Positions 1 through 64,000 of a stretch of DNA of 64,000 nucleotides are shown one piece after another; the stretch's first letter is position 1, and each line of letters begins with the position of its first letter. The notes under the pieces are model-generated. The model did no database searches and was not told the DNA's origin. It saw only the letters and a list, made by a program, of their open reading frames with translations. Where the stretch lies: contig JAQMWT010000167.1 in assembly GCA_029834535.1 (NCBI GenBank), forward strand, positions 1 through 64,000, in the 5' to 3' direction. Both the position numbers and the translations under genes were made by a program. The stretch comes from Chrysophaeum taylorii (Eukaryota; Sar; Pelagophyceae; Pelagomonadales; Pelagomonadaceae).

Positions 1-193
1 TATAAGACCTAACCTAGCTCGCGCGAGGAATGCCCACCTCCCGACGGCGAGGGACAGCACCGGGAATGCCGCCCATATCTTCACGCGCAAGGCAAGAGTA
101 CTTTCCCTGCCATAAGACCAGCGCACCGGTAACAGCGCGCAGTCAGACGGCTGACGGCAATTGTCGTTCTGACGAAAAAGAATAGCCAGCAAA

Positions 194-2360
194 GTGAGTT
201 TTGTGAGCGTCCGGATCAAATCTATTATCCGGGCCAAAGCGCGGTCATGGCAGAGAGGCAAGACCAGAACGACCGCAGTGGTTTTCGGGACGCACAGGAG
301 CGTCTGCAACGATCAGTGCAGGGACTCGTTGCGTCTATTGGAAGAACACGCTTCAGTACGCCCTTTCAAACGGCCGGAAGCCGAGGAAAGTGGCATCGGA
401 AGAGAGGCAAGATCATCTGATAGCCTCGACAGCCCCCCAAGCGTGGTCATCCTTCCGGATCCACGCGCCGGCGAAGGGGGAGCTACGGTTGCGCCAGACG
501 CAACTTCAAGACCGGGTGAGCCGACGTTCCCGTACGCACGACCCTACGAACGTGCGATGAATGCTACGGAGTCATCTCGAGCGGAACCCGGACCGTTTAC
601 GGCGATGCGTGGACCAGAGGAGAGTGCACCTCCTAGGCCACCATCTGCGAATACGAGAGCGACAGATTTTCGCGTGGGGATGCGACCCGAGGTTCTGCAG
701 ACCATCGCCGAACGATTCGAGATGTACCAGTCGCAGATCGAGCAAAGTCATACGTGAACTTGAGAACAACCCGCCGCGACGCAACAACAACAACGCTCAG
801 AAGTGGAGCGGCAGCGGATTGACAACGATCGACTTCGATGAATGGTGGAGGAATCCAGCGGGCGCATGCTCGAGAGGCACGGCCAACCTCTCGAATGCTA
901 CGCGTGTTACGCGACGACGATGATGACGCTGTATCGGCACTGACCGACGATCAGCCACCGCGAAGTCGACGGAGCCTACCCCGCACCATCATACTGACCC
1001 CGGTTCGGCGCGTCCTCGTGACGAAGAAGAGATACTTCATGTCAAGAAGGAGCTGTGTGGTATGACACAGTATCACATTTTTCGAATCTCACGGGGCAAA
1101 TTACAAGGACCGTGATGAGGTGGACGCGTGGTGGATGCAATTGCGGCGTATGATGGAAGGCAAGATTGATAAACCTTCAATAGCGATGAATGTGATTGGA
1201 GGCGAGTATCAATCACACCCTATGGAAGCTTATCGCAAATGGGAAGTGAACGGCCGCAGATGTGGAAAAATACAAGGAGGACCATCACACTGAAAGAGTT
1301 GCGCAGCATGATGAGGACTGTCTGGATGCGATGCAAGAGGCGACGAAGCTTCCTTGTCCCATCGGGCTACGGTTGAGGAGCTTGAACGTGAATGGTTCCA
1401 ATTTACGGCAGGGAATTTGTCATTGATAAGATATTGCGCGATGGGTGCAGAAATTCGGCCAGTGGAGAGCAATGTCAGGTCGTGATACTGATCCGGCTGC
1501 GTTCCGTTCGCACTTCATTGCTGGGCTCAATTCTGAGCGCTTTGCGGACGAGCGTCGAACTTTGCTCTTGAAGGCTCAGGCCTCACCGGCATATGAAAGC
1601 ATCTTCCACTACTCTCACCCTCAACGATGTCATTCAATTGACCATCCAGATTTTCCAAGATTCTGGAAGCCAAACCCTACTGCAACATCGAAGAGGCGAT
1701 TAAGAAGGAGAAGGGGAAAGGAGCGCGCACACGGATGAGGAGAGAGCAGCAGCAGCAGAGGCAGCAGTTGCAGCCAGTCCCAACGGGTGGTTATGTTACG
1801 ACTCGGGAGTTGGAACCTGGCTACCACAGGGGATAGATAACCATACGCGTCAAGCAATTACGACGTGTGCCTCAGTTGCGGCCGGCATGGTAGTTTTAAC
1901 CACGACAACGGTGTTGTGTCCTGTGCCGGACACGAGGAAGAGGCGTGCTGCTCAGACGTTGACGAATGCGGGTTTTCCAGCAACGCCAGAGGGACAGGAG
2001 CAATACCGACGGACGCTTTTAGCTGCAGCAGGACAGGCTTCAGTGACTCAGCTAGCGCCGCGCGTTGTGCAACAGCCGCAGGTGGTGGTGTCTACACAGC
2101 AGCACAGGTGCCAGGTGCAGGTCAACAGCAGTTTGGTTGCAGGCACTCAACAGCCGGTGGTCCGAAGGGCCCTCAGGCAGCGGACGCTCCAGACCTTCGG
2201 TTGGCTACACCGCCCGTGCGGTGCGCTGGTGAGGATCGGGCGGCTGGAGGGGTGGGCGGTTGATGACTACGGCTCTCAACACGATGAACTTGATTCGTCA
2301 GGCACAGCAGACGGCTCCCGCCGGGTAGAGGGCAACACAGTTTCAGAGAGCGAACCCTAG
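194..2360 (+). pseudogene. gag-like remnant of the gypsy element
   Basis: Several short overlapping frames without a continuous ORF. The 1445-1738 frame contains a stretch (FRSHFIAGL, then LLLKAQASP) that resembles the end of a retroelement capsid. At 1868-1910 the frame reads CLSCGRHGSF, which looks like the start of a nucleocapsid zinc knuckle (C-x2-C-G-R-x-G), but the remaining ligands are not in place. The 1887-2360 segment is rich in Gln, Thr and Val with no recognisable domain. The gag assignment rests on position in the element and these weak similarities; the capsid fold was not verified. Confidence 0.4.
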
Positions 2361-2397
2361 CCAGCGCAATGATGGTGTCGCCGCTCAGTGGCTTGAA

Positions 2398-3992
2398 GTG
2401 CTTGGCGAAGATCAGGATGACACTAAGCGAGCGGACTACTGCACTGTGCAGTATTCTGAGCTCATGGAGGGCAACGTGTATGACGATGACGAGGTTGGGG
2501 CGATGATGATAGCTATCTCTGCAGAAGGGCTATTCCCTGGTGACCCCATGGAACCTCCTTCCTTTTTGGTCATCACTGAAGATGCATGGGTGGAGGAGCA
2601 GGAGCAAAGTACCGAAGTGACTGGAGTTGCATCTAGATTCTCTCGGAAGACGAAGATAATCGTGGCGAACGGGGTATACGATTGTTCGTGTGGGACAAGA
2701 TACCTTGGTTGCCATGGATATAGTGCCACCGAGGGACGACTGGGCCGAGCGTTATGCCGCTCACCCTTCCATCTCTTCGGATTTCGAGAGTTTCTGCCCT
2801 CAGACTGCGTTGAATACCACTCAGGATCCCGACCATCGTGAAAATAAAGCCGTAAGGTACGATGGCACGAGATCCGCCTCTTTGACGTATGTGCCTGTGG
2901 CTATCTCTTCGCTAGATGGTTCGAAATATTCCATCATCGCTGCCGGTTGGATGGCATGGATGATTCCCCCTACATCGATCACCGCTTGTATCGCAAACTT
3001 GATCGTGACGGCAAAATCATCTATCGTCAGCCATCCCTCCCTAACGATTCGTACTTAATGGGTCAGGAGGTTCGGGAGCTGCTATTCGAGAATGGGTCAT
3101 TCTCCGGATCTCCTTGGTGCCGACGACATCCATGCTGCTCATGTTCTGTTCTTCGTGGTCAAACGAATGGGCAGTTACTATAGGAGCACGAGAATTACGA
3201 CTCTTGGTACGATTTTGGATTATGCGACAGAGAGAGCAGTATTTTTCGGCGTTCTGAAGTGACCATTGGAGTTCTCAGAATCGGACTTCCGCCTCGCCAC
3301 AAGACCAGCATGAATTGTGTCCTTTACAAGATGCATTCGATGCGACTCCGCAGGTAGTGCAGATGTTCCGACAGCTAAGCTTGCTGTGCAATACGGGAAT
3401 ATCCAAACTTGGACGCCAGTGGTAAACCGTGGAGTTATGACAGTCTATTGCGGTCTATTCGTATCAGAGCGAATCACCATCACATTCCTCCGGTGAAAAT
3501 GCCCTGCAGACGAGGAAGATATCATCCCTCATTTCGCGTACGTGACGAGTACTCGATTTCTTCTTCCAAGCCAACCGTACTTCTTGGAGATGGAGTGCGA
3601 TGTGCCGCTGGAAAAGGGTCACGTATTCCGACCTTATCGGTCACTCCTCACCAAGATCTCCGCCTGTACCTGGTTCCTATTCATCGTATTGCGCTGATGA
3701 GCCCAACGAAGTTCATGTGGCTGTGGAGCACATTGGTGACGAACCCATTGGTATCGACCCCGAAGTCCCGGTGGTCGAAGGCGAGATCATGCCGCATGAA
3801 GGATGTGTCAACATGCAGCTAGAAGCCACTGATGACGTGTGTCATGCCACTCTTACGGCTGCTGTTGACGACGATGAAGTCGAGGAGGATGTCTTGAGTG
3901 ACAGACCTCCTCCTCAGCCACCTCCAGATGAAGAAGTGAAAAAAACACCCGAAATGGAGATGGAGGCGACTGCTAAGGAGCTGCTCATCTAA
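2398..3992 (+). pseudogene. Unassigned retroelement coding remnant between gag and methyltransferase block
   Basis: Successive frames (2398-2841, 2690-3058, 2947-3183, 3409-3822, 3600-3992) look coding but switch repeatedly. The last is acidic (DDDEVEEDVL) and ends in a Pro-rich segment before a stop at 3990-3992. An aspartic protease would be expected somewhere here in a gypsy element, but I could not find a convincing D-S/T-G-A motif. The downstream methyltransferase block starts within about 40 bp of the stop, so this was probably one continuous polyprotein before decay. Confidence 0.35.
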
Positions 3993-4007
3993 GCACGCCT
4001 CCTTGGT

Positions 4008-4900
4008 TTGGATACCCATCACCTACACACCTTTGTCGTCGTCTACTTTGCTGGCGCTGGAGGATCAACGTTGGGTATCCGGCGATGCAATGAGCTATAT
4101 GGCAGTTCATTTCGCATTGTCCTGGCTTTGGATGCTTGTCCTCAAGCCCGAGCCACCTTTGAGCTCAATTTTCCGAAGATTCCCTATGTTTTGCATGAGT
4201 TGGGGAAAATCTCATCGTCGTACATACGACTTGGTGTTGTCGTATTTACACTCAGATTTTTGGAAGCATTCTTATTTTCACGCCAGTCCGCCGTGTATCT
4301 ATGGATCGACTGCCAATTTGCACTACAGGGACGCACGCAAGGGCGCTACTATTACTTCTTGGGTCCTGCGTCATTTCCGCAACGCACCTTATGTGATTGG
4401 ACGATGGACGCTCGAGCAGGAACCATCAGTGATCCCTTTGTGCATCACCAATTTTATGTGCCGCGTATTGTTGATTTTTATAGTATCACACCAGAGTTGC
4501 TGTGCTCGCGCACGCGCCTACTTGCTTGCAATGTTCGCTTGAAACTGCCGTTATTGTCGCGTGTACCACCGAGTTTACGGGACCGTTCTGGGCCAGCGTT
4601 GGGATTTACAGGTGGTCACCCGCTCATTATAGTGAACAGTTTCGCATCTACGCGCCCGGCTATCGGCCCTGCCTTCACGGTGACGCGCAATAAGCTACTA
4701 TGACCTAGGACTCATTTCTCGAACACCCGTCCACTCACGTTGCAGATGCACCAGGAAATAATGACCGTTCCTGCTACGTGGCAAGGGGTGCGACAGTTTC
4801 AGAGACAGCAGCTATGAAGATGCTTGGCAGTATGGTGCCACCCGCGACTATGACGCGGATTGCGCTAGCAGTGCACAATTCGTTTGACCCTTCACTTCGA
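4008..4900 (+). pseudogene. C5-cytosine DNA methyltransferase-like domain inside the retrotransposon (frame-broken)
   Basis: Methyltransferase motifs occur in the canonical order of the DCM/DNMT family across two alternating frames. Motif I is FAGAGGSTLGI (about 4042-4074), the SAM-binding loop. It is followed by ALDACPQARATFELNFP, the usual motif II-III context. Motif IV is HASPPC, with the would-be catalytic Cys codon at 4294-4296, followed by GSTAN. A motif VI-like WTLEQEP lies at about 4405-4425. A motif VIII-like TRLLACN lies near 4513. A motif X-like MLGSMVPPATM lies near 4820. The span of about 290 codons fits a catalytic domain. At least two frame changes make this copy inactive. Being sandwiched between gag-like sequence and RT, it appears to be an accessory domain of the element and not a host gene. 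Confidence 0.72.
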
Positions 4901-5309
4901 AATTTGGGTAAGTTGCGGAATATTGCGACGACTACGCTAGCCCACCTGATCACCATATTCTACGGTTTTCACCTTTGCTGTAGAGTCGCGCATTCCAACG
5001 CTCGACCCTGCCACTCGAAGTGTTCATGGATTGCGCCCGATGAACTCTATTCTCCTGCGAGTCCTGCACCATCAGCTGCTGCCCCCACCACCCCGCCACC
5101 ACCTTCAGTTACATCGCCAGGGACGGCTTCATCTTTTGCAGGGGGCACCGTCGCCACTGCTGTTATGCAGAGCAACCAAGTTGATAACCAGCTGAAGAAG
5201 AAGGCACCGCGAAAGAGCGACCAGCGTATTTCAATACGTACGACGTTCCGTGGGCGGACGCGCCTCACGACGAACATGGTCAACCTTTACCGGTGATGGC
5301 TCCTCATTT

Positions 5310-7333
5310 AGCGGATCAGGAGAGCATGCAGGTCATTCCTCCGACCCGACCGTCGCAGGTCGAAGAGGTGATGACTGAATTGGGCATTGCAGAGCATCCT
5401 GCTTTAGATGATGACGAGAAGCTGATGATGAAGCATTTAATCTCGTATTCGTGGGCATTTTCGATGATGTGATGAGACCTGTTGATTCACCTGAAGTGAC
5501 GCTCCGGTTCAAAGAAGAGAACCCGACTCCCGTCAAACTCTCGCCATATCGGTTGTCGAAAGAAAAGATTGAATGTTTGCGGATGCAGATTGAAGCGTGG
5601 ACCCGAGACGGAGTTATTCGTCCCGCGAATTCTCCATGGGGGTTCCCTATTTTGATGTTGCCTAAGAAAGGTGCTGAGCCTGGCACTTCCAATGCTTACA
5701 GAGCAGCTGTCGACCTACGGCGCCTCAATGCATTGCTCAAGGATGATAGGGCCGAGTGTGAGCATGGCTGACGCGTTGATTGTTTCTCATCGACAAGTTT
5801 TGTCGTTCCAGTTTGGATATTCGTTGGGGCTATCACAATTTACGATTGTCGCTAGATGCACAAGATGTGGTCACCTTCACTAGTCCTCTGGGAGCGTACA
5901 GCTACATGCGTCTACCTTTGGGAGTCAAACCAGCCGGAAGTTTGTTTTGCAAGCAGTTGAACACTGACTTGTCGCAATGGCTATATCGTGATCTCGTGGC
6001 ATATATCGACGATATTCTCGCCGGTCACGCAGATACAAAGAATCACTTGCAGTGCCTTGTGCAAGTTATTCCCCATCTCGCCTTGAAGGGGTACAGCGCC
6101 AAGATCAAGAAGATTCATTTTATGCAAGAAGTCATTGAGTTTTTGGGTCATTTATCTACCCCGAACGGACTTCTTCCATCACCAAGGTCTTTACAAGCCA
6201 TCAGACACATGCCAATTCCTGGCACTTTGTCGGATGCTGACCCTAAGAAGCAAGTGCGACCTTTCCTTGGAATGGGGGGCTTTTGCCGGCGTTATGTAAG
6301 GAATTTTGCGAAAGTTGCAGAGCCATTAAGACAACTGACGTTGCCGGACGTAAAATTCAAGTGGGCGAAAGAGTGTCAGGAAGCTTGGGATGCCATCATC
6401 GAGGCTATTGTCACTTCGAAGGGCGTCTATCATCCTGATTATTCGTTACCTTTTTACATTCGAACTGGTGCTTCCGCGCATGGGTTGGGTGCTTACCTAT
6501 TTCAAAAAGTACCAGTCGTTAACGACGATGGAAGAGAAAGAATCGAAGAGAGAGTTATCGAGTACTGGAGTCGAACCGTGCCTAAGTCGACGAGGAAGTA
6601 CGATCCTCGGCGCTTGGAACTCCTCGCAGTACTCTCTGCTCTCGAAAATTTCCGACTTTATATCGAAGGTCATCAGACGAAGTTAGAGACGGATCATCGT
6701 AATTTAACGTTTCTGCGGGATTCGAATCATACGTCTGGACAGTTAGCACGATGGGCTATGCGGCTTGCTGCGTTCGACCGGGAGCTCGGATACAAGCCTG
6801 GAAGCTCCCCTGGCATGCGTATTCCGGATTGTCTGTCGCGCAGCCCTATCGACAAATTGATCGAGAAAGATGAAGACGGGGAACCGATCGATGAAGTTTT
6901 TTTGATTTTCCAAGAAATCCCCACCGATGTCCCTGGCACAGCTTGCTTCACCTTCTCTTCGGTGACGATGCCTATGCTGACGGACAGCGGACCCACCGCA
7001 GCTATGGTAGCAGTTAGTACGCGACAGAACGTACAACCGCCTCAATTCTCGTACGAGTCTGAGCCAGTTGACTCCGTCGAACGTCTCCCTTTTGCGGATC
7101 AAGCGGAGGATGAGATCACTCTCGGTGAGATAGCGAAAGAACAAGCTGAGGATGAAACATGCAAGCGCATCAGACGAAAGCTCGACTCTGAACAGAAAGA
7201 TCAAGACGAGCAGTCATCCGTACCATATGAGGTAGATGACAACGTGTTGTATAAGGTCGATGATTCAGCTTCTCAACGTCTTATTGCAAATCTTAGAACG
7301 GTATTGGTGGCCAAACGTCTCATCATCCGTTAA
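5310..7333 (+). pseudogene. Ty3/gypsy reverse transcriptase and RNase H
   Basis: The RT N-terminal segment (PVKLSPYRLS, then PANSPWGFPILMLPKK) is read at 5451-5771. A frame change near 5770 leads into the long 5780-7333 frame, with LDIRWGYHNLRL, the palm motif AYIDDILAGH containing the catalytic YIDD, and the thumb/connection. RNase H follows: RTGASAHGLGAYLFQ, then RRLELLAVLSALENFRLYI and TDHRNLTFL. In RNase H the usual first acidic residue (TDAS in relatives) reads TGAS here, so the active site is damaged as well as the frame. N-terminal coding traces (ELGIAEHPALDDDEK) extend back to about 5330. Confidence 0.88.
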
Positions 7334-8229
7334 TGAGTTCGTCAATGCCTGCATTATTTGCCAGAAGATTCGATCCACCATGCCTAGACGCCATGGCTTG
7401 CTCTGTCAACCGAATCGCGTCGGAGACTGCTATGTCCTAGGTATGGATTTGATTGGACCTCTGCGAGGCGCTGACCTGTACACGTACATACTCGCAATGT
7501 ACGATGCAGCATCACATTTCTTGAAATTAGCTCTGATCAACACAAAACATGACTATTCGATTTTGAACGCGTTTGTGGACAAGATTTTACTTGAGGGATG
7601 TCTCCCACGGTGCATAGTCACGGATAATGGGAAAAAATGAGTTCGCGAACAGGTTGTTTCGCACGTTTGTTCGTCAATTCAACATACGTTATAGTACTAC
7701 CCTTCCGTATCACCCTCAGAGTAATCATACTGAGCGTGTCAATCGATTCATCAAAGCCTTCTTGCGAGCTGCGATCGATGAACAGCGTCAGCCAGATTGG
7801 TCGAATTTCCTCCCATATGTGTCATTCATGTACAATAGGATGTACATTCCGGGAACGAAGATTTCACCTTTCATGATGCGTACTGGCAAGCAACCCCTGT
7901 TACCACCCGATTACAATCTTTTGAGTGAACAGCGTGATCTACCGCAATCACGTCATCAGATTTTGGTGGACTTTAAGAACAAGTTTGAATTTTATAGTCG
8001 ACTCGTTACACGAGCTCACCAGAAAGCACAGGAGAGTCAAAAACTCAACTATGATGCCCACCAAATTGACATCCAGTTTCCCCAGGTGATTATGTTCTGC
8101 GTTTCGTGCCTAAGACACGCCACAAGCTACGGCCCATTTGGCGCGGACCTTACATGGTTACTAGAAAGATCTCTCCCGTCGTTTATGAAACTCAAGACGT
8201 CAACGACGATGATGCTGAATCGGTTGTAG
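7260..8229 (+). pseudogene. Retroviral-type integrase of the gypsy element
   Basis: A partial HHCC zinc-binding region is visible (RYWWPNVSSSVNEFV, then ACIICQKI with the Cys pair). It is followed by the DDE core: first Asp in GMDLIGPLRG (near 7443), second in IVTDNG (near 7620), and the Glu in SNHTERVNRFIK (near 7730). The frame breaks at about 7630, just after the second Asp, and the start overlaps the RT-RNase H frame out of phase. HPQSNHTERVNR differs slightly from the usual HPQSNGQxERxN of Metaviridae integrases. The core was clearly functional in the ancestor and is broken here. Confidence 0.85.
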
Positions 8230-8716
8230 TATCTGTACAACAGATTGTGCCTTTGAAAGTGCCAACCATCGACACTTCTTCAGCCCCTCTGCATTTACCC
8301 TCGGACCGCGACCGGTTCAAATATGGTAAGTTCGTGATTTTCAGGGTGAGAGGACGATCCAACGCGTGGAAGAAGCGTATCTATGTTGCCGAAGTCTACG
8401 AAGAATATGACCACGACAATGATACAGCTGCGCTTCACTACTATACTTTGGGACCGCGCGATGATCCTCGCGTCTTTCATCCTACTAAGCCTCTGGCTGA
8501 ACGACGCTTAAGACCAGAATACAAAGATGCGGACGGAGGTAGCTTCACACGTTTACGACCAAACATGGAGGGCTGTGAACCCTGTGTGACTGATTTTCGC
8601 CCGGATGAAATCGATGTCCTCGTCACTAACTTCGGTCTCCGCAGCAACAAAGTTCCTGCTGATGTAGCTGAACGAGCTTATCGTACCATTCGTGAGCGTG
8701 ACCTTCGTCACCCTTG
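8106..8716 (+). pseudogene. Integrase C-terminal GPY/F module and chromo-like tail
   Basis: The frame opens with KLRPIWRGPYMVTRK, the GPY/F module typical of gypsy integrase C-termini. About 60 residues later comes YGKFVIFRVRGRSNAWKKR followed by YVAEVYEEYDHDND and ALHYY, which resembles a chromodomain-like beta barrel with a D-rich turn. The remaining roughly 80 residues (to the stop at 8714-8716) are of unknown function. A chromo-type tail would class the element among chromoviruses and could direct integration to modified chromatin; that reading is inference. The frame overlaps the preceding integrase frame, showing a frameshift near 8110-8150. Confidence 0.65.
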
Positions 8717-8738
8717 AAGTCGAGGACGACTTCATCTC

Positions 8739-9290
8739 AAGTAGGGGGCTCCTGTGGCAGCAACGCCCATTTCCCCCACTTGCCTGCCTGCCACCTGACT
8801 TACCCTGGTTGTTGCCCTGGTACTGACCTTGCAATTATGGGGGGAGGCGTCATCTTGACACCCTCACCTGCGCTTCCACTGAACCCAATGCACCAGGTAT
8901 TTGTGTTGCTTTCTTGCTGTCTTCTTGATATTACCCTCATTTGATTGTCCGATTTCGTGATGGCGTGAGGTATTACGCTGAGATCGGGCGTGTGGTGGTT
9001 TCGCCCGCGGTTCGGGTTGGGAGAAAGGGTTGTCGAGGCCCCCGGTCCGGCCAGGAGGGGCGGGTATCTGAGAAAACCACTACACTGGGTCGGATAAGAA
9101 AACGAGACTAGCCCGCGCCGCAACGACGGGTCCTACAACGCGTGGGCTTTTTCCTTTTTTTGCGTGAGGGGACGAAAGGATGCCGACTTCACTATGGGGA
9201 CTAGTTCCATCGCGACGATCTCGCGGCGTGGCGGCACATACTGCTTGAGTACAAATGAACATATCTCAGCGATCCGTTGAGTATGTCTTT
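8739..9290 (+). repeat. Polypurine tract and 3' LTR (right edge approximate)
   Basis: The tract AAGTAGGGGGCTCC (8739-8752) directly precedes TGTGGCAGCAACG, a typical polypurine tract followed by an LTR starting with TG at 8753. It lies 22 bases after the last stop codon of the pol remnant. The region to about 9290 has no coding potential. Without the partner LTR in the window the right boundary cannot be fixed. Confidence 0.55.
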
Positions 9291-9294
9291 AAAT

Positions 9295-9330
9295 GTCGAC
9301 TGCTAAGAGGGGGGGGGGTGTGTGTGGGGA
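9295..9330 (+). repeat. Dispersed motif GTCGACTGCTAAGAGGG plus G-tract (copy 1)
   Basis: GTCGACTGCTAAGAGG followed by a run of G and GTGTGTG. The same core recurs near 23689, 23786, 41816 and 41970, each time preceded by a T-rich stretch and followed by G-rich DNA. See the findings for the family. Confidence 0.7.
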
Positions 9331-9392
9331 GCATGAAGGATGAGTATGTCTTAGTACAAACTGAAACATAGTTAACGACTCGTACGAACTTT

Positions 9393-10050
9393 CCTAACTA
9401 CTAATCGACAGATGTTTGTCTGTCTGTTTGTCTGTCTGTCTGTTTGTCCCTCGATTTAGGGTAAGGATCAGTTAGGCGCGAGAGTAAGGATCAGGTAGGC
9501 GCGAGAGCCAGACAGTGATCCTCCAAACCGTCTACGGCGACCTCGCAGACTATTTCCACGACCCGCGGCGGCTCTTTCAGCGCGCCATTCTCACGCCCCG
9601 TCGAAACGATGTTGTCGATGCTGACAACGCGCGCATGACCGCGGCCTTTTTTCCCCGGAGACGAGGCGTCGGAGTTCTTTTCGGCTGACTAGGCTGGGTC
9701 GGAAGACGACGCCTCGCTCTTTACAGTCGAGTTTTCAACTCCCTGACAACCAACGGCATGCTGACTTTGATCGCGAGCTTAATGTCTTCGCAACCTCGAC
9801 CCGTCGCACGGCCACTGCAACGGTACCAGATACATGATCGATCGTGTCGTTGTCACCGAGGCTCCTCCAACCTGTATCCCTTAAGGCCCGCCGACGCCAA
9901 ACGATCAACAAGAGCCAGGGCCAGACGCCCCGCGAGGTCGGCGTCCTCTTGCCCAAGCCCGTCTTCTGCCACGTCCAGCTCTACGTGGCTCTCTGTCGAT
10001 CGGCAACCCCGAGGATATGCTCTTCTGAGTCGACGACTCCACCCTACCCC
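9393..10050 (+). pseudogene. Pif1/Helitron-type helicase fragment, copy 1
   Basis: Three frames together show the C-terminal half of a Pif1-like helicase as found in Helitron RepHel proteins. DLADYFHDPRRLFQRAIL and TPRRNDVVDADNARM (about 9538-9637) match the RAILTPxNxxVxxxN region. CNGTRYMIDRVVVTEA (about 9816-9863) matches the L/C-CNGTR motif. TINKSQGQTPREVGVLL then HVQLYVALCR (about 9900-9999) match the diagnostic INKSQGQT and QLYVALSR motifs. The copy is interrupted by frameshifts and a stop near 9745. Bases 9393-9943 are duplicated at 10427-10972. A short TGTCTGTCTGTTTG tract lies at 9415-9447. Helitron origin is favoured over a host PIF1 gene because of repetition and decay. Confidence 0.75.
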
Positions 10051-10096
10051 ACACGTGCTGCGCAATACCGATAAGCCCCCTCCCGGCGTCTACACG

Positions 10097-10426
10097 CGCA
10101 CTGTAGGTGAACTTACTGGGACCAGGTGAACTTACTGGGGTTGGAGATTGGGACTAGGTGAACTGAGTGACCAGGTGAAACTGGGACCAGGTGAACATAC
10201 TGGGGTTTTTAGAGTAAAGGGTTTTTAGAGTAAACTCAAAGGTTGGCGGCGCGTGCGGATCAAAGCAGCTTAGATTGGCGGAGGCGAGAGCGACGAGCTC
10301 AAGGGAGTTGGTGTGAGCTAGGTGAACTTACTGACCAGGTGAACTATGAAACTTACTGGGACCAGGTGAACTTACTGGGATTAGAGATTGGGACTAGGTG
10401 AACTTACTGGCCTGCACTTGTCTTAT
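10097..10426 (+). repeat. Minisatellite of AGGTGAACTTACTGGGACC-type units
   Basis: Imperfect tandem units built on GGTGAACTTACTGG (with variants GGTGAACATACTGG and GGTGAAACTGGGACC) occur at 10106-10205 and again at 10321-10411. Between them, 10206-10280 holds a TTTTTAGAGTAAA direct repeat and one copy of the dispersed CAAAGCAGCTTAGATTGGCG element. Each array ends in the same CCTGCACTTGTC followed by CCTAAC. Confidence 0.85.
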
Positions 10427-10972
10427 CCTAACTACTAATCGACAGATGTTTGTCTGTTTGTTTGTCTGTCTGTTTGTCCCTAGATTTAGGGTAAGGATCA
10501 GGTAGGCGCGAGAGTAAGGATCACGTAGGCGCGAGAGCCAGACAGTGATCCTCCAAGCCGTCTACGGCGACCTCGCAGACTATTTCCACGACCCGCGGCG
10601 GCTCTTTCAGCGCGCCATTCTCACGCCCCGTCGAAACGATGTTGTCGATGCTGACAACGCGCGCATGACCGCGGCCTTTTTTTTCCCGGAGACGAGGCGT
10701 CGGAGTTCTTTTCGGCTGACTAGGCTGGGTCGGAAGACGACGCCTCGCTCTTTACAGTAGAGTTTTCAACTCCCTGACAACCAACGGCATGCTGACTTTG
10801 ATCGCGAGCTTAATGTCTTCGCAACCTCGACCCGTCGCACGGCCACTGCAACGGTACCAGATACATGATCGATCGTGTCGTTGTCACCGAGGCTCCTCCA
10901 ACCTGTATCTTAAGGCCCGCCGACGCCAAACGATCAACAAGAGCCAGGGCCAGACGCCCCGCGAGGTCGGCG
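10427..10972 (+). pseudogene. Pif1/Helitron-type helicase fragment, copy 2 (truncated)
   Basis: A near-identical second copy of 9393-9943, offset by about 1,034 bp, again with the TGTTTGTCTG tract, the DLADYFHDPRRLFQRAIL segment, the CNGTR region and TINKSQGQTPREVG. Here the coding similarity stops abruptly at 10972, where the sequence switches into the GGTGAACTTACTG array, so the QLYVAL part present in copy 1 is missing. Small differences (an extra T in the T-run near 10680, loss of CC near 10907) show that the copies have begun to diverge. Confidence 0.8.
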
Positions 10973-11091
10973 GTGAACTTACTGACCAGGTGAACTTATA
11001 TGAAACTTACTGGGACCAGGTGAACTTACTGGGGTTAGAGATTGGGACTAGGTGAACTTACTGGCCTGCACTTGTCCGACCCTAACTACAG
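10972..11091 (+). repeat. Second GGTGAACTTACTGG minisatellite block
   Basis: GGTGAACTTACTGACCAGGTGAAC and following units repeat the array seen at 10321-10411 almost base for base, including the TATGAAACTTACTGGG interruption, the GAGATTGGGACTAGG spacer and the terminal CCTGCACTTGTC. This is the 3' part of the second tandem unit. Its end (CCCTAACTACAG at about 11091) borders the next gene. Confidence 0.85.
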
Positions 11092-11133
11092 CACGAGCCT
11101 AGGCGCAAGTCGGGGATGCAGGGTTAGAAATAG

Positions 11134-14100
11134 ATGTGGCAAAGATTGTGCACACGAAATCTTGCCAATCTTTCCGAATCCTGCGTCTTTATGGAGGCCC
11201 ATCGGCTGCGGCTGGCTATGAGATTGCTGCGGGGCGACCCGACGGCCTCGGAGGCGCGCGAAACGGCGAGCGCCATCGTGCACGAAGTGTTGGGCATAAA
11301 ACCCCGCGACGCCGACGAACATCTCGTGCTTCGATGGCTGCACAGGCGATGGCAGGTCTGTGAAAGGCAAGGCGAGGGACGCCCGCTGGCGCGAGGCGAG
11401 GGGGGCTGCCTGGCGAGAGTGGGCGATAGAGTTCGCGTCAAGTGGTTCTGCGCGGATGAGCCGGCCGAGCCAGTGGGCACCGTGCTTGCCGTAAGGAACG
11501 ACATCGCTGTCGTCCGAGTCACGAGCGTGCTGGCGACTGAGGAACACTGGCTGCCAATGGCATCGCTGCGGTTGACTGCGGACGATGAGTCCCATTTGCT
11601 GGCAATGCGACACCAAGCGCTCCAAGCGATCGTTACGGCCCTCGCGCGTTTCGAGTGGATCGTGGTCGACCGCTGCGTGCGGATTATTCGTGGCGAACGC
11701 GCTGTGCTGTACTTCGAGCGTGGGCCGGAAGGCATGCGAGTCACGGCGCGCGTGCCTCGCCTCCGTTTTTCGCTCAGAGCGTTAGTCGCTGGCGATGTCG
11801 ACGTGACCAACGGGCGGCTTTTTGGCCAACCAGAACTTCCATGGACGTACACCCGCAAACTTCAAATCAAGACAGTACCCGTGGCAACCAGCGTTCGATG
11901 TTCTCACATCGTGTCTAAAATGTCTAAAATGTCTCCTTCTCTTGCGTGTGTGCACCTGAGTGAGTCCGCTTTGTGACCATCACACTTGTGCCATCTCGCT
12001 CGAGCCTAGGTCTTGGCAGAGTTCAAACGCCATGGGGACGAACTGAGCGTCGTCATTTGCTGGGAAACTGAACGCTGGGAGCTCCGCGTGCAACCGGGGG
12101 TTAGCTTAGATTGGCTCGACGCTCCACGACGAGCCACGCTCTGCGATGGCCTGGAGTTTTCAGCGCGCGACGGGACGCCAGTGCAAGCGAGAGGAAAACC
12201 AGACGAAGATATGATCCTGTACCGGTCCACTCGATGTGTTGTGCGCCGCGTTGGTAGCTCGCTACAAGTCGGTCCGTTCACATTAGGACACGACGAATGG
12301 GTCAAGCTCGGGCTTCGAGTGCCACTACAGTGGCTCTCGCAGCACCATCAGACGTGTCTCGCACGACGATTCGCGGAACTCAGTCTGCGGACCGAGAGCG
12401 ACGTCCTGCGTTTCCAGGCCAGGCAGCAACTCCTCGGCACACCACACCTCGCGGTGGCTCCTGAGCCGACAGTCAAGAAGCTAGAGGTGGTACCTCCACT
12501 CGAGTTCGAGAGAGAAGAAATTATCCGACAAAATGAATGCAGCGCGAGCCACAGACGATTTCTCCTGTCAAACAAAGAGATCGCGGCACTTCTCGAGTCA
12601 AAATCAGCACGCTCGATGACCCATGGCATGGAAACCGCGAGAGCCAAGTTTGTGGCAGCATACGCAGCCCGCGGCGTTGTCCGTCGTCGGGCAGAGGAGT
12701 CCGAAACTCGCCGATGCAAGAACGTTCACGAGGCGAAGGCTGTGGCTAAGCTCCTCACCCGAGTGCAGCTTGGAAATGAACCGCAGGCACTGCGTGATGC
12801 CCAAGAAATCCGGAAGTTAGAGCGCGGTGTCCGCGAAGCGATGCAAAGAGCCGACGCGGCACACGCTCGGCTCCAGAAACTCATGCTCGATATCGATACG
12901 ATTGAGCTGGAGCCGCCGGACCCCTCGTGGCGAGCGATGGCCGACGCCGTTCTTGCCGGATCTACCGTTGAAGTTGACGAGACTATCACCGAAGAGCAAC
13001 GGTTGCGCCGAGTCCAAGCCGAGCGTTGGTTGAGTTGGGCTGGATCGGAATCCGACCGGGTCGCAGCGATTGACGAGGAAGCGCGCACCGACGCGACCTC
13101 CCTTCGCGCTGAGCTCGCCAGTCTCGCAAGGCTTGTACTTTGGAAGAGATCTCGGAAGCCTTTGAATTTCGCGAACCCGCCACTTCTCGTGACAGACGGC
13201 GAGGTTTCCGTGTACGATGTCGGAGAGCGCCTTGAGGTCCGTGGAAAAACAACAATTGAGAGTCACCCAGGTGGGGACGATTGGCTTCTCCAGGAACCGC
13301 TGAAGCGGATTGAACTCGGACTTCGCCTCCTGCAGGGATCCTTGGTCGCTGAGGGTCGATTTGCCCGCGCGCGATGTGCGACGTATAACGCGCAGCTGTT
13401 CGACGAGGGCGACGAGCTCGTGCTGACCAATGGCAAGGATCGCGTGAAGGTCCCCAAAGAGCACTACGTCTTGCTCTGCCATCCGCGCGAGCGGCGCCGC
13501 GCTCTTAATGACGCGGTCGCACGAGCAGCCAAAGAAGATCCCAGTGTTTGGGGCTTCACAAGCGACACCTCACTTGAGCGCTCAAGAGGTGAACTGTCTC
13601 GTTTCGAACATGATTGGAACAAGCCTTCGGCGTCTCTAGTCGAGCACACCCAGAGCCTCCATGAAAGTATGGTCCAGGGTGTCGTTGAAGAGCACGACGC
13701 TGAGAATGTCACCGAGGCAACTAGGGCACGCGGACGCGACGCTTTCGCACGCAAGATCCAACGGGGGATAGCGCTTGCAGAAAGCAGGCCGCGCTTCTTA
13801 GGCGCTCTATTGGACCTACCCGGGATTAGAAGCAAATCCGACGCACCAGTAGCTGCTGACGCTTTCCGACGTCGGCGTCGGCGCGAGGCTGCTTGCCGCA
13901 ACAGCTACAACCGCGCAGTTGCCGAGCGCAGCTACGAGGCGCTGGAGTCTGCCGCACGAAGTCATACGCATTCAACGCTCACCGTCCTCGAAGAAACAAA
14001 ATTATTCGAACTTCATTCGCGGGCAGCGTTGGCTCGAGGCAAATCAAGGGACGCAGTCAAGTCGGCAGCGAGGCTCCCGCACAGTAACCGGAATCGGTTG

Positions 14101-15528
14101 TTGCAAGCTCGATGTCACGTCGCGGCGTGCGACCTCAGGGCCGCGCGGGCTGCGCTCGCCGCAATAATTCCAGGTGATGAAGCCCTCGACCCCGTGGTTG
14201 CCAAGTGGATATCACTTGTCAAAGTCAGGAGCTTGGGCCGCGAGTCATCTTTTTTCGAGGACGAAGAATCACTGAGCCGCCTGAGTGCAATCTCTCAGAC
14301 TTTCGCAGACTACGTCGAACCCACGCTAACAAAGCAAAGACGGAAAGAGACACCCCAACAGCAATTGGAGGAGCAACCCGAGGAAGATGAACAGGAGGAC
14401 GATCTCGAGAGTGTGTACGAGTTTTTGACGGATGACGAAGAAGAGGCGTCGGGAGATGTGATCTGCGAACTCGAGACGAACCAGCAAACGATCTCACTGA
14501 CCGCTTCGGCACTCAGGCATCATGGTTTTGCGAAGGCGACGCAACTCGCGGTCGACGGCCACGAGCAATCAGACGCTTTACTGAACACGCTGCGGCGCAC
14601 GGCTCGTTCTGTCGCACACACCCGTCGTGCCGAGCTCCAAAGGCGCGACGCCGAGCTCCAGAGTATCTTGATGCGTGACGACGTAAAAGAAATTGGTGTG
14701 AGTGTCGTCGCCACAACGGCCAACGTGTCGACGTTCGCGCGGACGAAAACCTACGCCGTTGTGCTCGTTGAAGAGTGCGAGCGCAGGCCGAGACCGTCGC
14801 AGGACACCATGGACAAGGCACGGGCAATATTTGATCTTGTCGTCTGGAAAAGCGAGGCCACGATCGAAGCCGTTTTGGACGCGCTTCGATTCGACAAGGA
14901 GTTCGCCGCGTTCCATGCCTGGCTTGAGGCGAACCGCGTCGAGTTCTTTCGCGGTCACGAGATTAACGTCCCCACGCTTGCACACCTCTGGGATGAATTC
15001 CAGAACGAGAGACTCCCTGTTGTGACGTGGGAAGTCGGCACCACGAGGCAAACCAGAAGGTTTCCGCTTGGATGGCGCGAGTCTTTTGGCGTGCCGGCGC
15101 CTATGGAGCTCGGCGAGTGGTCGCCCAACTACGAGGGCTTGTTGCCTCATTGGATGCTTATTACGCAGCTGTGGTCGACGAGTTTCGCGGGTACCGAAAT
15201 TCTCAAACAATCTCTTGGTGAAGCGCGAGTTCCTGTCGGCGTCCTTCTTTCCGTGCTTGAGAAAGAAGAGTCTGCAGAGTTGGACCTCCCCCTACAGCCA
15301 CGCTCGATTGCGGGGAAAGCTGAGAAAAAAAAAATTGAGGGCACGGTGTGTCTCAAGGTCTCGCGGCCTCAAGCCTGGGCCGCCCTTAGGGCCAGGAACC
15401 AACCAGATCCCCAAGCCGACCTCCTCCGAGCTATTCTCGATGACAATCTGAATGATGATGACGACAATCTCAGCAACCTTTCGTCGTCCACGGTCCGCTT
15501 CCGAGAGGATGTTCGAACAACGACGTAG
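11134..15528 (+). CDS. Very large protein of unknown family, two exons
   Basis: Exon 1 (11134-11959) and exon 2 (12020-15528) join in frame through a 60-bp intron with a GTGAGT donor and TTGGCAG acceptor, giving about 1,440 residues. Exon 2 lacks its own ATG at its start, which supports the join. I do not recognise the family. There are repeated short beta-rich segments (GDRVRVKWF near residue 105, GDELSVVICWETERWEL at the start of exon 2, GDELVLTNGKDRVKV mid-protein) that could be SH3-like barrels. Helical, charge-rich stretches follow, then an acidic patch (EEQPEEDEQEDDLESVYEF) and a mostly folded-looking C-terminal 250 residues ending in an acidic Asn/Asp tail. It lies directly right of the helicase minisatellite and converges on the P-loop gene at 15863-17506. 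Confidence 0.6.
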
Positions 15529-15862
15529 TCGAGTGGGATGTGGTTGACCCCCCCCCGCACTACCGCATGCGACCGACCGTTTTGAGCGTGTATTGGCGGT
15601 CTCTTCTCGAGAGACGCCGGCGAACCAGCAGGCTTGGAATTGGCCAACAGCCCGAGATAGGACATGGGGATGTCGTGGTAGGGCGACTCCCGCATTCACA
15701 ATTCCTCTTATGCTCTCACGGATTGCAAAGTATTATTTCTTTCGTTGTTGTTATGGATGGCACCTCCTAGGCTCAAAAAGCCAGAATTATCAACCTGGAT
15801 GGAGCACTGTCTCCAGCACTTCGCTGTAGCTTGATGTCCAGGGCCGGGTAAACTTGAAAACA
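15529..15862. other. Gap between two convergent unknown genes
   Basis: No gene is evident. On the minus strand, 15865-15800 in another frame reads GDLDAESDVFKF, so the P-loop gene upstream may continue here through an unrecognised intron or frameshift. Nothing else stands out apart from a C-run at 15548-15556. Confidence 0.4.
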
Positions 15863-17506
15863 TCAGACTCTGCGTCCAAGTCGCCGGCCCTTGAGTTTCC
15901 GCGCACCCGATTTTGCCACAGCAAAAGGGGCACATCTCACAAGGAGCTGTGTCTCGAACTTGGACCAAAGCGACGGCCAGATCTCGCACTTGAACTCGGC
16001 CCAGCTTGTCGTCCTATCCCCAGAGCGAACCAGAGTGCATGTTCGAACATTAGCAGTCTGCTGGCGCTGTCGTAACAAGCCCCACGTTGTCTTGCCGCTC
16101 TCTGGCACGCCGAAGACGAGCTGCACGGCCCGCGGGATGGCCACGTCGAGCACACGCGGACTGTTGGTCCAATCCACCGCGGCCTCAAGGAAAGCGGCGT
16201 AAAGGAGCTCGAGACACTCGCTCTCTGCATCCTGCACCTCAGGCGGAGCAGACGGAGGGGGCGCGCCGTCATCATCCTTGGCAGCTAGCTTGCTGTCTTC
16301 GAGAGTCAATCGTGCGAGGGCATTGAGCAAAGGCGAGACGCGGGGCTTCGGTATGAGGACGTCCAGCATGCTGTTTGTCTCGCGAGAAGTTCCGCAAGCG
16401 TGTGAAGACCCAAATGAGCGTGCGGGCCAAGCGTCGTTCGGTATTGCATCATCACGATCTCGCGGCAGCACACTGAGCACGAAGTAGGCATGCGCAAACT
16501 CTTGGAACGAAAAGATGGCGACAATCGATGTGAGGGCTCGCCGGACAAGGCCAGCCCATCGTACAATGCCTAAAAGCGTCCGACGACAGCTCCGAGATTC
16601 GTGCTCACGCCAGCACCGCATGTCGTCCTCGATCGATCGGACTGTGATAGGGATCGCGAGTGTCTCGAGTGTGCGTCGCAAATAAGCCCGGCGCACGGCG
16701 GACGAAATGAATGCACCAAGGCACTTGGCGAAACGCACGACGTCTGTTCGGAGGTCGAGGCATCGCAAGGCGGAAACTGCGCCATACGCCGATATCCATT
16801 GGTCGTCGTGGCTTTGTTCCAGTGGTCTTCGGCTCGATTCGCCTGGTCGCAATCTTCGTGCCTCTAGCCTCATGTCTTCGTCATCGCACTCCTTTTCCTC
16901 GAACGCGGCCTCCATGACATCATGTCGACGGCACAAGCGCCGTGTGCGGACCTCTGTATTGTAGTCGCGAGCAGCAAGGCGCAGGGCGTCGATGAGCTCG
17001 TTAATGGTCAAGCGCGCCGGCACGCAGCCACGCTCGAACTCGTCGCACAGGTGCAAGCGATAATAGCGATAGAGCTTCTTCCAACGGTTGCGGCTCGTAG
17101 TCATAAAGGCACGGCTCGAGTCGTATTTGTACTCGTCATAGCTGACGGTTGCGAGCAGTCGACAGCGTGGGGCGCTTGTCACTTTCGTCACCCTAAAGGT
17201 TAGCGGTTGGCCTTCCACAACGAACGTCTTTTTGTGTAGTGCCGCGACGAGGTCCGAAGTCGCGATGTGGGATGGCAAACGCAATATTGCGGACAAGCTC
17301 GCGTATTCTCCGGCTTGAATCTCGCAGCTCACCGCGTCGTCTGGAGACGACAAAGTCTGCGCACACAAGACGTGCCTGAGCCGATGCAGCGTTCGGCGAT
17401 CGATGCCTCGTGCGCCGTCAATGCTGACGAGAAGCTCAGTTTGGTCCACGACGGCCTGCGAGCAGCGCTTCGCATACCGCGATTCGTCGTGGTCATGCCG
17501 CACCAT
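15863..17506 (-). CDS. P-loop protein of unknown family, possibly truncated at its C-terminus
   Basis: The 547-residue frame starts at an ATG (17504-17506). Near residue 470 it has a Walker A motif, VFGVPESGKTTW, after a hydrophobic strand, as in P-loop NTPases. Only about 75 residues follow before the stop, too few for a complete NTPase domain, and no convincing Walker B (hhhhDE) is visible in them. The rest of the domain may therefore lie in an unannotated 3' exon or be lost. The N-terminal 460 residues are rich in Arg, Asp and Cys pairs and match nothing I know. Its 3' end faces the large unknown gene, and the two together form a 6.4-kb block unlike the conserved genes to the right. Confidence 0.55.
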   Translation of the reverse strand: MVRHDHDESRYAKRCSQAVVDQTELLVSIDGARGIDRRTLHRLRHVLCAQTLSSPDDAVSCEIQAGEYASLSAILRLPSHIATSDLVAALHKKTFVVEGQPLTFRVTKVTSAPRCRLLATVSYDEYKYDSSRAFMTTSRNRWKKLYRYYRLHLCDEFERGCVPARLTINELIDALRLAARDYNTEVRTRRLCRRHDVMEAAFEEKECDDEDMRLEARRLRPGESSRRPLEQSHDDQWISAYGAVSALRCLDLRTDVVRFAKCLGAFISSAVRRAYLRRTLETLAIPITVRSIEDDMRCWREHESRSCRRTLLGIVRWAGLVRRALTSIVAIFSFQEFAHAYFVLSVLPRDRDDAIPNDAWPARSFGSSHACGTSRETNSMLDVLIPKPRVSPLLNALARLTLEDSKLAAKDDDGAPPPSAPPEVQDAESECLELLYAAFLEAAVDWTNSPRVLDVAIPRAVQLVFGVPESGKTTWGLLRQRQQTANVRTCTLVRSGDRTTSWAEFKCEIWPSLWSKFETQLLVRCAPFAVAKSGARKLKGRRLGRRV

Positions 17507-17658
17507 GTGTACGTATCTTTGTACCCTTGACTTGTAAACCCTTTGGTGCGCAAGTGTGCACCACTTCGGTCGACACGAGCAGCACTGGCCCCTCGAGGCG
17601 GCGACCCCTCCTAAAGGCTCGTATTATACGCCGGCGCGCACAATGACGAAAGAGATGG

Positions 17659-19918
17659 TCACTCGTCCACGATATATCGCGGGAATAGCCGCGAGTACTC
17701 GGGATGTCTTCGGGAGCGAGGCGGGAGTCGCAGCTCCTCTTCCTCCCGGCGGCGGTCGGGCGGGACGGCGAAGTAGGTCCGGTCGAGGTCGCGCAGGAAG
17801 TCCCAGTGCTTCTGCGCCAATTCGGTGAGCTCGGGCTTGAAGATGGTCTTGAAGATCGGGTCGTCGGCAATGTCCGGCTGACCTGCGAAGGAGCGGGGGC
17901 AGTCGGAGAGCTAGTGGCGAAGGACGCCGGGTGTGCACGACGCGGCCTGCGGACAGCGCTCTCTTCATTCGGGCGACAAACAAACAAACAAACAAACAGA
18001 TGAGTGCGCACCCGCAGGTCGATCCGCAGTCGACGGGCGGGAAGATGCGGTACCATCCGCCAGACGCGTGCGCGTTTTGGTGCCCAGCGCGCTCGAGGAC
18101 GTTTCGGTCGTGGGCTGAGCAGCCGCGCGTCTCGCAAAATTTGTCGAGGCGATTTCGGAGCTTTTCGGCGTAGGCCGGGGCGTTGGGAAAGCCGTCGACG
18201 CCCGCGATGCGGAGCCAGCCCTCGGTGTACCCTTCGTCGTAATGAAACGTCTTGACCGAGGCGTCGTCGGCTCCTAGTTGGAAGAGGCCGTTGGTGTTGA
18301 TTTCCTCGAGGCGCCACGCGCCGGCCTCGGCGTCCCAGATGGCGTCGGGCGAGAGGAGGGCGACGCGCCGGTACCTCCGCGAGGCGTCGTTGTCGACGGC
18401 GCCGAAGATGCGCGCTTCGTGAGTTTCGAGTTCCGCGCGCGCGAGGAGCAGCGGCCACAGGACGAGGCGTTCGAGCTCGGGCCTGGAGATGATGTCAAAT
18501 TTACAAAAAAAAGACGCACCAGTGTTCGACTTGCCAGCGGTGCCAGGTTTCTTCGAGCCCGACGTCTCGACGACGTCGTCGCGACGCGCGGAGCTCCTCG
18601 AAGAAGGAGCGGCCGGTGGCTGCGGAGGAAGAAGAGTGGGACGACGACAAGGCTATGAGGAGGAGGACTCGCCTCGGGCATTGGGAAGGTCGGGGCGCGT
18701 GATGCCGGGGTACTTGAAGGGGAACGGATTGGGAAATGCGACGCGCTTGATGCAGAACTCGGAGACCATCATCAGGATGTGCATGCACTTCTCGGCGAGG
18801 GTCGAGGTGTTTGCCGGGAGGCCGTCGACGTAATCGACGACGGAAATTTTTGGAAAGGCGACGTCGAGGAGGTAGACCTCGAGGGGGTGGAGCGAGGCCA
18901 CGAAAGCCCACAAGCGAAGGTCAAACTTGCGCGGACCGACGAGACCAGGGACGTCGACGTACCGTTGGATCGTAAACTCGCCGGGCTGCTTGGTGTGGTG
19001 CTTTCTTTTTTTTTCCTGTACGGGCACCTCGCGGCTCGCCCAGGCGGCAAGCGCGTCGAGGCTTTCGAGGTCGCGAGCGCCGATAGTCGCGAGGTGCATC
19101 CCGAGCGACAGGAAGCGACGCTGCGGCTTGACGATCCAAGTCGACGGGAGTGTTGCGTGCCGTTTGACGGCTGCCACCAGAGCCTCGGCGCCGCCTTCGA
19201 CGGCGAGCGCGGGCGTCCCGTTCACCATCTTGTGCACCAAGTTGAAGCTCGGCGTTGTCCACCCGCAAAGGGCGTCGACGTCGATGCCCGCCGCGTCGGC
19301 GCGCGCGACGCACGCGCGCCACAGGCGCGACAACGCCTCCTTGTCGCCGACCGTCTCCTTGAGGCCCGGAATCGACGACATCAGCGATCCGTTGGGAGCC
19401 AAGGCGTAGTTCTTCTCGTACTCTGGTTTAAACTGGAGCCCGACGTAGACATCCCAGTCCATTTCCCGCGTCTCGAGCAACCCGAGTTTCCGTACCAGCG
19501 GCGCGACAAAGTTCTCGAGATCCTTGCGCGGCCCCACGCGGAACCGCCGCAACCCAACGTTTTTTGCCTTGCGCCGCACCTTCTCGCCCGCTCGCGGACT
19601 CGTCCGCTCCGGACGGTTGAACGGAAACGCGACGGCCTCCGGCACCTGCGTCGTCGGGGCCGCCGTTGGCGCGGGGGTCGGCTTACGCCTGTGACGACGC
19701 TTCTTTCCCTTCTTCTTCTTCTTCTTTCGGCTTGTTCTTCTGGTCGCGTTCGTTGTGACACTCTTCCCCACGACCAAGGGGGGTCTTGGCATCGCGACGT
19801 CGACGCCGTCGCCAGGGCTGTCGCGTGTTGCGACGTAGGCGTTGGCCACGATCCAGCCAACCACCGCGAGTGCGATCAACGGGAACACCACCTGCGTCGA
19901 ACGCAGCCGTCGCTCCAT
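17659..19918 (-). CDS. Tubulin-tyrosine-ligase-like (TTLL) protein with N-terminal membrane anchor
   Basis: Exon 1 (19918-18673) encodes a membrane segment at residues 10-27 (VVFPLIALAVVGWIV), a Lys/Arg-rich linker, and the TTL ATP-grasp core: STWIVKPQRRFLSLGMHL, QRYVDVPGLV and KFDLRLWAFV. Exon 2 is 18619-18520 (FFEELRASRRRRRDVGLEE). Exon 3 begins at 18482 and carries DAIWDAEAGAWRLEEINT, the C-terminal metal/ATP-binding strand of the family. The last exon begins near 17882 and ends at the stop at 17659 (FKTIFKPELTELAQKHW). Intron 1 is GC-AG and intron 2 is only 37 bp. The exact donor of intron 3 is unclear because the obvious GTGCGC site gives the wrong phase. TTLL enzymes ligate amino acids to tubulin or other proteins; a membrane-anchored form suggests a secretory-pathway substrate, which is inference. 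ATG at 19918 is preferred over the upstream TTG. Confidence 0.75.
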
Positions 19919-19921
19919 CAA

Positions 19922-20360
19922 GTGTTTTCGGTTGTTAGTTTCGGAAGGCCCTACTCTACTGCTCCTGAGGGGGGGGGGGTGTAGGGTGGTCGATTCTCCC
20001 GCCGTTGCGGCTGGCCATGCCTCTTGGCTCGCCCCCTCACCTGCTCCCGCCGCGCTTGTTGCGACGCCCCCTCTCCCGCTTGTCGGTTCTTACTTAATTT
20101 TAATTGTCGCCAGGAGTGCTGATGCTCCCTAATGGGCAGCGCGCACTGCCGCTGTCTGTTTGTACCGACGATGGCCTCGTCTTAGGCGCCGAGGCCATTG
20201 GCCTCGGCGCGTACCACACCCCCGCACACATCTACAGGACCCGGATTCCAATTGGAGGTTAGTCCACAGCGGTTATGCCACGGCATCACATCGCATGCAC
20301 AACAATCATACGAGACGACGCACGTAGTAGCAACTTCGCCGGAACCACATATCCCCCGAT
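19922..20360. other. Intergenic region without recognisable gene
   Basis: It holds a G-tract at 19969-19979, pyrimidine-rich DNA, and an imperfect inverted repeat at 20187-20214 (GGCGCCGAGGCC with GGCCTCGGCGC), which could form a stable hairpin just past the 3' end of the EF-hand gene. Nothing coding was identified. Confidence 0.5.
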
Positions 20361-21233
20361 TCAATTCCAAGGTGGCGTGGTAACCCCAGCGCGGCCAATG
20401 ATGGAAGGATCTTCTGCCGGGGCCAGGGCAGCGTCTCCATTGTCGGAGCCGTCGTAGACGTCGTCCTCAGGCTCCGCCGTGGGGTAGATGGTATCATATC
20501 GCCGTCGTTCCCAAGGCATGAAGTAGTAGTGACACGAGCCCATGTGCCGTCGGATTTGGGACTGGCGATATTTTTCGGCCTCGCGTCTCTCGTGCCGTTT
20601 TCGGGCCTTCTCTTTTCGGATGACAGCCTCGCGGTTGAAGACGAGGCGGGTTTTGCGATGGTTCCACCACTGCTCGCCGCCTACCGTGACCATCATAGCG
20701 TTCTGCAAGCGGAAGGCGGGAAAGAGGACGCTCGGAAATCGTCCATGCATCTTGACGAACTCATCAAAGTAAAACTTTCCGTCCTTCTTATACTTGAGGT
20801 TGTCAAGGGCGAAAACGACGTTCGCGTTCATATTGTGGTTGTGGAGCGCGTCGATCAGCAGGCGAAACTCGGTCTGCGGGACGAAGCCATTCTTGTCGCG
20901 GTCGAAGACGTAGAAACAAAACTTCAATATTTCGGGAATCTCAAAGAAACAATACGTGCAAATCGCGGCGACAAACTCGCCAAAGTCAATCGTGTCGGGG
21001 TCGACGCACTCGATGATGTCGAACACGGCATCGCCGAACAGCGTCCGTGGTTCGTGGATGACGTTCTCGTAGAAGGCGGCCATAGATATCATTCCGCGCT
21101 GCATCCTGTCGTACTTCTTGAATACGTTCCAAAAGGCCAGCATATCCTGCTTTGTCAAATCAAAGGTCTGCATGGCCCGCTGGATCCGGTCGTCCGACGT
21201 CGGCGCGACGTTGACCGCAAGCAAATTTCCCAT
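20361..21233 (-). CDS. EF-hand calcium-sensor-like protein, possible N-myristoylation
   Basis: A single exon of 290 residues starts at ATG 21231-21233. One canonical EF-hand loop is present near residue 108 (DRDKNGFVPQTE: acidic at positions 1 and 3, Asn at 5, Gly at 6, Glu at 12). Two degenerate EF-like helices lie either side (RMQRGMISMAAF; DTIDFGEFVAA). The spacing resembles calcineurin-B-like or frequenin-type sensors. The N-terminus MGNLLAV has Gly2 and a small residue at position 6, compatible with myristoylation. The C-terminal 100 residues are basic (KEKARKRHERREAEKYR) and then acidic, not part of the usual fold. It is divergent from the Tudor-like gene, with 162 bp between starts. 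Its function, such as regulating a kinase or channel, is not shown. Confidence 0.8.
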   Translation of the reverse strand: MGNLLAVNVAPTSDDRIQRAMQTFDLTKQDMLAFWNVFKKYDRMQRGMISMAAFYENVIHEPRTLFGDAVFDIIECVDPDTIDFGEFVAAICTYCFFEIPEILKFCFYVFDRDKNGFVPQTEFRLLIDALHNHNMNANVVFALDNLKYKKDGKFYFDEFVKMHGRFPSVLFPAFRLQNAMMVTVGGEQWWNHRKTRLVFNREAVIRKEKARKRHERREAEKYRQSQIRRHMGSCHYYFMPWERRRYDTIYPTAEPEDDVYDGSDNGDAALAPAEDPSIIGRAGVTTPPWN

Positions 21234-21395
21234 GTCAAACTATTTCACACACGCGCCTGGCTGTTTATCCCTATTTTAACCGGCTTCGGGTCTCCCCCAC
21301 CATCGTCCGGGTCGTCGTTGAAGGTCAAGTTCGGATATGTCCTAGCTTTGTCTAATTAACGGAAAAGGGGTCCGCTAGTCTTATCAGAGACGACG
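21234..21395. promoter_or_regulatory. Shared divergent promoter region of EF-hand and Tudor-like genes
   Basis: The 162-bp gap between two opposed start codons must hold both promoters and 5' UTRs. It contains TTTATCCCTATTTTAACC and TAGCTTTGTCTAATTAA, the only AT-rich stretches. No canonical TATA box is certain. Confidence 0.4.
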
Positions 21396-22655
21396 ATGGG
21401 GTCAGCGGTCTCGTCGTCTCAAAGCAGCAGATTGAATAAGGCGCCGACTACTCCATGCAAGCCGTCAGCAGGCAGTCCGTCTCCACGCAAGGGGTCGTCT
21501 GCGCACGTCTCTTTCGACAGTGGCGTCAAGGAGACGCATGGCGGCCAGCCTCGCGAGAAGAGGCCACCATTAAATCTGTCGTTTGACTGCGGGGACATTG
21601 TCAAGGCCAAAATCGATGGCTTATATTTCGAGGGCATCGTCAATGCTGTTGATGCGGAAGGGCTACTCGTGGATTTCGGAGAGTCCGACGTTCAACGCGT
21701 CCCATTGAAAAAATGCGTCAAGGTCATGTCATGGCAAGCCTTGGAAGTCGGCGACACTGTCCATGTTCGCGAAAGCCAGGGATGCAATAGTTACGTCGCG
21801 ACGGTCATCGCCATTGCGCTTGATCTCTACGGCAAAGTGTCCTACTCGGTCGACTACGGCGATGGTGATCGCGAGGCTGGTATCTGTCCGGACCGCGTGC
21901 GAAAAATCGCGTCCGAGAGAAGTACACAAGGGATCAAGTTCCGCAAATCTGTGGCAGCTGTCGTCGCCGCCAACGCATTCAACAAGCTGTCGACCAGGAT
22001 AGCACGCAAAGAACTTGAGGAGGGCTGTGCGAGGAAGTCCAACGCAGCCACCGCCGCCTTTGATCCACAACGCTGGAAGATTGGCGACGTCGTTCGGGCC
22101 AGGCATCCCGCGAGCTCGACGTGGATGGAGGGCTTGATTGAGAACGTCGACCTCTCGCGTTTCGAGTGTCTGGTTTACTTTCAGGAGACCGACGTGTCTG
22201 AATGGATCGCCCCCGACAACATCGAGAAGATCATGGCCTGGAGCCAGATCGAAGTGGGTGACAGAATCCAGGCGAAGCCTCGTGGCGAAACTCTCTGGTA
22301 TGACGCCACCGTCGTCGAGGTCGTGCGGGAACGTGGAGCTCCGGATTCCTACATGGTCAAATGGGATTATGCGGATGGTGACGACGGAGAAAAGGATAGT
22401 GACGCGGCAATCGAGCGAGTGATCAGCCCGTCGTGCATCCGCAAGCTGAAATCAACTAGGCATCGACTCAGCGCGCAACGATGGCAGTCCGTCAGCAATA
22501 TGACCAAGGCTGTTGCTGCATTTCATGCCGAAGGTTCACGCCGCTCATTGTCGGGGCGTAGCGTTCATCCCGCGACACCAACGATCGCTGAGAGCAAGGT
22601 CGAAGGTGAATCGAAATCGTCGTTTGATTGGACCACCGCGGAAAAGCTTAAGTAG
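21396..22655 (+). CDS. Protein with four Tudor-like (agenet-type) domains, possible N-myristoylation
   Basis: A single exon of 419 residues starts at ATG 21396. Four tandem beta-barrel modules are visible: GDIVKAKIDGLYFEGIV (residue ~67), GDTVHVRESQGCNSYVATV with VDYGDGDREAG (~120), GDVVRARHPASSTWMEGLI (~229), and GDRIQAKPRGETLWYDATV with WDYADGDDGEK (~288). The D-Y-G/A-D-G-D turns are typical of Tudor or agenet folds that read methylated lysine/arginine or bind other proteins. The N-terminus MGSAVSSS fits a myristoylation consensus, unusual for a chromatin reader and arguing for membrane association. The 3' 60 residues are Ser-rich. The gene shares its promoter region with the EF-hand gene and may be co-expressed with it. 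Confidence 0.75.
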   Translation: MGSAVSSSQSSRLNKAPTTPCKPSAGSPSPRKGSSAHVSFDSGVKETHGGQPREKRPPLNLSFDCGDIVKAKIDGLYFEGIVNAVDAEGLLVDFGESDVQRVPLKKCVKVMSWQALEVGDTVHVRESQGCNSYVATVIAIALDLYGKVSYSVDYGDGDREAGICPDRVRKIASERSTQGIKFRKSVAAVVAANAFNKLSTRIARKELEEGCARKSNAATAAFDPQRWKIGDVVRARHPASSTWMEGLIENVDLSRFECLVYFQETDVSEWIAPDNIEKIMAWSQIEVGDRIQAKPRGETLWYDATVVEVVRERGAPDSYMVKWDYADGDDGEKDSDAAIERVISPSCIRKLKSTRHRLSAQRWQSVSNMTKAVAAFHAEGSRRSLSGRSVHPATPTIAESKVEGESKSSFDWTTAEKLK

Positions 22656-23241
22656 CCCCCCTGCTTGATTTCACCTTACACCGAGTAGAAAGCTCTGTGG
22701 CCGCCTAGATCGCGCACCTCGAAAAGGTGCGATATGCATGGACTCCCAGCCCTGTGGCACCTGGGCGTATCCCCTCGCACTCCCCTTCTGAGAACAGCTC
22801 CCTTGATCGGGGCTTTGCAAAAGGGAGGGGTGCTGTTCCAGATGAACAACTGGCCAAATCAAGGACACCTTTACATGTTTCGCGGTGTCGCGACGTCGAA
22901 ACACGCTTGCTCACTAGCATCATAGAAGCAATGATCGTTGCCACGCCCCTTATTGACCCAGATATTTCAAGTGGGTGTCTGCCGGTCTAGGGAATCAAAT
23001 TCGCTCATGCATGCTTTTCCCACGCTTCCGCTGATATTACAGTTCACGCCAACCATCGTGGGTCGCAGAGAGCAATAGCCTCTGCACCAGCGCAGACTAT
23101 TGGCGAATAATAAGACACTCTAATATTGCCGGCATCGGGAGCATGGTTTCAGTCAGTGCAAACACTTGAGGGCAACGTGACGCGTGCAACACAATACTAC
23201 AAGCTCTCGCAATGATTGGGAGATTTTGACGGATAGCGAAT
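22656..23241. other. Intergenic region without recognisable gene
   Basis: Between the Tudor-like gene and the TMEM14-like gene I see only short ORFs lacking domain features and no notable repeats. TTATTGGCG-type AT-rich stretches near 23100-23125 may belong to 3' UTRs. Confidence 0.5.
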
Positions 23242-23513
23242 TCAACGCCAGTCGTTGACCTTTTTCCCGTGATAGGCCATCGAAGCCGCAGCGATGACGG
23301 CGATGATCCCAGCAGGAAACATCTTCCTCGAGAGCATCAACCGGTAGCTCATGACACCTGCGAGCGCGGTGCTCGTCGCGGCCCCCAGAGCGTGGCCCTC
23401 GAGGTCGTTTCCGCCCTGGATGAGCAGCCCAGATCCAGTCATGAGGGACGCGGTCCCCACGCCGCCGAGAAGTGATGGCATCGACTTCGCTCGTACCCAG
23501 CCCATGATACCAC
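23242..23513 (-). CDS. TMEM14-family membrane protein, 3' exon
   Basis: The exon begins after a CACGCAG acceptor (first base 23513) and ends at a TGA (23244-23242). It reads GGIMGWVRAKSMPSLLGGVG, then ...GVMSYRLMLSRKMFPAGII, then AVIAAASMAYHGKK. These match the TMEM14 (Tmemb_14) pattern: a glycine-rich first helix with SxPSL, and the GxRFxxSxKxMPAGL segment. Family members are about 100-residue proteins with four helices in mitochondrial or plastid envelopes; FAX proteins export fatty acids from plastids. The 5' exon, with the first helix, should lie within about 23530-23660 (a candidate reads SAHASFTLGAILLGG), but I could not settle the splice phase. Confidence 0.65.
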
Positions 23514-23669
23514 CTGCGTGAAGAAAAATATAAAAAGCTTGCGAAATGATTCACGCCGGCAAATGCCTCCCAGCAATATGGCACCAAGCGTAAACGAAGC
23601 GTGAGCCGACCTGCACACCAATTCTAGCGCGATTATCGAAGCACTCGACCACACACCCGCCCATGCTCT

Positions 23670-23900
23670 CCAACGAGGGTTTTTACTTGTCGACTGCTGA
23701 GAGGGAGGGTTTTTTTGGTAGACTGTTGAAAAAAGGGGGGGGAGGGGAGGGGTGCGAACTGAAGTACCAAGCAAGGGTTTTAAAAGGTCGACGGCTAAGA
23801 GGGGAGGGGTGCGTTCGAGTGCTTGAAGGTTTTGGTGCGTCGTGTGGGGATTTGAGGGATGTTGGAAAACCGTTCAGGTGTTGAGGGCAAAGACGTGGGG
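23670..23900 (+). repeat. Cluster of the GTCGACTGCTAAGAGGG dispersed repeat with G-rich spacers
   Basis: Three related units follow each other. GGGTTTTTACTTGTCGACTG is at 23677-23696, GGGTTTTTTTGGTAGACTG at 23707-23725, and GGGTTTTAAAAGGTCGACGG at 23776-23795, each followed by purine/G-rich DNA. After them GGTTTTGGTGCGTCGTGTGG (23828-23847) and AAGACGTGGGGGCT (23890-23903) recur in nearly the same order at 41850-41955. Confidence 0.75.
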
Positions 23901-23924
23901 GCTTCCTTAAAGGCCTGGCCTTGT

Positions 23925-24165
23925 CGGGCTCTTCGCCGAGGCGCGGGTCAGGCGAAGAGAGGAGGGGTCCCGCCCGAAGGTCGTACGCAAGCTGCCGCCG
24001 GACGAAAGTGCGACGAAGTATGACCACCTGCTGGGCGCGGATGGCCTGTGTGGGGCTGCCCGAGGCGGCGACATGGCCGAGGGCGGTAAGAGCACAGCGC
24101 GGCCGGCCAAAGGCTTTGGCGATCCTCCATTCGCGGTAGATGCGGCGGTATTTGGGCCGCCTTAG
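23925..24165 (+). pseudogene. Possible fragment of an FAD-dependent monooxygenase
   Basis: One open stretch reads LFAEARVRRREEGSRPKVV, then LPPDESATKYDHLLGADGL. The last part resembles the second conserved motif of aromatic-ring or kynurenine-type FAD monooxygenases (YDhhhGADG, then S/A-x-x-R). No start, FAD-binding N-terminus or C-terminus is joined to it. It ends about 340 bp before the hAT insertion. The similarity is a short motif only, so chance is a real alternative. Confidence 0.3.
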
Positions 24166-24503
24166 CCTCGGTGAAGATGGCACAGCCACTTTCGACCCAC
24201 GTCCGTGCTGCGATTCTCGCGGCGCAGGTTTTGGCGAGTCGTGGCATGCCGCACTGGCGTCACCGAAGGCACCAAAGACGCGGCCAGCGACGGCCAATGA
24301 GGATTTCTAGTAGCCGATTGAGGGGTGGCCCCGGAGGAGCGGCATCAGGAGCTGGCAACGAGAGTCGACTGCCAATTCGGGAGATGAGAATGGAAGGGAA
24401 GAGTACTGTGCGCGTGAAGAGGGCAGCGGAATTTGTAAAGCTGACTGGTACAAGTGGCTGGCATGTGTACGGGAACGCTGAGTGCCGAGTAGTTTTTTTT
24501 TTC

Positions 24504-24640
24504 CAGCGTTGGGAATTCACTTCAGCAAGTGAACGTGAACCACTTCACCAACCACGCGTTATTGGTGAAGTGATTTGAAGTGAACACGTCACCCTACGTG
24601 GCCATCGTGAACCTTTGTGAAGTGAACGCCACTTTATTTT
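24504..24640 (+). repeat. Left terminal inverted repeat and subterminal GTGAA repeats of the hAT element
   Basis: The end CAGCGTTGGGAATTCACTTC is followed by GTGAACGTGAACCACTTCACC and further GTGAAGTG, GAAGTGAAC and GTGAAGTGAAC copies up to about 24630. In hAT elements such repeats flank the ends and bind the transposase; that role here is inferred. Confidence 0.85.
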
Positions 24641-24769
24641 TTATTTTTTGTTAACGCCAGCGCCGATCCCTGCCGCGCCCCGTCAGTTCCGTCCCTCCCG
24701 CGCGCTATTGCCTAGGTCTGGTGCTCTTAGATTCATTCGCGTTTCGGGACGAAGGAGGAGTTACCGTGG

Positions 24770-26790
24770 ATGGGGCTCAGTGTTTCTTACTATAGGCGAT
24801 GTGAACGACGTCGGTATATTCGTCTGGTTCTTCCTCAACAACATCCATCTCCAAAGAGTCTCGTGGATGGTGCTCTCGGCGTTTTTGAAAAACTCGGTCT
24901 CGTGTCCGAGGTCCCTGTACTTAATCTGGGCCGCCGCAATGAAATTCTTGTGCATGCGCAGTAGGGCAACTTTGTCCGTCTCGTCCGCGCCGAGCAACGC
25001 GTTTCCCTCGGTCAGGACAAGATTTCCAATGCCCAGGCAGCGCTCACAGTAGCTCTGCGCGCCATGTGTACCAATTGAACCCTTAGAGGCTCTCGCCATG
25101 TCCGGAAGGAACCCATACTGCTCCTTGGTGAGCGGTCGATACAGTTTTCCAACGTCGAGCATGCCGGCAGTTGATAGTCCGAAAGTCAAGAAGGAAGGCA
25201 ATCAGCTCGCGATCGTTGAATTCGTAGTCGAAGTGACGCACGTAGTTTTCATTATTCCCGCAAAACCGACGCTCACATTCGAGTATAGCCCGCTGAAGAC
25301 ATATTTTGCCGGTCTCGCTGAGGTCGTCAACGTCGACAGTCTTACGTGGCATGGATTTCGCAGTTATGTTCGGGAGATCAATGACTTCTAGCGTCCCAGC
25401 TCGCAGAGACTCGATCATGTTGTGCCTGATCAATGCGGCACACGCCCCCAGGTATAAGTGTTCATGTTGCACGAAAACAACGGGGGGGGTCATCCGTTAT
25501 AGCAAAAATCGCCTCGAATTCAACCAACGCCACCCATTGCTCATCACTGATTGTCCAGGGGAGTCCAATGTTGGTAGCCGTGTACAGTTTGAGCACGTGG
25601 TGCATACGCAGCAATGAACGAATAAGTTGGTATCGCGCCCGGAACCTCGTCTTATTGAGGTCGAGCTTGAGCTTCGGCGATTTATTTCCCCGGCTATAAT
25701 GGCAAAAGCGCTTGCAGATCCTTCAAACGTGTGCCGTAAGAAAAGGACTTGGCTCCATCGTGGGCACTGTTCAGCAGCTCCTGGCGAGCTGGGAATAGAT
25801 TGATCACCTGCTTGCCTCTGGATCGTGTCAAGTCGCCACATGCCGCTGCCGAGATTTTTGAGATATCATGCTTGTCACACACGCTTCGACCTCAACAAAA
25901 ACTTCTTCGGCGACGCTAATTGCAGCCCGTTCTTGAACAATGATTGCGGCCGCCAAATCGATATCGATTCTCGCACGCTCCGCGACCACAGAACGGAGCA
26001 GAGAAGAAGCCGTGCCGGAATCGGTTTCGTCGTCAGCTGGAAAAAGGCCCACGCACACCGTCTCAACGCCACTCCAATCGGGCCAGATGAAGGATAGGCC
26101 AATGGCCTGTCGCTTGAACTTATCCTTGAGTGTCCCGCCGTCATGCAGCACCTGGGCGAATGGATTGCCGAAAGCCGCCGCTTCATAACACTCCGTAACG
26201 ACGTGTATCAAGATTCGAACAAAGCAGCGATATTCAGCGTCCACCCATTCAAACGGCGCCTTTCGAGTCATGAACTGGCACTTGCCTTTCCCGCCACCGC
26301 CGCGGTAATACGCCTCAATTAGGTTGCGATGATCTTCGTCGTCAGTCAAAGGTGCGCTTGGAAATCCGCTGCGACGTGTACACGTAGTGCCGAGCCGAGA
26401 ACGCCATCAGGGAAGAGTGCTTTGCCTGGCTGCGCATGGCTATGAAGTATCTCGCAATATCCGATTTACCCTTCGAGGCTGCCACAACGCCCACGGCCGT
26501 CATAACGCCCTCCTTTTCTTGGCTGTCTTCTGTTTCTTGGTGAGCTGTTGACGTCCCAGCTCGTCAAATCCTCCTCCGGATGCGTAGCCTTGAAGTGGGC
26601 CCCAAGAGGGCTTGGTCGTCTGCCACGTGCCTTTCTTGAAGTCTTTCGTCACCTTCAGGCGCCCCCAGCACCGGATACACATATGCGTCGTCGCCTTCCC
26701 ACTGGTCAACGCGGTCAGGGTGATGTTCCTTCAGTCGACGCACGCAGTCCCACACCTTGGAGAAACCTGGTTCATCGTCCACTTTTGCCG
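24770..26790 (-). pseudogene. hAT transposase-like gene with N-terminal BED zinc finger (frame-broken or intron-containing)
   Basis: Reading right to left, the first segment (26782-26500) shows KVWDCVRRLKEHHPDR and, in the next frame, YVCIRCWGRLKVTKDFKKG, a BED-type finger with its Cys pair. Next come 26349-25828 (IGLSFIWPDWSGVETVCVG, then IIVQERAAISVAEEVFVE) and 25882-25694 (CDKHDISKISAAACGDL, then KQVINLFPARQELL and FSYGTRLKDL). After these are LNKTRFRARYQLIRSLLRM and WVALVEFEAIFAI. The last parts are 25493-25083, with FLLDFRTINC in place of the LLDPRTK motif of hAT enzymes, and 25201-24761. Order and motifs fit a hAT transposase lineage. At least four frame changes remain; some could be short introns, as in host genes nearby. 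Confidence 0.68.
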
Positions 26791-26934
26791 GGTGTGTTCC
26801 ACGTCACAACATCGACGTCGCAATCGGCTCGTTCTTGTGAACTTCATCCTTCTGTTCCGCGTTTAATTTCCTCCTCATCATCAACATTATCCTCCACCTC
26901 CAGGTAGCGCGGCTCGACTTCGCTCATCAGACTT

Positions 26935-27062
26935 GGCCGTCAGCCAAAGTGAATGAACGTGAAGTGAACATTGGACTTCGGACGAAAATTTTCTGTGAAG
27001 TGAAGTGAAGTGAACCAAATTCAGTGAACCTAGTGAAGTGAGCCCAGTGAATTCCAACGCTG
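26935..27062 (-). repeat. Right terminal inverted repeat and subterminal GTGAA repeats of the hAT element
   Basis: Contains GAACGTGAAGTGAAC, then GTGAAGTGAAGTGAAGTGAAC (26994-27014) and GTGAACCTAGTGAAGTGAGC, ending AATTCCAACGCTG at 27062. The end is the inverted counterpart of 24504 onward with one G deleted. Confidence 0.85.
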
Positions 27063-27551
27063 TTTTTTTCAATGGCGCAACTGCGAAAAAAGGGACGGGG
27101 AAATGTCCGTGCGGGGCGTAAGCACGGAGTCGCGACCGCCACGGGGAGGACTATGGAGGTGACGAAAAGGGATCGCGCGACGACTACATCGACGCCGCCA
27201 CAACATGAAAGGGGCAAAAAATCTAGTACGAAAGACTTATAATAACAAAGTCAGCTTGATGGACGGACGCACGTTGCACGCGCGCTTTGGGCGCGCACGT
27301 GGTGAGCATCGAAAAGCGAGAGGGGGTTGTGGTGTACGTTTATGGGCAGGGCACAACGGCCGGTCATATTGCGGGAAAACAAGGCGGCCTCAAGCTGGGC
27401 GAAGTACAGAAGGGTGCAGCGAGGCTCAAAGCTCTAGGGGGAGTCGCATCGGCAGAAATCTTATATGGCGCACGTGCTTGATCTCATGGCGGCACGAGCA
27501 GTGAGGAAATATTTTAGAGGAGGACAGATTTGAGAGCGTTGAGAGTGGTCG
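27063..27551 (+). other. Region right of the hAT element with one small unassigned ORF
   Basis: The 8-bp target duplication (27063-27070) is followed by DNA with modest coding character. A small ORF at 27287-27481 reads GAHVVSIEKREGVVVYVYG and continues to LGEVQKGAARLKALGG. The first part is weakly reminiscent of the second strand of an FAD/NAD-binding fold but has no GxGxxG before it. I do not assign a function. Confidence 0.25.
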
Positions 27552-29510
27552 TCAATCCGAAGCTGACGCGTTAATCAGAAGACGTGGTTGGCGCGAGAGG
27601 CGACGCTTACACAACCTGTGAGAGAGAAAACGATGATGAAAGACGTGAAAGTAACAAAGACAGCTGCAAGTAAAAGACAGCTGCCAGGGCGCCGGAAAAC
27701 GGACGCAAGTCGCTTTGTTATGCAAGTCGATCTTGGGCATGGTCGCGTGTCGAGCAGTGTGTCGGCGCTGCGCGCGTCGCTGGGCAAGTAATTCAGAACC
27801 AGGGTAGTTTTCGCAGTCGATGCACTTGCACTTGATTCCGCAGTGGACCGAAGCTTCGAAGCACTCGCAGTACTTTTTGAGACACCGACTTCTCTTGCAA
27901 TGGCAGCCTGAGGTGTGGCTCTTTGCTGGCGTAATTTTGGCCATGAAGGCGTTTGGATTCTTCCCGAGGATGGCTTGGATAGCTCGCTGGCGGTCGGCTT
28001 CGTGCTCGTCGTTGTTGTGGCAGTTGACGCAGTTGCACGAGTCGCAGAGACGACTGGCGGCGAAACAATCGCAGTAGAGCTTAAGGCACTTGGAGTTTTT
28101 GCAGTTGCACTTCTTCACGCGGGGCGACGAGACCGTCGAGCCGTTGTTCGCTGAAAGCGAGGGCCGCGTTTTCGGGACGGCGACCTTAGGGTGCTTTGGC
28201 GTAGATATGTCTTTTTTTGTCTGATTTCGTTTCGGCGGCCCTTTAGGCGCGCGGTTCTGCGCCTCTATGAGCGCGCTCGCAGAATAAGACGCAGAGCTTT
28301 CAATCTCGTCGTCGGTATTGCTGGATTCTGTTTGTCGCTTGCCCGATTGTTCCGTCGCGTCGGCCTTGGCACCCATCTGGTTCTGGCCGAAGAGGGGTTC
28401 GGGCGAGACCTGCCGACGAACGGCGCGGAAAAAAAGATTACCCTCCGTTTGGTCGGAGAAGACGGTCTCGAAGTTATCAAGGACCTTGTCTTGGTCGTCT
28501 TCGTCTGTACCCGCGCGCGTCAGGACGTTGATGCCTACATCCGCGACATCCGGACGGTCGTCTTCCTTTTCCGGTTCGACCACCGACACGCGGCGGAAAA
28601 GTTTGGGTGTCTCCGTAGCGGTCTTGGCCTGCTGGGCGAGGAGGCGGGCTTTTCGAACGTCAAAAGACTCGAGGACGAACGGCTCGCCGTCGAGCTCGTC
28701 GTCGTTGGTGCCACAGTATTGGCTTGGGTCCGCCGGCTCGGTCCTCGGCACCCGGCGCACACAATGTTTGAAGTCAAGTATCTTTTCGGCGGTACCACGG
28801 GCGTCATCTTCTTCTTCGTCGTCCTCCTCTTCCATACGCCTCTCGTCGCGATCGTTGGTTCGCGCGCGCGATACTGCGTTCACCTGGTCGATTGCTTGGC
28901 TCAACTCGAGGCTGTACGGCACGACTTGCACCGAGACAAGCCGACGGGGTTTTGCTTTGGGCTCAGAAAAGTGGCCCAGCCAGCTCCCGGGTCGGTGGTC
29001 GGAGTTGCGCTTGTTCCTGGATGATCGCCACCGCAGATTCGAGGCGTCGCGGTCGTCCCTGCAGAACTCCAGACGACGATCATTGTTGCTGCTGCGGCCA
29101 ATTGAGAACGCGGGGCGTCGGTCTGGCGTTTCTGGAGGGGGTGCCGTATTTCCCGAAGAGCTCACTCCCGGCATCTTCGGCATGAGTGGAACGGCGCGAG
29201 CGTCCTCCTCTGCCGCCACGCTCGGCGACGACGCCAGCGCGAGATCCCGGCTTCCGATCGGCGAGAACGAGCTGGTATTCAGTCGGAGGTAGTCTGTCCG
29301 TGGGGTCGCGGGCTGGGCCTGGTGCATGCGCGCCGCCAACGCCGAAAATGGCGAGTCTTGAACCCCCGTCATCCACGCCCTGCTCGCGTAGGGCGAGCTC
29401 GACCCGCACGCGCGTCGCTTTGTCGGCGACTCAGAAGTCGGCGACTGCGGGAGTTCCATTAATGCCTCGATGACGGCCATGGTACCATCGTCGTCACAAC
29501 CGTCGAGCAT
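27552..29510 (-). CDS. CXC-domain (tesmin/TSO1/LIN54-type CRC) DNA-binding protein
   Basis: A single frame of about 652 residues; the first ATG is at 29508-29510. The C-terminal third carries two cysteine-rich CXC repeats. The first is KKCNCKNSKCLKLYCDCFAA followed by CDSCNCVNCHNN. The second is GCHCKRSRCLKKYCECFEA followed by CGIKCKCIDCEN. They are separated by a short RxxAIxxILxxNPxAF hinge. This is the CRC domain of LIN54, tesmin and plant CPP proteins, which binds CHR-like TTYGAA promoter elements in cell-cycle genes. The N-terminal 400 residues are disordered, with Ser/Pro motifs (SPTSESPTKR) suggesting CDK phosphorylation. The last 60 residues look atypical and may reflect a missed intron. 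A cell-cycle transcriptional role is inferred from the family. Confidence 0.88.
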   Translation of the reverse strand: MLDGCDDDGTMAVIEALMELPQSPTSESPTKRRACGSSSPYASRAWMTGVQDSPFSALAARMHQAQPATPRTDYLRLNTSSFSPIGSRDLALASSPSVAAEEDARAVPLMPKMPGVSSSGNTAPPPETPDRRPAFSIGRSSNNDRRLEFCRDDRDASNLRWRSSRNKRNSDHRPGSWLGHFSEPKAKPRRLVSVQVVPYSLELSQAIDQVNAVSRARTNDRDERRMEEEDDEEEDDARGTAEKILDFKHCVRRVPRTEPADPSQYCGTNDDELDGEPFVLESFDVRKARLLAQQAKTATETPKLFRRVSVVEPEKEDDRPDVADVGINVLTRAGTDEDDQDKVLDNFETVFSDQTEGNLFFRAVRRQVSPEPLFGQNQMGAKADATEQSGKRQTESSNTDDEIESSASYSASALIEAQNRAPKGPPKRNQTKKDISTPKHPKVAVPKTRPSLSANNGSTVSSPRVKKCNCKNSKCLKLYCDCFAASRLCDSCNCVNCHNNDEHEADRQRAIQAILGKNPNAFMAKITPAKSHTSGCHCKRSRCLKKYCECFEASVHCGIKCKCIDCENYPGSELLAQRRAQRRHTARHATMPKIDLHNKATCVRFPAPWQLSFTCSCLCYFHVFHHRFLSHRLCKRRLSRQPRLLINASASD

Positions 29511-30826
29511 CCTCAACGCCTGCTAACCGACGTCGCCACCGGAAAGGCGCCCGCCGAAAGAGATTTAAGTAGTAGTCCCAAGCGCACCGCGAAGAGGCAA
29601 AATCGAGTTTCTTAGGTGTTTTGGCGCCGCTGTGAGCTTCGCATCGACGAAACACACGGTCGTGCGCCTCCACAATTGCTTCGTGTTACCGCGCGAAGCA
29701 GCACAGCTTTAAAGAGAGGGGACGCTGGAGCAGCATTCTTAATAACGACAGCTTTTTACTGTCGGGGGGTTGACAAGGGCTCACCTACTGGAAACCAGTA
29801 CACTAACTACCGTAAGCGGCTTCAAAAGCTACTTCAATAAATTCTTGGGCTGAGTATCTATAACTAGCCACAGCCAATAATCATCAGGTCTGCTGACACA
29901 ACCGGATACGTTAGTAACTTGGGCTGCTGTAAGTGGAACTGCCCTTACGGATTTAAAAACTGCCTGCTGGCATTCGGAATGGCAGTTCACCATCAAGGGC
30001 ACTGCATGGATTTCGTTGAGCAAGCGAGGCTAACCACCCATTGGCGGTCAATAAAAAAGCGTTGGAGAGTGGCGGGGGAGCTCGGGTCGACTCGGGAACA
30101 ACAACGACAACCCCCGGGCAGAAAATAAGATAGGCAGGAAGAATATGGCACATGGAGGCAGGAGGTACAAAGACGGCCGGGCAGACAATAGGCAGTCACG
30201 CGAGCGAAAACCTTGATGATGAGATCGAAAAACGTTAGGCGAGCACAGCAGCGAAGATGGATGATGGCGTGAAGCGCAAGACGGACTGGGAACGGTGACA
30301 CTATCTATCTATCTATTTATATATACGCAACGCGACATTGCCGACCCATCCGTATCAAAGTACACAGTCCTCCGAGGCCGAACCACCCTGACGCGGGTGG
30401 GCGTTTGTACTCCAGATATATGATCCGCGCGGATATAAAATGAACGGCGTTTTTTCTATCGTTCGGCAATACGTATTGCCAGAACCAGGTCATGTATGTC
30501 GCGAAACGAATTAATTCCAAGGCTTGTTGAAGAGGAGCTCAAATGGAGAATCGCAGTGGAAGAACTTAGATGCGACCCACCACTTAGGGCGCATCTTACT
30601 TACAAGCAAACCGCGGATGCAAACCGCGGATGGAGCTGCGACGTCGTGGATAACGACGCGAACCAAAGAAGGGTCGAGGACGACACGACGCGACAACGTG
30701 GGAAGGCGGCGAAATAAGCGGTTGCCTAGGTCACGAGTGGGGGCTGGAGTAGCTCGTAGAGTATGGAGAGGTGCAGGTAGCGCCGCTAAGACGTGGAGGC
30801 AACGAGGGCGTGGAGGGATGTTATTG
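29511..30826. other. Long intergenic region, no gene identified
   Basis: 1.3 kb between two minus-strand genes. It contains TATCTATCTATCTATTTATATATA at about 30302-30325 and a short inverted pair near 29960-29990 (CTGCCTGCTGGCATTC / GAATGGCAG). Only short ORFs without domains are present. Confidence 0.45.
30302..30326 (+). repeat. (CTAT)n microsatellite
   Basis: CTATCTATCTATCTATTTAT, then ATATACG; a short tetranucleotide repeat in the intergenic region. Confidence 0.85.
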
Positions 30827-31619
30827 TTACCAGCGAGCCTGCTTGGCGATGGCGGGCTCCTTCCACTTGAAGGGGGCGCCGGGCACGGGCCTAGAAAACG
30901 GCGAAATGTTGGGTTTGAAAGAAAAGCGCAAAGCAACGTACGGAATGCCCTTGGCTTTGCAGGCGGCGAGGATCTCGTCAACATCGTCCTCCCAAGCATA
31001 GTGAACCATGTGGTTCGGGCGGTGGAGGTCGAGCTCGGCCTCGAGGCTGCGGAGTGTGAGAAGGGGTGGCACAACGAGAGACGCACGCCTCGTGGGTGGC
31101 GGACATGGCGGAGCGTAGGCCGGTAGGGTCGTACGTCTTGACTGCGGGGTTGCCAAATTTTCCAGAGGATCCGCGGTCAGGCGCGTCGCCCTCGGCGATC
31201 TCGGCGAGGTCGCCCGGCGTCAGATGCTTCTTGGCCAAGACGACCGTTCGTTCGCGCGCCCTGCGTTGTCGTCGTTGTGGCGAACCTCTAGCGACGGCGT
31301 CGCACTCACGCCCGGCGCACGTCGCGCGAATAGTATTTAATGTCGAAGGTCATGTCGGGATTCTCGACGCGTGGCACGACGGGCGGCGGGCGGCTCGCGG
31401 GGGCGGGGTAACGGTAGCCCTGGATCCGCTCGACGCCCTCAACCTTCTGGTTGGCCGCGGGACCCGGTTCCATCGTGTGGGGCCGCAGCGGCTTAAATTG
31501 CAAGTTGTGGAGCTGCGACGGGTATCAATCAGAGGCGCTACCTCAAATTAGCTGCGCACCCATTTTTTGATCGGTTCAGGCAAGAACTTGGCAATGATGC
31601 CACGCCCGACGTACGACAT
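30827..31619 (-). CDS. Conserved-looking 218-residue protein of unknown function, four exons
   Basis: Exons 31619-31560, 31512-31310, 31260-31087 and 31046-30827 join in phase through introns of 47, 49 and 40 bp, with donors GTGCGC, GTGAGT and GTGCGT and all acceptors ending in GCAG. The protein starts MSYVGRGIIAKFLPEPIKKW. It continues with a Pro-rich segment (EGVERIQGYRYPAPASR), a tyrosine-rich patch (FDIKYYSRDVRRAARE), and an aromatic C-terminal block (VHYAWEDDVDEIL, then IPYVALRFSFKPNISPF and PFKWKEPAIAKQ). Strong residue conservation is suggested by the low-redundancy aromatic pattern, but I cannot name the family. A mitochondrial accessory protein is one possibility, not supported by a clear motif. 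Confidence 0.7.
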
Positions 31620-31678
31620 CGCGCCACACTTAGTACTAACCCTAACCACAGCAGTTCTGCTTTGCCGCCGGTCGGTCT

Positions 31679-31740
31679 CTCGCGCCAATCTAAGCTGCTT
31701 TTATCCAGCGCCCGCTCTGCCCTTTAACCTTTGAGTTTAT
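31679..31740 (-). repeat. Dispersed repeat, CAATCTAAGCTGC...TAACCTTTGAGTTTA (copy 2)
   Basis: Reverse-complement counterpart of 10229-10280. Both have TAAACTCAAAGGTT at one end and AAAGCAGCTTAGATTGGCG at the other, with a divergent 15-20 base middle. It lies just upstream of the four-exon gene starting at 31619. Confidence 0.7.
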
Positions 31741-31943
31741 TACTCCTATAATTTAGGGACGCCAAGACGCTTGAGCGCTTACAGAAACGCCAACGCCCCC
31801 CGGGCGCCGGGTCCCTGGCGGCGCCCAGACGGCTAGGCTCGCGCTTGGCCGTCCCCTACAGTCGTCGGCTTGCGTCTGTAACGTCCTTCCTTCTTTAAAC
31901 TTGTACTCGCCCCAGCTTGCCATTCCGCTCGAGGCTCGGACCC

Positions 31944-32003
31944 CCGCCAATCTAAGCTTCTTTTTTCATTGTGATTATTAATTAACCTTTGAGATTACTC
32001 CAC
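31944..32003 (-). repeat. Dispersed repeat, CGCCAATCTAAGC...TTAACCTTTGAG (copy 3)
   Basis: Same orientation as the copy at 31679-31740, about 265 bp apart: CGCCAATCTAAGCTTCTTTT, then ATTAACCTTTGAGATTACTC. The two copies bracket 31741-31943, which is GC-rich and has no coding features, and sit between the divergent genes starting at 31619 and 32068. Confidence 0.65.
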
Positions 32004-32067
32004 AAATCTTTCATAAATAAACCCTTACACACAGTTTTTGGTGTCCCAAAAAAGAAGCCGCAGCATA

Positions 32068-32566
32068 ATGGGCATTCCCGACGACAACAAGCCGATATTC
32101 ACGTCGCACATCGTCCTCCTGGTCCTCTCGACGCTGACGTGGATCATGTGCGCGGTTTTGCTCGAAGAAAAGTTCCCCAATCACATCCATGCCTGGATCG
32201 TACGTCATTGGGGGGCTATCGCCGACGTGAGTCGTAGGTCTTCCAACTGTGTCTGGGCTGCGCCGAGACGGCCTACGCGCTCTGGGTAGGTCGCCGTCCT
32301 GGCGTCATAATTGTCCCTCGCAGGCGGCGATCTGGGACACTCGTGACACGACGTTCTTCGAAAGAAAATCCGAAACGTTTTTGCTCGTCGATTTGATATT
32401 CATCGTCATGAACGTCGCCACCAGCGTCACCGGCGCCGTCTACTGGCGGAATGGCGACGCCGAACGACAAATGACCTTCGACACCGCAGTCATTTTCGCC
32501 TGGCTCACTTTGGTCGTCCTCATCCTCATCTTCTTCCAGGACCGCGTCAAGATGCAGTCGGCTTAG
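32068..32566 (+). CDS. Small multi-pass membrane protein of unknown function, two exons
   Basis: Exon 1 is 32068-32226 and exon 2 is 32324-32566, joined in phase across a 97-bp intron (GTGAGT donor, CTCGCAG acceptor), giving 133 residues. Three hydrophobic segments are visible: HIVLLVLSTLTWIMCAVLL (residues 13-31), LLVDLIFIVMNVATSVTGAV (about 75-94) and VIFAWLTLVVLILIFF (about 109-124). Charged loops (LEEKFPNHIHAW; DTRDTTFFERKSE) separate them. There is no signal peptide cleavage site and no recognised family. The short C-terminal tail QDRVKMQSA has no retention motif. Confidence 0.72.
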
Positions 32567-33173
32567 CGATTCCGGAGGGCTAAGCGGCGGCGCCTACGAC
32601 GACCGTGTTGCTCGCTGCTGCTGGGGGTCACTGTGTTTTAGGAGGGTGCTCCTTTCGGTGCGCTTTTGGGTTTTATAGAATATATCTCCACGATGGCGAG
32701 GGCATCCGTCCTCCCGGCGTAGGTTGGCACCTGTTCGTTCGCCTCCCGGGCGGGCCGGTTGGTAGCCGGAACGCTCGCAGTGGGACGGGGTATGGCCGGG
32801 GGCTCAGACGGGAAAGTTAGCGACGTGTTGGTCGTCGGTCACATCGCGTTCTCCGCGTCGCGTGGCGACAAGCCTGATGATCACTCGCCGCCGCTCGCCT
32901 TTCGTCGCCCCTTGTCTACACACCCGGCGACTCTAATCTCAGCGCCACGGCGCTGGGATTAATAATAATTACCCTACGCCCCAAGCGCCGGGCTGGGAAA
33001 TAGGTATTAGTTGGATTAGCCCCACGGTAATGTAGTTTGCCGACTGCTTGGAATTTGAAGGAGAGGCAGCCAGGGTCGTCGCGGGTTTATGTGCAGGGGG
33101 TACCACTGTGCAGAAAATATGTACAAAACGATTCGGGCTGCGCCATTGTGGAGAGGATTCTGGGCGCGTCGTC
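32567..33173. other. Intergenic region without recognisable gene
   Basis: Between a plus-strand and a minus-strand gene 3' end, so mainly 3' UTR and spacer. TTATAGAATATATCTCC (32673-32689) could belong to a 3' processing region. ORFs here lack domains. Confidence 0.45.
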
Positions 33174-34142
33174 TCACGTATTGAACTGAACACCGTCACC
33201 AGCCGCCGAGCCGCCCTTGGCGCCGAGAAAGGGTTGCGCATAAACGGGGCCAGTGTACCAGGGGTGCTCGATGGCATTCTTTCCGTAGTAGCCCATGAGG
33301 TGTTTGAGATCCTCGGGGAGTGCGCCGATGACGTCGGGAGGCATGGCGTTATGGAAATTGTGTTCCGAGCGCAAGAAGCCGAGGTTATAGATGAACAAAC
33401 AGCCCTCGCGCGTGGTGTTGTCGACGTCGCCCGGCATGTGCGAGCCCGCCCCGTGGATCGTGCCGCCAGCCCAGAGCAAGACATCGCCCTTGCGCATCTC
33501 GGCGACGGCGAGCTCGTCGGCGGAAAAATCGGTCGGTTCGCGCGCGCGGCAGCTCAAGTGCGATCTCAAGGCTATCCTCGTGGCGCCGTTCGCCGCCGTG
33601 AAGTCCTTGATGGCCCACATCGCCGAGAGCGAGAGATGCGCGTCGCAGGCCGCGAGCTCCTTTGCTGCCCACATCGAGTCGTCTCGATGGAGATCCTGGG
33701 GTGGCGCGGGTTCGCCGTTGGGAGGGTGCACCGAAATGACCGAGCACGTCCCGAGGATGATGCGCTTGCAGAAGGGTTCCAGGAGATCCCTCGCGGTGCC
33801 GACGACGAGCTCGTCCACGGCGAGTCGCTGCGCGACCGTTGACTCGGCCAACGGCTTTCCGGCATTCCGGGTCGTATCGGCGCCGGCGAACGACCCCTTC
33901 GCGCCGAAGAATGTTCCGTTTCGCTCCCTGAGATCCACGCTCAACGCGTCCATTGCGGCCTCGTCCGCCGCCCCCTCGACCACGACGGCGCCGAATTCGC
34001 GTACGATACTTGCAACCAACTCGGGTCTTGTCGCTGATGCGACGACTCGAGGGATCGGTTCAGCGCAGTTGCTGCCCCGGACTCCATCGCACAGTTTAAT
34101 GAATGTCGCCACAAAGAAAAAAGCGCCTTGCACCATCATCAT
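33174..34142 (-). CDS. Phytanoyl-CoA dioxygenase (PhyH) family Fe(II)/2-oxoglutarate oxygenase, secretory
   Basis: A single exon of 322 residues; ATG at 34140-34142, with two more in-frame Met codons directly after. Residues 1-24 (MMMVQGAFFFVATFIKLCDG) form a signal peptide or anchor. The iron ligands are visible: HxD at His152/Asp154 (QDLHRDDSMW) and the distal His230 (GDVLLWAGGTIHGAGSH). A basic residue near 245 (NTTREGCLFIYNLGF) may bind 2-oxoglutarate. This layout fits the PhyH superfamily, which hydroxylates diverse small molecules and lipids, so the substrate cannot be told. The C-terminal segment PEDLKHLMGYYGKN is commonly seen in eukaryotic microbial members. Confidence 0.85.
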   Translation of the reverse strand: MMMVQGAFFFVATFIKLCDGVRGSNCAEPIPRVVASATRPELVASIVREFGAVVVEGAADEAAMDALSVDLRERNGTFFGAKGSFAGADTTRNAGKPLAESTVAQRLAVDELVVGTARDLLEPFCKRIILGTCSVISVHPPNGEPAPPQDLHRDDSMWAAKELAACDAHLSLSAMWAIKDFTAANGATRIALRSHLSCRAREPTDFSADELAVAEMRKGDVLLWAGGTIHGAGSHMPGDVDNTTREGCLFIYNLGFLRSEHNFHNAMPPDVIGALPEDLKHLMGYYGKNAIEHPWYTGPVYAQPFLGAKGGSAAGDGVQFNT

Positions 34143-34420
34143 CCCTTTCCGACGAACACATATAGGGTAAGTGTTGACGTAAGTGTTTTGACGTTTTTTG
34201 ACCTTGAGGTGGTGCCCAAGCGCGCGCGCGCGCGCGCATCCAGGAGGAGGGATAATCGCGACGGCGCATAATTGTCATGATTTCGCGAGCAGCGGCAGAT
34301 GGGCGTTGGCCTCGGCGATTTCGCCAGATGACGCTGCTGCTGCTGCTGCTGCTTTGACCGAAACGTACGATGGACTCCGGTACCCTAAGATCGCCTGCGG
34401 ACGCACGCGGGTCACCTACA
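34143..34420. repeat. Short intergenic region with (GC)n and (CTG)n tracts
   Basis: CGCGCGCGCGCGCGCGC at about 34220-34237 and GCTGCTGCTGCTGCTGCT at about 34333-34354 lie between the 3' end of the DHHC gene and the 5' end of the PhyH gene. The GC alternation could adopt Z-DNA. Confidence 0.7.
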
Positions 34421-35342
34421 TTATTGCGCGCCGGATGTCTGTCTCACGTCGGGAGGGTCGCCGAAGTCGGGGTCGATAGGCACCCACCACAGCATCACCG
34501 TGCCGTTTCCGAAGACCGCCGAGAGAGGCAGCGGGTTTCCGCCTGTCGTCCGTCGCGCGACCGCGAACGATCACGACGTACCAGCGATGGTTTTGCCCTT
34601 GGCGAGCTTGAGCCGATCGATCGTTCCAACACCGGTGACCTGTCCCAGCGGTGAGTATCCTAGAACGCTGCGACACTCACGACTGAAGTGATCTGTCGTC
34701 GCGTCATGTTGCCCGTGAACGCGAGCGTAAGCATGCCGTCGACCGCCTGGGCGGGCACAAAGTGTGACGTCGTGAACGACACGCACACGATACCAATAAG
34801 ACCGCGAAAACGCGCTGGGGCCATGGATATGATTGGAAGCCGTGGCTTTCGAAGCAGTAGTATCCGCAAAGCGCGATCGCGAAAAGGGCTTGCGCGACGC
34901 AATAGACGAGGAACAAGATCATGTGCTTTTGGTTTTTCGCGCCGACGCAGTTGTTTGTGTAGGGACAGTGGTGATCCATGCGCACGACGCAACGGCGGCA
35001 CTTGGAGCAGTGGTAGGCGCTCCTGGGTTTGTACGCGTTGCACTTGGCACAATACCCCAAATCCGACGTCCCCTCCCCACCGAGCGGCTGCGCGTCGGCC
35101 GGGACGCTCCCCGGATCTGTCAGCATCGTTTTGAGATGGGCCCATATGGCGAGCGCCGAGGCCGCAAGAAACACGTACGCGAAGACCCCATACCAGACGC
35201 GCCACACGAGGCAGAACAAAATGACGACAACATCAGCATAGAGGGTCAACACGTAGGCCCCGACGACATTCAGGGCCGAGAGACAATCGGGCCGCGTGTT
35301 GCACCAGCACTCGGTGCCTTGGTGCGTCCCGCAGGAGCCCAT
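34421..35342 (-). CDS. DHHC-type protein S-palmitoyltransferase, four exons
   Basis: Exons 35342-34794, 34746-34681, 34639-34582 and 34542-34421 join in phase across introns of 47, 41 and 39 bp, giving 264 residues. Two N-terminal membrane helices (residues ~25-45 and 52-70) are followed by the zinc-binding cysteine-rich domain: YCAKCNAYKPRSAYHCSKC, then CVVRMDHHCPYTNNCVG with the catalytic DHHC. Two more helices follow, encoded by the end of exon 1 and exon 2. Exon 4 supplies the family's C-terminal NPxxxxxxxFG pattern (GNPLPLSAVFGNGTV). The TTxE motif is weak (GVGTIDRLK). The enzyme acylates cysteines of membrane proteins. It is divergent from the Cys-rich secreted gene at 35499. Confidence 0.88.
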
Positions 35343-35498
35343 CGCGAATCAGCTGGTCATCATCATCATCGTCACTCAAAACACGAAAGCTATTTTTTTC
35401 CTCCTCTTGAAGAGTTGGGACCCACGATAACCACGTCATCATCTACTACACAGAGTCTCGGTGAATTCCTTGACCGTCGTCGTCGTTGAATTATAACG
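35343..35498. promoter_or_regulatory. Shared divergent promoter region of DHHC and Cys-rich genes
   Basis: 156 bp between opposed ATG codons. It is AT-richer than its surroundings, with CTATTTTTTTCC and GAATTATAACG near the plus-strand start, and contains a CATCATCATCATCG run. Confidence 0.4.
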
Positions 35499-36137
35499 AT
35501 GAGTTGTAGCTTGGTTGTTCGGAGATTGACTGCGCTCAGCGCCATCTTCGTCGTCGTCGTTGGTCAACAAGGCCTGCACTCAGACAAGAATTCGACGAAA
35601 ACAAGCGAAAACGCGACATCATCGCTCGTGGAGATGCTATCGTCGCCATGGATCCACCTTCGCGCGCTCTTCAGCGATGAGGGCTCGGACTGCCTTCGCA
35701 GCGGTGGCGGGAAGGTCCCCTATTTCAACTCGTGCGTCGGGTGCTCGATTGGCTCGGCCCAGCAGTGCGTCCTCGACATGAGACGAAACGTAAGCTTCAA
35801 CGTTCCTCCGGACTGCACGCTCGGAAAACTAGGGGCGTCAGTTGGCAATCCGGGAAAAAACGACGACCAGACCTGCTGCGCGGTCGAAGGCAAAAGGGAG
35901 ACCTACGCGTATCCCGATGCCTTCAGGTGCTTGAAAAACATCAAGTGTGTCGACTCACACATTTACGCCAGTCTCAAGAAGGAGTGCGACACGCTGTGCC
36001 CAACCTGGAAGAGCATTTGGGAGGACGCCTGCGATCCGAGCTCGTTCGACGGTGCTATGAGCTTGCGGCCCACCTCGTTCCCCCTCATCGCCGCCCTTTC
36101 GCTCCTCCTTGCTCTCGGTCACCATCACCTTTCCTAA
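35499..36137 (+). CDS. Secreted cysteine-rich protein with probable GPI-anchor tail
   Basis: A single exon of 212 residues starting at ATG 35499. The N-terminal segment (residues 4-22, SLVVRRLTALSAIFVVVVG) is a signal peptide. The mature part has at least twelve Cys residues in clusters (FNSCVGCSIGSAQQCVLDM; DDQTCCAVEG; FRCLKNIKCVDSH; KKECDTLCPTW) and Asn-x-Ser/Thr sites near the start. The C-terminus ends in a hydrophobic stretch (FPLIAALSLLLALG) after a small-residue region, as in GPI-anchor signals. I do not recognise the domain; an extracellular, disulfide-stabilised surface protein is the inference. Confidence 0.75.
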   Translation: MSCSLVVRRLTALSAIFVVVVGQQGLHSDKNSTKTSENATSSLVEMLSSPWIHLRALFSDEGSDCLRSGGGKVPYFNSCVGCSIGSAQQCVLDMRRNVSFNVPPDCTLGKLGASVGNPGKNDDQTCCAVEGKRETYAYPDAFRCLKNIKCVDSHIYASLKKECDTLCPTWKSIWEDACDPSSFDGAMSLRPTSFPLIAALSLLLALGHHHLS

Positions 36138-36364
36138 GAAAGTAAAAGCGACGACGGCCCAGAAAAAACAACGGTTTAATCACCACCACCTCCTCCTCGT
36201 CGTCGTTGCCAAGGCCCGGGCGGTCGGTCGGTCAAGTGCGTTGGATGGTAGATGATTCTGGCAGCGAAATCTTCCACGCGAGTGCCCCCTGTTGGTCGGC
36301 CAACGGCCCTTCAACAAAAACAGTTGTTTTGCTGCGAAGGCGAAGGTCCGATCGATTAGGTTGG

Positions 36365-36831
36365 ATGGACGTGGCTGCGCGCTTCGTGAAGAAGGTGTTG
36401 CTGCTGCTGGGGTCGCGCGACCTTTCGGAGCAGAGCGCCAAGCAGGAGTACGTGACCAAGTGTGGCCACCTCTGGCGTGTCGACTCGAACGGGAAGTGGG
36501 TCAAGCGATGGTTCGAGCTGCGTAAGTTTCGAGCGCTCCCTCCCTGTGGTGACCTGTCCCGCAGGAAAGGACGTCCTCGCGTCGTACAAAGCCGAGGATC
36601 GGACCAAGTTGAAGAATGTGCGTCGTCGTCGTCGTGCACGAGGCGTAGCCATCCCCCCCGCAGGCGATCAAAGTCTCCAAGATTACGCGCATCGAGCTCT
36701 CGACTGACGCCGAGCGGCCGACGCACTTCGTTATGACGTGCGGGACCTCGAGCTACCCGTTTCGCGGCGAGACTCCCGAAGACGCCGCCTCTTGGGTCGA
36801 CACAATTGGAAAACGTCTGCACGTTCGCTGA
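36365..36831 (+). CDS. Small PH-domain protein, three exons
   Basis: Exons 36365-36521, 36565-36617 and 36664-36831 join in phase across introns of 43 and 46 bp (donors GTAAGT and GTGCGT, acceptors CCGCAG). The product (about 125 residues) is essentially one pleckstrin-homology domain. Strand 1-2 reads CGHLWRVDSNGKWVKRWFEL; the middle strands read LASYKAEDRTKLK, then IKVSKITRIELST and THFVMTC. The C-terminal helix reads TPEDAASWVDTIGKRL with the conserved Trp. The frame is also open upstream to about 36206, so the start could be earlier. Phosphoinositide binding is possible but not shown. Confidence 0.82.
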
Positions 36832-36903
36832 GGTGTTGTTGTCGCGACAGCCGCGCGAACGTCTGCACGTTCGCTGAGGTGTTGTTGTCGCGACAGCCGC
36901 GCG
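36812..36903 (+). repeat. Perfect 46-bp tandem duplication over the stop codon of the PH gene
   Basis: Bases 36812-36857 (starting AACGTCTGCACGTTCGCTGA) are repeated exactly at 36858-36903. Copy 1 contains the last five codons and TGA of the PH-domain gene, so the duplicate lies in the 3' UTR and leaves the protein unchanged. Confidence 0.92.
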
Positions 36904-37155
36904 GAGGCGGCGGCCTCTCAGTTTTGTTCACACTGTCCCGAGCTCCGTGTACGTAGTACGACGTCGAACGCCGAGACCCACCCTCCAGCTTCCTCTCCTG
37001 ACCTAACTCCTCCCTTTTTTTTGCAACGGCTCAAAAGGGGAATCTCACCTCGTGCAGTTTTTGTCAACTCGCATAATAACACAGTAAAGCGGGTGTAGAG
37101 GAGACCCCAGCTCGATGCAGGATATGGGACGTCCCTGTCGCGAAAAGGTCAGATC

Positions 37156-37629
37156 TCACGCAGAATCAGCGGGGGAGTGGCCGAGGGCTCGTTCGAGTTC
37201 GGCGTCGACCTGGGCGGCGATGGCCGCCCGGAGCGCGTCTGCCCCCTCCGAGCGAGACGAATCGAGTCGTTCCGTCCCGGATTGTCGCATTTGTCGCATC
37301 TCTTCGATCGAACGGCGAGCCTCGCGCGCCAAAAATTCACCGCGAGCGGAGATCGACCTCAGGCTGTGCGCAAAGTCTTCGAAAATGGGTTCCTCGCGCC
37401 GCACGACAATCTTCGGTAGCTGCGGTCGAGGCTTCGCCTCCGTTGGCTTTGTCGTCGTCGCGATCGCCTTGGGCTCTTTCTTCGCCCCGCCCTCCTCCTT
37501 CCGCAACGACGACCGGTAATTGACGTAGTCCTGGTGTTTGTTCTGGATGTCGTTTAGGAATCCCATCGTTTCCTCGTCCTCCTCTTCCTCACCCATTCCC
37601 TCCCATTTCTTGTAGTTGATCGCCGCCAT
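37156..37629 (-). CDS. Small charged helical protein of unknown function
   Basis: The frame has its first ATG at 37627-37629, giving about 157 residues. The N-terminus AAINYKKWEGMGEEEEDEE resembles the YxKWxxxxxxDDE opening found in Cdc37 and p23-type cochaperones, but no cochaperone domain follows. After a Lys/Pro-rich linker, residues ~85-155 are predicted helical (FAHSLRSISARGEFLAREA, then RRSIEEMRQMRQSG), perhaps a coiled coil. No signal or membrane segments. Function unknown; the opening motif is too short to assign. Confidence 0.6.
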   Translation of the reverse strand: MAAINYKKWEGMGEEEEDEETMGFLNDIQNKHQDYVNYRSSLRKEEGGAKKEPKAIATTTKPTEAKPRPQLPKIVVRREEPIFEDFAHSLRSISARGEFLAREARRSIEEMRQMRQSGTERLDSSRSEGADALRAAIAAQVDAELERALGHSPADSA

Positions 37630-38084
37630 TGGTGCGGCACACACACTTGCTGAGCGCCCGACGCGGACCTGGCGTTGTGCTCGCGCGTATAATAATTATG
37701 GGTTTGGAGGTTGGCCCGTAACTAGAGGTCGTGTGACACCAACATACCACCACGAACGAGGCGCGGTAACTTCCCTCCGCCCCGCCCGAAAATGGCTGCG
37801 ACGCCGTGATAATAATAATATTAATAATCCGCGCGTCGCGAAGAGTCTGCTGCGTGGACTTCTCTCGAGACGAACGATCCGACGACGGATGCAGGGCATG
37901 CAGAACCCGGCGACGACAGGAATCGCGTCGTTTCGCACCATGCAGACCAACTTGGAAGGAGGTCCTTCTCGCAGCAAAGCCACTATGACTTCAGCTCATC
38001 CAAGTCACGCAGCACAGCCTCGGGCGAAAAGATGTCGTCATCGTCAGAGGAGACCTACACCGTCGCCGCGTTCGTCTTCCGAGC
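37630..38084. other. Intergenic region without recognisable gene
   Basis: It contains two AT-rich runs, TATAATAATTATGGG (37688-37702) and GATAATAATAATATTAATAAT (37808-37828). These could be promoter or UTR sequences of the minus-strand gene ending at 37156. No coding features. Confidence 0.45.
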
Positions 38085-38740
38085 TTACGAATCACGTCTT
38101 ACCGCGATGAACGCAGTGAGCGCCGCGATCCCGACAAAAAAACTGTAGACCGCGGGAATGAACAGGACATGAATAAACAACCCGGCGACTTACATTCCCT
38201 GCGGCGAGAGTGAGCCGACGACAAGTAAAAATAACGAACCGCGATCACCGACGGCACGATGACGTCGCTGAACGACTTGGCTGTCAGGAACTTAGTCACG
38301 ACTCCCTCGCCCTGGATGAGCTCTTGCAGCGTAATCCAGACAAATGCCTGCGTATCGATGAGAGGCGGCCACTTGAGAACCGCACGATCATGGCGACCTG
38401 CGCGGATAGTCGAGCGACGATGAAAGACGCTGCAAAGAGGACTCACCCGGCCGTTCCAGACTTCCGCGTTCACAGCGAACCCCCAGGGGCCGCGACCGAC
38501 GTTCAAATTCCACCGAAATTTGCCTGAGTCCGACGGTCATGACGTCGAGAAATGCAGCTTACGCCTTCCTGTGACCGGATCGAAATCGTCGTAAACCATC
38601 GTCGGCGCAGGAGCGCTCACACAGCTCGGACGCCCATGTCGACGAGCAGGCTGCAAGCTAGCTGGGGCGGTCACGAAGGCCGCCACTTCGCCGGCCAAGA
38701 GGGCAACCACCGTGAACCTCAAGCACGTCATCGAGACCAT
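38085..38740 (-). CDS. Plastid-targeted light-harvesting-like (HLIP/LIL-type) protein, six exons
   Basis: Exons 38740-38563, 38523-38447, 38397-38386, 38347-38249, 38198-38194 and 38142-38085 join in phase; introns are 38-51 bp. The N-terminus is a signal peptide (LRFTVVALLAGEVAA) cut before Phe (A-FVTAPAS), followed by a Ser/Pro/Arg transit peptide. This is the bipartite signal of complex red plastids. The mature part has FDPVTGRRKFRWNLNVG, then the chlorophyll-binding helix ...GFAVNAEVWNGRVAMIAFVW with the ExxNGRxAMxxF motif. A second hydrophobic segment follows (SGIFFVGIAALTAFIAV). Such proteins bind chlorophyll or carotenoid and protect or assemble photosystems. Exon 3 has 12 nt and exon 5 only 5 nt; both are required to keep the frame. 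Confidence 0.83.
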
Positions 38741-39047
38741 CGCGACCAAGTCACACGTTCAACCTTGTTTACTCCTCTGGGGGGCAGTAGGGGGGGGGGT
38801 GGGAGACGCCAACTCGGCGCAGCGCGTGTGTGCTCGAAGGCGAGAACCTGATGACGGCGCTAATATCGGCGCCGCGAGATCGAAGGTACAATATGCGCAG
38901 TCTCTGAGCACAACAACTTGGCGCAGAGTAGTGAATGAATGAATGACTGAATGAATAAATGTCCGCACGCATGATGGTGATCCTGGATGTGGTCCGACGG
39001 CTTAATCACGTAGACGGCGTTGTTTTTCTCGTGAAAAACAGAAACAC

Positions 39048-39869
39048 TACTTCGGTCCAATGACTGGTACGGTCGTGTTCCCGACGGCGTCGATGGCCGC
39101 GTTGCCAAAGCCCACGGTCACGATCTGGCCAATCTCGTTCCGGCAGAACGGGCAATGACCACTGGTAACATAGACGTCGATCGAGCAGTTATAGCACACG
39201 CCGCCGTGCCCGCAGCTGAGGATGACAGCATTCTTGGCTTTTTCGAAGCAAATAGTGCAGACATCCTACAGGTAGGGTCGCGAAGCGAGAAGCGACGACG
39301 GTCGCACCGTGGGATCGAGCACGGCGCTTGGTTGCGCGGCCTCGGGATCTAGTACCTCCTGGGAGCTCACGGCCTTGATCGGACTCGTCGTCGGCGACGT
39401 TGTCGTCACCGCCGCCGGCGGCGGCGTCTCAGTGTTTTCCTGGGGGGTTGTCTTGACGGAATCTTCTAGCTGTCCTATAAAAATAAATAAATAAATACAT
39501 TGCGCGGCTGTGAAACGAAAAAAAAAGGCTGTAGGTCGGGTGAGTCTCACCGTAGCTAAAAAGCGCGTTTAAGCCAGCTTGCAGCTTCGCCTCGGTACTG
39601 GCCAACATGGCGGTGTAGCTGTCGTCGGCGTTCGAATCGGTAGGCGACTCGGTCGAAAACGGCTCGTAGTGATTGTCACCCTTGATGACAAGCTTTGAGG
39701 GTTTCACCATGTTGACCATTCTGTTGTGCGCGTCGACGCGTTTTCTGCTGAGGTCCACCGGTTCGTCGTTCGCGCCGTCGTCGTAATTGTCGCGCAGTTC
39801 AAGGGCGAGCATGGTGAGACGCGTGAACCCAATGCCAACGAGGGCCACGACGATGAGCGAGATCATCAT
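39048..39869 (-). CDS. Membrane-anchored RING-finger protein (probable E3 ubiquitin ligase), three exons
   Basis: Exons 39869-39551, 39474-39308 and 39265-39048 join in phase (introns 76 and 42 bp; donors GTGAGA and GTGCGA). The protein starts with a membrane helix (MISLIVVALVGIGFTRLTML). Next is an acidic linker, then a Thr/Pro-rich linker from exon 2 (TETPPPAAVTTTSPTTSPI). The C-terminal RING has a full C3HC4 set: CTIC, CGHGGVCYNC and CPFC. The first intron contains AAATAAATAAATA. Family members ubiquitinate membrane or cytosolic substrates; the substrate is unknown. The tail GFGNAAIDAVGN after the RING is unusual. Confidence 0.83.
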
Positions 39870-40160
39870 CTTTGCGGCGAAACAACTGCCACGGTCCCTC
39901 CCAGTGTGCGCTGGTTCGACCAGCGCCGAGACGGAGTGTCGTCGCCCGACTTGCCTGTTTCGATCTGTTGCTCCGTTCTTGCGTGTCGTGCAATGTCCTA
40001 CGTCCTACTATTTGTTACTACTGCGGGGGTTTGAATTTATAATTACAGTGATGTTGGAGCTCGTAGTGATGCAGGGTAATTATCTAATGACTAAAAAATT
40101 ATTGCGTCAAAAAAAAATCGCGGAAAAAACTAATTTTAATCCACACGCAGCAGCACGGCG
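39870..40160. other. Short intergenic region, AT-rich
   Basis: Holds the 5' region of the RING gene and the 3' end of the ankyrin-2OG gene. AT-rich stretch AATTATCTAATGACTAAAAAA at 40077-40097. No gene seen. Confidence 0.45.
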
Positions 40161-41808
40161 TCACGTCGATCCGCCGGAGCCAAGGAGGAGGAGTTCGCCG
40201 CGCACGATCAGTTTTTGATCAGTCGGCGCTACGGGTAGGCCAGCGTGTGGGGTTCTGTGGGGGAAGATAAAGAGCTTGCCGCGCTTCGGGTAGACAGAGT
40301 CACGGACTGAAGCGAGCGAGCGGAGGTCTGAGAGAAGGACAGTCGCACCGCTGGCGGCCGAGGTGAGGTAGATGATCCAGGTGTGTGTCGTGCAAGTCGG
40401 GTGCGGGTCGTCGGGTCGTCGGCGCCGAGGGCGCCGCGAGAGCCACGCGACGTTCTTGGCGAGGTCGATGTGCGGCTGCATTTCGGCGCCGGCACAAAGA
40501 TAGCGCAGGAACTTGGCTCGAGGTGAGACGCAGGCGTACGATTCTCCAAGAGCCGCGGCGATGCGGTCTTGGAGCCAGCCCGTCGCGTCGACGAAGTGGC
40601 GTCGCTCGAGGTCGCTTTGGCGCCTCTCGGAAACCGCGACGGGCGCGCGCGCGAAGAGCGCGTCGAGCGTATCGAGGCTTAAGGAATCGAGGGCCTCGTC
40701 GACGACGAATGCGCCGTCGACGGAAAGGGCTCGAGGCTCACCACGAGGTGGCACCGGCGGGAGGCGCGGCGGTCGATCGCGGTAGGGGAAGAGAGCGGCG
40801 AGGACGTCGGGGTGGCGCGCGGCGAGCGCGGCCTCGGGCGTCGCGATGTCGTCGGTCGCAGCGTGGGCCGCTCTCTCGATATCTGCGCCCGCCTCGCGAA
40901 GCGCGCGGAGCATGTCGAGGTTGCCAGCGATGGCGGCGTAGACCGCGGCCGTCGCCGTATGCTCGTCGGCCGCGTCGAGATCGAGCTCGTCGCCGACCGC
41001 GTGCGCGATAGCCTCGACCTCGCCGCGGCGGACAGCGTCGTGAAAAGTGAGCAGCCGCTTCGCCGCGTGGACCTTGCGCCGCGGCGGCCTCGCGTGGCGC
41101 CGCGGCGGCACGGGATGGCGCGGCATGCCAATCTCGCCGCACGCCGCGCACGCCGTCGTCTCGTCGTCGCCATCTCTCAGGAGCGCACGCCAGGCCTCGG
41201 CCGGCTTCACGGCGCAGCCGCAGCCCTCGAAGTCACTCTTGCGGTTCGGGCGCTCGACGATCCACTGCCAGCTGTAGCAGTCGGGACGCGAAGACCTCGC
41301 CCCGGCCTCCGCCATTCGAGCCGCGCCGATCAGCACTTGCGTCGCCTCGCGCGGACCCAGAGCCCCCAAGCGGGTTGCGATATCGCTCGCCGCGACCGCA
41401 TCGAGACCCCAAGCGTCCGGGTCAGAGAGGGGCGATGCGCCGCCGAGAAGCAGACTCTCGACGATTGCCGCGCGACCTCGGATCGCCGCGTATTGTGCCA
41501 ACGGAATCCGACGACCCTCGAACCGCGACCCCAAGCGCACCCACGCCGGTACCGGTCCCAGGCGCCCGTCCACCTCCAGCCGCGCCAACTTAGCGATCCC
41601 AAACGCGCAGGCGGCGTTGGAATCGACGGCGCGCAGCAGCTCCGCCGCCTCGGCCGCGCTCGGCGGCGCCCGCACGGCACACTTGTTCTGCAGCGCCCAC
41701 CGCGCCTGCGCACTCGTCTGGGTCGCCCACCACGCTCACCACCTCGCGACGTCGCTGTTGCCGCGCACTGTCGCGACCCCGACTCGCCTTGACAACCGTG
41801 CCCAACAT
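40161..41808 (-). CDS. Ankyrin-repeat protein with C-terminal 2-oxoglutarate/Fe(II) oxygenase domain
   Basis: The main frame runs from about 41720 to the stop at 40161. The likely ATG is at 41806-41808, reached through a very short (about 34 bp) intron near 41712-41740 with donor GTGAGC; this join is tentative. Ankyrin-like repeats appear twice: IPLAQYAAIRGRAAIVESL and TATAAVYAAIAGNLDMLRAL with AGADIERA. The C-terminal half is a prolyl-4-hydroxylase-like domain with the iron HxD (MQPHIDLAKN), a second His (FPHRTPHAG) about 80 residues later, and the basic residue in LIVRGELLLL. Ankyrin-dioxygenase fusions suggest substrate recruitment by the repeats. No signal peptide; the substrate is unknown. 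Confidence 0.78.
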
Positions 41809-41809
41809 T

Positions 41810-42000
41810 TTGGTATTTCAAGGTCGACTGCTAAAGAGGGGGGTGTGAGGGTTTTGGTGCGTTGTGTGTGGGGCTGTGCCTGCTGGAAGGTGGCTTCAAG
41901 GGTTATTAATATCACCTTGGTGGGTGGGTCTAAAGATGTGGGGGCTCGGTGCCTGTTCGGGTGTTTTATGGTCGACTGCTACCAAGGGAACTAAGAGGGA
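41810..42000 (+). repeat. Dispersed repeat with GTCGACTGCTAAAGAGGG and companion blocks
   Basis: GGTCGACTGCTAAAGAGG (41821-41838) is followed by GGTTTTGGTGCGTTGTGTG (41850-41868), AAAGATGTGGGGGCT (41933-41947) and a second GGTCGACTGCTACCAAGGG (41971-41989). The companions match 23828-23903 in the same order. It starts within 15 bp of the ATG of the ankyrin-2OG gene, so it occupies that gene's promoter side. Confidence 0.75.
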
Positions 42001-42226
42001 GTGGGTGCGAAAGTGAGGACGCCGATGCTTGGGGGTACAGTACGCGGCTGTTCTCTCCAACGGCAAGACCAAAGTAAATCTTTTGATCCGGCATTGGCAA
42101 GCTACTCAACTTATACCTCGTCGCGGCCCTTTCGCTCTCATTTCGTCATTCCATCGATGCCCGCTGGAACTAGGCATCCACTCTCGAAAAATCGGAACGT
42201 CGCGCGACCGCTATTTTGGCTGCTAC

Positions 42227-42916
42227 TTAGGCGCCGTTATCATATCGTTGAAAATCCTGGTAGATGCCGGTGACAAAACGGTTCCTGGCGTAGCCCAAGA
42301 TGCCGGTGTTGACCGCGATGGCGGCGGTCTTGAGGACGGGGTCGGGCAGGAGGAGAACCGGGCCGAAGAGGCGCCCAGATACCGTGAGATCGAAGGACCC
42401 GCGGAGGCGAGCGACGGGAGCGTCCTGAGGGTCGAGGACGCCATTGAGTCGAATGGCGAGGTCGACCTTCTGCGGAGGGGCGAGACCGATGGCCGCCCTG
42501 CAGTCGATGTCGCGCGACTCGAGCTCCAGACCCGTCCCGATCTGGCGAACCCTGACGTCGACGGAGGTGGCGACGCGCAGCACTCCAGCAAAGTCAAAGG
42601 GCTCTTGTTTGAGCCGGAAAACTTCCGACCCCGCGTGGTCGCCGAGCGCCTCGACCATCTTGGGGTCCCAGGCTGCCCCCACGACGCGCACTGGCGTCAG
42701 GAATTCGGCGAAGGCCAACGGATCGACGCGGTCGAACGTCGAGTCGATATTCAGGCGCCCTCCGAACTCGACCGTGTCAAGCGACGTCCGCCGATAGAAG
42801 GTGCTCGTTGGTTGCACGCGCGTCGTCGCGAGTGCATCCGCTGTGAGGGCAAAGGACAACACCCACACCACGATTTGGCGACGAGACCTCGCCTCGTGCA
42901 GGCGGACGCGCATCAT
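42227..42916 (-). CDS. DUF1997-family protein, secretory/plastid targeted
   Basis: A frame of 229 residues from ATG 42914-42916 (the upstream TTG is rejected). The N-terminal hydrophobic segment QIVVWVLSFALTADALA is a signal peptide. The body follows the DUF1997 pattern known from cyanobacteria and plastid-bearing eukaryotes: a lipid-binding-like beta barrel with VRVVGAAWDPKMVEALGD, FRLKQEPFDFAGV, VDLAIRLNGVLDPQDAPV and GSFDLTVSGRLFGPVLLLPD. The last helix is GYARNRFVTGIYQDFQRYDNG. Function is not established for the family. A plastid role is likely from its phylogenetic spread, which I recall and cannot test here. Confidence 0.7.
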   Translation of the reverse strand: MMRVRLHEARSRRQIVVWVLSFALTADALATTRVQPTSTFYRRTSLDTVEFGGRLNIDSTFDRVDPLAFAEFLTPVRVVGAAWDPKMVEALGDHAGSEVFRLKQEPFDFAGVLRVATSVDVRVRQIGTGLELESRDIDCRAAIGLAPPQKVDLAIRLNGVLDPQDAPVARLRGSFDLTVSGRLFGPVLLLPDPVLKTAAIAVNTGILGYARNRFVTGIYQDFQRYDNGA

Positions 42917-43572
42917 ATCCCCAAACTGTTTCAACGCTCCCCTTCGTGCTTCGTCACATTCCTGGAAACCTCAACATCGAAACTCAACGGCTCGAGAATT
43001 TTTCTAGGAAGCGACGAAGGAAGCGTAGCGTTCTCGTAGCATTATTTCGAAATTATTATTATGTCGCGGCTTGGCGACCAAACGACGGGCATGGCTATCT
43101 CGGAGTACGGAAGCCCAAAGGCGCAGGAGCACGCTGCGCGCACGAGGGGCGCTCTGAATCCACGGGACGTTGGCAAAAGGGGCGATGATGGCACTGTAAA
43201 ATATCGGTACCCGGTTCGTATCATCAGTCGTCATGTTCGCAATCTTGTCGTGCGCGCCAAATCACACCAATGATGGGCGAGAGGTATTCGGCTTCGGCAT
43301 CATGATCAGCCTGGAGCAGGGCACAGTGGTACTCCTATGTCAGAGCTGCGGCCGAGGGTGGGGAGCCAATCTCAAAATTGAGCGCGAGGTGCTAGGGTGC
43401 ACCAATCGCGAACGTCTGCGGGTGAGGGGCGCTAAGTCGTTCAACCAATGACGTTGATAGCGAGTGCTGTGGGAGATCAAATGCGATGCGCTTTAGGGGA
43501 TTGGCACTGGGGTAGCAGCGACACTGCCACGCGGGTGGTTTCCGACCCGTATCCGTTTGTTCTACATCAACA
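42917..43572. other. Intergenic region, no convincing gene
   Basis: Short ORFs on both strands (for example 43061-43273 plus, 43392-43580 minus) have no domains and shadow one another. AT-rich run CGAAATTATTATTATGTCG at 43049-43067. Confidence 0.45.
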
Positions 43573-45610
43573 CTAAACAAGCTTCTCCTGTTTGACCTTG
43601 TGCGCCAGTGCGATCAGCTGATGCTGCGTGTCAATGGGCGGATGATGAGCCTGGCCGGTGGATTGCGGGTCGCCTTTGTGCGGACTCGAAATCGTTGTCT
43701 CGCTAAACTGAGCCATAAGCTGGTTCATGATGGACCTCCTTCCACGTTCCTACACAAGAGGAGGCATTGACGACGCGCGATGAGACTCGACGGTGGGTCG
43801 GAAGCACGTACATTCAAAAAATGGAAATACGGCAACATGGTGAGCGGGACTTCCTTCTCGCTCGAGGCCGCAACAATACGTTCAACTGCGACGGTCGCTG
43901 CTCTTTGTAGCTGTTCGCTAAGAGGCCCCGTGCCATCGACTTTCGGTTCGGGGACGAAGCCGTCGTGCGACTCGAGCTTGACCATTTCCGGCTGCGTTTG
44001 GTTTGGAAATGCTGTCGGAGGGCCAACAACTCCAGAGGTCGGCGGCGGCATTACCCCGTTGAGGGCAGCTCGCAAGCCGCTGTCGAACGACGAAGACAAG
44101 CCGCCGGACTCCATCGACGGTGGCATCATACTCAGCGCCGCCGTCGTGCCCTCGAGCCCGGATACAGTCTTTCCTTGGCTGGAGTTGTCAAAAGCAACGC
44201 TAGCATCGTACGACGGAAACTCATCATGTCGCGACGCGTGTCGCAAGTCCTCCGGCTTGAACTGCACGTTCATCGACGACGAACCGTCGGCACCGAACGG
44301 ATCCATGCTCAGATAATCGACCGCCTTGCTGAAGTCCATCTCGTCCGAGGCGCGTAGTTCTGTTACGCGGGCGTCGATCAATTGTTGCGCCTCGTCGGTA
44401 CCTCCCGGGTCGACGTTTTCTGTCTTGTCTTCGTCGTGAAACGCGGAGAGCAGGTCGACAGAGTCCGCGACACCAAGAATACCACTAGCCCCAAGCAAGC
44501 CGTGCTGATCTTGATCCAACAGGTCGGTGATAGGATTGTTCATAAGATTAGCCGAGCAGTTGTGGTTCAGCAGCGTGAGTACGGGTGGTCGCAAATGCTG
44601 CGGTAAGCTTGGAACTGGCGCCGGCGACACGGGATTCTGGAACGGCATCGTGGCTGGAGAACGAACGATCTGCGCCGAGCACGGGGACTCGCTGAGACCT
44701 GCGCGGATGTGAGCTTTCGTCTCGACTTGAAACGCTCACCGTTTTCACGGAGCCATCGCTTGCGCGCGGAGGAATTCCAACGATTCTTGACGGCATTTTC
44801 CGTGCGCCCGGGTAGCAGTTTGGCGATCTCACTCCATCGGTTGCCGTGAATTCGTTGCGTCTCGAACAATATGCTGTCTTCTTCGGGTGTCCAATCGCCC
44901 TTCTTTATCTCGGGATCGAGGTGGTTGAACCACCGCTCGCGGCACTGCTTGCCTATCCGACCGGGCAACTGCGCAGCGATGACCGACCATTTGATGTTCC
45001 CAGCCCCGTGTTTGAGCACCATGTCCTTGACGATTTTATCTTCCTCGGTCGTCCAAGGGCCCTTGGAGAGGCCGGGTCTCAGGACCTTGTTCCAGCGATG
45101 CAGGCACTGCACGTCCGACCGCACGTTTCCAAGAATCGACGCGAGACGCTTCCAGTTCTTCGCCCCGTACATTTCAACTATTTCTCGAAGACGCTGGTCT
45201 TCATCCTCGGTCCACTTGCCGCCGACCGGCGCCTTGCGCGGCGGCCGAAACTTGATGTCGACCGTCGGCGCGCCACCGCCCGCGGGGAACTGCTGCGAAG
45301 TCGCATGTCTCTGCTGCTGTTGGTCGGGGGATGAGAGCGACTCGGCTGGCGACGTCGGCGCCGACGACCCCGAAAACTGGCCGACATCCAACTGCCCGAG
45401 AGTTGATCGCTTGTTCGTGCGCGCCGTGCCGACGTCCTCTGCGATCAGGACGTCCTCGACGTGCTCTCGCTTCACCTGGGGTGCCCGACCCATCGGAGTG
45501 TTCTTCATCCCTCCCAAGCGTTGCCGATCGGTGCGAGCCATCACCTCACTCAGTGCAGCTGCGCCGGCCGCAGTCGGCGTCAGTGCTAGATCGTTGAATT
45601 CGTTGTCCAT
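43573..45610 (-). CDS. Three-repeat (R1R2R3) MYB transcription factor, three exons
   Basis: Exons 45610-44740, 44698-43812 and 43749-43573 join in phase across introns of 41 bp (GTGAGC donor) and 62 bp (GTACGT donor). The N-terminal part has a Gln-rich linker. The DNA-binding domain has R1 (GGKWTEDEDQRLREIVEMYG), R2 (KGPWTTEEDKIVKDMVLKHG, then CRERWFNHL) and R3 (KGDWTPEEDSILFETQ, then GRTENAVKNRWNS), each with the regularly spaced Trp residues. This is the animal c-MYB/plant MYB3R type, typically binding MSA or MBS elements in G2/M genes. The C-terminal 370 residues are Ser/Pro/Gln-rich and acidic, a likely activation region. The ATG at 45608-45610 is clear. Confidence 0.9.
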
Positions 45611-46929
45611 CGTCGTACGGACGCAAACCTCGGATCAACGGGCTCGACGTGTCCAGCAAGAGCCACGACCTAGACTTCCGTCGCAGTCACGCTGGACGAC
45701 GAGTTGACGTTGTTCCCGCGGGTGCGCTGCGCCGAATGGCTGTCCATCGAATGTTTACACTTCGTCAAGGCTTCGTCGAAGTCAAGTCAGGGCTGTCTGT
45801 TAAAAATGGGCTTGCATAGAGTATGTTGTGCAGTATGTAAGTATGTACTTTCGGCGCTGCAAGAACATTGGTCACGACGAATGGGATCCCAATGTGCTAT
45901 TGTCTCTAAAGAATAGGGACTCCTCGAAGGGGCCAACAAAACTGTTTTGCCTTCTTCCTGTTTCGACGGTTATTTTTCTGGCGATAGGGGCCTCAAAGTC
46001 AAAGATCGGCCCACGAAGTCATGACACGGTCCACCTTCATTACCCCGCACAAGAGGCAGCTTCGTAGCCCAGCAGATCACGCCTCCGCGCTACGCAACAA
46101 GTTTCTCCAGGCCACATCAACAAGAGGCGACATTCAGAATACGTACCCACGTGCGCTTTCTTTTTTAGGCTGCTGCGCACGAACTCGGCTACGCTCGCTG
46201 TCGCGCATAGAACGATGATGCCTATCCATGGCACCGAGCCATGCACAAATAAAAAGACCGGGCAAGGTTCCTGCCTATCGGCCTGCCTGCCTGCCTGCAA
46301 CACGCGGCTGGGCGTTTCCGAGCCCGGGGTCTTGGAGTGAGTGAGTGAGTGAGTGAGTGAGTGAGTTCGTTCGTTCGTTCGTTCGTTCGTTCGTTCGTTC
46401 GTTCGTTCGAGACTTTCGTCGCGAGAACTTGAGGCTGGCTGTGGTTGGTCGCGTGTGGATATATACCCTCCCCATCTCTTCTTTAAAAGGCCCCGGAGCA
46501 CGCGCGCACGGCGGCCCCTCGGTTGTCGTCGTACATAGGACCCAGCTGATGATGGTGATATTCCATCCAGCACCATTTCCCACTCGAGGGGGTGGATGGA
46601 TGGATGGCTCAAGATGTTGGACGCTCCACCCGCCGGCGGGGGCGCGCGTGTTTGTTTGTTGATCAACACGAGAAACACAAAGTCGAAAGGATCTACGTAA
46701 ATAAATCGGCACGATTGTCAACGACCGCGTGCGAAAAAAGACACAAGCAAGGATGGGGAGGCGGGTGAAAGGCGAGGGCACATCTCGAAGATTGGGCAAG
46801 GGGCGGAAGCAGGCACAAGAAGGGCAGCAGAGAGTCGTCGAACAGGTGGATAGAGCCTCCTCACGTCATTCACACTTTCCACCCCGTCAAAAGGCGGCCC
46901 TCGCTCCCGGGATGATTGGGTTCGGAGAT
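45611..46929. other. Intergenic region with compound microsatellites
   Basis: 1.3 kb between two minus-strand genes; mostly short ORFs without domains. It contains CCTGCCTGCCTGCCTGC (46282-46298) and the compound repeat listed separately. CGAGGGGGTGGATGGATGGATGG lies at 46586-46608. Confidence 0.5.
46336..46410 (+). repeat. Compound tetranucleotide microsatellite (GAGT)n then (TTCG)n
   Basis: About seven units of GTGA/GAGT (46336-46366) pass directly into about eleven units of TTCG (46367-46409). The switch is abrupt at GAGTTCG. Confidence 0.93.
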
Positions 46930-48879
46930 TCAAGCGGAGGCCGACGCGAGGAGCGGGGGATTTTCCGAATGCGGCGCGAGGCGGGGGGTCGTCGTTGGGG
47001 GGGGCGGCGAGGCGACAGGTTTCGCGCGATCGCGCGAGGCCGCAGCTTGATGGGCAGCGAGCGCAATCCAGGGCGAGGGATTGGTGACGAAGGCGGCGGC
47101 GGCGGAGGCGATCGCGTCGGGATCGGGTCGAAGAGCGGGGTCGCGAGCCATCGCGCGGGCGATCAAGTCGTGGAGCGGCGGCGTCGCGGCGGCAGGCGGC
47201 GTCGCGGTGCGAAGCGCGTGCCAGCGCGGGCCCGAGGTCGGAAGGACGGAAGCGGAGGCTAGCTCGTAGAGCGCGATGCCGAGGGAGAAGACGTCGGCCG
47301 AGGCGGCGACGAGGGCGCCGGCGAGAAGTTCGGGGGCGACGTAGGCGGCGTCGCCCTCGTGGTCGGGCGTGACGCCGATTTGCGCGGCGAGGCCAAAGTC
47401 GGCGAGTTTGAGTTTACCGTCGGAGGCGACGAGGATGTTGGCCGGCTTGAGGTCGAGGTGGGCGTAATTTCTCGCGTGGACGTGCGCGAGGCCGCTCGAG
47501 GCGTCGCGCGCGAGCGACCAGAGCGGCGCGTGCGCGAGGGGTCCCGCGCAGGCGTCGACGAGCTGGCGGACCGAGCCGAGGGCGCAGAGCTCGAGCGCGA
47601 CGTGGAGGTGGCCGTCCTCTTGCCAGGCGGCGTGGAAACGGACGACGTGGTCGTGGGCCCCGAGGGCGCAGAGGGTCTTGGCTTCGAGGAGCGCGACGTC
47701 GCGCGCGCGTCGCGACTTGAATGGCCGCCTCGCGCGCTTGACGGCATACTCGCGGCCGTCGGCTTTGTGGCGCGCTTCGTAGACGTCGGCGAAGTTCCCC
47801 GAGCCCACGAGACGCGCGACCTCGAAGTCGCGCAGCAACTTTGGTGGGGGCGGCGGCCTCGCGTTGGTGGTCATCATGATCGCGTCGTCGTCGTCGTCGC
47901 GCGCCACCTCGAGCAGCGTCTGGTCGGCCTCGAGCGAGATTCGGTCGTCGTCGATCGAGTGGTCGGGCGCGCGGTCGCGAGAAGGCGAGGGAGGGCACGC
48001 GCGGGCGGCGATGCCCGGCGGCGCCGTCGTCGTCTTCGTACCCGACGCGAAGAAGGCCGCCGGGTCGGGCACGGGTCGGGGCGACTTACGAACGAGGCGG
48101 CGGTCGGCGGGCGATTCGTCTAGCGAGGTTTCGAGGCGGCGGCGCGGGCCGGCGCTCGAGGGAGCGGCCGACGAGACGTCGTAGCGCGGCACGACGTCGG
48201 TCGAGCCGTCGACGCGCGCCAGATTGTCGGTCGACGAGTCGCGAGGCGGCGTCACGCCGGGGAATCCCCAGAGCAATCTCGCCGGCTCGGCGGGCGCTGA
48301 GACCGCAGCGGCCTCGCGCCCCTCCGGCCGGTCGTCGGACCTGACGCCGAGGCGCTTGGTCCTCGGAACAACGTCGTCGTCGTCGTCGTCGTCGTTGAAG
48401 AGGCGCGCCGCAACCGAGCCGCCCCGCGAGAAGCCGTCGTGGATCGCGCTGCCGTCGTATTGCCAGCAGCCGCCGTCGTCGTCGTCCAAAACGCTCCGCG
48501 CGGCCTCGGCGGCGATCGACGAACACGCGGCGAGAATCTTGCGAGTGGATCTCGGCGAAGATCTTGGTCGCGACGAGGTTCTTGGCGGCTCGCCCGGCGA
48601 GCGCCGACGCACCCGACGCTCTTCGGGGAGGCGCTCCTCCTCCGAACGCTTGGCCGGGCGAGCCTCGCCAGAGACGACGCACTTTGTCTCGCCGCCGCCC
48701 GCGACGATCGTCGCCCACGAGCGTCCGGCACTCGCGACGCTCGTGCGCCTGCGCGCCGCGCCAACCCGCGGGAGCGAGTTCGGGAACGACCCTCCGAACG
48801 AGATCCGGTGTGGCGGCGAAGCGGGTACCACATCCGACGCCTGCGCGGGAAGCGGCGATTGCGGCGACCGTTTGCGCAT
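46930..48879 (-). CDS. WEE1/MYT1-family protein kinase
   Basis: A single frame; ATG 48877-48879 is preferred (the frame is open upstream from a GTG). About 360 N-terminal residues are disordered and Ser/Arg/Asp-rich with an Asp run coded by GTC repeats. The kinase domain follows: glycine loop VGSGNFADVYEARHK, VAIK-type Lys in EYAVKRARRP, catalytic loop YAHLDLKPANILVASDGK, DFGLA, and the WEE1-type activation segment EGDAAYVAPELLAG. Downstream, VLPTSGPRWHALR matches the LPxxGxxWxxLR signature of WEE1/MYT1, and the ALRPDPDAI segment closes the domain. The family phosphorylates CDK1 to hold cells before mitosis. It is divergent from the FHA-RING gene. Confidence 0.85.
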   Translation of the reverse strand: MRKRSPQSPLPAQASDVVPASPPHRISFGGSFPNSLPRVGAARRRTSVASAGRSWATIVAGGGETKCVVSGEARPAKRSEEERLPEERRVRRRSPGEPPRTSSRPRSSPRSTRKILAACSSIAAEAARSVLDDDDGGCWQYDGSAIHDGFSRGGSVAARLFNDDDDDDDVVPRTKRLGVRSDDRPEGREAAAVSAPAEPARLLWGFPGVTPPRDSSTDNLARVDGSTDVVPRYDVSSAAPSSAGPRRRLETSLDESPADRRLVRKSPRPVPDPAAFFASGTKTTTAPPGIAARACPPSPSRDRAPDHSIDDDRISLEADQTLLEVARDDDDDAIMMTTNARPPPPPKLLRDFEVARLVGSGNFADVYEARHKADGREYAVKRARRPFKSRRARDVALLEAKTLCALGAHDHVVRFHAAWQEDGHLHVALELCALGSVRQLVDACAGPLAHAPLWSLARDASSGLAHVHARNYAHLDLKPANILVASDGKLKLADFGLAAQIGVTPDHEGDAAYVAPELLAGALVAASADVFSLGIALYELASASVLPTSGPRWHALRTATPPAAATPPLHDLIARAMARDPALRPDPDAIASAAAAFVTNPSPWIALAAHQAAASRDRAKPVASPPPPTTTPRLAPHSENPPLLASASA

Positions 48880-49124
48880 ATTATTATTTCGGTGATCGGA
48901 GAATGAGTTTCGACGAGAATCGAGCAACGCGTCGCTCGCCACTCCACTCCACACGAAGGCGCTCGCGCTCAGCTTTGGCCGTTACACACAACTTTTTTGC
49001 ATTTCAAATCGAAATTATAGGGTTACTGTTGCGGAAAATGAAAGAACATCAACGATCGCAAGCCAAAAAAGACGGGGGTCGGTCGGTCGGTCTTTCTTTC
49101 TCGCGGTTTTGTTATGATGTCGTG
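48880..49124. promoter_or_regulatory. Shared divergent promoter of WEE1-like and FHA-RING genes
   Basis: Between ATG 48879 (minus) and ATG 49125 (plus; an alternative start at 49038 would shorten it). AT-rich stretches ATATTATTATTTC (48878-48890) and TTTTTTGCATTTC (48993-49005). No certain core promoter motif. Confidence 0.4.
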
Positions 49125-50258
49125 ATGAGGAAGGGATCTCCTCCTCCTCGTCCTACTGTGGATGGTGGTGACCGCGTCGAGTTCCTGCTCGAGCCCAAGG
49201 AGTCGGCGAACGACGTGATCAGGCTGCCCGCGAACGGCGATCGCCTCTTGATCGGCCGGGACCTGACCAACGACGTCGTTTGGAACAGCCATGTCGTCTC
49301 GCGGTCGCACGCCGAGCTCCTTGTCGACGAGGGAAAGGCCTACCTCGTGCCGCTCTCGAGCGACGCGAGCCGCATCCGGCTCAATGCCAGACCAACGACG
49401 CGGGGTCAGCGTCACGAGCTCCACCATCGAGACGCCGTGTATTTTGTTGGGGGTTTGCGCCAGTACGCGTACGAGGTACGCGTCCGCCGGCCGCAGCCCG
49501 TCGACGTCATCAGACTTGACCACGACGACGACGACGACGATACACCCGTCGAGGAACGCTCGGCGCAAGTCGTTGTCGACGAGGACAAGGACGCGCCGAC
49601 GCGAGACGACGCCCCCGAGGGTAAGCGACGGCGTGTCGACGCCCCGAGCTCCCGAGAAGACGACGACGACGAGCGCTTCGAGTGCATCGTGTGCACGGGG
49701 ATCCTCGCCTTCGTCCACGTCCTCCCTTGCGGCCACGTCGCGTGCGGCAAGTGCCTCGTCAAGTGGCTCAACACGAAGCGGGAGTGCCCCTCGTGCCGCG
49801 CCCCCGTCCCCGCCGGCGCCGTCCTCCCGCCCGTCCACCTCCTCGACAACCTTGTCGCCGAACACGTCAAGGGCGTCGACCACGAGGAGATGTCGGATTG
49901 GCAGGAGCGCTGCGACGAGTGGCGCCGCCACCGCCCGGCGAACAACGCGCCGCTCAGGGCGCCGCCGGAACCGAGGCGCGCGGCGCCCGCCGCGCCCGCG
50001 CCCCGCCCCCGCCCCGAAGAGCGTGATTTCTTTGCACACCGTCCGGAGGCCCCGAGGTCCCGCCCATTCTCCAACGCGCGAACTAGGGGTCCTGTCCGAC
50101 ACGCCGCGCGACGCCCACAAGATGGAGACATCCGCGCCCACGTTGGTTTCCACCCGACCGCATTCGGTCCACCCGTGAGACGATCGAGGCGCCCAACGCA
50201 CTCCGGACCCGATGTCATCAACCTCATCGAAGAGTCGGTCATCGACCTCGCCACCTAA
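49038..50258 (+). CDS. FHA-RING protein (CHFR/RNF8-like ubiquitin ligase)
   Basis: A single exon. ATG codons at 49038 and 49125 are both in frame; the later one (MRKGSPPPRP) is closer to the domain. An FHA domain covers residues ~55-130 (RLLIGRDLTNDVVWNSHVVS, then RSHAELLVDEGKAYLV), with the Arg, Ser and His that bind phosphothreonine in other FHA domains. An acidic linker (DDDDDDTPVEE) follows, then a C3HC4 RING (CIVC, CGHVACGKC, CPSC). A long Pro/Arg-rich tail ends in an acidic hydrophobic motif (DVINLIEESVIDLAT) that resembles a SUMO- or ubiquitin-binding helix. In CHFR and RNF8 this pairing links mitotic or DNA-damage phosphorylation to ubiquitination. Confidence 0.85.
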   Translation: MKEHQRSQAKKDGGRSVGLSFSRFCYDVVMRKGSPPPRPTVDGGDRVEFLLEPKESANDVIRLPANGDRLLIGRDLTNDVVWNSHVVSRSHAELLVDEGKAYLVPLSSDASRIRLNARPTTRGQRHELHHRDAVYFVGGLRQYAYEVRVRRPQPVDVIRLDHDDDDDDTPVEERSAQVVVDEDKDAPTRDDAPEGKRRRVDAPSSREDDDDERFECIVCTGILAFVHVLPCGHVACGKCLVKWLNTKRECPSCRAPVPAGAVLPPVHLLDNLVAEHVKGVDHEEMSDWQERCDEWRRHRPANNAPLRAPPEPRRAAPAAPAPRPRPEERDFFAHRPEAPRSRPFSNARTRGPVRHAARRPQDGDIRAHVGFHPTAFGPPVRRSRRPTHSGPDVINLIEESVIDLAT

Positions 50259-50825
50259 TAATCTTCCATCCTTGGCTCTATGCGGGACCTCGCTTCTCTT
50301 GTTCCTGTTGCGGCGCGCGAACTTTGTCTTTGCGGTGCAACATCTCCTCGTCGGGCGCCCAGTCGCCACCTCACCTTGGGAAAGCGTGTGTTGCGGCGCA
50401 ATTGTGGTGGTGGTGGTGGTTGTGTCTTCGGGCGGATCACTCCACCGAGGGAGTGCTCTCTCTTCCTTCATCCGTGGGCTCGCTTGCGCTACCGTCGGGT
50501 ATTGTGGCCGCGCGACGGCGTTTTCGTTTATTTATTTATTATCTGTATGCCTTTCCTAGACAACGCCACCACCAGCACCAAAAGCGAGTGCACTCACGCT
50601 TAGGCCACTTTACGCCACTATTTGTTGGGTGACCAAGGGCACCACCTCGCCAGGCCGTCCCGTAGGAGTATAATTATTACCCCGACAAGGCAAGGCAAGA
50701 CAAGGCAAGGCAAGGCAAGACAAGGCAAGGCACCCGCCGTGCCCTTGTAAAATAACCCATCCACGTGGCGCTTCACACGCGCAGACGGAACAGAGAAAAC
50801 CAGTCATTGTTCATCATCCGGCCGC
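50259..50825. other. Intergenic region between convergent genes with AAGGC-type repeat
   Basis: Mainly 3' UTRs. Contains (GGT)n at 50405-50420, TTTATTTATTTATTAT (50526-50541) and the CAAGG repeat at 50684-50731. No gene. Confidence 0.5.
50684..50731 (+). repeat. Pentanucleotide repeat (CAAGG/CAAGA)n
   Basis: About nine units of CAAGG with regular CAAGA variants, 3' to the sulfotransferase gene. Confidence 0.9.
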
Positions 50826-51824
50826 CTAGTGCTTGTGACCAGGAGGTCGGAAAATGCCCGATCTCGCTTGGAGCTGAGTGACCGGCGGTGGATCGCAGGG
50901 GGATGAGGTCGCCGCGTCGTGGAGATCGGTGCGGCGTTCTCGCTCGTAGAAGCGGACGCGGGCGTCGTCAAGGGCGAGGGCGTAGTCGTAGAGACGGAGA
51001 TCGAGGGCATTGATACGCTCGAGAGTGGCGAGAACGCGATCGAGGTCGGGCGCAAGCTTGGGCACGAGGCGCTTCCGCGCGCCCGCGTCGGCCCGAAGTT
51101 TTGACGTGAGGCGAAGGACCGTCGCAGGGTCGAGGCCGACGGCGCGGGCGAGGAGCGCGGTGTGGTTGGCCCAGGTCGAGCGTTCGCAGACGAAGACAAC
51201 GTCGAAGCGATCGAGCGCGCGCTTGGCGCGGTCGAGCGCGTCGTCGGCGAGCGGCCGCGCGCGACCGTCGCGGTTCCAACCCGTCAGCATCTTTGTCAGG
51301 TAGTTTTCGATCTCCACGTAGACGTTGGCCGGATTGTCGCGCCCGAATTGGCGCTTCCACTCGCTCCCGTCGCGCCACTCGTCGACCCAGTCGGCGAGAC
51401 CGCGCAGCCTCGAGTGGTCGTGCTTGATGCCGTCCCACCACCCGACGTGTTCGTACCAATAGAGCGATAAGACGCGCGGCACCGGTCGTCGCACGCTCAC
51501 GACCGTCACGACGCTCCGAAGCGCGATGTCCCGCGCGTCGATCGACAGCCCCTCGGTCTCCCACACCTCGACCCCCGCTCGTCGCGCCGCGACTTGGAGC
51601 TTCCCCCGAAGTGTCGTCCCGGCGGCCTTGCGCGCGTGGTAGAGGTAGATCCCGCCGACGCGCTTGCTCAAGCACCCGCGCTTGTGGGTAACGCGCCGAG
51701 ACCACGACGCCTCGCGCCGAAAAATGTCTTCTCTGCTCCATTCGACCTCTGCGGTGGTCTGCGCACGGGAGCACAGTGCAAGGGCGACAACGACGAGCCG
51801 CCTAGGCGCTTCGGTCGTCAACAT
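50826..51824 (-). CDS. Sulfotransferase-like protein (Golgi type)
   Basis: A single exon of 332 residues; ATG 51822-51824. Residues 8-23 (RRLVVVALALCSRAQTT) form a signal or anchor. The PAPS-binding 5' loop is IYLYHARKAAGTTLR (residues ~60-74), the counterpart of HxPKTGGTTL in Sulfotransfer_2 enzymes. The 3'-phosphate motif is VSVRRPVPRVLSLYWYEH (~109-126). DVVFVCERSTWANH further on fits the family core. Such enzymes sulfate glycans in the Golgi. HARKAA in place of HIPKTG is a divergent loop, though the Lys and Thr pair are kept. It is divergent from TRAPPC2L with only 35 bp between starts. Confidence 0.75.
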   Translation of the reverse strand: MLTTEAPRRLVVVALALCSRAQTTAEVEWSREDIFRREASWSRRVTHKRGCLSKRVGGIYLYHARKAAGTTLRGKLQVAARRAGVEVWETEGLSIDARDIALRSVVTVVSVRRPVPRVLSLYWYEHVGWWDGIKHDHSRLRGLADWVDEWRDGSEWKRQFGRDNPANVYVEIENYLTKMLTGWNRDGRARPLADDALDRAKRALDRFDVVFVCERSTWANHTALLARAVGLDPATVLRLTSKLRADAGARKRLVPKLAPDLDRVLATLERINALDLRLYDYALALDDARVRFYERERRTDLHDAATSSPCDPPPVTQLQARSGIFRPPGHKH

Positions 51825-51859
51825 TCAAGGGTTTAAGTACTAATCTTAAAACCTAGGCG

Positions 51860-52447
51860 ATGAGCCAGTTCTCAGATCCGGACGCGACGGGGCCGATGGC
51901 GCAGGGCGTCGCCATCTTTGGCGAGTTTGTGGAAAACGCGCAAGGCGTCACCGCGACGGTTGCCGTCATCGGCAAGAAGAACGAACCGCTTTACCTACGC
52001 CTCTTTGACGAGTACCAAACCAAAGAGCTCTATTTCCAGTCCCTAGTCTTTGTCTCCCTCGACGTCATCGACGAGTGCGTCGAGCGAAAAGCCATGCAAC
52101 AAGATATGTACCTCGGCTTCCTCTGTCCGATCGACGAGTACCAGATCTATGGTGAACCTTAATACCTCGATGATGATGGATAATCGACGCCGCGCGCAGG
52201 GTACATGACGAACTCGATGATCAAGTTCGTCGTGGTCCTCGCCGACGTCCATCGCCTCCAAGATTTCGAGTTGCGGGACTTTTTCCAGAAAGTGCACGCC
52301 GCGTACGTCGAGTACCTCTTGAACCCCTTCGCCCCCCTCGATGGCGATAAAATCAAATCCGCCCGCTTCGACGCGGCCATCGAGAGGCATGTTGCGACCA
52401 TCCTCGAAAGACCACCACCCGCTCCGGGCCCCGGCGCCAAGGCCTAG
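51860..52447 (+). CDS. TRAPPC2L: TRAPP complex subunit TRAPPC2L
   Basis: Exons 51860-52151 and 52200-52447 join in phase across a 48-bp intron (GTGAAC donor, GCGCAG acceptor), giving about 179 residues. The longin-like fold of TRAPPC2L is clear: VAVIGKKNEPLYLRLF, then FQSLVFVSLDVIDECVE and DMYLGFLCPIDEYQIYGYMT, then SMIKFVVVLAD, RDFFQKVHAAYVEYLLNPF and PLDGDKIKS. The family normally has about 140 residues; extra residues are at the N-terminus (MSQFSDPDATGPMAQG) and a Pro/Gly-rich C-terminus. TRAPP complexes act as Rab exchange factors in ER-Golgi traffic. Its neighbour is a Golgi-type sulfotransferase, and they share the promoter region. Confidence 0.9.
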
Positions 52448-52639
52448 TAGTCTAGTTTAGAAAAGTCGAGCAAAAAAATCAAAACAATGCCATTTTACGT
52501 ACGAGCACGTTGGTGGTCGTCATCATATTATCGGTCGAGCGAATGCATATGCTACGTGCAGGCAAGCAAGGGCGAGTCCTGCTGCGCCGCACACAAATTA
52601 TTAAGCTCATCATGACCTTGATAACCTCATCCGCAAACA

Positions 52640-55025
52640 CAGCAGCCTCAGGCGTTTTTCTGATGCGAGACAGCTTCTTGCCTACAGGAAGACGAGGCCC
52701 GACCTGGTCACCGTGTCCTTCGATGACGACACTCGTAAGGTCTTTGGGAACCTTTTCGCCAGGCTCCGCGACGTGACGGCGTCTGTTGTTGAGGTGGTCC
52801 TCGATGGCTTTGCTTGCAGCACTTCCAGCACCGACGAGCCTCGACTGCCACGCTGCGACAGGCCTACGCGCTTCATGTTCGAGGCGTCCACGAGGCTGTC
52901 GCGCCGCACCTGACCCAACTCGTCAGATAGTACCTCCAGGCCATCGCCGAGTGCTCTGCGACGTCGCGGCGAGCCGCCGATACGATGGTGACCCCCGACT
53001 GACCGCCGAGCGCATCGAACTTCAGGTGAAATTCCGCCGCGATTTCACCACTCTGATCGGCTGAGCTCGGAGCACACGTTTCGGTACTACGGTGCCGAGA
53101 GTTCGGGCGCGGCGTTGCTATTCTCCTTCATCGAGCGTTACACCTACGAGACCATCACGCAGATGTTCGCCGATCACAAGCGCCCCCGGACCTCGACGCC
53201 GTCAACCTACAAGTTCGCCCGGACCTCGATGACTGCAGTTCCGGTCTCGTCTGTTACCTATTAGTCAACTAGGGCTTCGGAAGCGAAAACTGTCATCCTG
53301 GCAGACGAACGTTGAACTTCACACTTTTTCCGATACGTTTAGTATCGAACATACTCAAAGACTGAGCTGGCGACGACGGTTTCGCCAACCAAGGGACTCG
53401 ATCCTGGTTCCGATAAAAAGATTGACAGGCAGCTGGTGTTTTCGTATGTTTTCGGTATGATGCAAAGAGTTATGCTCGCGGTATTTGTTCGCTGCAAGCT
53501 GCCTTGTCTTCATCTGGTAATTTTAATTTATAAATATATAAAAGAGACCCCTGTCTTCTTTGAATCCACGTGGGCCACTGCGCTCCCTTCCCTGCGCGGC
53601 CATGAGAAACGTCTTTTTGGGTCGGGGGGGGGACCCGAGCCGACATGGCAAGGCGCAGCAAGCGGTAGTCGATGATGCGCGGCGCTACAAGAGCGTCAAT
53701 CCTTGGGCGCTACGCGGGAGAGCGACACGTGTGGGCGAGCCATCGCCGCCGCGAAAGTGAAGGTTGACGCTCACTCGCTCAAGGAGGGTGGGTGCTCGAG
53801 CGCGCGAGCAGCGCGTGGACCCCCACCAACACCGCTTAAACTCGACGCCGCTGCCCTGGAACGCATAAACGCTAGGCTCTCAATGCCCATCCAGTTGGAC
53901 GAGAGCCTCGCGTCGCTCCTCCGTCGCAACAAGTTTGGCGGCTTCTTCACCTCCGCTCGCGCGACCCACATTGATCGCGCCATGAATTTATTCGACATGC
54001 TGATGCAGCGACAGATCGCCTCCTCGCGCCTCGATCGTGGCAGGTACCGCAGCCCTTTCGCCGTCGCGAAGGTCCTCGCCCTCCTCGTCAGGTCCTTCTT
54101 CGAGGTTGCCTGGGATCCGGTCAAGAATCTCCCTGACACCAAGCGAGCTGACTACTTTACCGGCGAGGACAGCTACTTACAGTATGACCCATGGACCCGG
54201 CCAAGCTGGGCTCCAGCACCAACTTCGACAGGACGACCGACGAAGAAGAAGATGGCCGCGTCCGAGGCTGCCGCCTTTGCAACTCCTGCTGCCCTGGTCG
54301 ACGCGAGTGGAGCTGACCGCATCGAACTGCAGTAAGAATTCAGGGCGGCGTGCAGGGCGTTGCTGATGGCGACGGCTCCGGTGGTCGAGCGGCCCTCGCT
54401 CCCCATCAAGCGACGTCGCAGGTCCTGGAACAAATTTGGGGTGTGCGTCACCGACGTCGATTACGAGATCTCCTTGTTCGAGGAGGCCGCTGCCAAGGAG
54501 AAGAGCAAGGCTGCGGTCACGGCGAAGGAGAAGAAGCGGGCCGACGCCTGGGAGAAGCGCCGCTCCGAGATCAGCGCAACGCCGAGCGGGCTGTCGGGAC
54601 CATCCTGGCCAGCTCAAGTCCTTCGTGTACAGCTGCACTGGGAGGGCGCCAATGCCAAGAACAACTTGGAGAAAGTCCTAGTCGAAGAAGCCCGCTTCCA
54701 CGTCGAAAAGCCTCTGCTTCTGTCTCCGACGCCAGTGCCAGCTCGAAAACAAATCTGCGTCCGAAGAAGCTGCTCCCCCCAAAGAAGAGCCAAGAACAAC
54801 TTGGAGAAAGCCCTAGTCGAAGAAGCCCGCTTCCACGTCGAAAAGCCTCTGCTTCTGTCTCCGACGCCAGTGCCAGCTCGAAAACAAATCTGCGTCCGAA
54901 GAAGCTGCTCCCCCCAAAGAAGAGCCCGCCAAGTCCACCCCCACCGACGACGAGGAGAGCCTGGCCAAGAGCGAGATTTCCGGCTTCTTCGGCGATCTTG
55001 GCGATTACTCCGAAGTCGATGATTG
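52640..55025 (+). pseudogene. Decayed coding region of unknown family
   Basis: A series of plus-strand segments look coding but switch frame or stop. They are RPDLVTVSFDDDTRKVF (~52700), FRYYGAESSGAALLFSF (~53070), LDAAALERINARLSMP through FFEVAWDPVKNLPD (53830-54140), KRRRRSWNKFGVCVTDVDYE (~54405-54470) and a final acidic end SKSEISGFFGDL-like stretch (~54970-55025). An in-frame TAA at 54333-54335 separates two segments of the same frame (IELQ, stop, EFRAACRALL). I do not recognise the family and see no transposase, polymerase or capsid motif. It could be a dead gene or a degraded mobile element. Confidence 0.5.
54654..54920 (+). repeat. 135-bp near-perfect tandem duplication
   Basis: 54654-54788 and 54789-54920 are almost identical (GCCAAGAACAACTTGGAGAA at both starts; one visible change, GTCC to CCCT). 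The period is exactly 45 codons, so it does not change frame in the enclosing remnant. Confidence 0.92.
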
Positions 55026-55403
55026 ATTCCTGCCCGCGCTCTGCGGGCTCGTCGACCCACGCCAGCTCCTAGTCACCACCCCCAAGACTCGCCCCACAGA
55101 CCACCCGGGCTCGCTGGTGAGGCTTCTCTTGGCCCTCCCCGTCCTCGATTATCGCCCACCACGTCTCGATCATCTGCTTGGCCGCCTCGTCCCTAAAATG
55201 GCCACTTTCGTGCAGAGTGGCTCAAAAAATAGAACTAAGGAACTTCAGACCTCCTCTGAGCATGGCCCTCGTAGCTAATCCTGCTCGCTACAACCCTAAC
55301 AAACAAATTCTTCCGTTGGATCTAGTGCCATTCAAAAGGCACAACGGAATAATTCCAATACTTGAACGGACTGCGAATGTGAAAATTAGAGACCGTTGTG
55401 AGG

Positions 55404-55441
<38 letters not shown>

Positions 55442-55451
55442 CACCACCAAG
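55026..55451. other. Intergenic region with (GA)n microsatellite
   Basis: No gene. A (GA)n run of about 13-14 units lies at 55411-55438, directly upstream (14 bases) of the ATG of the zinc-finger gene, so it is probably in its 5' UTR or core promoter. Confidence 0.6.
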
Positions 55452-57044
55452 ATGGTGACCGAAGTGCGGTCGGGTGTGAAGCGGCCACGAGCGTCGTCGA
55501 CCTGGGCATGCGCGGTGTGCACCTTCGAGAACAGCACGCGATGCAAGAAGTGCGCGATGTGCAAGACGAGGCGCGAGGAGCCGACTCCGGACGTGGCGAC
55601 AACCGACAACGCGCGAGGGGCTCGGCGCGCGAAACGCGCCGCGAGGTCGGATTGTTCGCAGGATGATGAGATCGACGATGAGGTGGTGGACCTGACGCAG
55701 GAAGGAGAAGATATGAGCGCCATCGAGAGCGCGAGCGAGCCGTCTCCAGTCGCGTCTCCTGTCCAAATGGAAAGAGGTCCCGCGGCAAAAACCGAGATAG
55801 CGTCGAACTTGATTCCCGAGTCGTCTCGGTACGACGTCGAGACCGAGATCGTCGGCCTGAGCGCGATCGCCGAAACGATCGTCGTCATCGTGACCAAGAG
55901 ATTCGTCGAGCTCCGATCCGTGTCGGATCGCGGCGACGAAACCCTCCTCGTAGCGCGGTCGCCGGACGTAGACGACGAGGACGACGAGATCCTGGCGGTG
56001 CGCCGTCGTGGTATCGTCGTGATCGCGTCGCGCAGGCGACGGCGACGACCTTGGATTCCTCGAACAACGTCCCGCGCGGCATTCTGGTCGGTGGTTCCCC
56101 CGAGATCCAAAGGATACGTATCCTCGCGCAGGTCACCGCGAGTCGTCTGAGGCGAGTCGTCGCGTACAACTTCGCTCGCGAGAGCGTGTACAACGGTCAA
56201 CTCGAAGGCGAACACCCGTGCGCCACGGCCTCGGCGTGGATCGCCGCCGGCGACTACAGCACGGTCGTCGCGCTCGACGGCGGCCTCTGGCGATTCGACA
56301 GGCTGAGCTCGAGCGAGCCGCTCGACGTCGGCGTCGGCGCGCGCGTCCTCGACGCCCGGTATTGCCAGGGCTTTGACAAGGGCTGGACCATGGCGCTCGT
56401 TCGGGCGGACGACGGGCTTCCTCACCTCCGCGTCTGGGACGACGAACCTTCGGGACGAGCGCGTCGCGGTACCGCCAAGCGCCCGCCGCTTCTCGTCGTT
56501 CCGCTTCCGGCGGCGTCCCTCGCGTTCGCCGCGCTCGAGTGCCACGTGCGAGTGCCTCACGAGGCCGACTGGGGGCGTCCTCTCGCCGCTATCGCGGCCC
56601 TAAGCGCCGTCGCCGAGCCCTTCAACGACTGCGTCGAGCACAGGCCCCGGTTCGTCGTCGTGCGCTGTAGAGATAGGACCCGAGCTCGCGCGGCCTACGA
56701 CCTCAAAGCCGTCGATGCGTCGAGCAGCACCAACACGATCCTCGCCATGTCAGTTTAAACATCCCCTTCCTTTCCGAACCTTGCTTCTCAGGCCCGGCGG
56801 ACGCGTGGTGCTCGCGCTAGACGCGCGAGCCGAGGCGGGAATAATCCACGATTTTGACCGCAACGCGCCGTTGCTCTTCCATCTCGAGGACGGGTCGCCC
56901 ATCGCACACATCGCCGCGAGCGCTCTCGCCGAAGATTCTGTGGTCCTCGCGCGCGTGTCTTCGGCAGACCCGACAGTCCTCGTGCTCTCGGTGCACCCTC
57001 GGGCCCCGACCGCCGACGGCAACTCCGAATTAAGTTACGACTAG
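55452..57044 (+). CDS. RanBP2-type zinc-finger protein with C-terminal region of unknown fold, three exons
   Basis: Exons 55452-55997, 56035-56748 and 56792-57044 join in phase across introns of 37 bp (GTGCGC donor) and 43 bp (GTCAGT donor), giving about 503 residues. Near residue 16 is one RanBP2 finger, WACAVCTFENSTRCKKCAMC (W-x-C-x2-C, Asn, C-x2-C), which binds ubiquitin, RNA or Ran in relatives. An acidic linker (DDEIDDEVVDLTQEGED) contains a VVDLT motif like a SUMO-interacting site. The remainder has many short beta-strand-like stretches (IVGLSAIAETIVVIVTKRFV; YSTVVALDGGLWRFDRLS; GGRVVLALDARAEAGIIHD), perhaps a beta-propeller. That assignment is tentative. Confidence 0.72.
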
Positions 57045-57494
57045 TACGTGCGTATTATCTTGACTGAATCGAATGCGCGCTCCTGCCGACTCGTCAACAC
57101 CAAAGTCGAGCTAGATGATGTTGCACTGGCGGGTCCACTCTCGGCGGACCGGATCACACCTACGCCAACAGTCTGCACACCACATAATCGTTCGGACGCG
57201 TGAAAAGGCGGTGGTCCTCGGCGGATGGGATGGATTACTACAACACTACCAGAATGTTTCCTCGTAATAAAAAGTATATAGAAGAAGGGGGGTCATGGAA
57301 AAGGAGCGGCGTGTCGTCGTCGAGAGTTTTATTATTATCGCGCGTACAGAAAGAATGAAAGCAAGAAAGAACGAACGAACGAACGAAGTGCCCGGAGTTT
57401 TCAAGCGTGACTCGTGGTTGGGGCCTTCGCGCGATCTATTGAGAGGAGGTGCTCGTCCGTCGCAACGTGGCTTCCACAACGACGATGACGACGA
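57045..57494. other. Intergenic region between convergent genes
   Basis: 3' UTRs of the zinc-finger and PA28 genes. Contains (GAAC)n, as AAAGAACGAACGAACGAACG, at 57365-57384. No gene. Confidence 0.5.
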
Positions 57495-58226
57495 TTAAAA
57501 CATATTCATGCCGCCAGCGCCGTCGCCCTTGGGGCGCTCGAGTTTGGCGCGGTTCTTTGTGATGCAATCGACGCAGGCAACGTAGGCGTCGCGGACGGTT
57601 TCGAGCGTGAAGACGAGGTGGAAGTACCACCCGACATCAAGAGCCACAACGCTGGCGACCTGGTCCGGGATCACCATCGGCGTCGTCTCTTTTTGTTCCG
57701 AGTGGGTCTTGGTCGAGGTCTTGGTTGCTTTGCTCTCCTCTCCGTTCTTCGTCTCGTCGTCGACGAGCTTCGTCGTAGACTTGATGTTATCTGCGAGCGT
57801 CTTGCAGGCCATCTCCTTCAGCAGCGCGCCGCGATCCTTGTGGTAGTCGGCGAGCTTGTCAAAGAGCTCCTTCACCTTGGTCCGCCGCTCGACCACCATC
57901 TTGTTGATCTCCATCTGGACGGCAACCCCAAAGTTATTGCCGTCCTCGACCTTGGGGATGTTGAGGACGATCCAACGCTCGATCTTCCGCAGGTCCATCA
58001 CGCACTTGGCCGCCTCGTTCCGCGTGTAGCTCAAGAGTTGGCCGAGCTCCTCGTTTGTCGTGGGGGTTGTCGCATTCAGCGCCGCGGCGAACGCCTTCTC
58101 GACCTCATGGAGGGACTGCACGGACACCGACTGCAGCCGCGCGTCGATCTCACTGATGATCCTCGGCAGTTGCTCTTCGAGTTGAATGATATCGTTCGCC
58201 GCCGCACTCACGAGTTGCTCGAACAT
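57495..58226 (-). CDS. Proteasome activator PA28 (REG, PSME3-like)
   Basis: A single exon of 243 residues; ATG 58224-58226. The N-terminal helix and linker are followed by the diagnostic PA28 segment KIERWIVLNIPKVEDGNNFG, then VAVQMEINKMVVERRTKV. The second half has the long helices (FDKLADYHKDRGALLKEMA; VRDAYVACVDCITKNRAKLE) and a C-terminal tail. A Lys/Thr-rich insert (ESKATKTSTKTHSEQKE) occupies the position of the variable loop. PA28 forms a heptameric cap on the 20S proteasome and opens its gate. The activation loop is not obvious at this level. The family is known from animals and many protists. Confidence 0.9.
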   Translation of the reverse strand: MFEQLVSAAANDIIQLEEQLPRIISEIDARLQSVSVQSLHEVEKAFAAALNATTPTTNEELGQLLSYTRNEAAKCVMDLRKIERWIVLNIPKVEDGNNFGVAVQMEINKMVVERRTKVKELFDKLADYHKDRGALLKEMACKTLADNIKSTTKLVDDETKNGEESKATKTSTKTHSEQKETTPMVIPDQVASVVALDVGWYFHLVFTLETVRDAYVACVDCITKNRAKLERPKGDGAGGMNMF

Positions 58227-58343
58227 TGTGTTGTCGTCGCGTCGAAGTTTCTCCGACCGATACCGATCGATCGATCGATCAGAGCGTAATTTTTGTAATG
58301 TTGGGACCCTTCGAAAGGAATGGTGGAGGGCTAAGGTAGGTCA

Positions 58344-61300
58344 CTAAGTCCACCACCACTTCTTGGATTCTCCCCCGTTGTCCTCCCAACGAACCGCCTT
58401 CGCCTGGCGCCGGGACGCATCCTTTGCGGCGCGTCCATAGGTGGAATCTGCACACGTCGATTTCGCCTCGGCGCCATACGTCTGGCTGCGCGTGAACAAG
58501 TGCGGCTCGAGCGTCGTATATCGAGGAGTGACAACGTCACCATCAAAATACGCTGCTGTGCTCGCGTGCTGCCAAGGGTCGGACGGACTGTGCAACAAAG
58601 CTGCCGCACGTCGCTTTTCTTGATCGACTTCGAGTCGATCTAGAAAAGAGTCCCAGACATACGGGTCACGATACGGGAACAGTGGGACTTTTTCGATACG
58701 TCCGTTCTTGTAGGTGAGTTTCCACGCTTGGGTAATAGATGCCCACACACCCCTTTCCAATTCTCGTTGCTGAGCCTCGCTCTCTCGTCGATACGCGTCG
58801 AGTCGGCTCAAAAATTTGGTTACGTTCCCGCGATTGGGCTTGACGTAGTCCACCCCGCATTCGACGCACTTCTTCTTTTTCTGTTCGTATTCATCGAAAG
58901 CCTGCGTTGTGCCACACTTGGGACACACTTTTTTGTCTTGCCTCAAGTCGTAGTCTTTCTTCCCGATTAGAAACTCTTTCTCTTTCCGTACCTTTCGACA
59001 CCACGCCTCCTGGCGCTGCACGAAATTGCCGTCGTCCTCTTTCTCGTTCTCTGCGTCGGAGTCTTTCTTCGTTTCACCAAGGGTATCGCCCCGGACTCTT
59101 GGGTGAAACACGCAATTCTTCGCATCATCAAACGATCCGTACAAATGCAGCCGATCTTTGCCGCGCGTTGTCGCCCTCTTCCTCGACGTCGTCTTGGGTT
59201 GTGCCGCACTCAGTCTGTCGAATGCCTCCGAATCATCCCCTCGACGGCGTGACTTTGGCTCTTTCGTTCCAAACGTAACCGACCGCGCCAGCAGCGTGCG
59301 TTGCATTCGAGACACCTGCTGCTGTTCGCGGGGCCGTCGTTGGCCGAGCAAGCTGCGCGCTGCCAAATGCGCGTTCGGATTGAGCCTGCCTTCAACCCAA
59401 GGCATTCCAAGGCCACCAGGGTGTTTCTCCGGGCTGGGCACGGTCATTGCTGGCATGAAAGAACCCTCCTTCTCCTCCTTGTTCCTTTCCTCGAGAATCG
59501 TTTTCGCTGCGATCTCCAGCTGCTCGTCGTCGACTGCCGCTTTTTCGAGTGCATCTTTGACACGAGCCGCATCTTCTGCCACCGCGTCGGCAAGATGAGC
59601 TACGACATCTTCGCTCTTTGTTTGCACTGCTTTTGCCGCGGCATTCAGGCCAGCTGCGGTGTGTTGGTTAGCGTAAATCTCTAGCTCCCGAGCTGCAGCG
59701 GCAAGATTGGAAGCCGCTTGTTGGGCAGCGGCCCGGTTGCCTTTTTTTATCGCATTTGCAGCTGCTAGCAATTTGCTTGTCGACTGCTGCGACTGGTCCA
59801 GCGCGCTCCCTGCCGAAGTTTCAGTCAAACTCGTGGCATGAGCTTCGGTGTGATCAGCTGAGCCAACCTTGCGTGCTCCAGTAAATCCTGACATCTCCTC
59901 TGCGCTTTCATCGAGTGGCGTGAGATGGTCGTCATCGCGCTCCTTGTTGTCCTCCGTTTCACAACGCGAGTCCTGTCCTCTGACCCGGATCAAACTTCCA
60001 GAAACGTTTGACTCCTTCTCGCCTTCATCGTAGTCGATGTTGTGGGTGCCATCGGGGTTGATCGATGCAATGATACCAGCGTAGTACTTTGATTTTCCGC
60101 GGTACCGCGCTTCAATTTTTGTACCCACACCAAATTTTGGCAAAGAGGGCAATTCGACGGACGAAACACCAGACCGCGCACGAATCAAGGCCTCCGGGAC
60201 GCTCGCCTCCTTCTCACCGTCATCATAGTCGACATTAAAGGTGCCATCCGAGTTTACCACGGCGATGACTCCAGCGTAATACTTCGATTTTCCGCGGTAG
60301 CGCGACTCAATCTTCGTGCCGATACCAAACTTCGGTGGGGAAGATGATGACTCACCCCCCCGCGTGCCGGTAGCTTCCCTTATCAAACTATCGAAGACAT
60401 TCGCCTCGTGCTCGCCGTCGTCGTAATCAACATTGTACGTACCATCTGCATTGAGTGAGGCGACAATGCCAGCGTAGTACTTGGCTTTTCCTCGATACCG
60501 TGCCTCAATCTTGGTGCCAACACCAAACTTTGGCGACGATGCTGACTCGCTCATCGTCGGGCAAGATACTGCTCTGATTAATGTCTCAGCGACGCTTGCC
60601 TCTTTCTCGCCATCACTCGTGCTCGCCGTCGTCGTAGTCTATGTCGTTACCATCAGGCAATTTAGTACCTTTTCCTCGATACCGTGCCTCAATCTTGGTG
60701 CCAACACCAAACTTTGGCGACGATGCTGACTCGCTCATCGTCGGGCCAGATACTGCTCTGATTAATGTCTCAGCGACGCTTGCCTCTTTCTCGCCATCAT
60801 CATAATCGATGTTGTAGGTGCCATCAGATTCATTGAGGCGATGACTCCTTTGATTTTCCTGTCGCGACTCAATCTTCGTGCCGAACAAACTTCGGTGGCG
60901 AGGCATGCAGCCCTGATCAACTCGGGCCTCGTGCTCGCCGTCGTCGTAGTCCGTACTACCATTTGAGGCCGCCAGCGTAGTACTTGGCTTTTCCTCGATA
61001 CCGTGCCTCAATCTTGGTGCCAACACCAAACTTTGGCGACGATGCTGACTCGCTCATCGTCGGGCAAGATACTGCTCTGATTAATGTCTCAGCGACGCTT
61101 GCCTCTTTCTCGCCATCATCATAATTGACGTCGTAGGTGCTGTCAGAATTCAGCGAGGCGATGACTCCTGGGTAATACTTTGATTTGCCGCGATAACGCG
61201 CCTCGATTTTGGTGCCGACGACAAACTTCGACGTGGCTTCAGATGCTTTTTTTGCTGCCCCACCTGCAGCCCTGATCAAGGTCTCGGAAATTTTTGCCTC

Positions 61301-62245
61301 GTGCTCGCCGTCGTCGTAGTCTATGTCGTAGCTACCATCAGGATTTATGGAGGCAATTACGCCAGGGTAGTACTTGGCTTTTCCTCGATACCGCGCCTCA
61401 ATCTTGGTGCCAACACCAAATTTAGGCGACGGAGCTGACTCTCTCGTCGTCGAGCCGGATGTAGCCCTGATTAGCGTCTCGGCGACGCTTACCTCTTGCT
61501 CGCCGTCATCATAATCGATGTTGTAGGTGCCATCAGGATTCATTGAGGCGATGACTCCGGAGTAAAACTTTGATTTTCCTTGATACCGTGCCTCAATCTT
61601 AGAGCCGACACCAAACCCTGTAGACGATGCCGGTCTTGAGTCGCCCGCAACCCTAATCAATGTCTCGGCAACGCTCGACTCCTTCTCGCCGTCATCGTAG
61701 TCGATGTTGTAGGTGCCATCGAGGTTAGCTGACGCGATAATTCCAGCGCAGTATTTTGATTTTCCTCGATACCGTGCCTCAATCTTCGTGCCGATTCGCA
61801 TGCGCGATATCTGTGGTTGGTCGCTTGTCTCCACAGACTTGATGAGGTTTCTGGGAACGGACGCTTCGCTTTCTCCATTGTCGTATGCGATGTCAAACGT
61901 GCTGTTGGGTCGACACGCGTGAACCACGCCAGGGTAGTACGTCTGCTGTCCCCTGTATCTCGCCTCAACTTTCGAACCAACGCGAAGTTGGCTAGTCATG
62001 GATGATGCGATCGAGCGAATGAGAGGTAGCGATACGTTGGATTCTTTCTCTCCATCGTCGTAGTCGATGTCATACGTGCCATCGTCGTGGCGAGCGGTAA
62101 TCTTTCCCTGATAATATCGTTGTTCGCCACGGTAGCGAGCTTCGACCGGCTCGCCCACTTTTAATTCAGCGCACACTTCCTGGTGCGCAGCAGGAAAATC
62201 GTCGTTCTGACTTTGGCTGATTGAAAATTCGAGCGAGTTGTCCAT
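58344..62245 (-). CDS. Giant tandem Tudor-like repeat protein with C-terminal zinc ribbon (frame disrupted in the middle)
   Basis: ATG 62243-62245 opens a series of repeats of 55-65 residues, each with a core of the type VGTKIEARYRGKSKYYAGII followed by DGTYNIDYDDGEKE and a linker ending LIRA. Seven repeats run to about 60970, then remnants of two or three, and three intact ones from 60554 downward. The pattern matches Tudor-like barrels. The C-terminal 450 residues hold a helical Ala-rich region (SNLAAAARELEIYANQ), RLHLYGSFDDAKNCVFHPR, a zinc ribbon (CPKCGT, then CVECGVDY), and an end KKWWWT. Between 60600 and 60970 the frame shifts and codons are missing. This is a pseudogenising lesion, an intron or a repeat-assembly error. 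The gene diverges from the fucosyltransferase with 63 bp between starts. Confidence 0.75.
60484..61113 (-). repeat. Three nearly identical about 130-bp blocks within the Tudor-repeat gene
   Basis: The block from TTTTCCTCGATACCGTGCCTC through CTGATTAATGTCTCAGCGAC is present at about 60484-60616, 60672-60798 and 60985-61113. Differences are single bases (CGTCGGGCAAG versus CGTCGGGCCAG). The other repeats of the gene are much more diverged, so these three arose recently or were misassembled. Confidence 0.85.
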
Positions 62246-62308
62246 TCTTCGCGGCACTTCGCGGCACTTCGCGCTAACCGTCGTACCATCGTTACCCCCA
62301 TTGGCGTG

Positions 62309-63782
62309 ATGTTGTGCTTAACCGTCTTGTTCTTTGCTGTCGCGGCCAGCGCGCAGCGGTCGCGGCTTGAGGACGTGCGATTCGAGACAATGCTGTTGGA
62401 GAAACAGCTCGAGTTCGCGCTGCTCGACTTGCAAGAGTTACGGGCACGGCACGAACGCGACATGCGCGCGTACGCGGTCAGTTTATGTGCTGCATTATTG
62501 GTTTGGTCAGCACCTTGCGGCGGCGCAGGTCGCGGCGGCCGAGGACTTGACGAACGAGGAGGTCGAGCAGCCTTCTTTATCCTCGACGAAAGGGGATTTT
62601 GAACCACGACCGTGAGAGTCGTCTTCAATGCGTCGCGCGACCGCGACGACGCACAGGCGCGAGCGGCGACCGGGGAGAAGACGGCCAGGAAGACGTCGAA
62701 AACAACAGCAGCCCCCCGAAGTGGCGACGAGCGACAACAACACGATGCGTGTTGTCGCGTTTCCCAAAAAGGCGGCGGAGCTGCCGGAGCTGCCGTACAT
62801 GCGACGCGGCGACGCGCCGAGACGGCGGATCGAAGTCGTCGTTTGGAACAAGATCCGCGGGTTTCTCGACTGGTTGAGACCCGATTTCGTGACGTCGGCG
62901 CGCGAGCGTTGCTCGACAGAATGCGTGTTCACGGGCAACCAGCGTGCCGTGCCGCGCGCCGACGGCGTCGTATTTCACGCCAAGACGCACCGCGTGACAG
63001 ATTTTCCGCCCAAGAGGCCACCGGGCGCCAAGTACATGCTGGTGTCGCTCGAGCAGGAAAAGTACGCACCACTCCTCAAGCACCCAAAGTATGTCGCCAA
63101 GTTCGACGCCATCATGACCTACGCCCTCGACTCGACGCTCCCGATGATCAGCGTCCATCCACACTGGGATGCCGCGCGCTACTACGAGGCTCCCACTCTA
63201 GGCTGGGAGACCAAGCTCGACGCCGCTGTTGCATTTGTTTCAAATTGCCGCAATGCCGGCGCCGCCGACCGCCTCGCCTTTCTCGAAAAGCTCATGAAGG
63301 TCTACGCGGTCCACTCCTACGGACGGTGCCTCCACAACAAGGACGAGCCGCCGCTTCGCGATGGCCAGCAGCGCGGCGACGCCAAGCGTGCCTTGCTTGC
63401 GAAGTACAAGTTCTACCTCTCGTTCGAGAACGACGTCAACTCCAAGGACTACGTCTCCGAAAAAGTGTATGACGGCTTCCTCGCCGCAACGTTGCCAGTC
63501 TATCGCGGGACGGCGACCATCGACAGGCTCGTTCCCGCCCCCGACGCCCTCGTCAAGACGGCAGATTTTGGCGACGATCCCGCCCGACTCGCTCATCACC
63601 TTGCGCACCTCGCCGCGAACAAATCCGCTTACGACGCCTACTTCGCATGGCGCAAGCCGCCCCGCGATACGCCTCGGGCTCGCGCGCGCTTTCAGACCAT
63701 CATCGACATGACCGCCTACAAGTACACGGCGCTCTGCCGCATCTGTGCCTACCTCGCAGACCACCAGCCCGCTCAAGCATGA
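62309..63782 (+). CDS. Alpha-1,3-fucosyltransferase-like GT10 glycosyltransferase, three exons
   Basis: Exons 62309-62476, 62529-62611 and 62657-63782 join in phase across introns of 52 and 45 bp (donors GTCAGT and GTGAGA, acceptors GCGCAG and GCACAG). Exon 1 encodes a signal anchor (MLCLTVLFFAVAASA) and a short helix (EKQLEFALLDLQELRAR), exon 2 an acidic linker. The catalytic domain carries the GT10 donor-binding signature: AKYKFYLSFENDVNSKDYVS followed by EKVYDGFLAATLPVYRG, with the FEN and EK residues. Earlier, AAVAFVSNCRNAGAADR and VHSYGRCLHNK match the family. GT10 enzymes transfer fucose from GDP-fucose in the Golgi. If the N-terminal exons are wrong, an internal ATG at 62745 (MRVVAFPKK) is the alternative start. 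Confidence 0.85.
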
Positions 63783-63956
63783 CACTGGGAAATCTATAGA
63801 GATGTGGCGCTGCTGCTGTAGGCAACATGTTCCAAATGGCTTTCGTGCCCCAATCATCGCCCTGGAATCCTTGTTGAACCTTGGGTTCCGTTTGCAATTT
63901 TACCCCCCTGACGGCCAAATCCGCGATCTTATTCATCCATGTGAGACTGGTGATCA
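63783..63956. other. Intergenic region
   Basis: 174 bp between the fucosyltransferase stop and the ATG of the next gene; no features. Confidence 0.6.
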
Positions 63957-64000
63957 ATGGTAAACGTCGGGGTGGTCGGCGGCGGGCTGTGCGGCCTTGC
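63957..64000 (+). CDS. N-terminus of an FAD/NAD-binding protein, cut by window end
   Basis: ATG at 63957 is followed by VNVGVVGGGLCGL, a Rossmann dinucleotide-binding GxGxxG strand-turn-helix start typical of FAD-dependent monooxygenases and amine oxidases. Only 14 codons are visible, so the enzyme class cannot be told. Confidence 0.6.
   Translation, partial: MVNVGVVGGGLCGL

Follow-up and report, generated by a model that had tools for sequence, protein, structure and literature searches.

Retrotransposons that carry cytosine DNA methyltransferases (DNMTs) have been described as LINE and DIRS elements in Symbiodinium and as a Gypsy element in Klebsormidium, the DIRS-borne enzyme methylating CG and self-methylation of the cDNA being proposed in the accessible text of that work (PMC5890265), by which the algal and dinoflagellate parallels named in the first-pass annotation of the DNA studied here are borne out. 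In the same text, Copia elements of Symbiodinium are without a DNMT, whereas a Ty1/copia family with a methyltransferase (MTase) is described below. Another text, citing the 2018 paper, speaks of LTR Copia and DIRS elements with DNMT3 members, where the 2018 paper itself says Gypsy and not Copia (accessible passages of PMC12344493 and PMC5890265); because of this mention a copia claim is not entirely new in print. DAM- and DCM-encoding Ty3/Gypsy and DIRS elements are attributed to stramenopiles and red algae, among others, with no detail in the part of the article at hand (PMC6338049). The accessible parts of PMC3145265, PMC9861306 and PMC12730594 name no LTR element with a cytosine MTase, and titles and abstract openings, subscription papers and preprints aside, gave no cytosine-MTase gypsy or copia element in a red-plastid alga.

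The window, the whole stretch of 64,000 nucleotides from Chrysophaeum taylorii that was analysed, begins with a decayed Ty3/gypsy element assigned to subfamily A (1..9084, forward strand, as are all features of the element), whose pieces 1-2154, 2264-3496, 3498-7286, 7287-8366 and 8671-9084 are collinear with positions 1126-9960 of the relative L029 at 91-97% identity (blastn). Because the contig starts within the element, the 5' LTR is missing from this copy, which has a 3' LTR only (8753..9084, ends judged by eye), with a G-rich polypurine tract ahead of it at about 8740-8750; in L029, direct LTRs lie at 718-1001 and 9633-9913 (91% over 291 columns). Tblastn with the unbroken L029 frame places a gag-like region at 999..2195, inside which the CCHC-like zinc knuckle CLSCGRHG is found (1868-1891), the Retrotrans_gag profile PF03732 being weak in L029 (14.6 bits, under cut-off). 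Downstream of the MTase domain follow the reverse transcriptase (RT; 5454..6412 by tblastn, RVT_1 46.8 bits in the frame 5780-7333), RNase H (6437..6775; PF17917, 86.8 bits) and a frame-broken integrase made up of an H2C2 zinc-binding part, an rve core and a C-terminal SH3-like part (7088..8366; Pfam and tblastn), of which H2C2 scores above cut-off and the rve and C-terminal matches beneath theirs. The succession RVT_1, RT_RNaseH, Integrase_H2C2 and rve in both the window and L029, with the protease recognized by eye and rve under cut-off, is the Ty3/gypsy order. The chromo tail that the first-pass annotation had attributed to the element was not recovered: no Pfam Chromo match up to E 1 exists in window positions 8070-8717 or L029 8178-9641, and chromovirus identity is not supported by this integrase C-terminus.

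Retropepsins normally read D-S/T-G. The retropepsin-like protease region of the window copy (approximate bounds 2870..3280, mapped from L029 residues 613-748 and assigned by eye, with no Pfam match) has LDGM instead (2947-2958). In the part that corresponds to window positions 2930-2970, DGMAD is read in the open frames of L029 and L033, from subfamilies A and B, and in L067 of family C, a protease variant that looks like a trait of the MTase-bearing gypsy clade. Adjoining the element, at 9417-10972, a stretch of about 1.03 kb is tandemly duplicated, its pieces being 97-100% identical and short repeats of the AGGTGAACTTACTGG type separating the copies, and an open frame of 1172 aa at 12010-15528 has no Pfam match up to E 0.1.

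The C5-cytosine DNA methyltransferase domain itself, broken by frameshifts, occupies 4003..4882, as delimited by motifs, PF00145 and other copies. Motif I FAGAGGSTLGI (4047-4079, frame 3), LNFPKIP (within 4164-4202, frame 3), motif IV HASPPCIYGSTAN (4279-4317, frame 1), motif VI WTLEQEP (4405-4425, frame 1), motif VIII RTRLLACN (4509-4532, frame 3) and motif X MLGSMVPPATM (4820-4852, frame 2) are all present in the canonical order read by the first-pass annotation and spread over three frames, and it is the ordered motifs I, IV (PC), VI (E), VIII (R) and X, with EQ or EH replacing the usual EN in motif VI, that place the domain among the C5 MTases. Presumably, these motifs differ from those of Dnmt3. 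The window copy, frame-broken as had been observed, reaches 16.3 bits with PF00145 (E 0.007, frame 3993-4703), below the cut-off of 22, which is passed by the isolated unbroken domains of L029 (36.4 bits, E 5e-9), L033 (38.6 bits, E 1e-9) and L067 (27.1 bits, E 3.5e-6). NCBIfam dcm also matches these three at 18.8-22.7 bits (E 4e-4, 7e-5 and 1e-3, respectively), scores far under its curated cut-off of 100.65, and PHROG DNA-methyltransferase families match as well, phrog_116 with E 1.2e-9 for L029 and 8e-8 for L067.

Throughout the host assembly (70.8 Mb, 697 contigs), the block recurs as a unit. Of 165 first-look candidates from a DNA search, 40 were scored, the window copy among them, and every one of these matches spans no fewer than 904 of 908 bases with an identity of at least 94%; a protein search with an unbroken domain gives 136 matches, fragments counted, and an unbroken gypsy MTase block is present in 27 of 66 loci inspected (other families among the 66), 18 of the blocks being distinct in DNA. 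Two relatives retain the unbroken gag-MTase-RT frame that had been proposed as a genome-wide check, L029 with a single open frame of 1812 aa and L033 with one of 2129 aa, both reading gag, zinc knuckle, protease-like region, MTase and RT, a single protein thus matching PF00145 as well as RVT_1. The initial claim of an MTase between gag and RT of a Ty3/gypsy element holds, with the amendment that gag and MTase are themselves separated by a protease-like region. Three groups carry the MTase at the same place: subfamily A, to which the window copy belongs, subfamily B, 85% identical to A in the MTase, and family C, represented by L067, with 42% identity in the MTase and 59-61% in RT. Of 997 first-look candidates for a family-C query, 135 were scored, giving 135 matches in frames as long as 3067 aa, and in L067, the one C locus read, MTase and RT are in different frames.

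Among the matches listed, at least 43 of the 69 gypsy-class RT rows have an MTase match no more than 3 kb upstream, and four of the remaining 26 are an MTase-deleted variant discussed below. Inheritance of the enzyme together with the element is the simplest reading, and the copies support a C5 MTase domain that is an integral part of the Pol polyprotein. That a host MTase gene was instead hit by element insertions, or that chance or an assembly junction brought the parts together, is scarcely conceivable: the block sits at one place in dozens of copies spread over different contigs and in divergent families, shares its open frame with gag and RT, and the two PF00145 matches outside the Ty1/copia family are other genes. 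The copies thereby refute the host gene or junction, the host gene with an inserted element being the refuting outcome that the first-pass annotation had itself named, and since the block is conserved across copies, at nearly full length in 40 of 40, with its catalytic residues kept in 18 of 18 unbroken blocks, a chance origin of the motifs, which had been judged unlikely from the window alone, is excluded. Near-identical match coordinates on contigs C25 and C521 and on C10 and C297 suggest haplotype pairs kept in parts of the assembly, which would inflate copy counts. Eight of the RVT_1 matches listed fall on contig C696, a clustering that an organelle genome containing group II introns would be expected to show.

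Catalytic residues were compared in the 18 copies that are distinct in DNA, a set selected for having the block unbroken. In motif I (FxGxGG), the phenylalanine and three glycines are invariant, as are PPC of motif IV, the motif-VI glutamate and the RxR of motif VIII, with G and VP of motif X equally kept in 18 of 18; family C keeps the invariant residues of motifs I, IV, VI and VIII. C5 MTases usually have ENV in motif VI. Here it reads LEQEP in 17 copies and LEHEP in one, and since the asparagine is thus replaced by glutamine or histidine, enzyme activity is not certain. This variant motif VI is what might point to an MTase fold that is enzymatically inactive and retained for a structural or nucleic-acid-binding role within the polyprotein, as might the one outside relative found, P0001, which has ASPSC for ASPPC, though its cysteine stays. 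With the catalytic Cys, motif-I Gly, motif-VI Glu and motif-VIII Arg invariant in all 18 copies, and the catalytic residues kept in family C at 42% identity, a pattern expected for catalysis, we regard such an inactive fold as distinctly unlikely.

Selection was gauged by comparing codons between A and B. The MTase (291 codons) has a dN/dS of 0.055, RT one of 0.038 and the protease one of 0.11, whereas the linkers and the zinc-knuckle region reach 0.23-0.42, values that are rough because synonymous sites are near saturation (dS 1.5-2.2 in most segments) and dS is not computable for gag; amino-acid identities, which show the same ranking, are 85% (MTase), 87% (RT), 77% (protease) and 48% (gag). 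By these figures, the MTase is about as constrained as RT between the two subfamilies. The pooled nonsynonymous/synonymous ratio is 0.156 among 14 A copies, selected because their MTase is unbroken, and 0.678 among 4 B copies with very few differences, constraint not being visible at that scale. Separately, the MTase-RT linker has a dS of 0.44 between L029 and L033, against at least 1.5 on both flanks, which may mark recombination between the A and B subfamilies.

With C5 MTase homology, one open frame in A and B, kept catalytic residues, purifying selection and the same placement in family C demonstrated at the level of sequence, we favour, at a probability of roughly 55%, a C5 MTase that sits between protease and RT in the Gag-Pol of a Ty3/gypsy clade, is inherited by descent and selected, and would methylate the element's own DNA. 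Self-methylation is the leading candidate mechanism and is likely. The MTase would be produced as part of Gag-Pol, packaged into the particle and act on the element's own DNA, either cDNA that has yet to integrate or the newly inserted copy, and the 5-methylcytosine so added could be maintained by the Dnmt5-like enzyme of the host. The likeliest benefits would be that new copies resemble host chromatin, or that activity is restrained enough for the host lineage to survive.

As for traces of such methylation, C-to-T differences in 190 pairs of 20 subfamily-A copies occur at 0.0182 in CG, 0.0135 in CA, 0.0162 in CC and 0.0216 in CT, so there is no CpG excess among these copies; the CpG rate is 0.0121 within the MTase block versus 0.0144 elsewhere, and CpG observed/expected, at 1.03-1.07 in gypsy stretches versus 1.31 in the rest of the window, is lower, not depleted. 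Heavy CpG methylation of the copies gets no support from this test, which is blind to rare, recent or other-context methylation. The absent CpG deamination signature would also suit an enzyme that methylates RNA and not DNA, either the element RNA or the tRNA primer, and thereby aids packaging, priming or RNA stability. Dnmt2-type enzymes act on RNA, and the departure of motif VI from ENV would fit as well. RNA methylation is suggested for LINE-borne MTases in the accessible text of PMC5890265. An RNA target is nevertheless unlikely, if to be taken seriously, as by eye the motifs are closest to those of phage DNA MTases (FAG-GGS-LG, QLNFP), albeit with no firm placement in the tree, and the position beside RT fits a cDNA substrate.

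A subfamily-B variant without positions 4088-5195 of L033 has lost the whole MTase and parts of both linkers. Its breakpoints are identical in two loci, L046, which stays open for 1126 aa across the deletion, and L047, which is frame-broken, and the exact 20-mer of the junction occurs at four places (C209, C248, C335 and C394) that may be fewer insertions, given the haplotig-like contig pairs of the assembly. L046 and L047 differ at 33 of about 2086 positions, and because they do not group exclusively apart from full-length copies, the deletion has spread or recombined; MTase-bearing and MTase-deleted B copies are about 98-99.5% alike in the compared stretch. Since the variant is found at four places, the MTase seems not required, at least in cis, for amplification. 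The missing CpG C-to-T excess and this variant speak against an indispensable self-methylation step, and the first-pass suggestion of an element that methylates its own DNA copies found no confirmation in either. Because the variant exists at several places, the MTase is not taken for a catalytic step of transposition, and the advantage of self-methylation would be a long-term one.

Both the MTase-deleted variant at four places and long-term purifying selection alongside frequent copy decay would be compatible with an enzyme that mainly benefits the host by silencing the family in trans, lineages with tamed elements being those that survive, a possibility also raised in the accessible text of PMC5890265. 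It overlaps with part of the preferred reading, and dN/dS does not separate host benefit from direct element benefit; a primarily host-serving enzyme is considered unlikely.

A single-sequence protein search with the gypsy MTase gave none at E ≤0.001 among 2158 candidates, and a PDB profile search no match up to E 10. The A/B/C profile, run against 5.8 billion proteins, yielded a single relative from 5707 candidates, P0001, a JGI metagenome protein of 322 aa on a contig of 2598 bases (E 1.7e-31, 34% identity). P0001 groups with the gypsy MTases at 100/100 on a long branch and has the LEQ motif VI in common with them; it differs in its ASPSC motif IV and is known from the 2598-base contig alone. 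It has no Pfam match, and residues 1-90 look like the linker ahead of the MTase by eye only, the best blastp hit (E 0.06) falling on a different stretch of the L029 frame. In viral contigs, two of 80 pattern-matching stretches are relatives, both ordinary phage MTases; these IMG/VR enzymes are 32-33% identical to the gypsy MTase over residues 11-104, and motifs I to X correspond in the alignment. Origin from the Dnmt2-like or Dnmt5-like gene of the host was considered and not adopted, with no confident similarity and a tree that long branches leave unresolved; the best host match, to the Dnmt2-like gene over 91 columns of motifs I-IV, has 30% identity and a probability of 1.1%.

The reading of a single MTase-carrying retrotransposon holds for the gypsy element and is too narrow for the genome, in which a Ty1/copia family carries an MTase too. 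In a PF00145 search of the assembly (123 scored of 474 candidates, gypsy MTases not among them, and multi-exon genes may be missed), 55 of 57 matches overlap Ty1/copia MTase matches, and a copia MTase query gives 152 matches (150 of 470 candidates scored). One 1952-aa frame, L035, has PF00145 (32.1 bits) downstream of a DGGAS protease motif, then rve (17.2 bits, below its cut-off of 32.6) and RVT_2 (133.2 bits), and it is RVT_2 downstream of the integrase that marks it as Ty1/copia; the copia copies read through RT are two, L035 and L036. PCQ and EN are found in all seven aligned copies and ENV in six, and with L035 as reference, five divergent copies give a dN/dS of 0.087-0.109 and the close copy L036 one of 0.21. 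L035 has about 460 extra residues (481-942) separating MTase motif VIII from the integrase, with no Pfam match and dN/dS of 0.11-0.13 versus three divergent copies and 0.49 versus L036.

A single-sequence protein search with the copia MTase gave none at E ≤0.01 among 2672 candidates, and a PDB profile search reached M.HhaI at E 0.03-0.06, which is suggestive only. Compared by hhalign, the gypsy and copia MTases share nothing over 9 columns, both profiles, at Neff 1.1 and 1.4, being shallow, and in the tree a clade uniting them is neither supported nor rejected (p-AU 0.33). Because no specific similarity is seen, as far as such shallow profiles and tree allow, the two enzymes were likely captured independently.

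Outside the copia family, PF00145 matches two genes among the 123 scored candidates, the Dnmt2-like L001 and the Dnmt5-like L002. In L002, PF00145 (65.4 bits) and SNF2 (37.1 bits) lie in the same 2086-aa frame, the SNF2 match covering profile positions 2-76 at C621:19899-20237; a RING match has 12 bits only, under cut-off, and the 300 residues directly ahead of SNF2 have no Pfam match. The predicted protein has the Dnmt5 architecture of MTase and SNF2 ATPase in one. Dnmt5 has been described as a maintenance-type enzyme. It is present in diatoms, pelagophytes and haptophytes, and its loss depletes methylation in Phaeodactylum, according to the accessible text of PMC9998398. Since the non-mobile MTases found are the Dnmt2-like and the maintenance-type Dnmt5-like one, the elements come into view as a de novo source, such that two LTR superfamilies would supply the de novo cytosine methylation of the genome, the elements writing 5-methylcytosine and host Dnmt5 copying the mark. 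We consider this quite improbable; if true, host methylation would be seeded by parasites.

The rubisco large subunit on contig C697 has its first eleven PDB matches at 539-611 bits, later ones shown being at most 421, and by the lineages to which we take the PDB rubisco chains to belong it is of the red type (form ID). If C697 is the host plastid, this rubisco indicates a red-lineage plastid and a host that is neither a charophyte nor a peridinin dinoflagellate.

Among described systems, KnitGypsy-Dnmt3 of the charophyte Klebsormidium nitens is alike in having a C5 MTase in a Ty3/gypsy Pol ORF with key residues conserved and purifying selection (Ka/Ks < 0.2), and differs in its Dnmt3-type MTase and DIRS-like repeat arrangement (PMC5890265, accessible text), L029 having direct LTRs. 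Unlike it, the element described here has SPPC and LEQEP motifs, one relative found (34%) and a host with red-type rubisco. A gypsy element with a cytosine MTase as such was hence already known, and of the first-pass expectation of something new or rare the host lineage and the MTase type stand as new. SymbioDIRS-Dnmt3 and SymbioLINE-Dnmt of Symbiodinium are likewise high-copy retroelements with C5 MTases, of the DIRS and LINE classes and in a dinoflagellate host (PMC5890265, accessible text). Phage and bacterial C5 MTases (dcm superfamily TIGR00675, phrog_116 and phrog_363) have the same motif order as the gypsy MTase, and are free-standing, with ENV in motif VI and a larger VI-VIII region, in contrast to its shorter VI-VIII stretch. 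What is new is the lineage of the host, the type of MTase, the use of such enzymes by two LTR superfamilies of the same genome and the variant that has lost the MTase. The known range of MTase-bearing retroelements would grow to include a red-plastid alga, an MTase type with one relative (34% identity) in a 5.8-billion-protein profile search, and a Ty1/copia family, two LTR superfamilies of a single genome being involved. The near-identical MTase-bearing and MTase-deleted B copies would make what a retroelement gains from a DNA MTase testable within a single genome.
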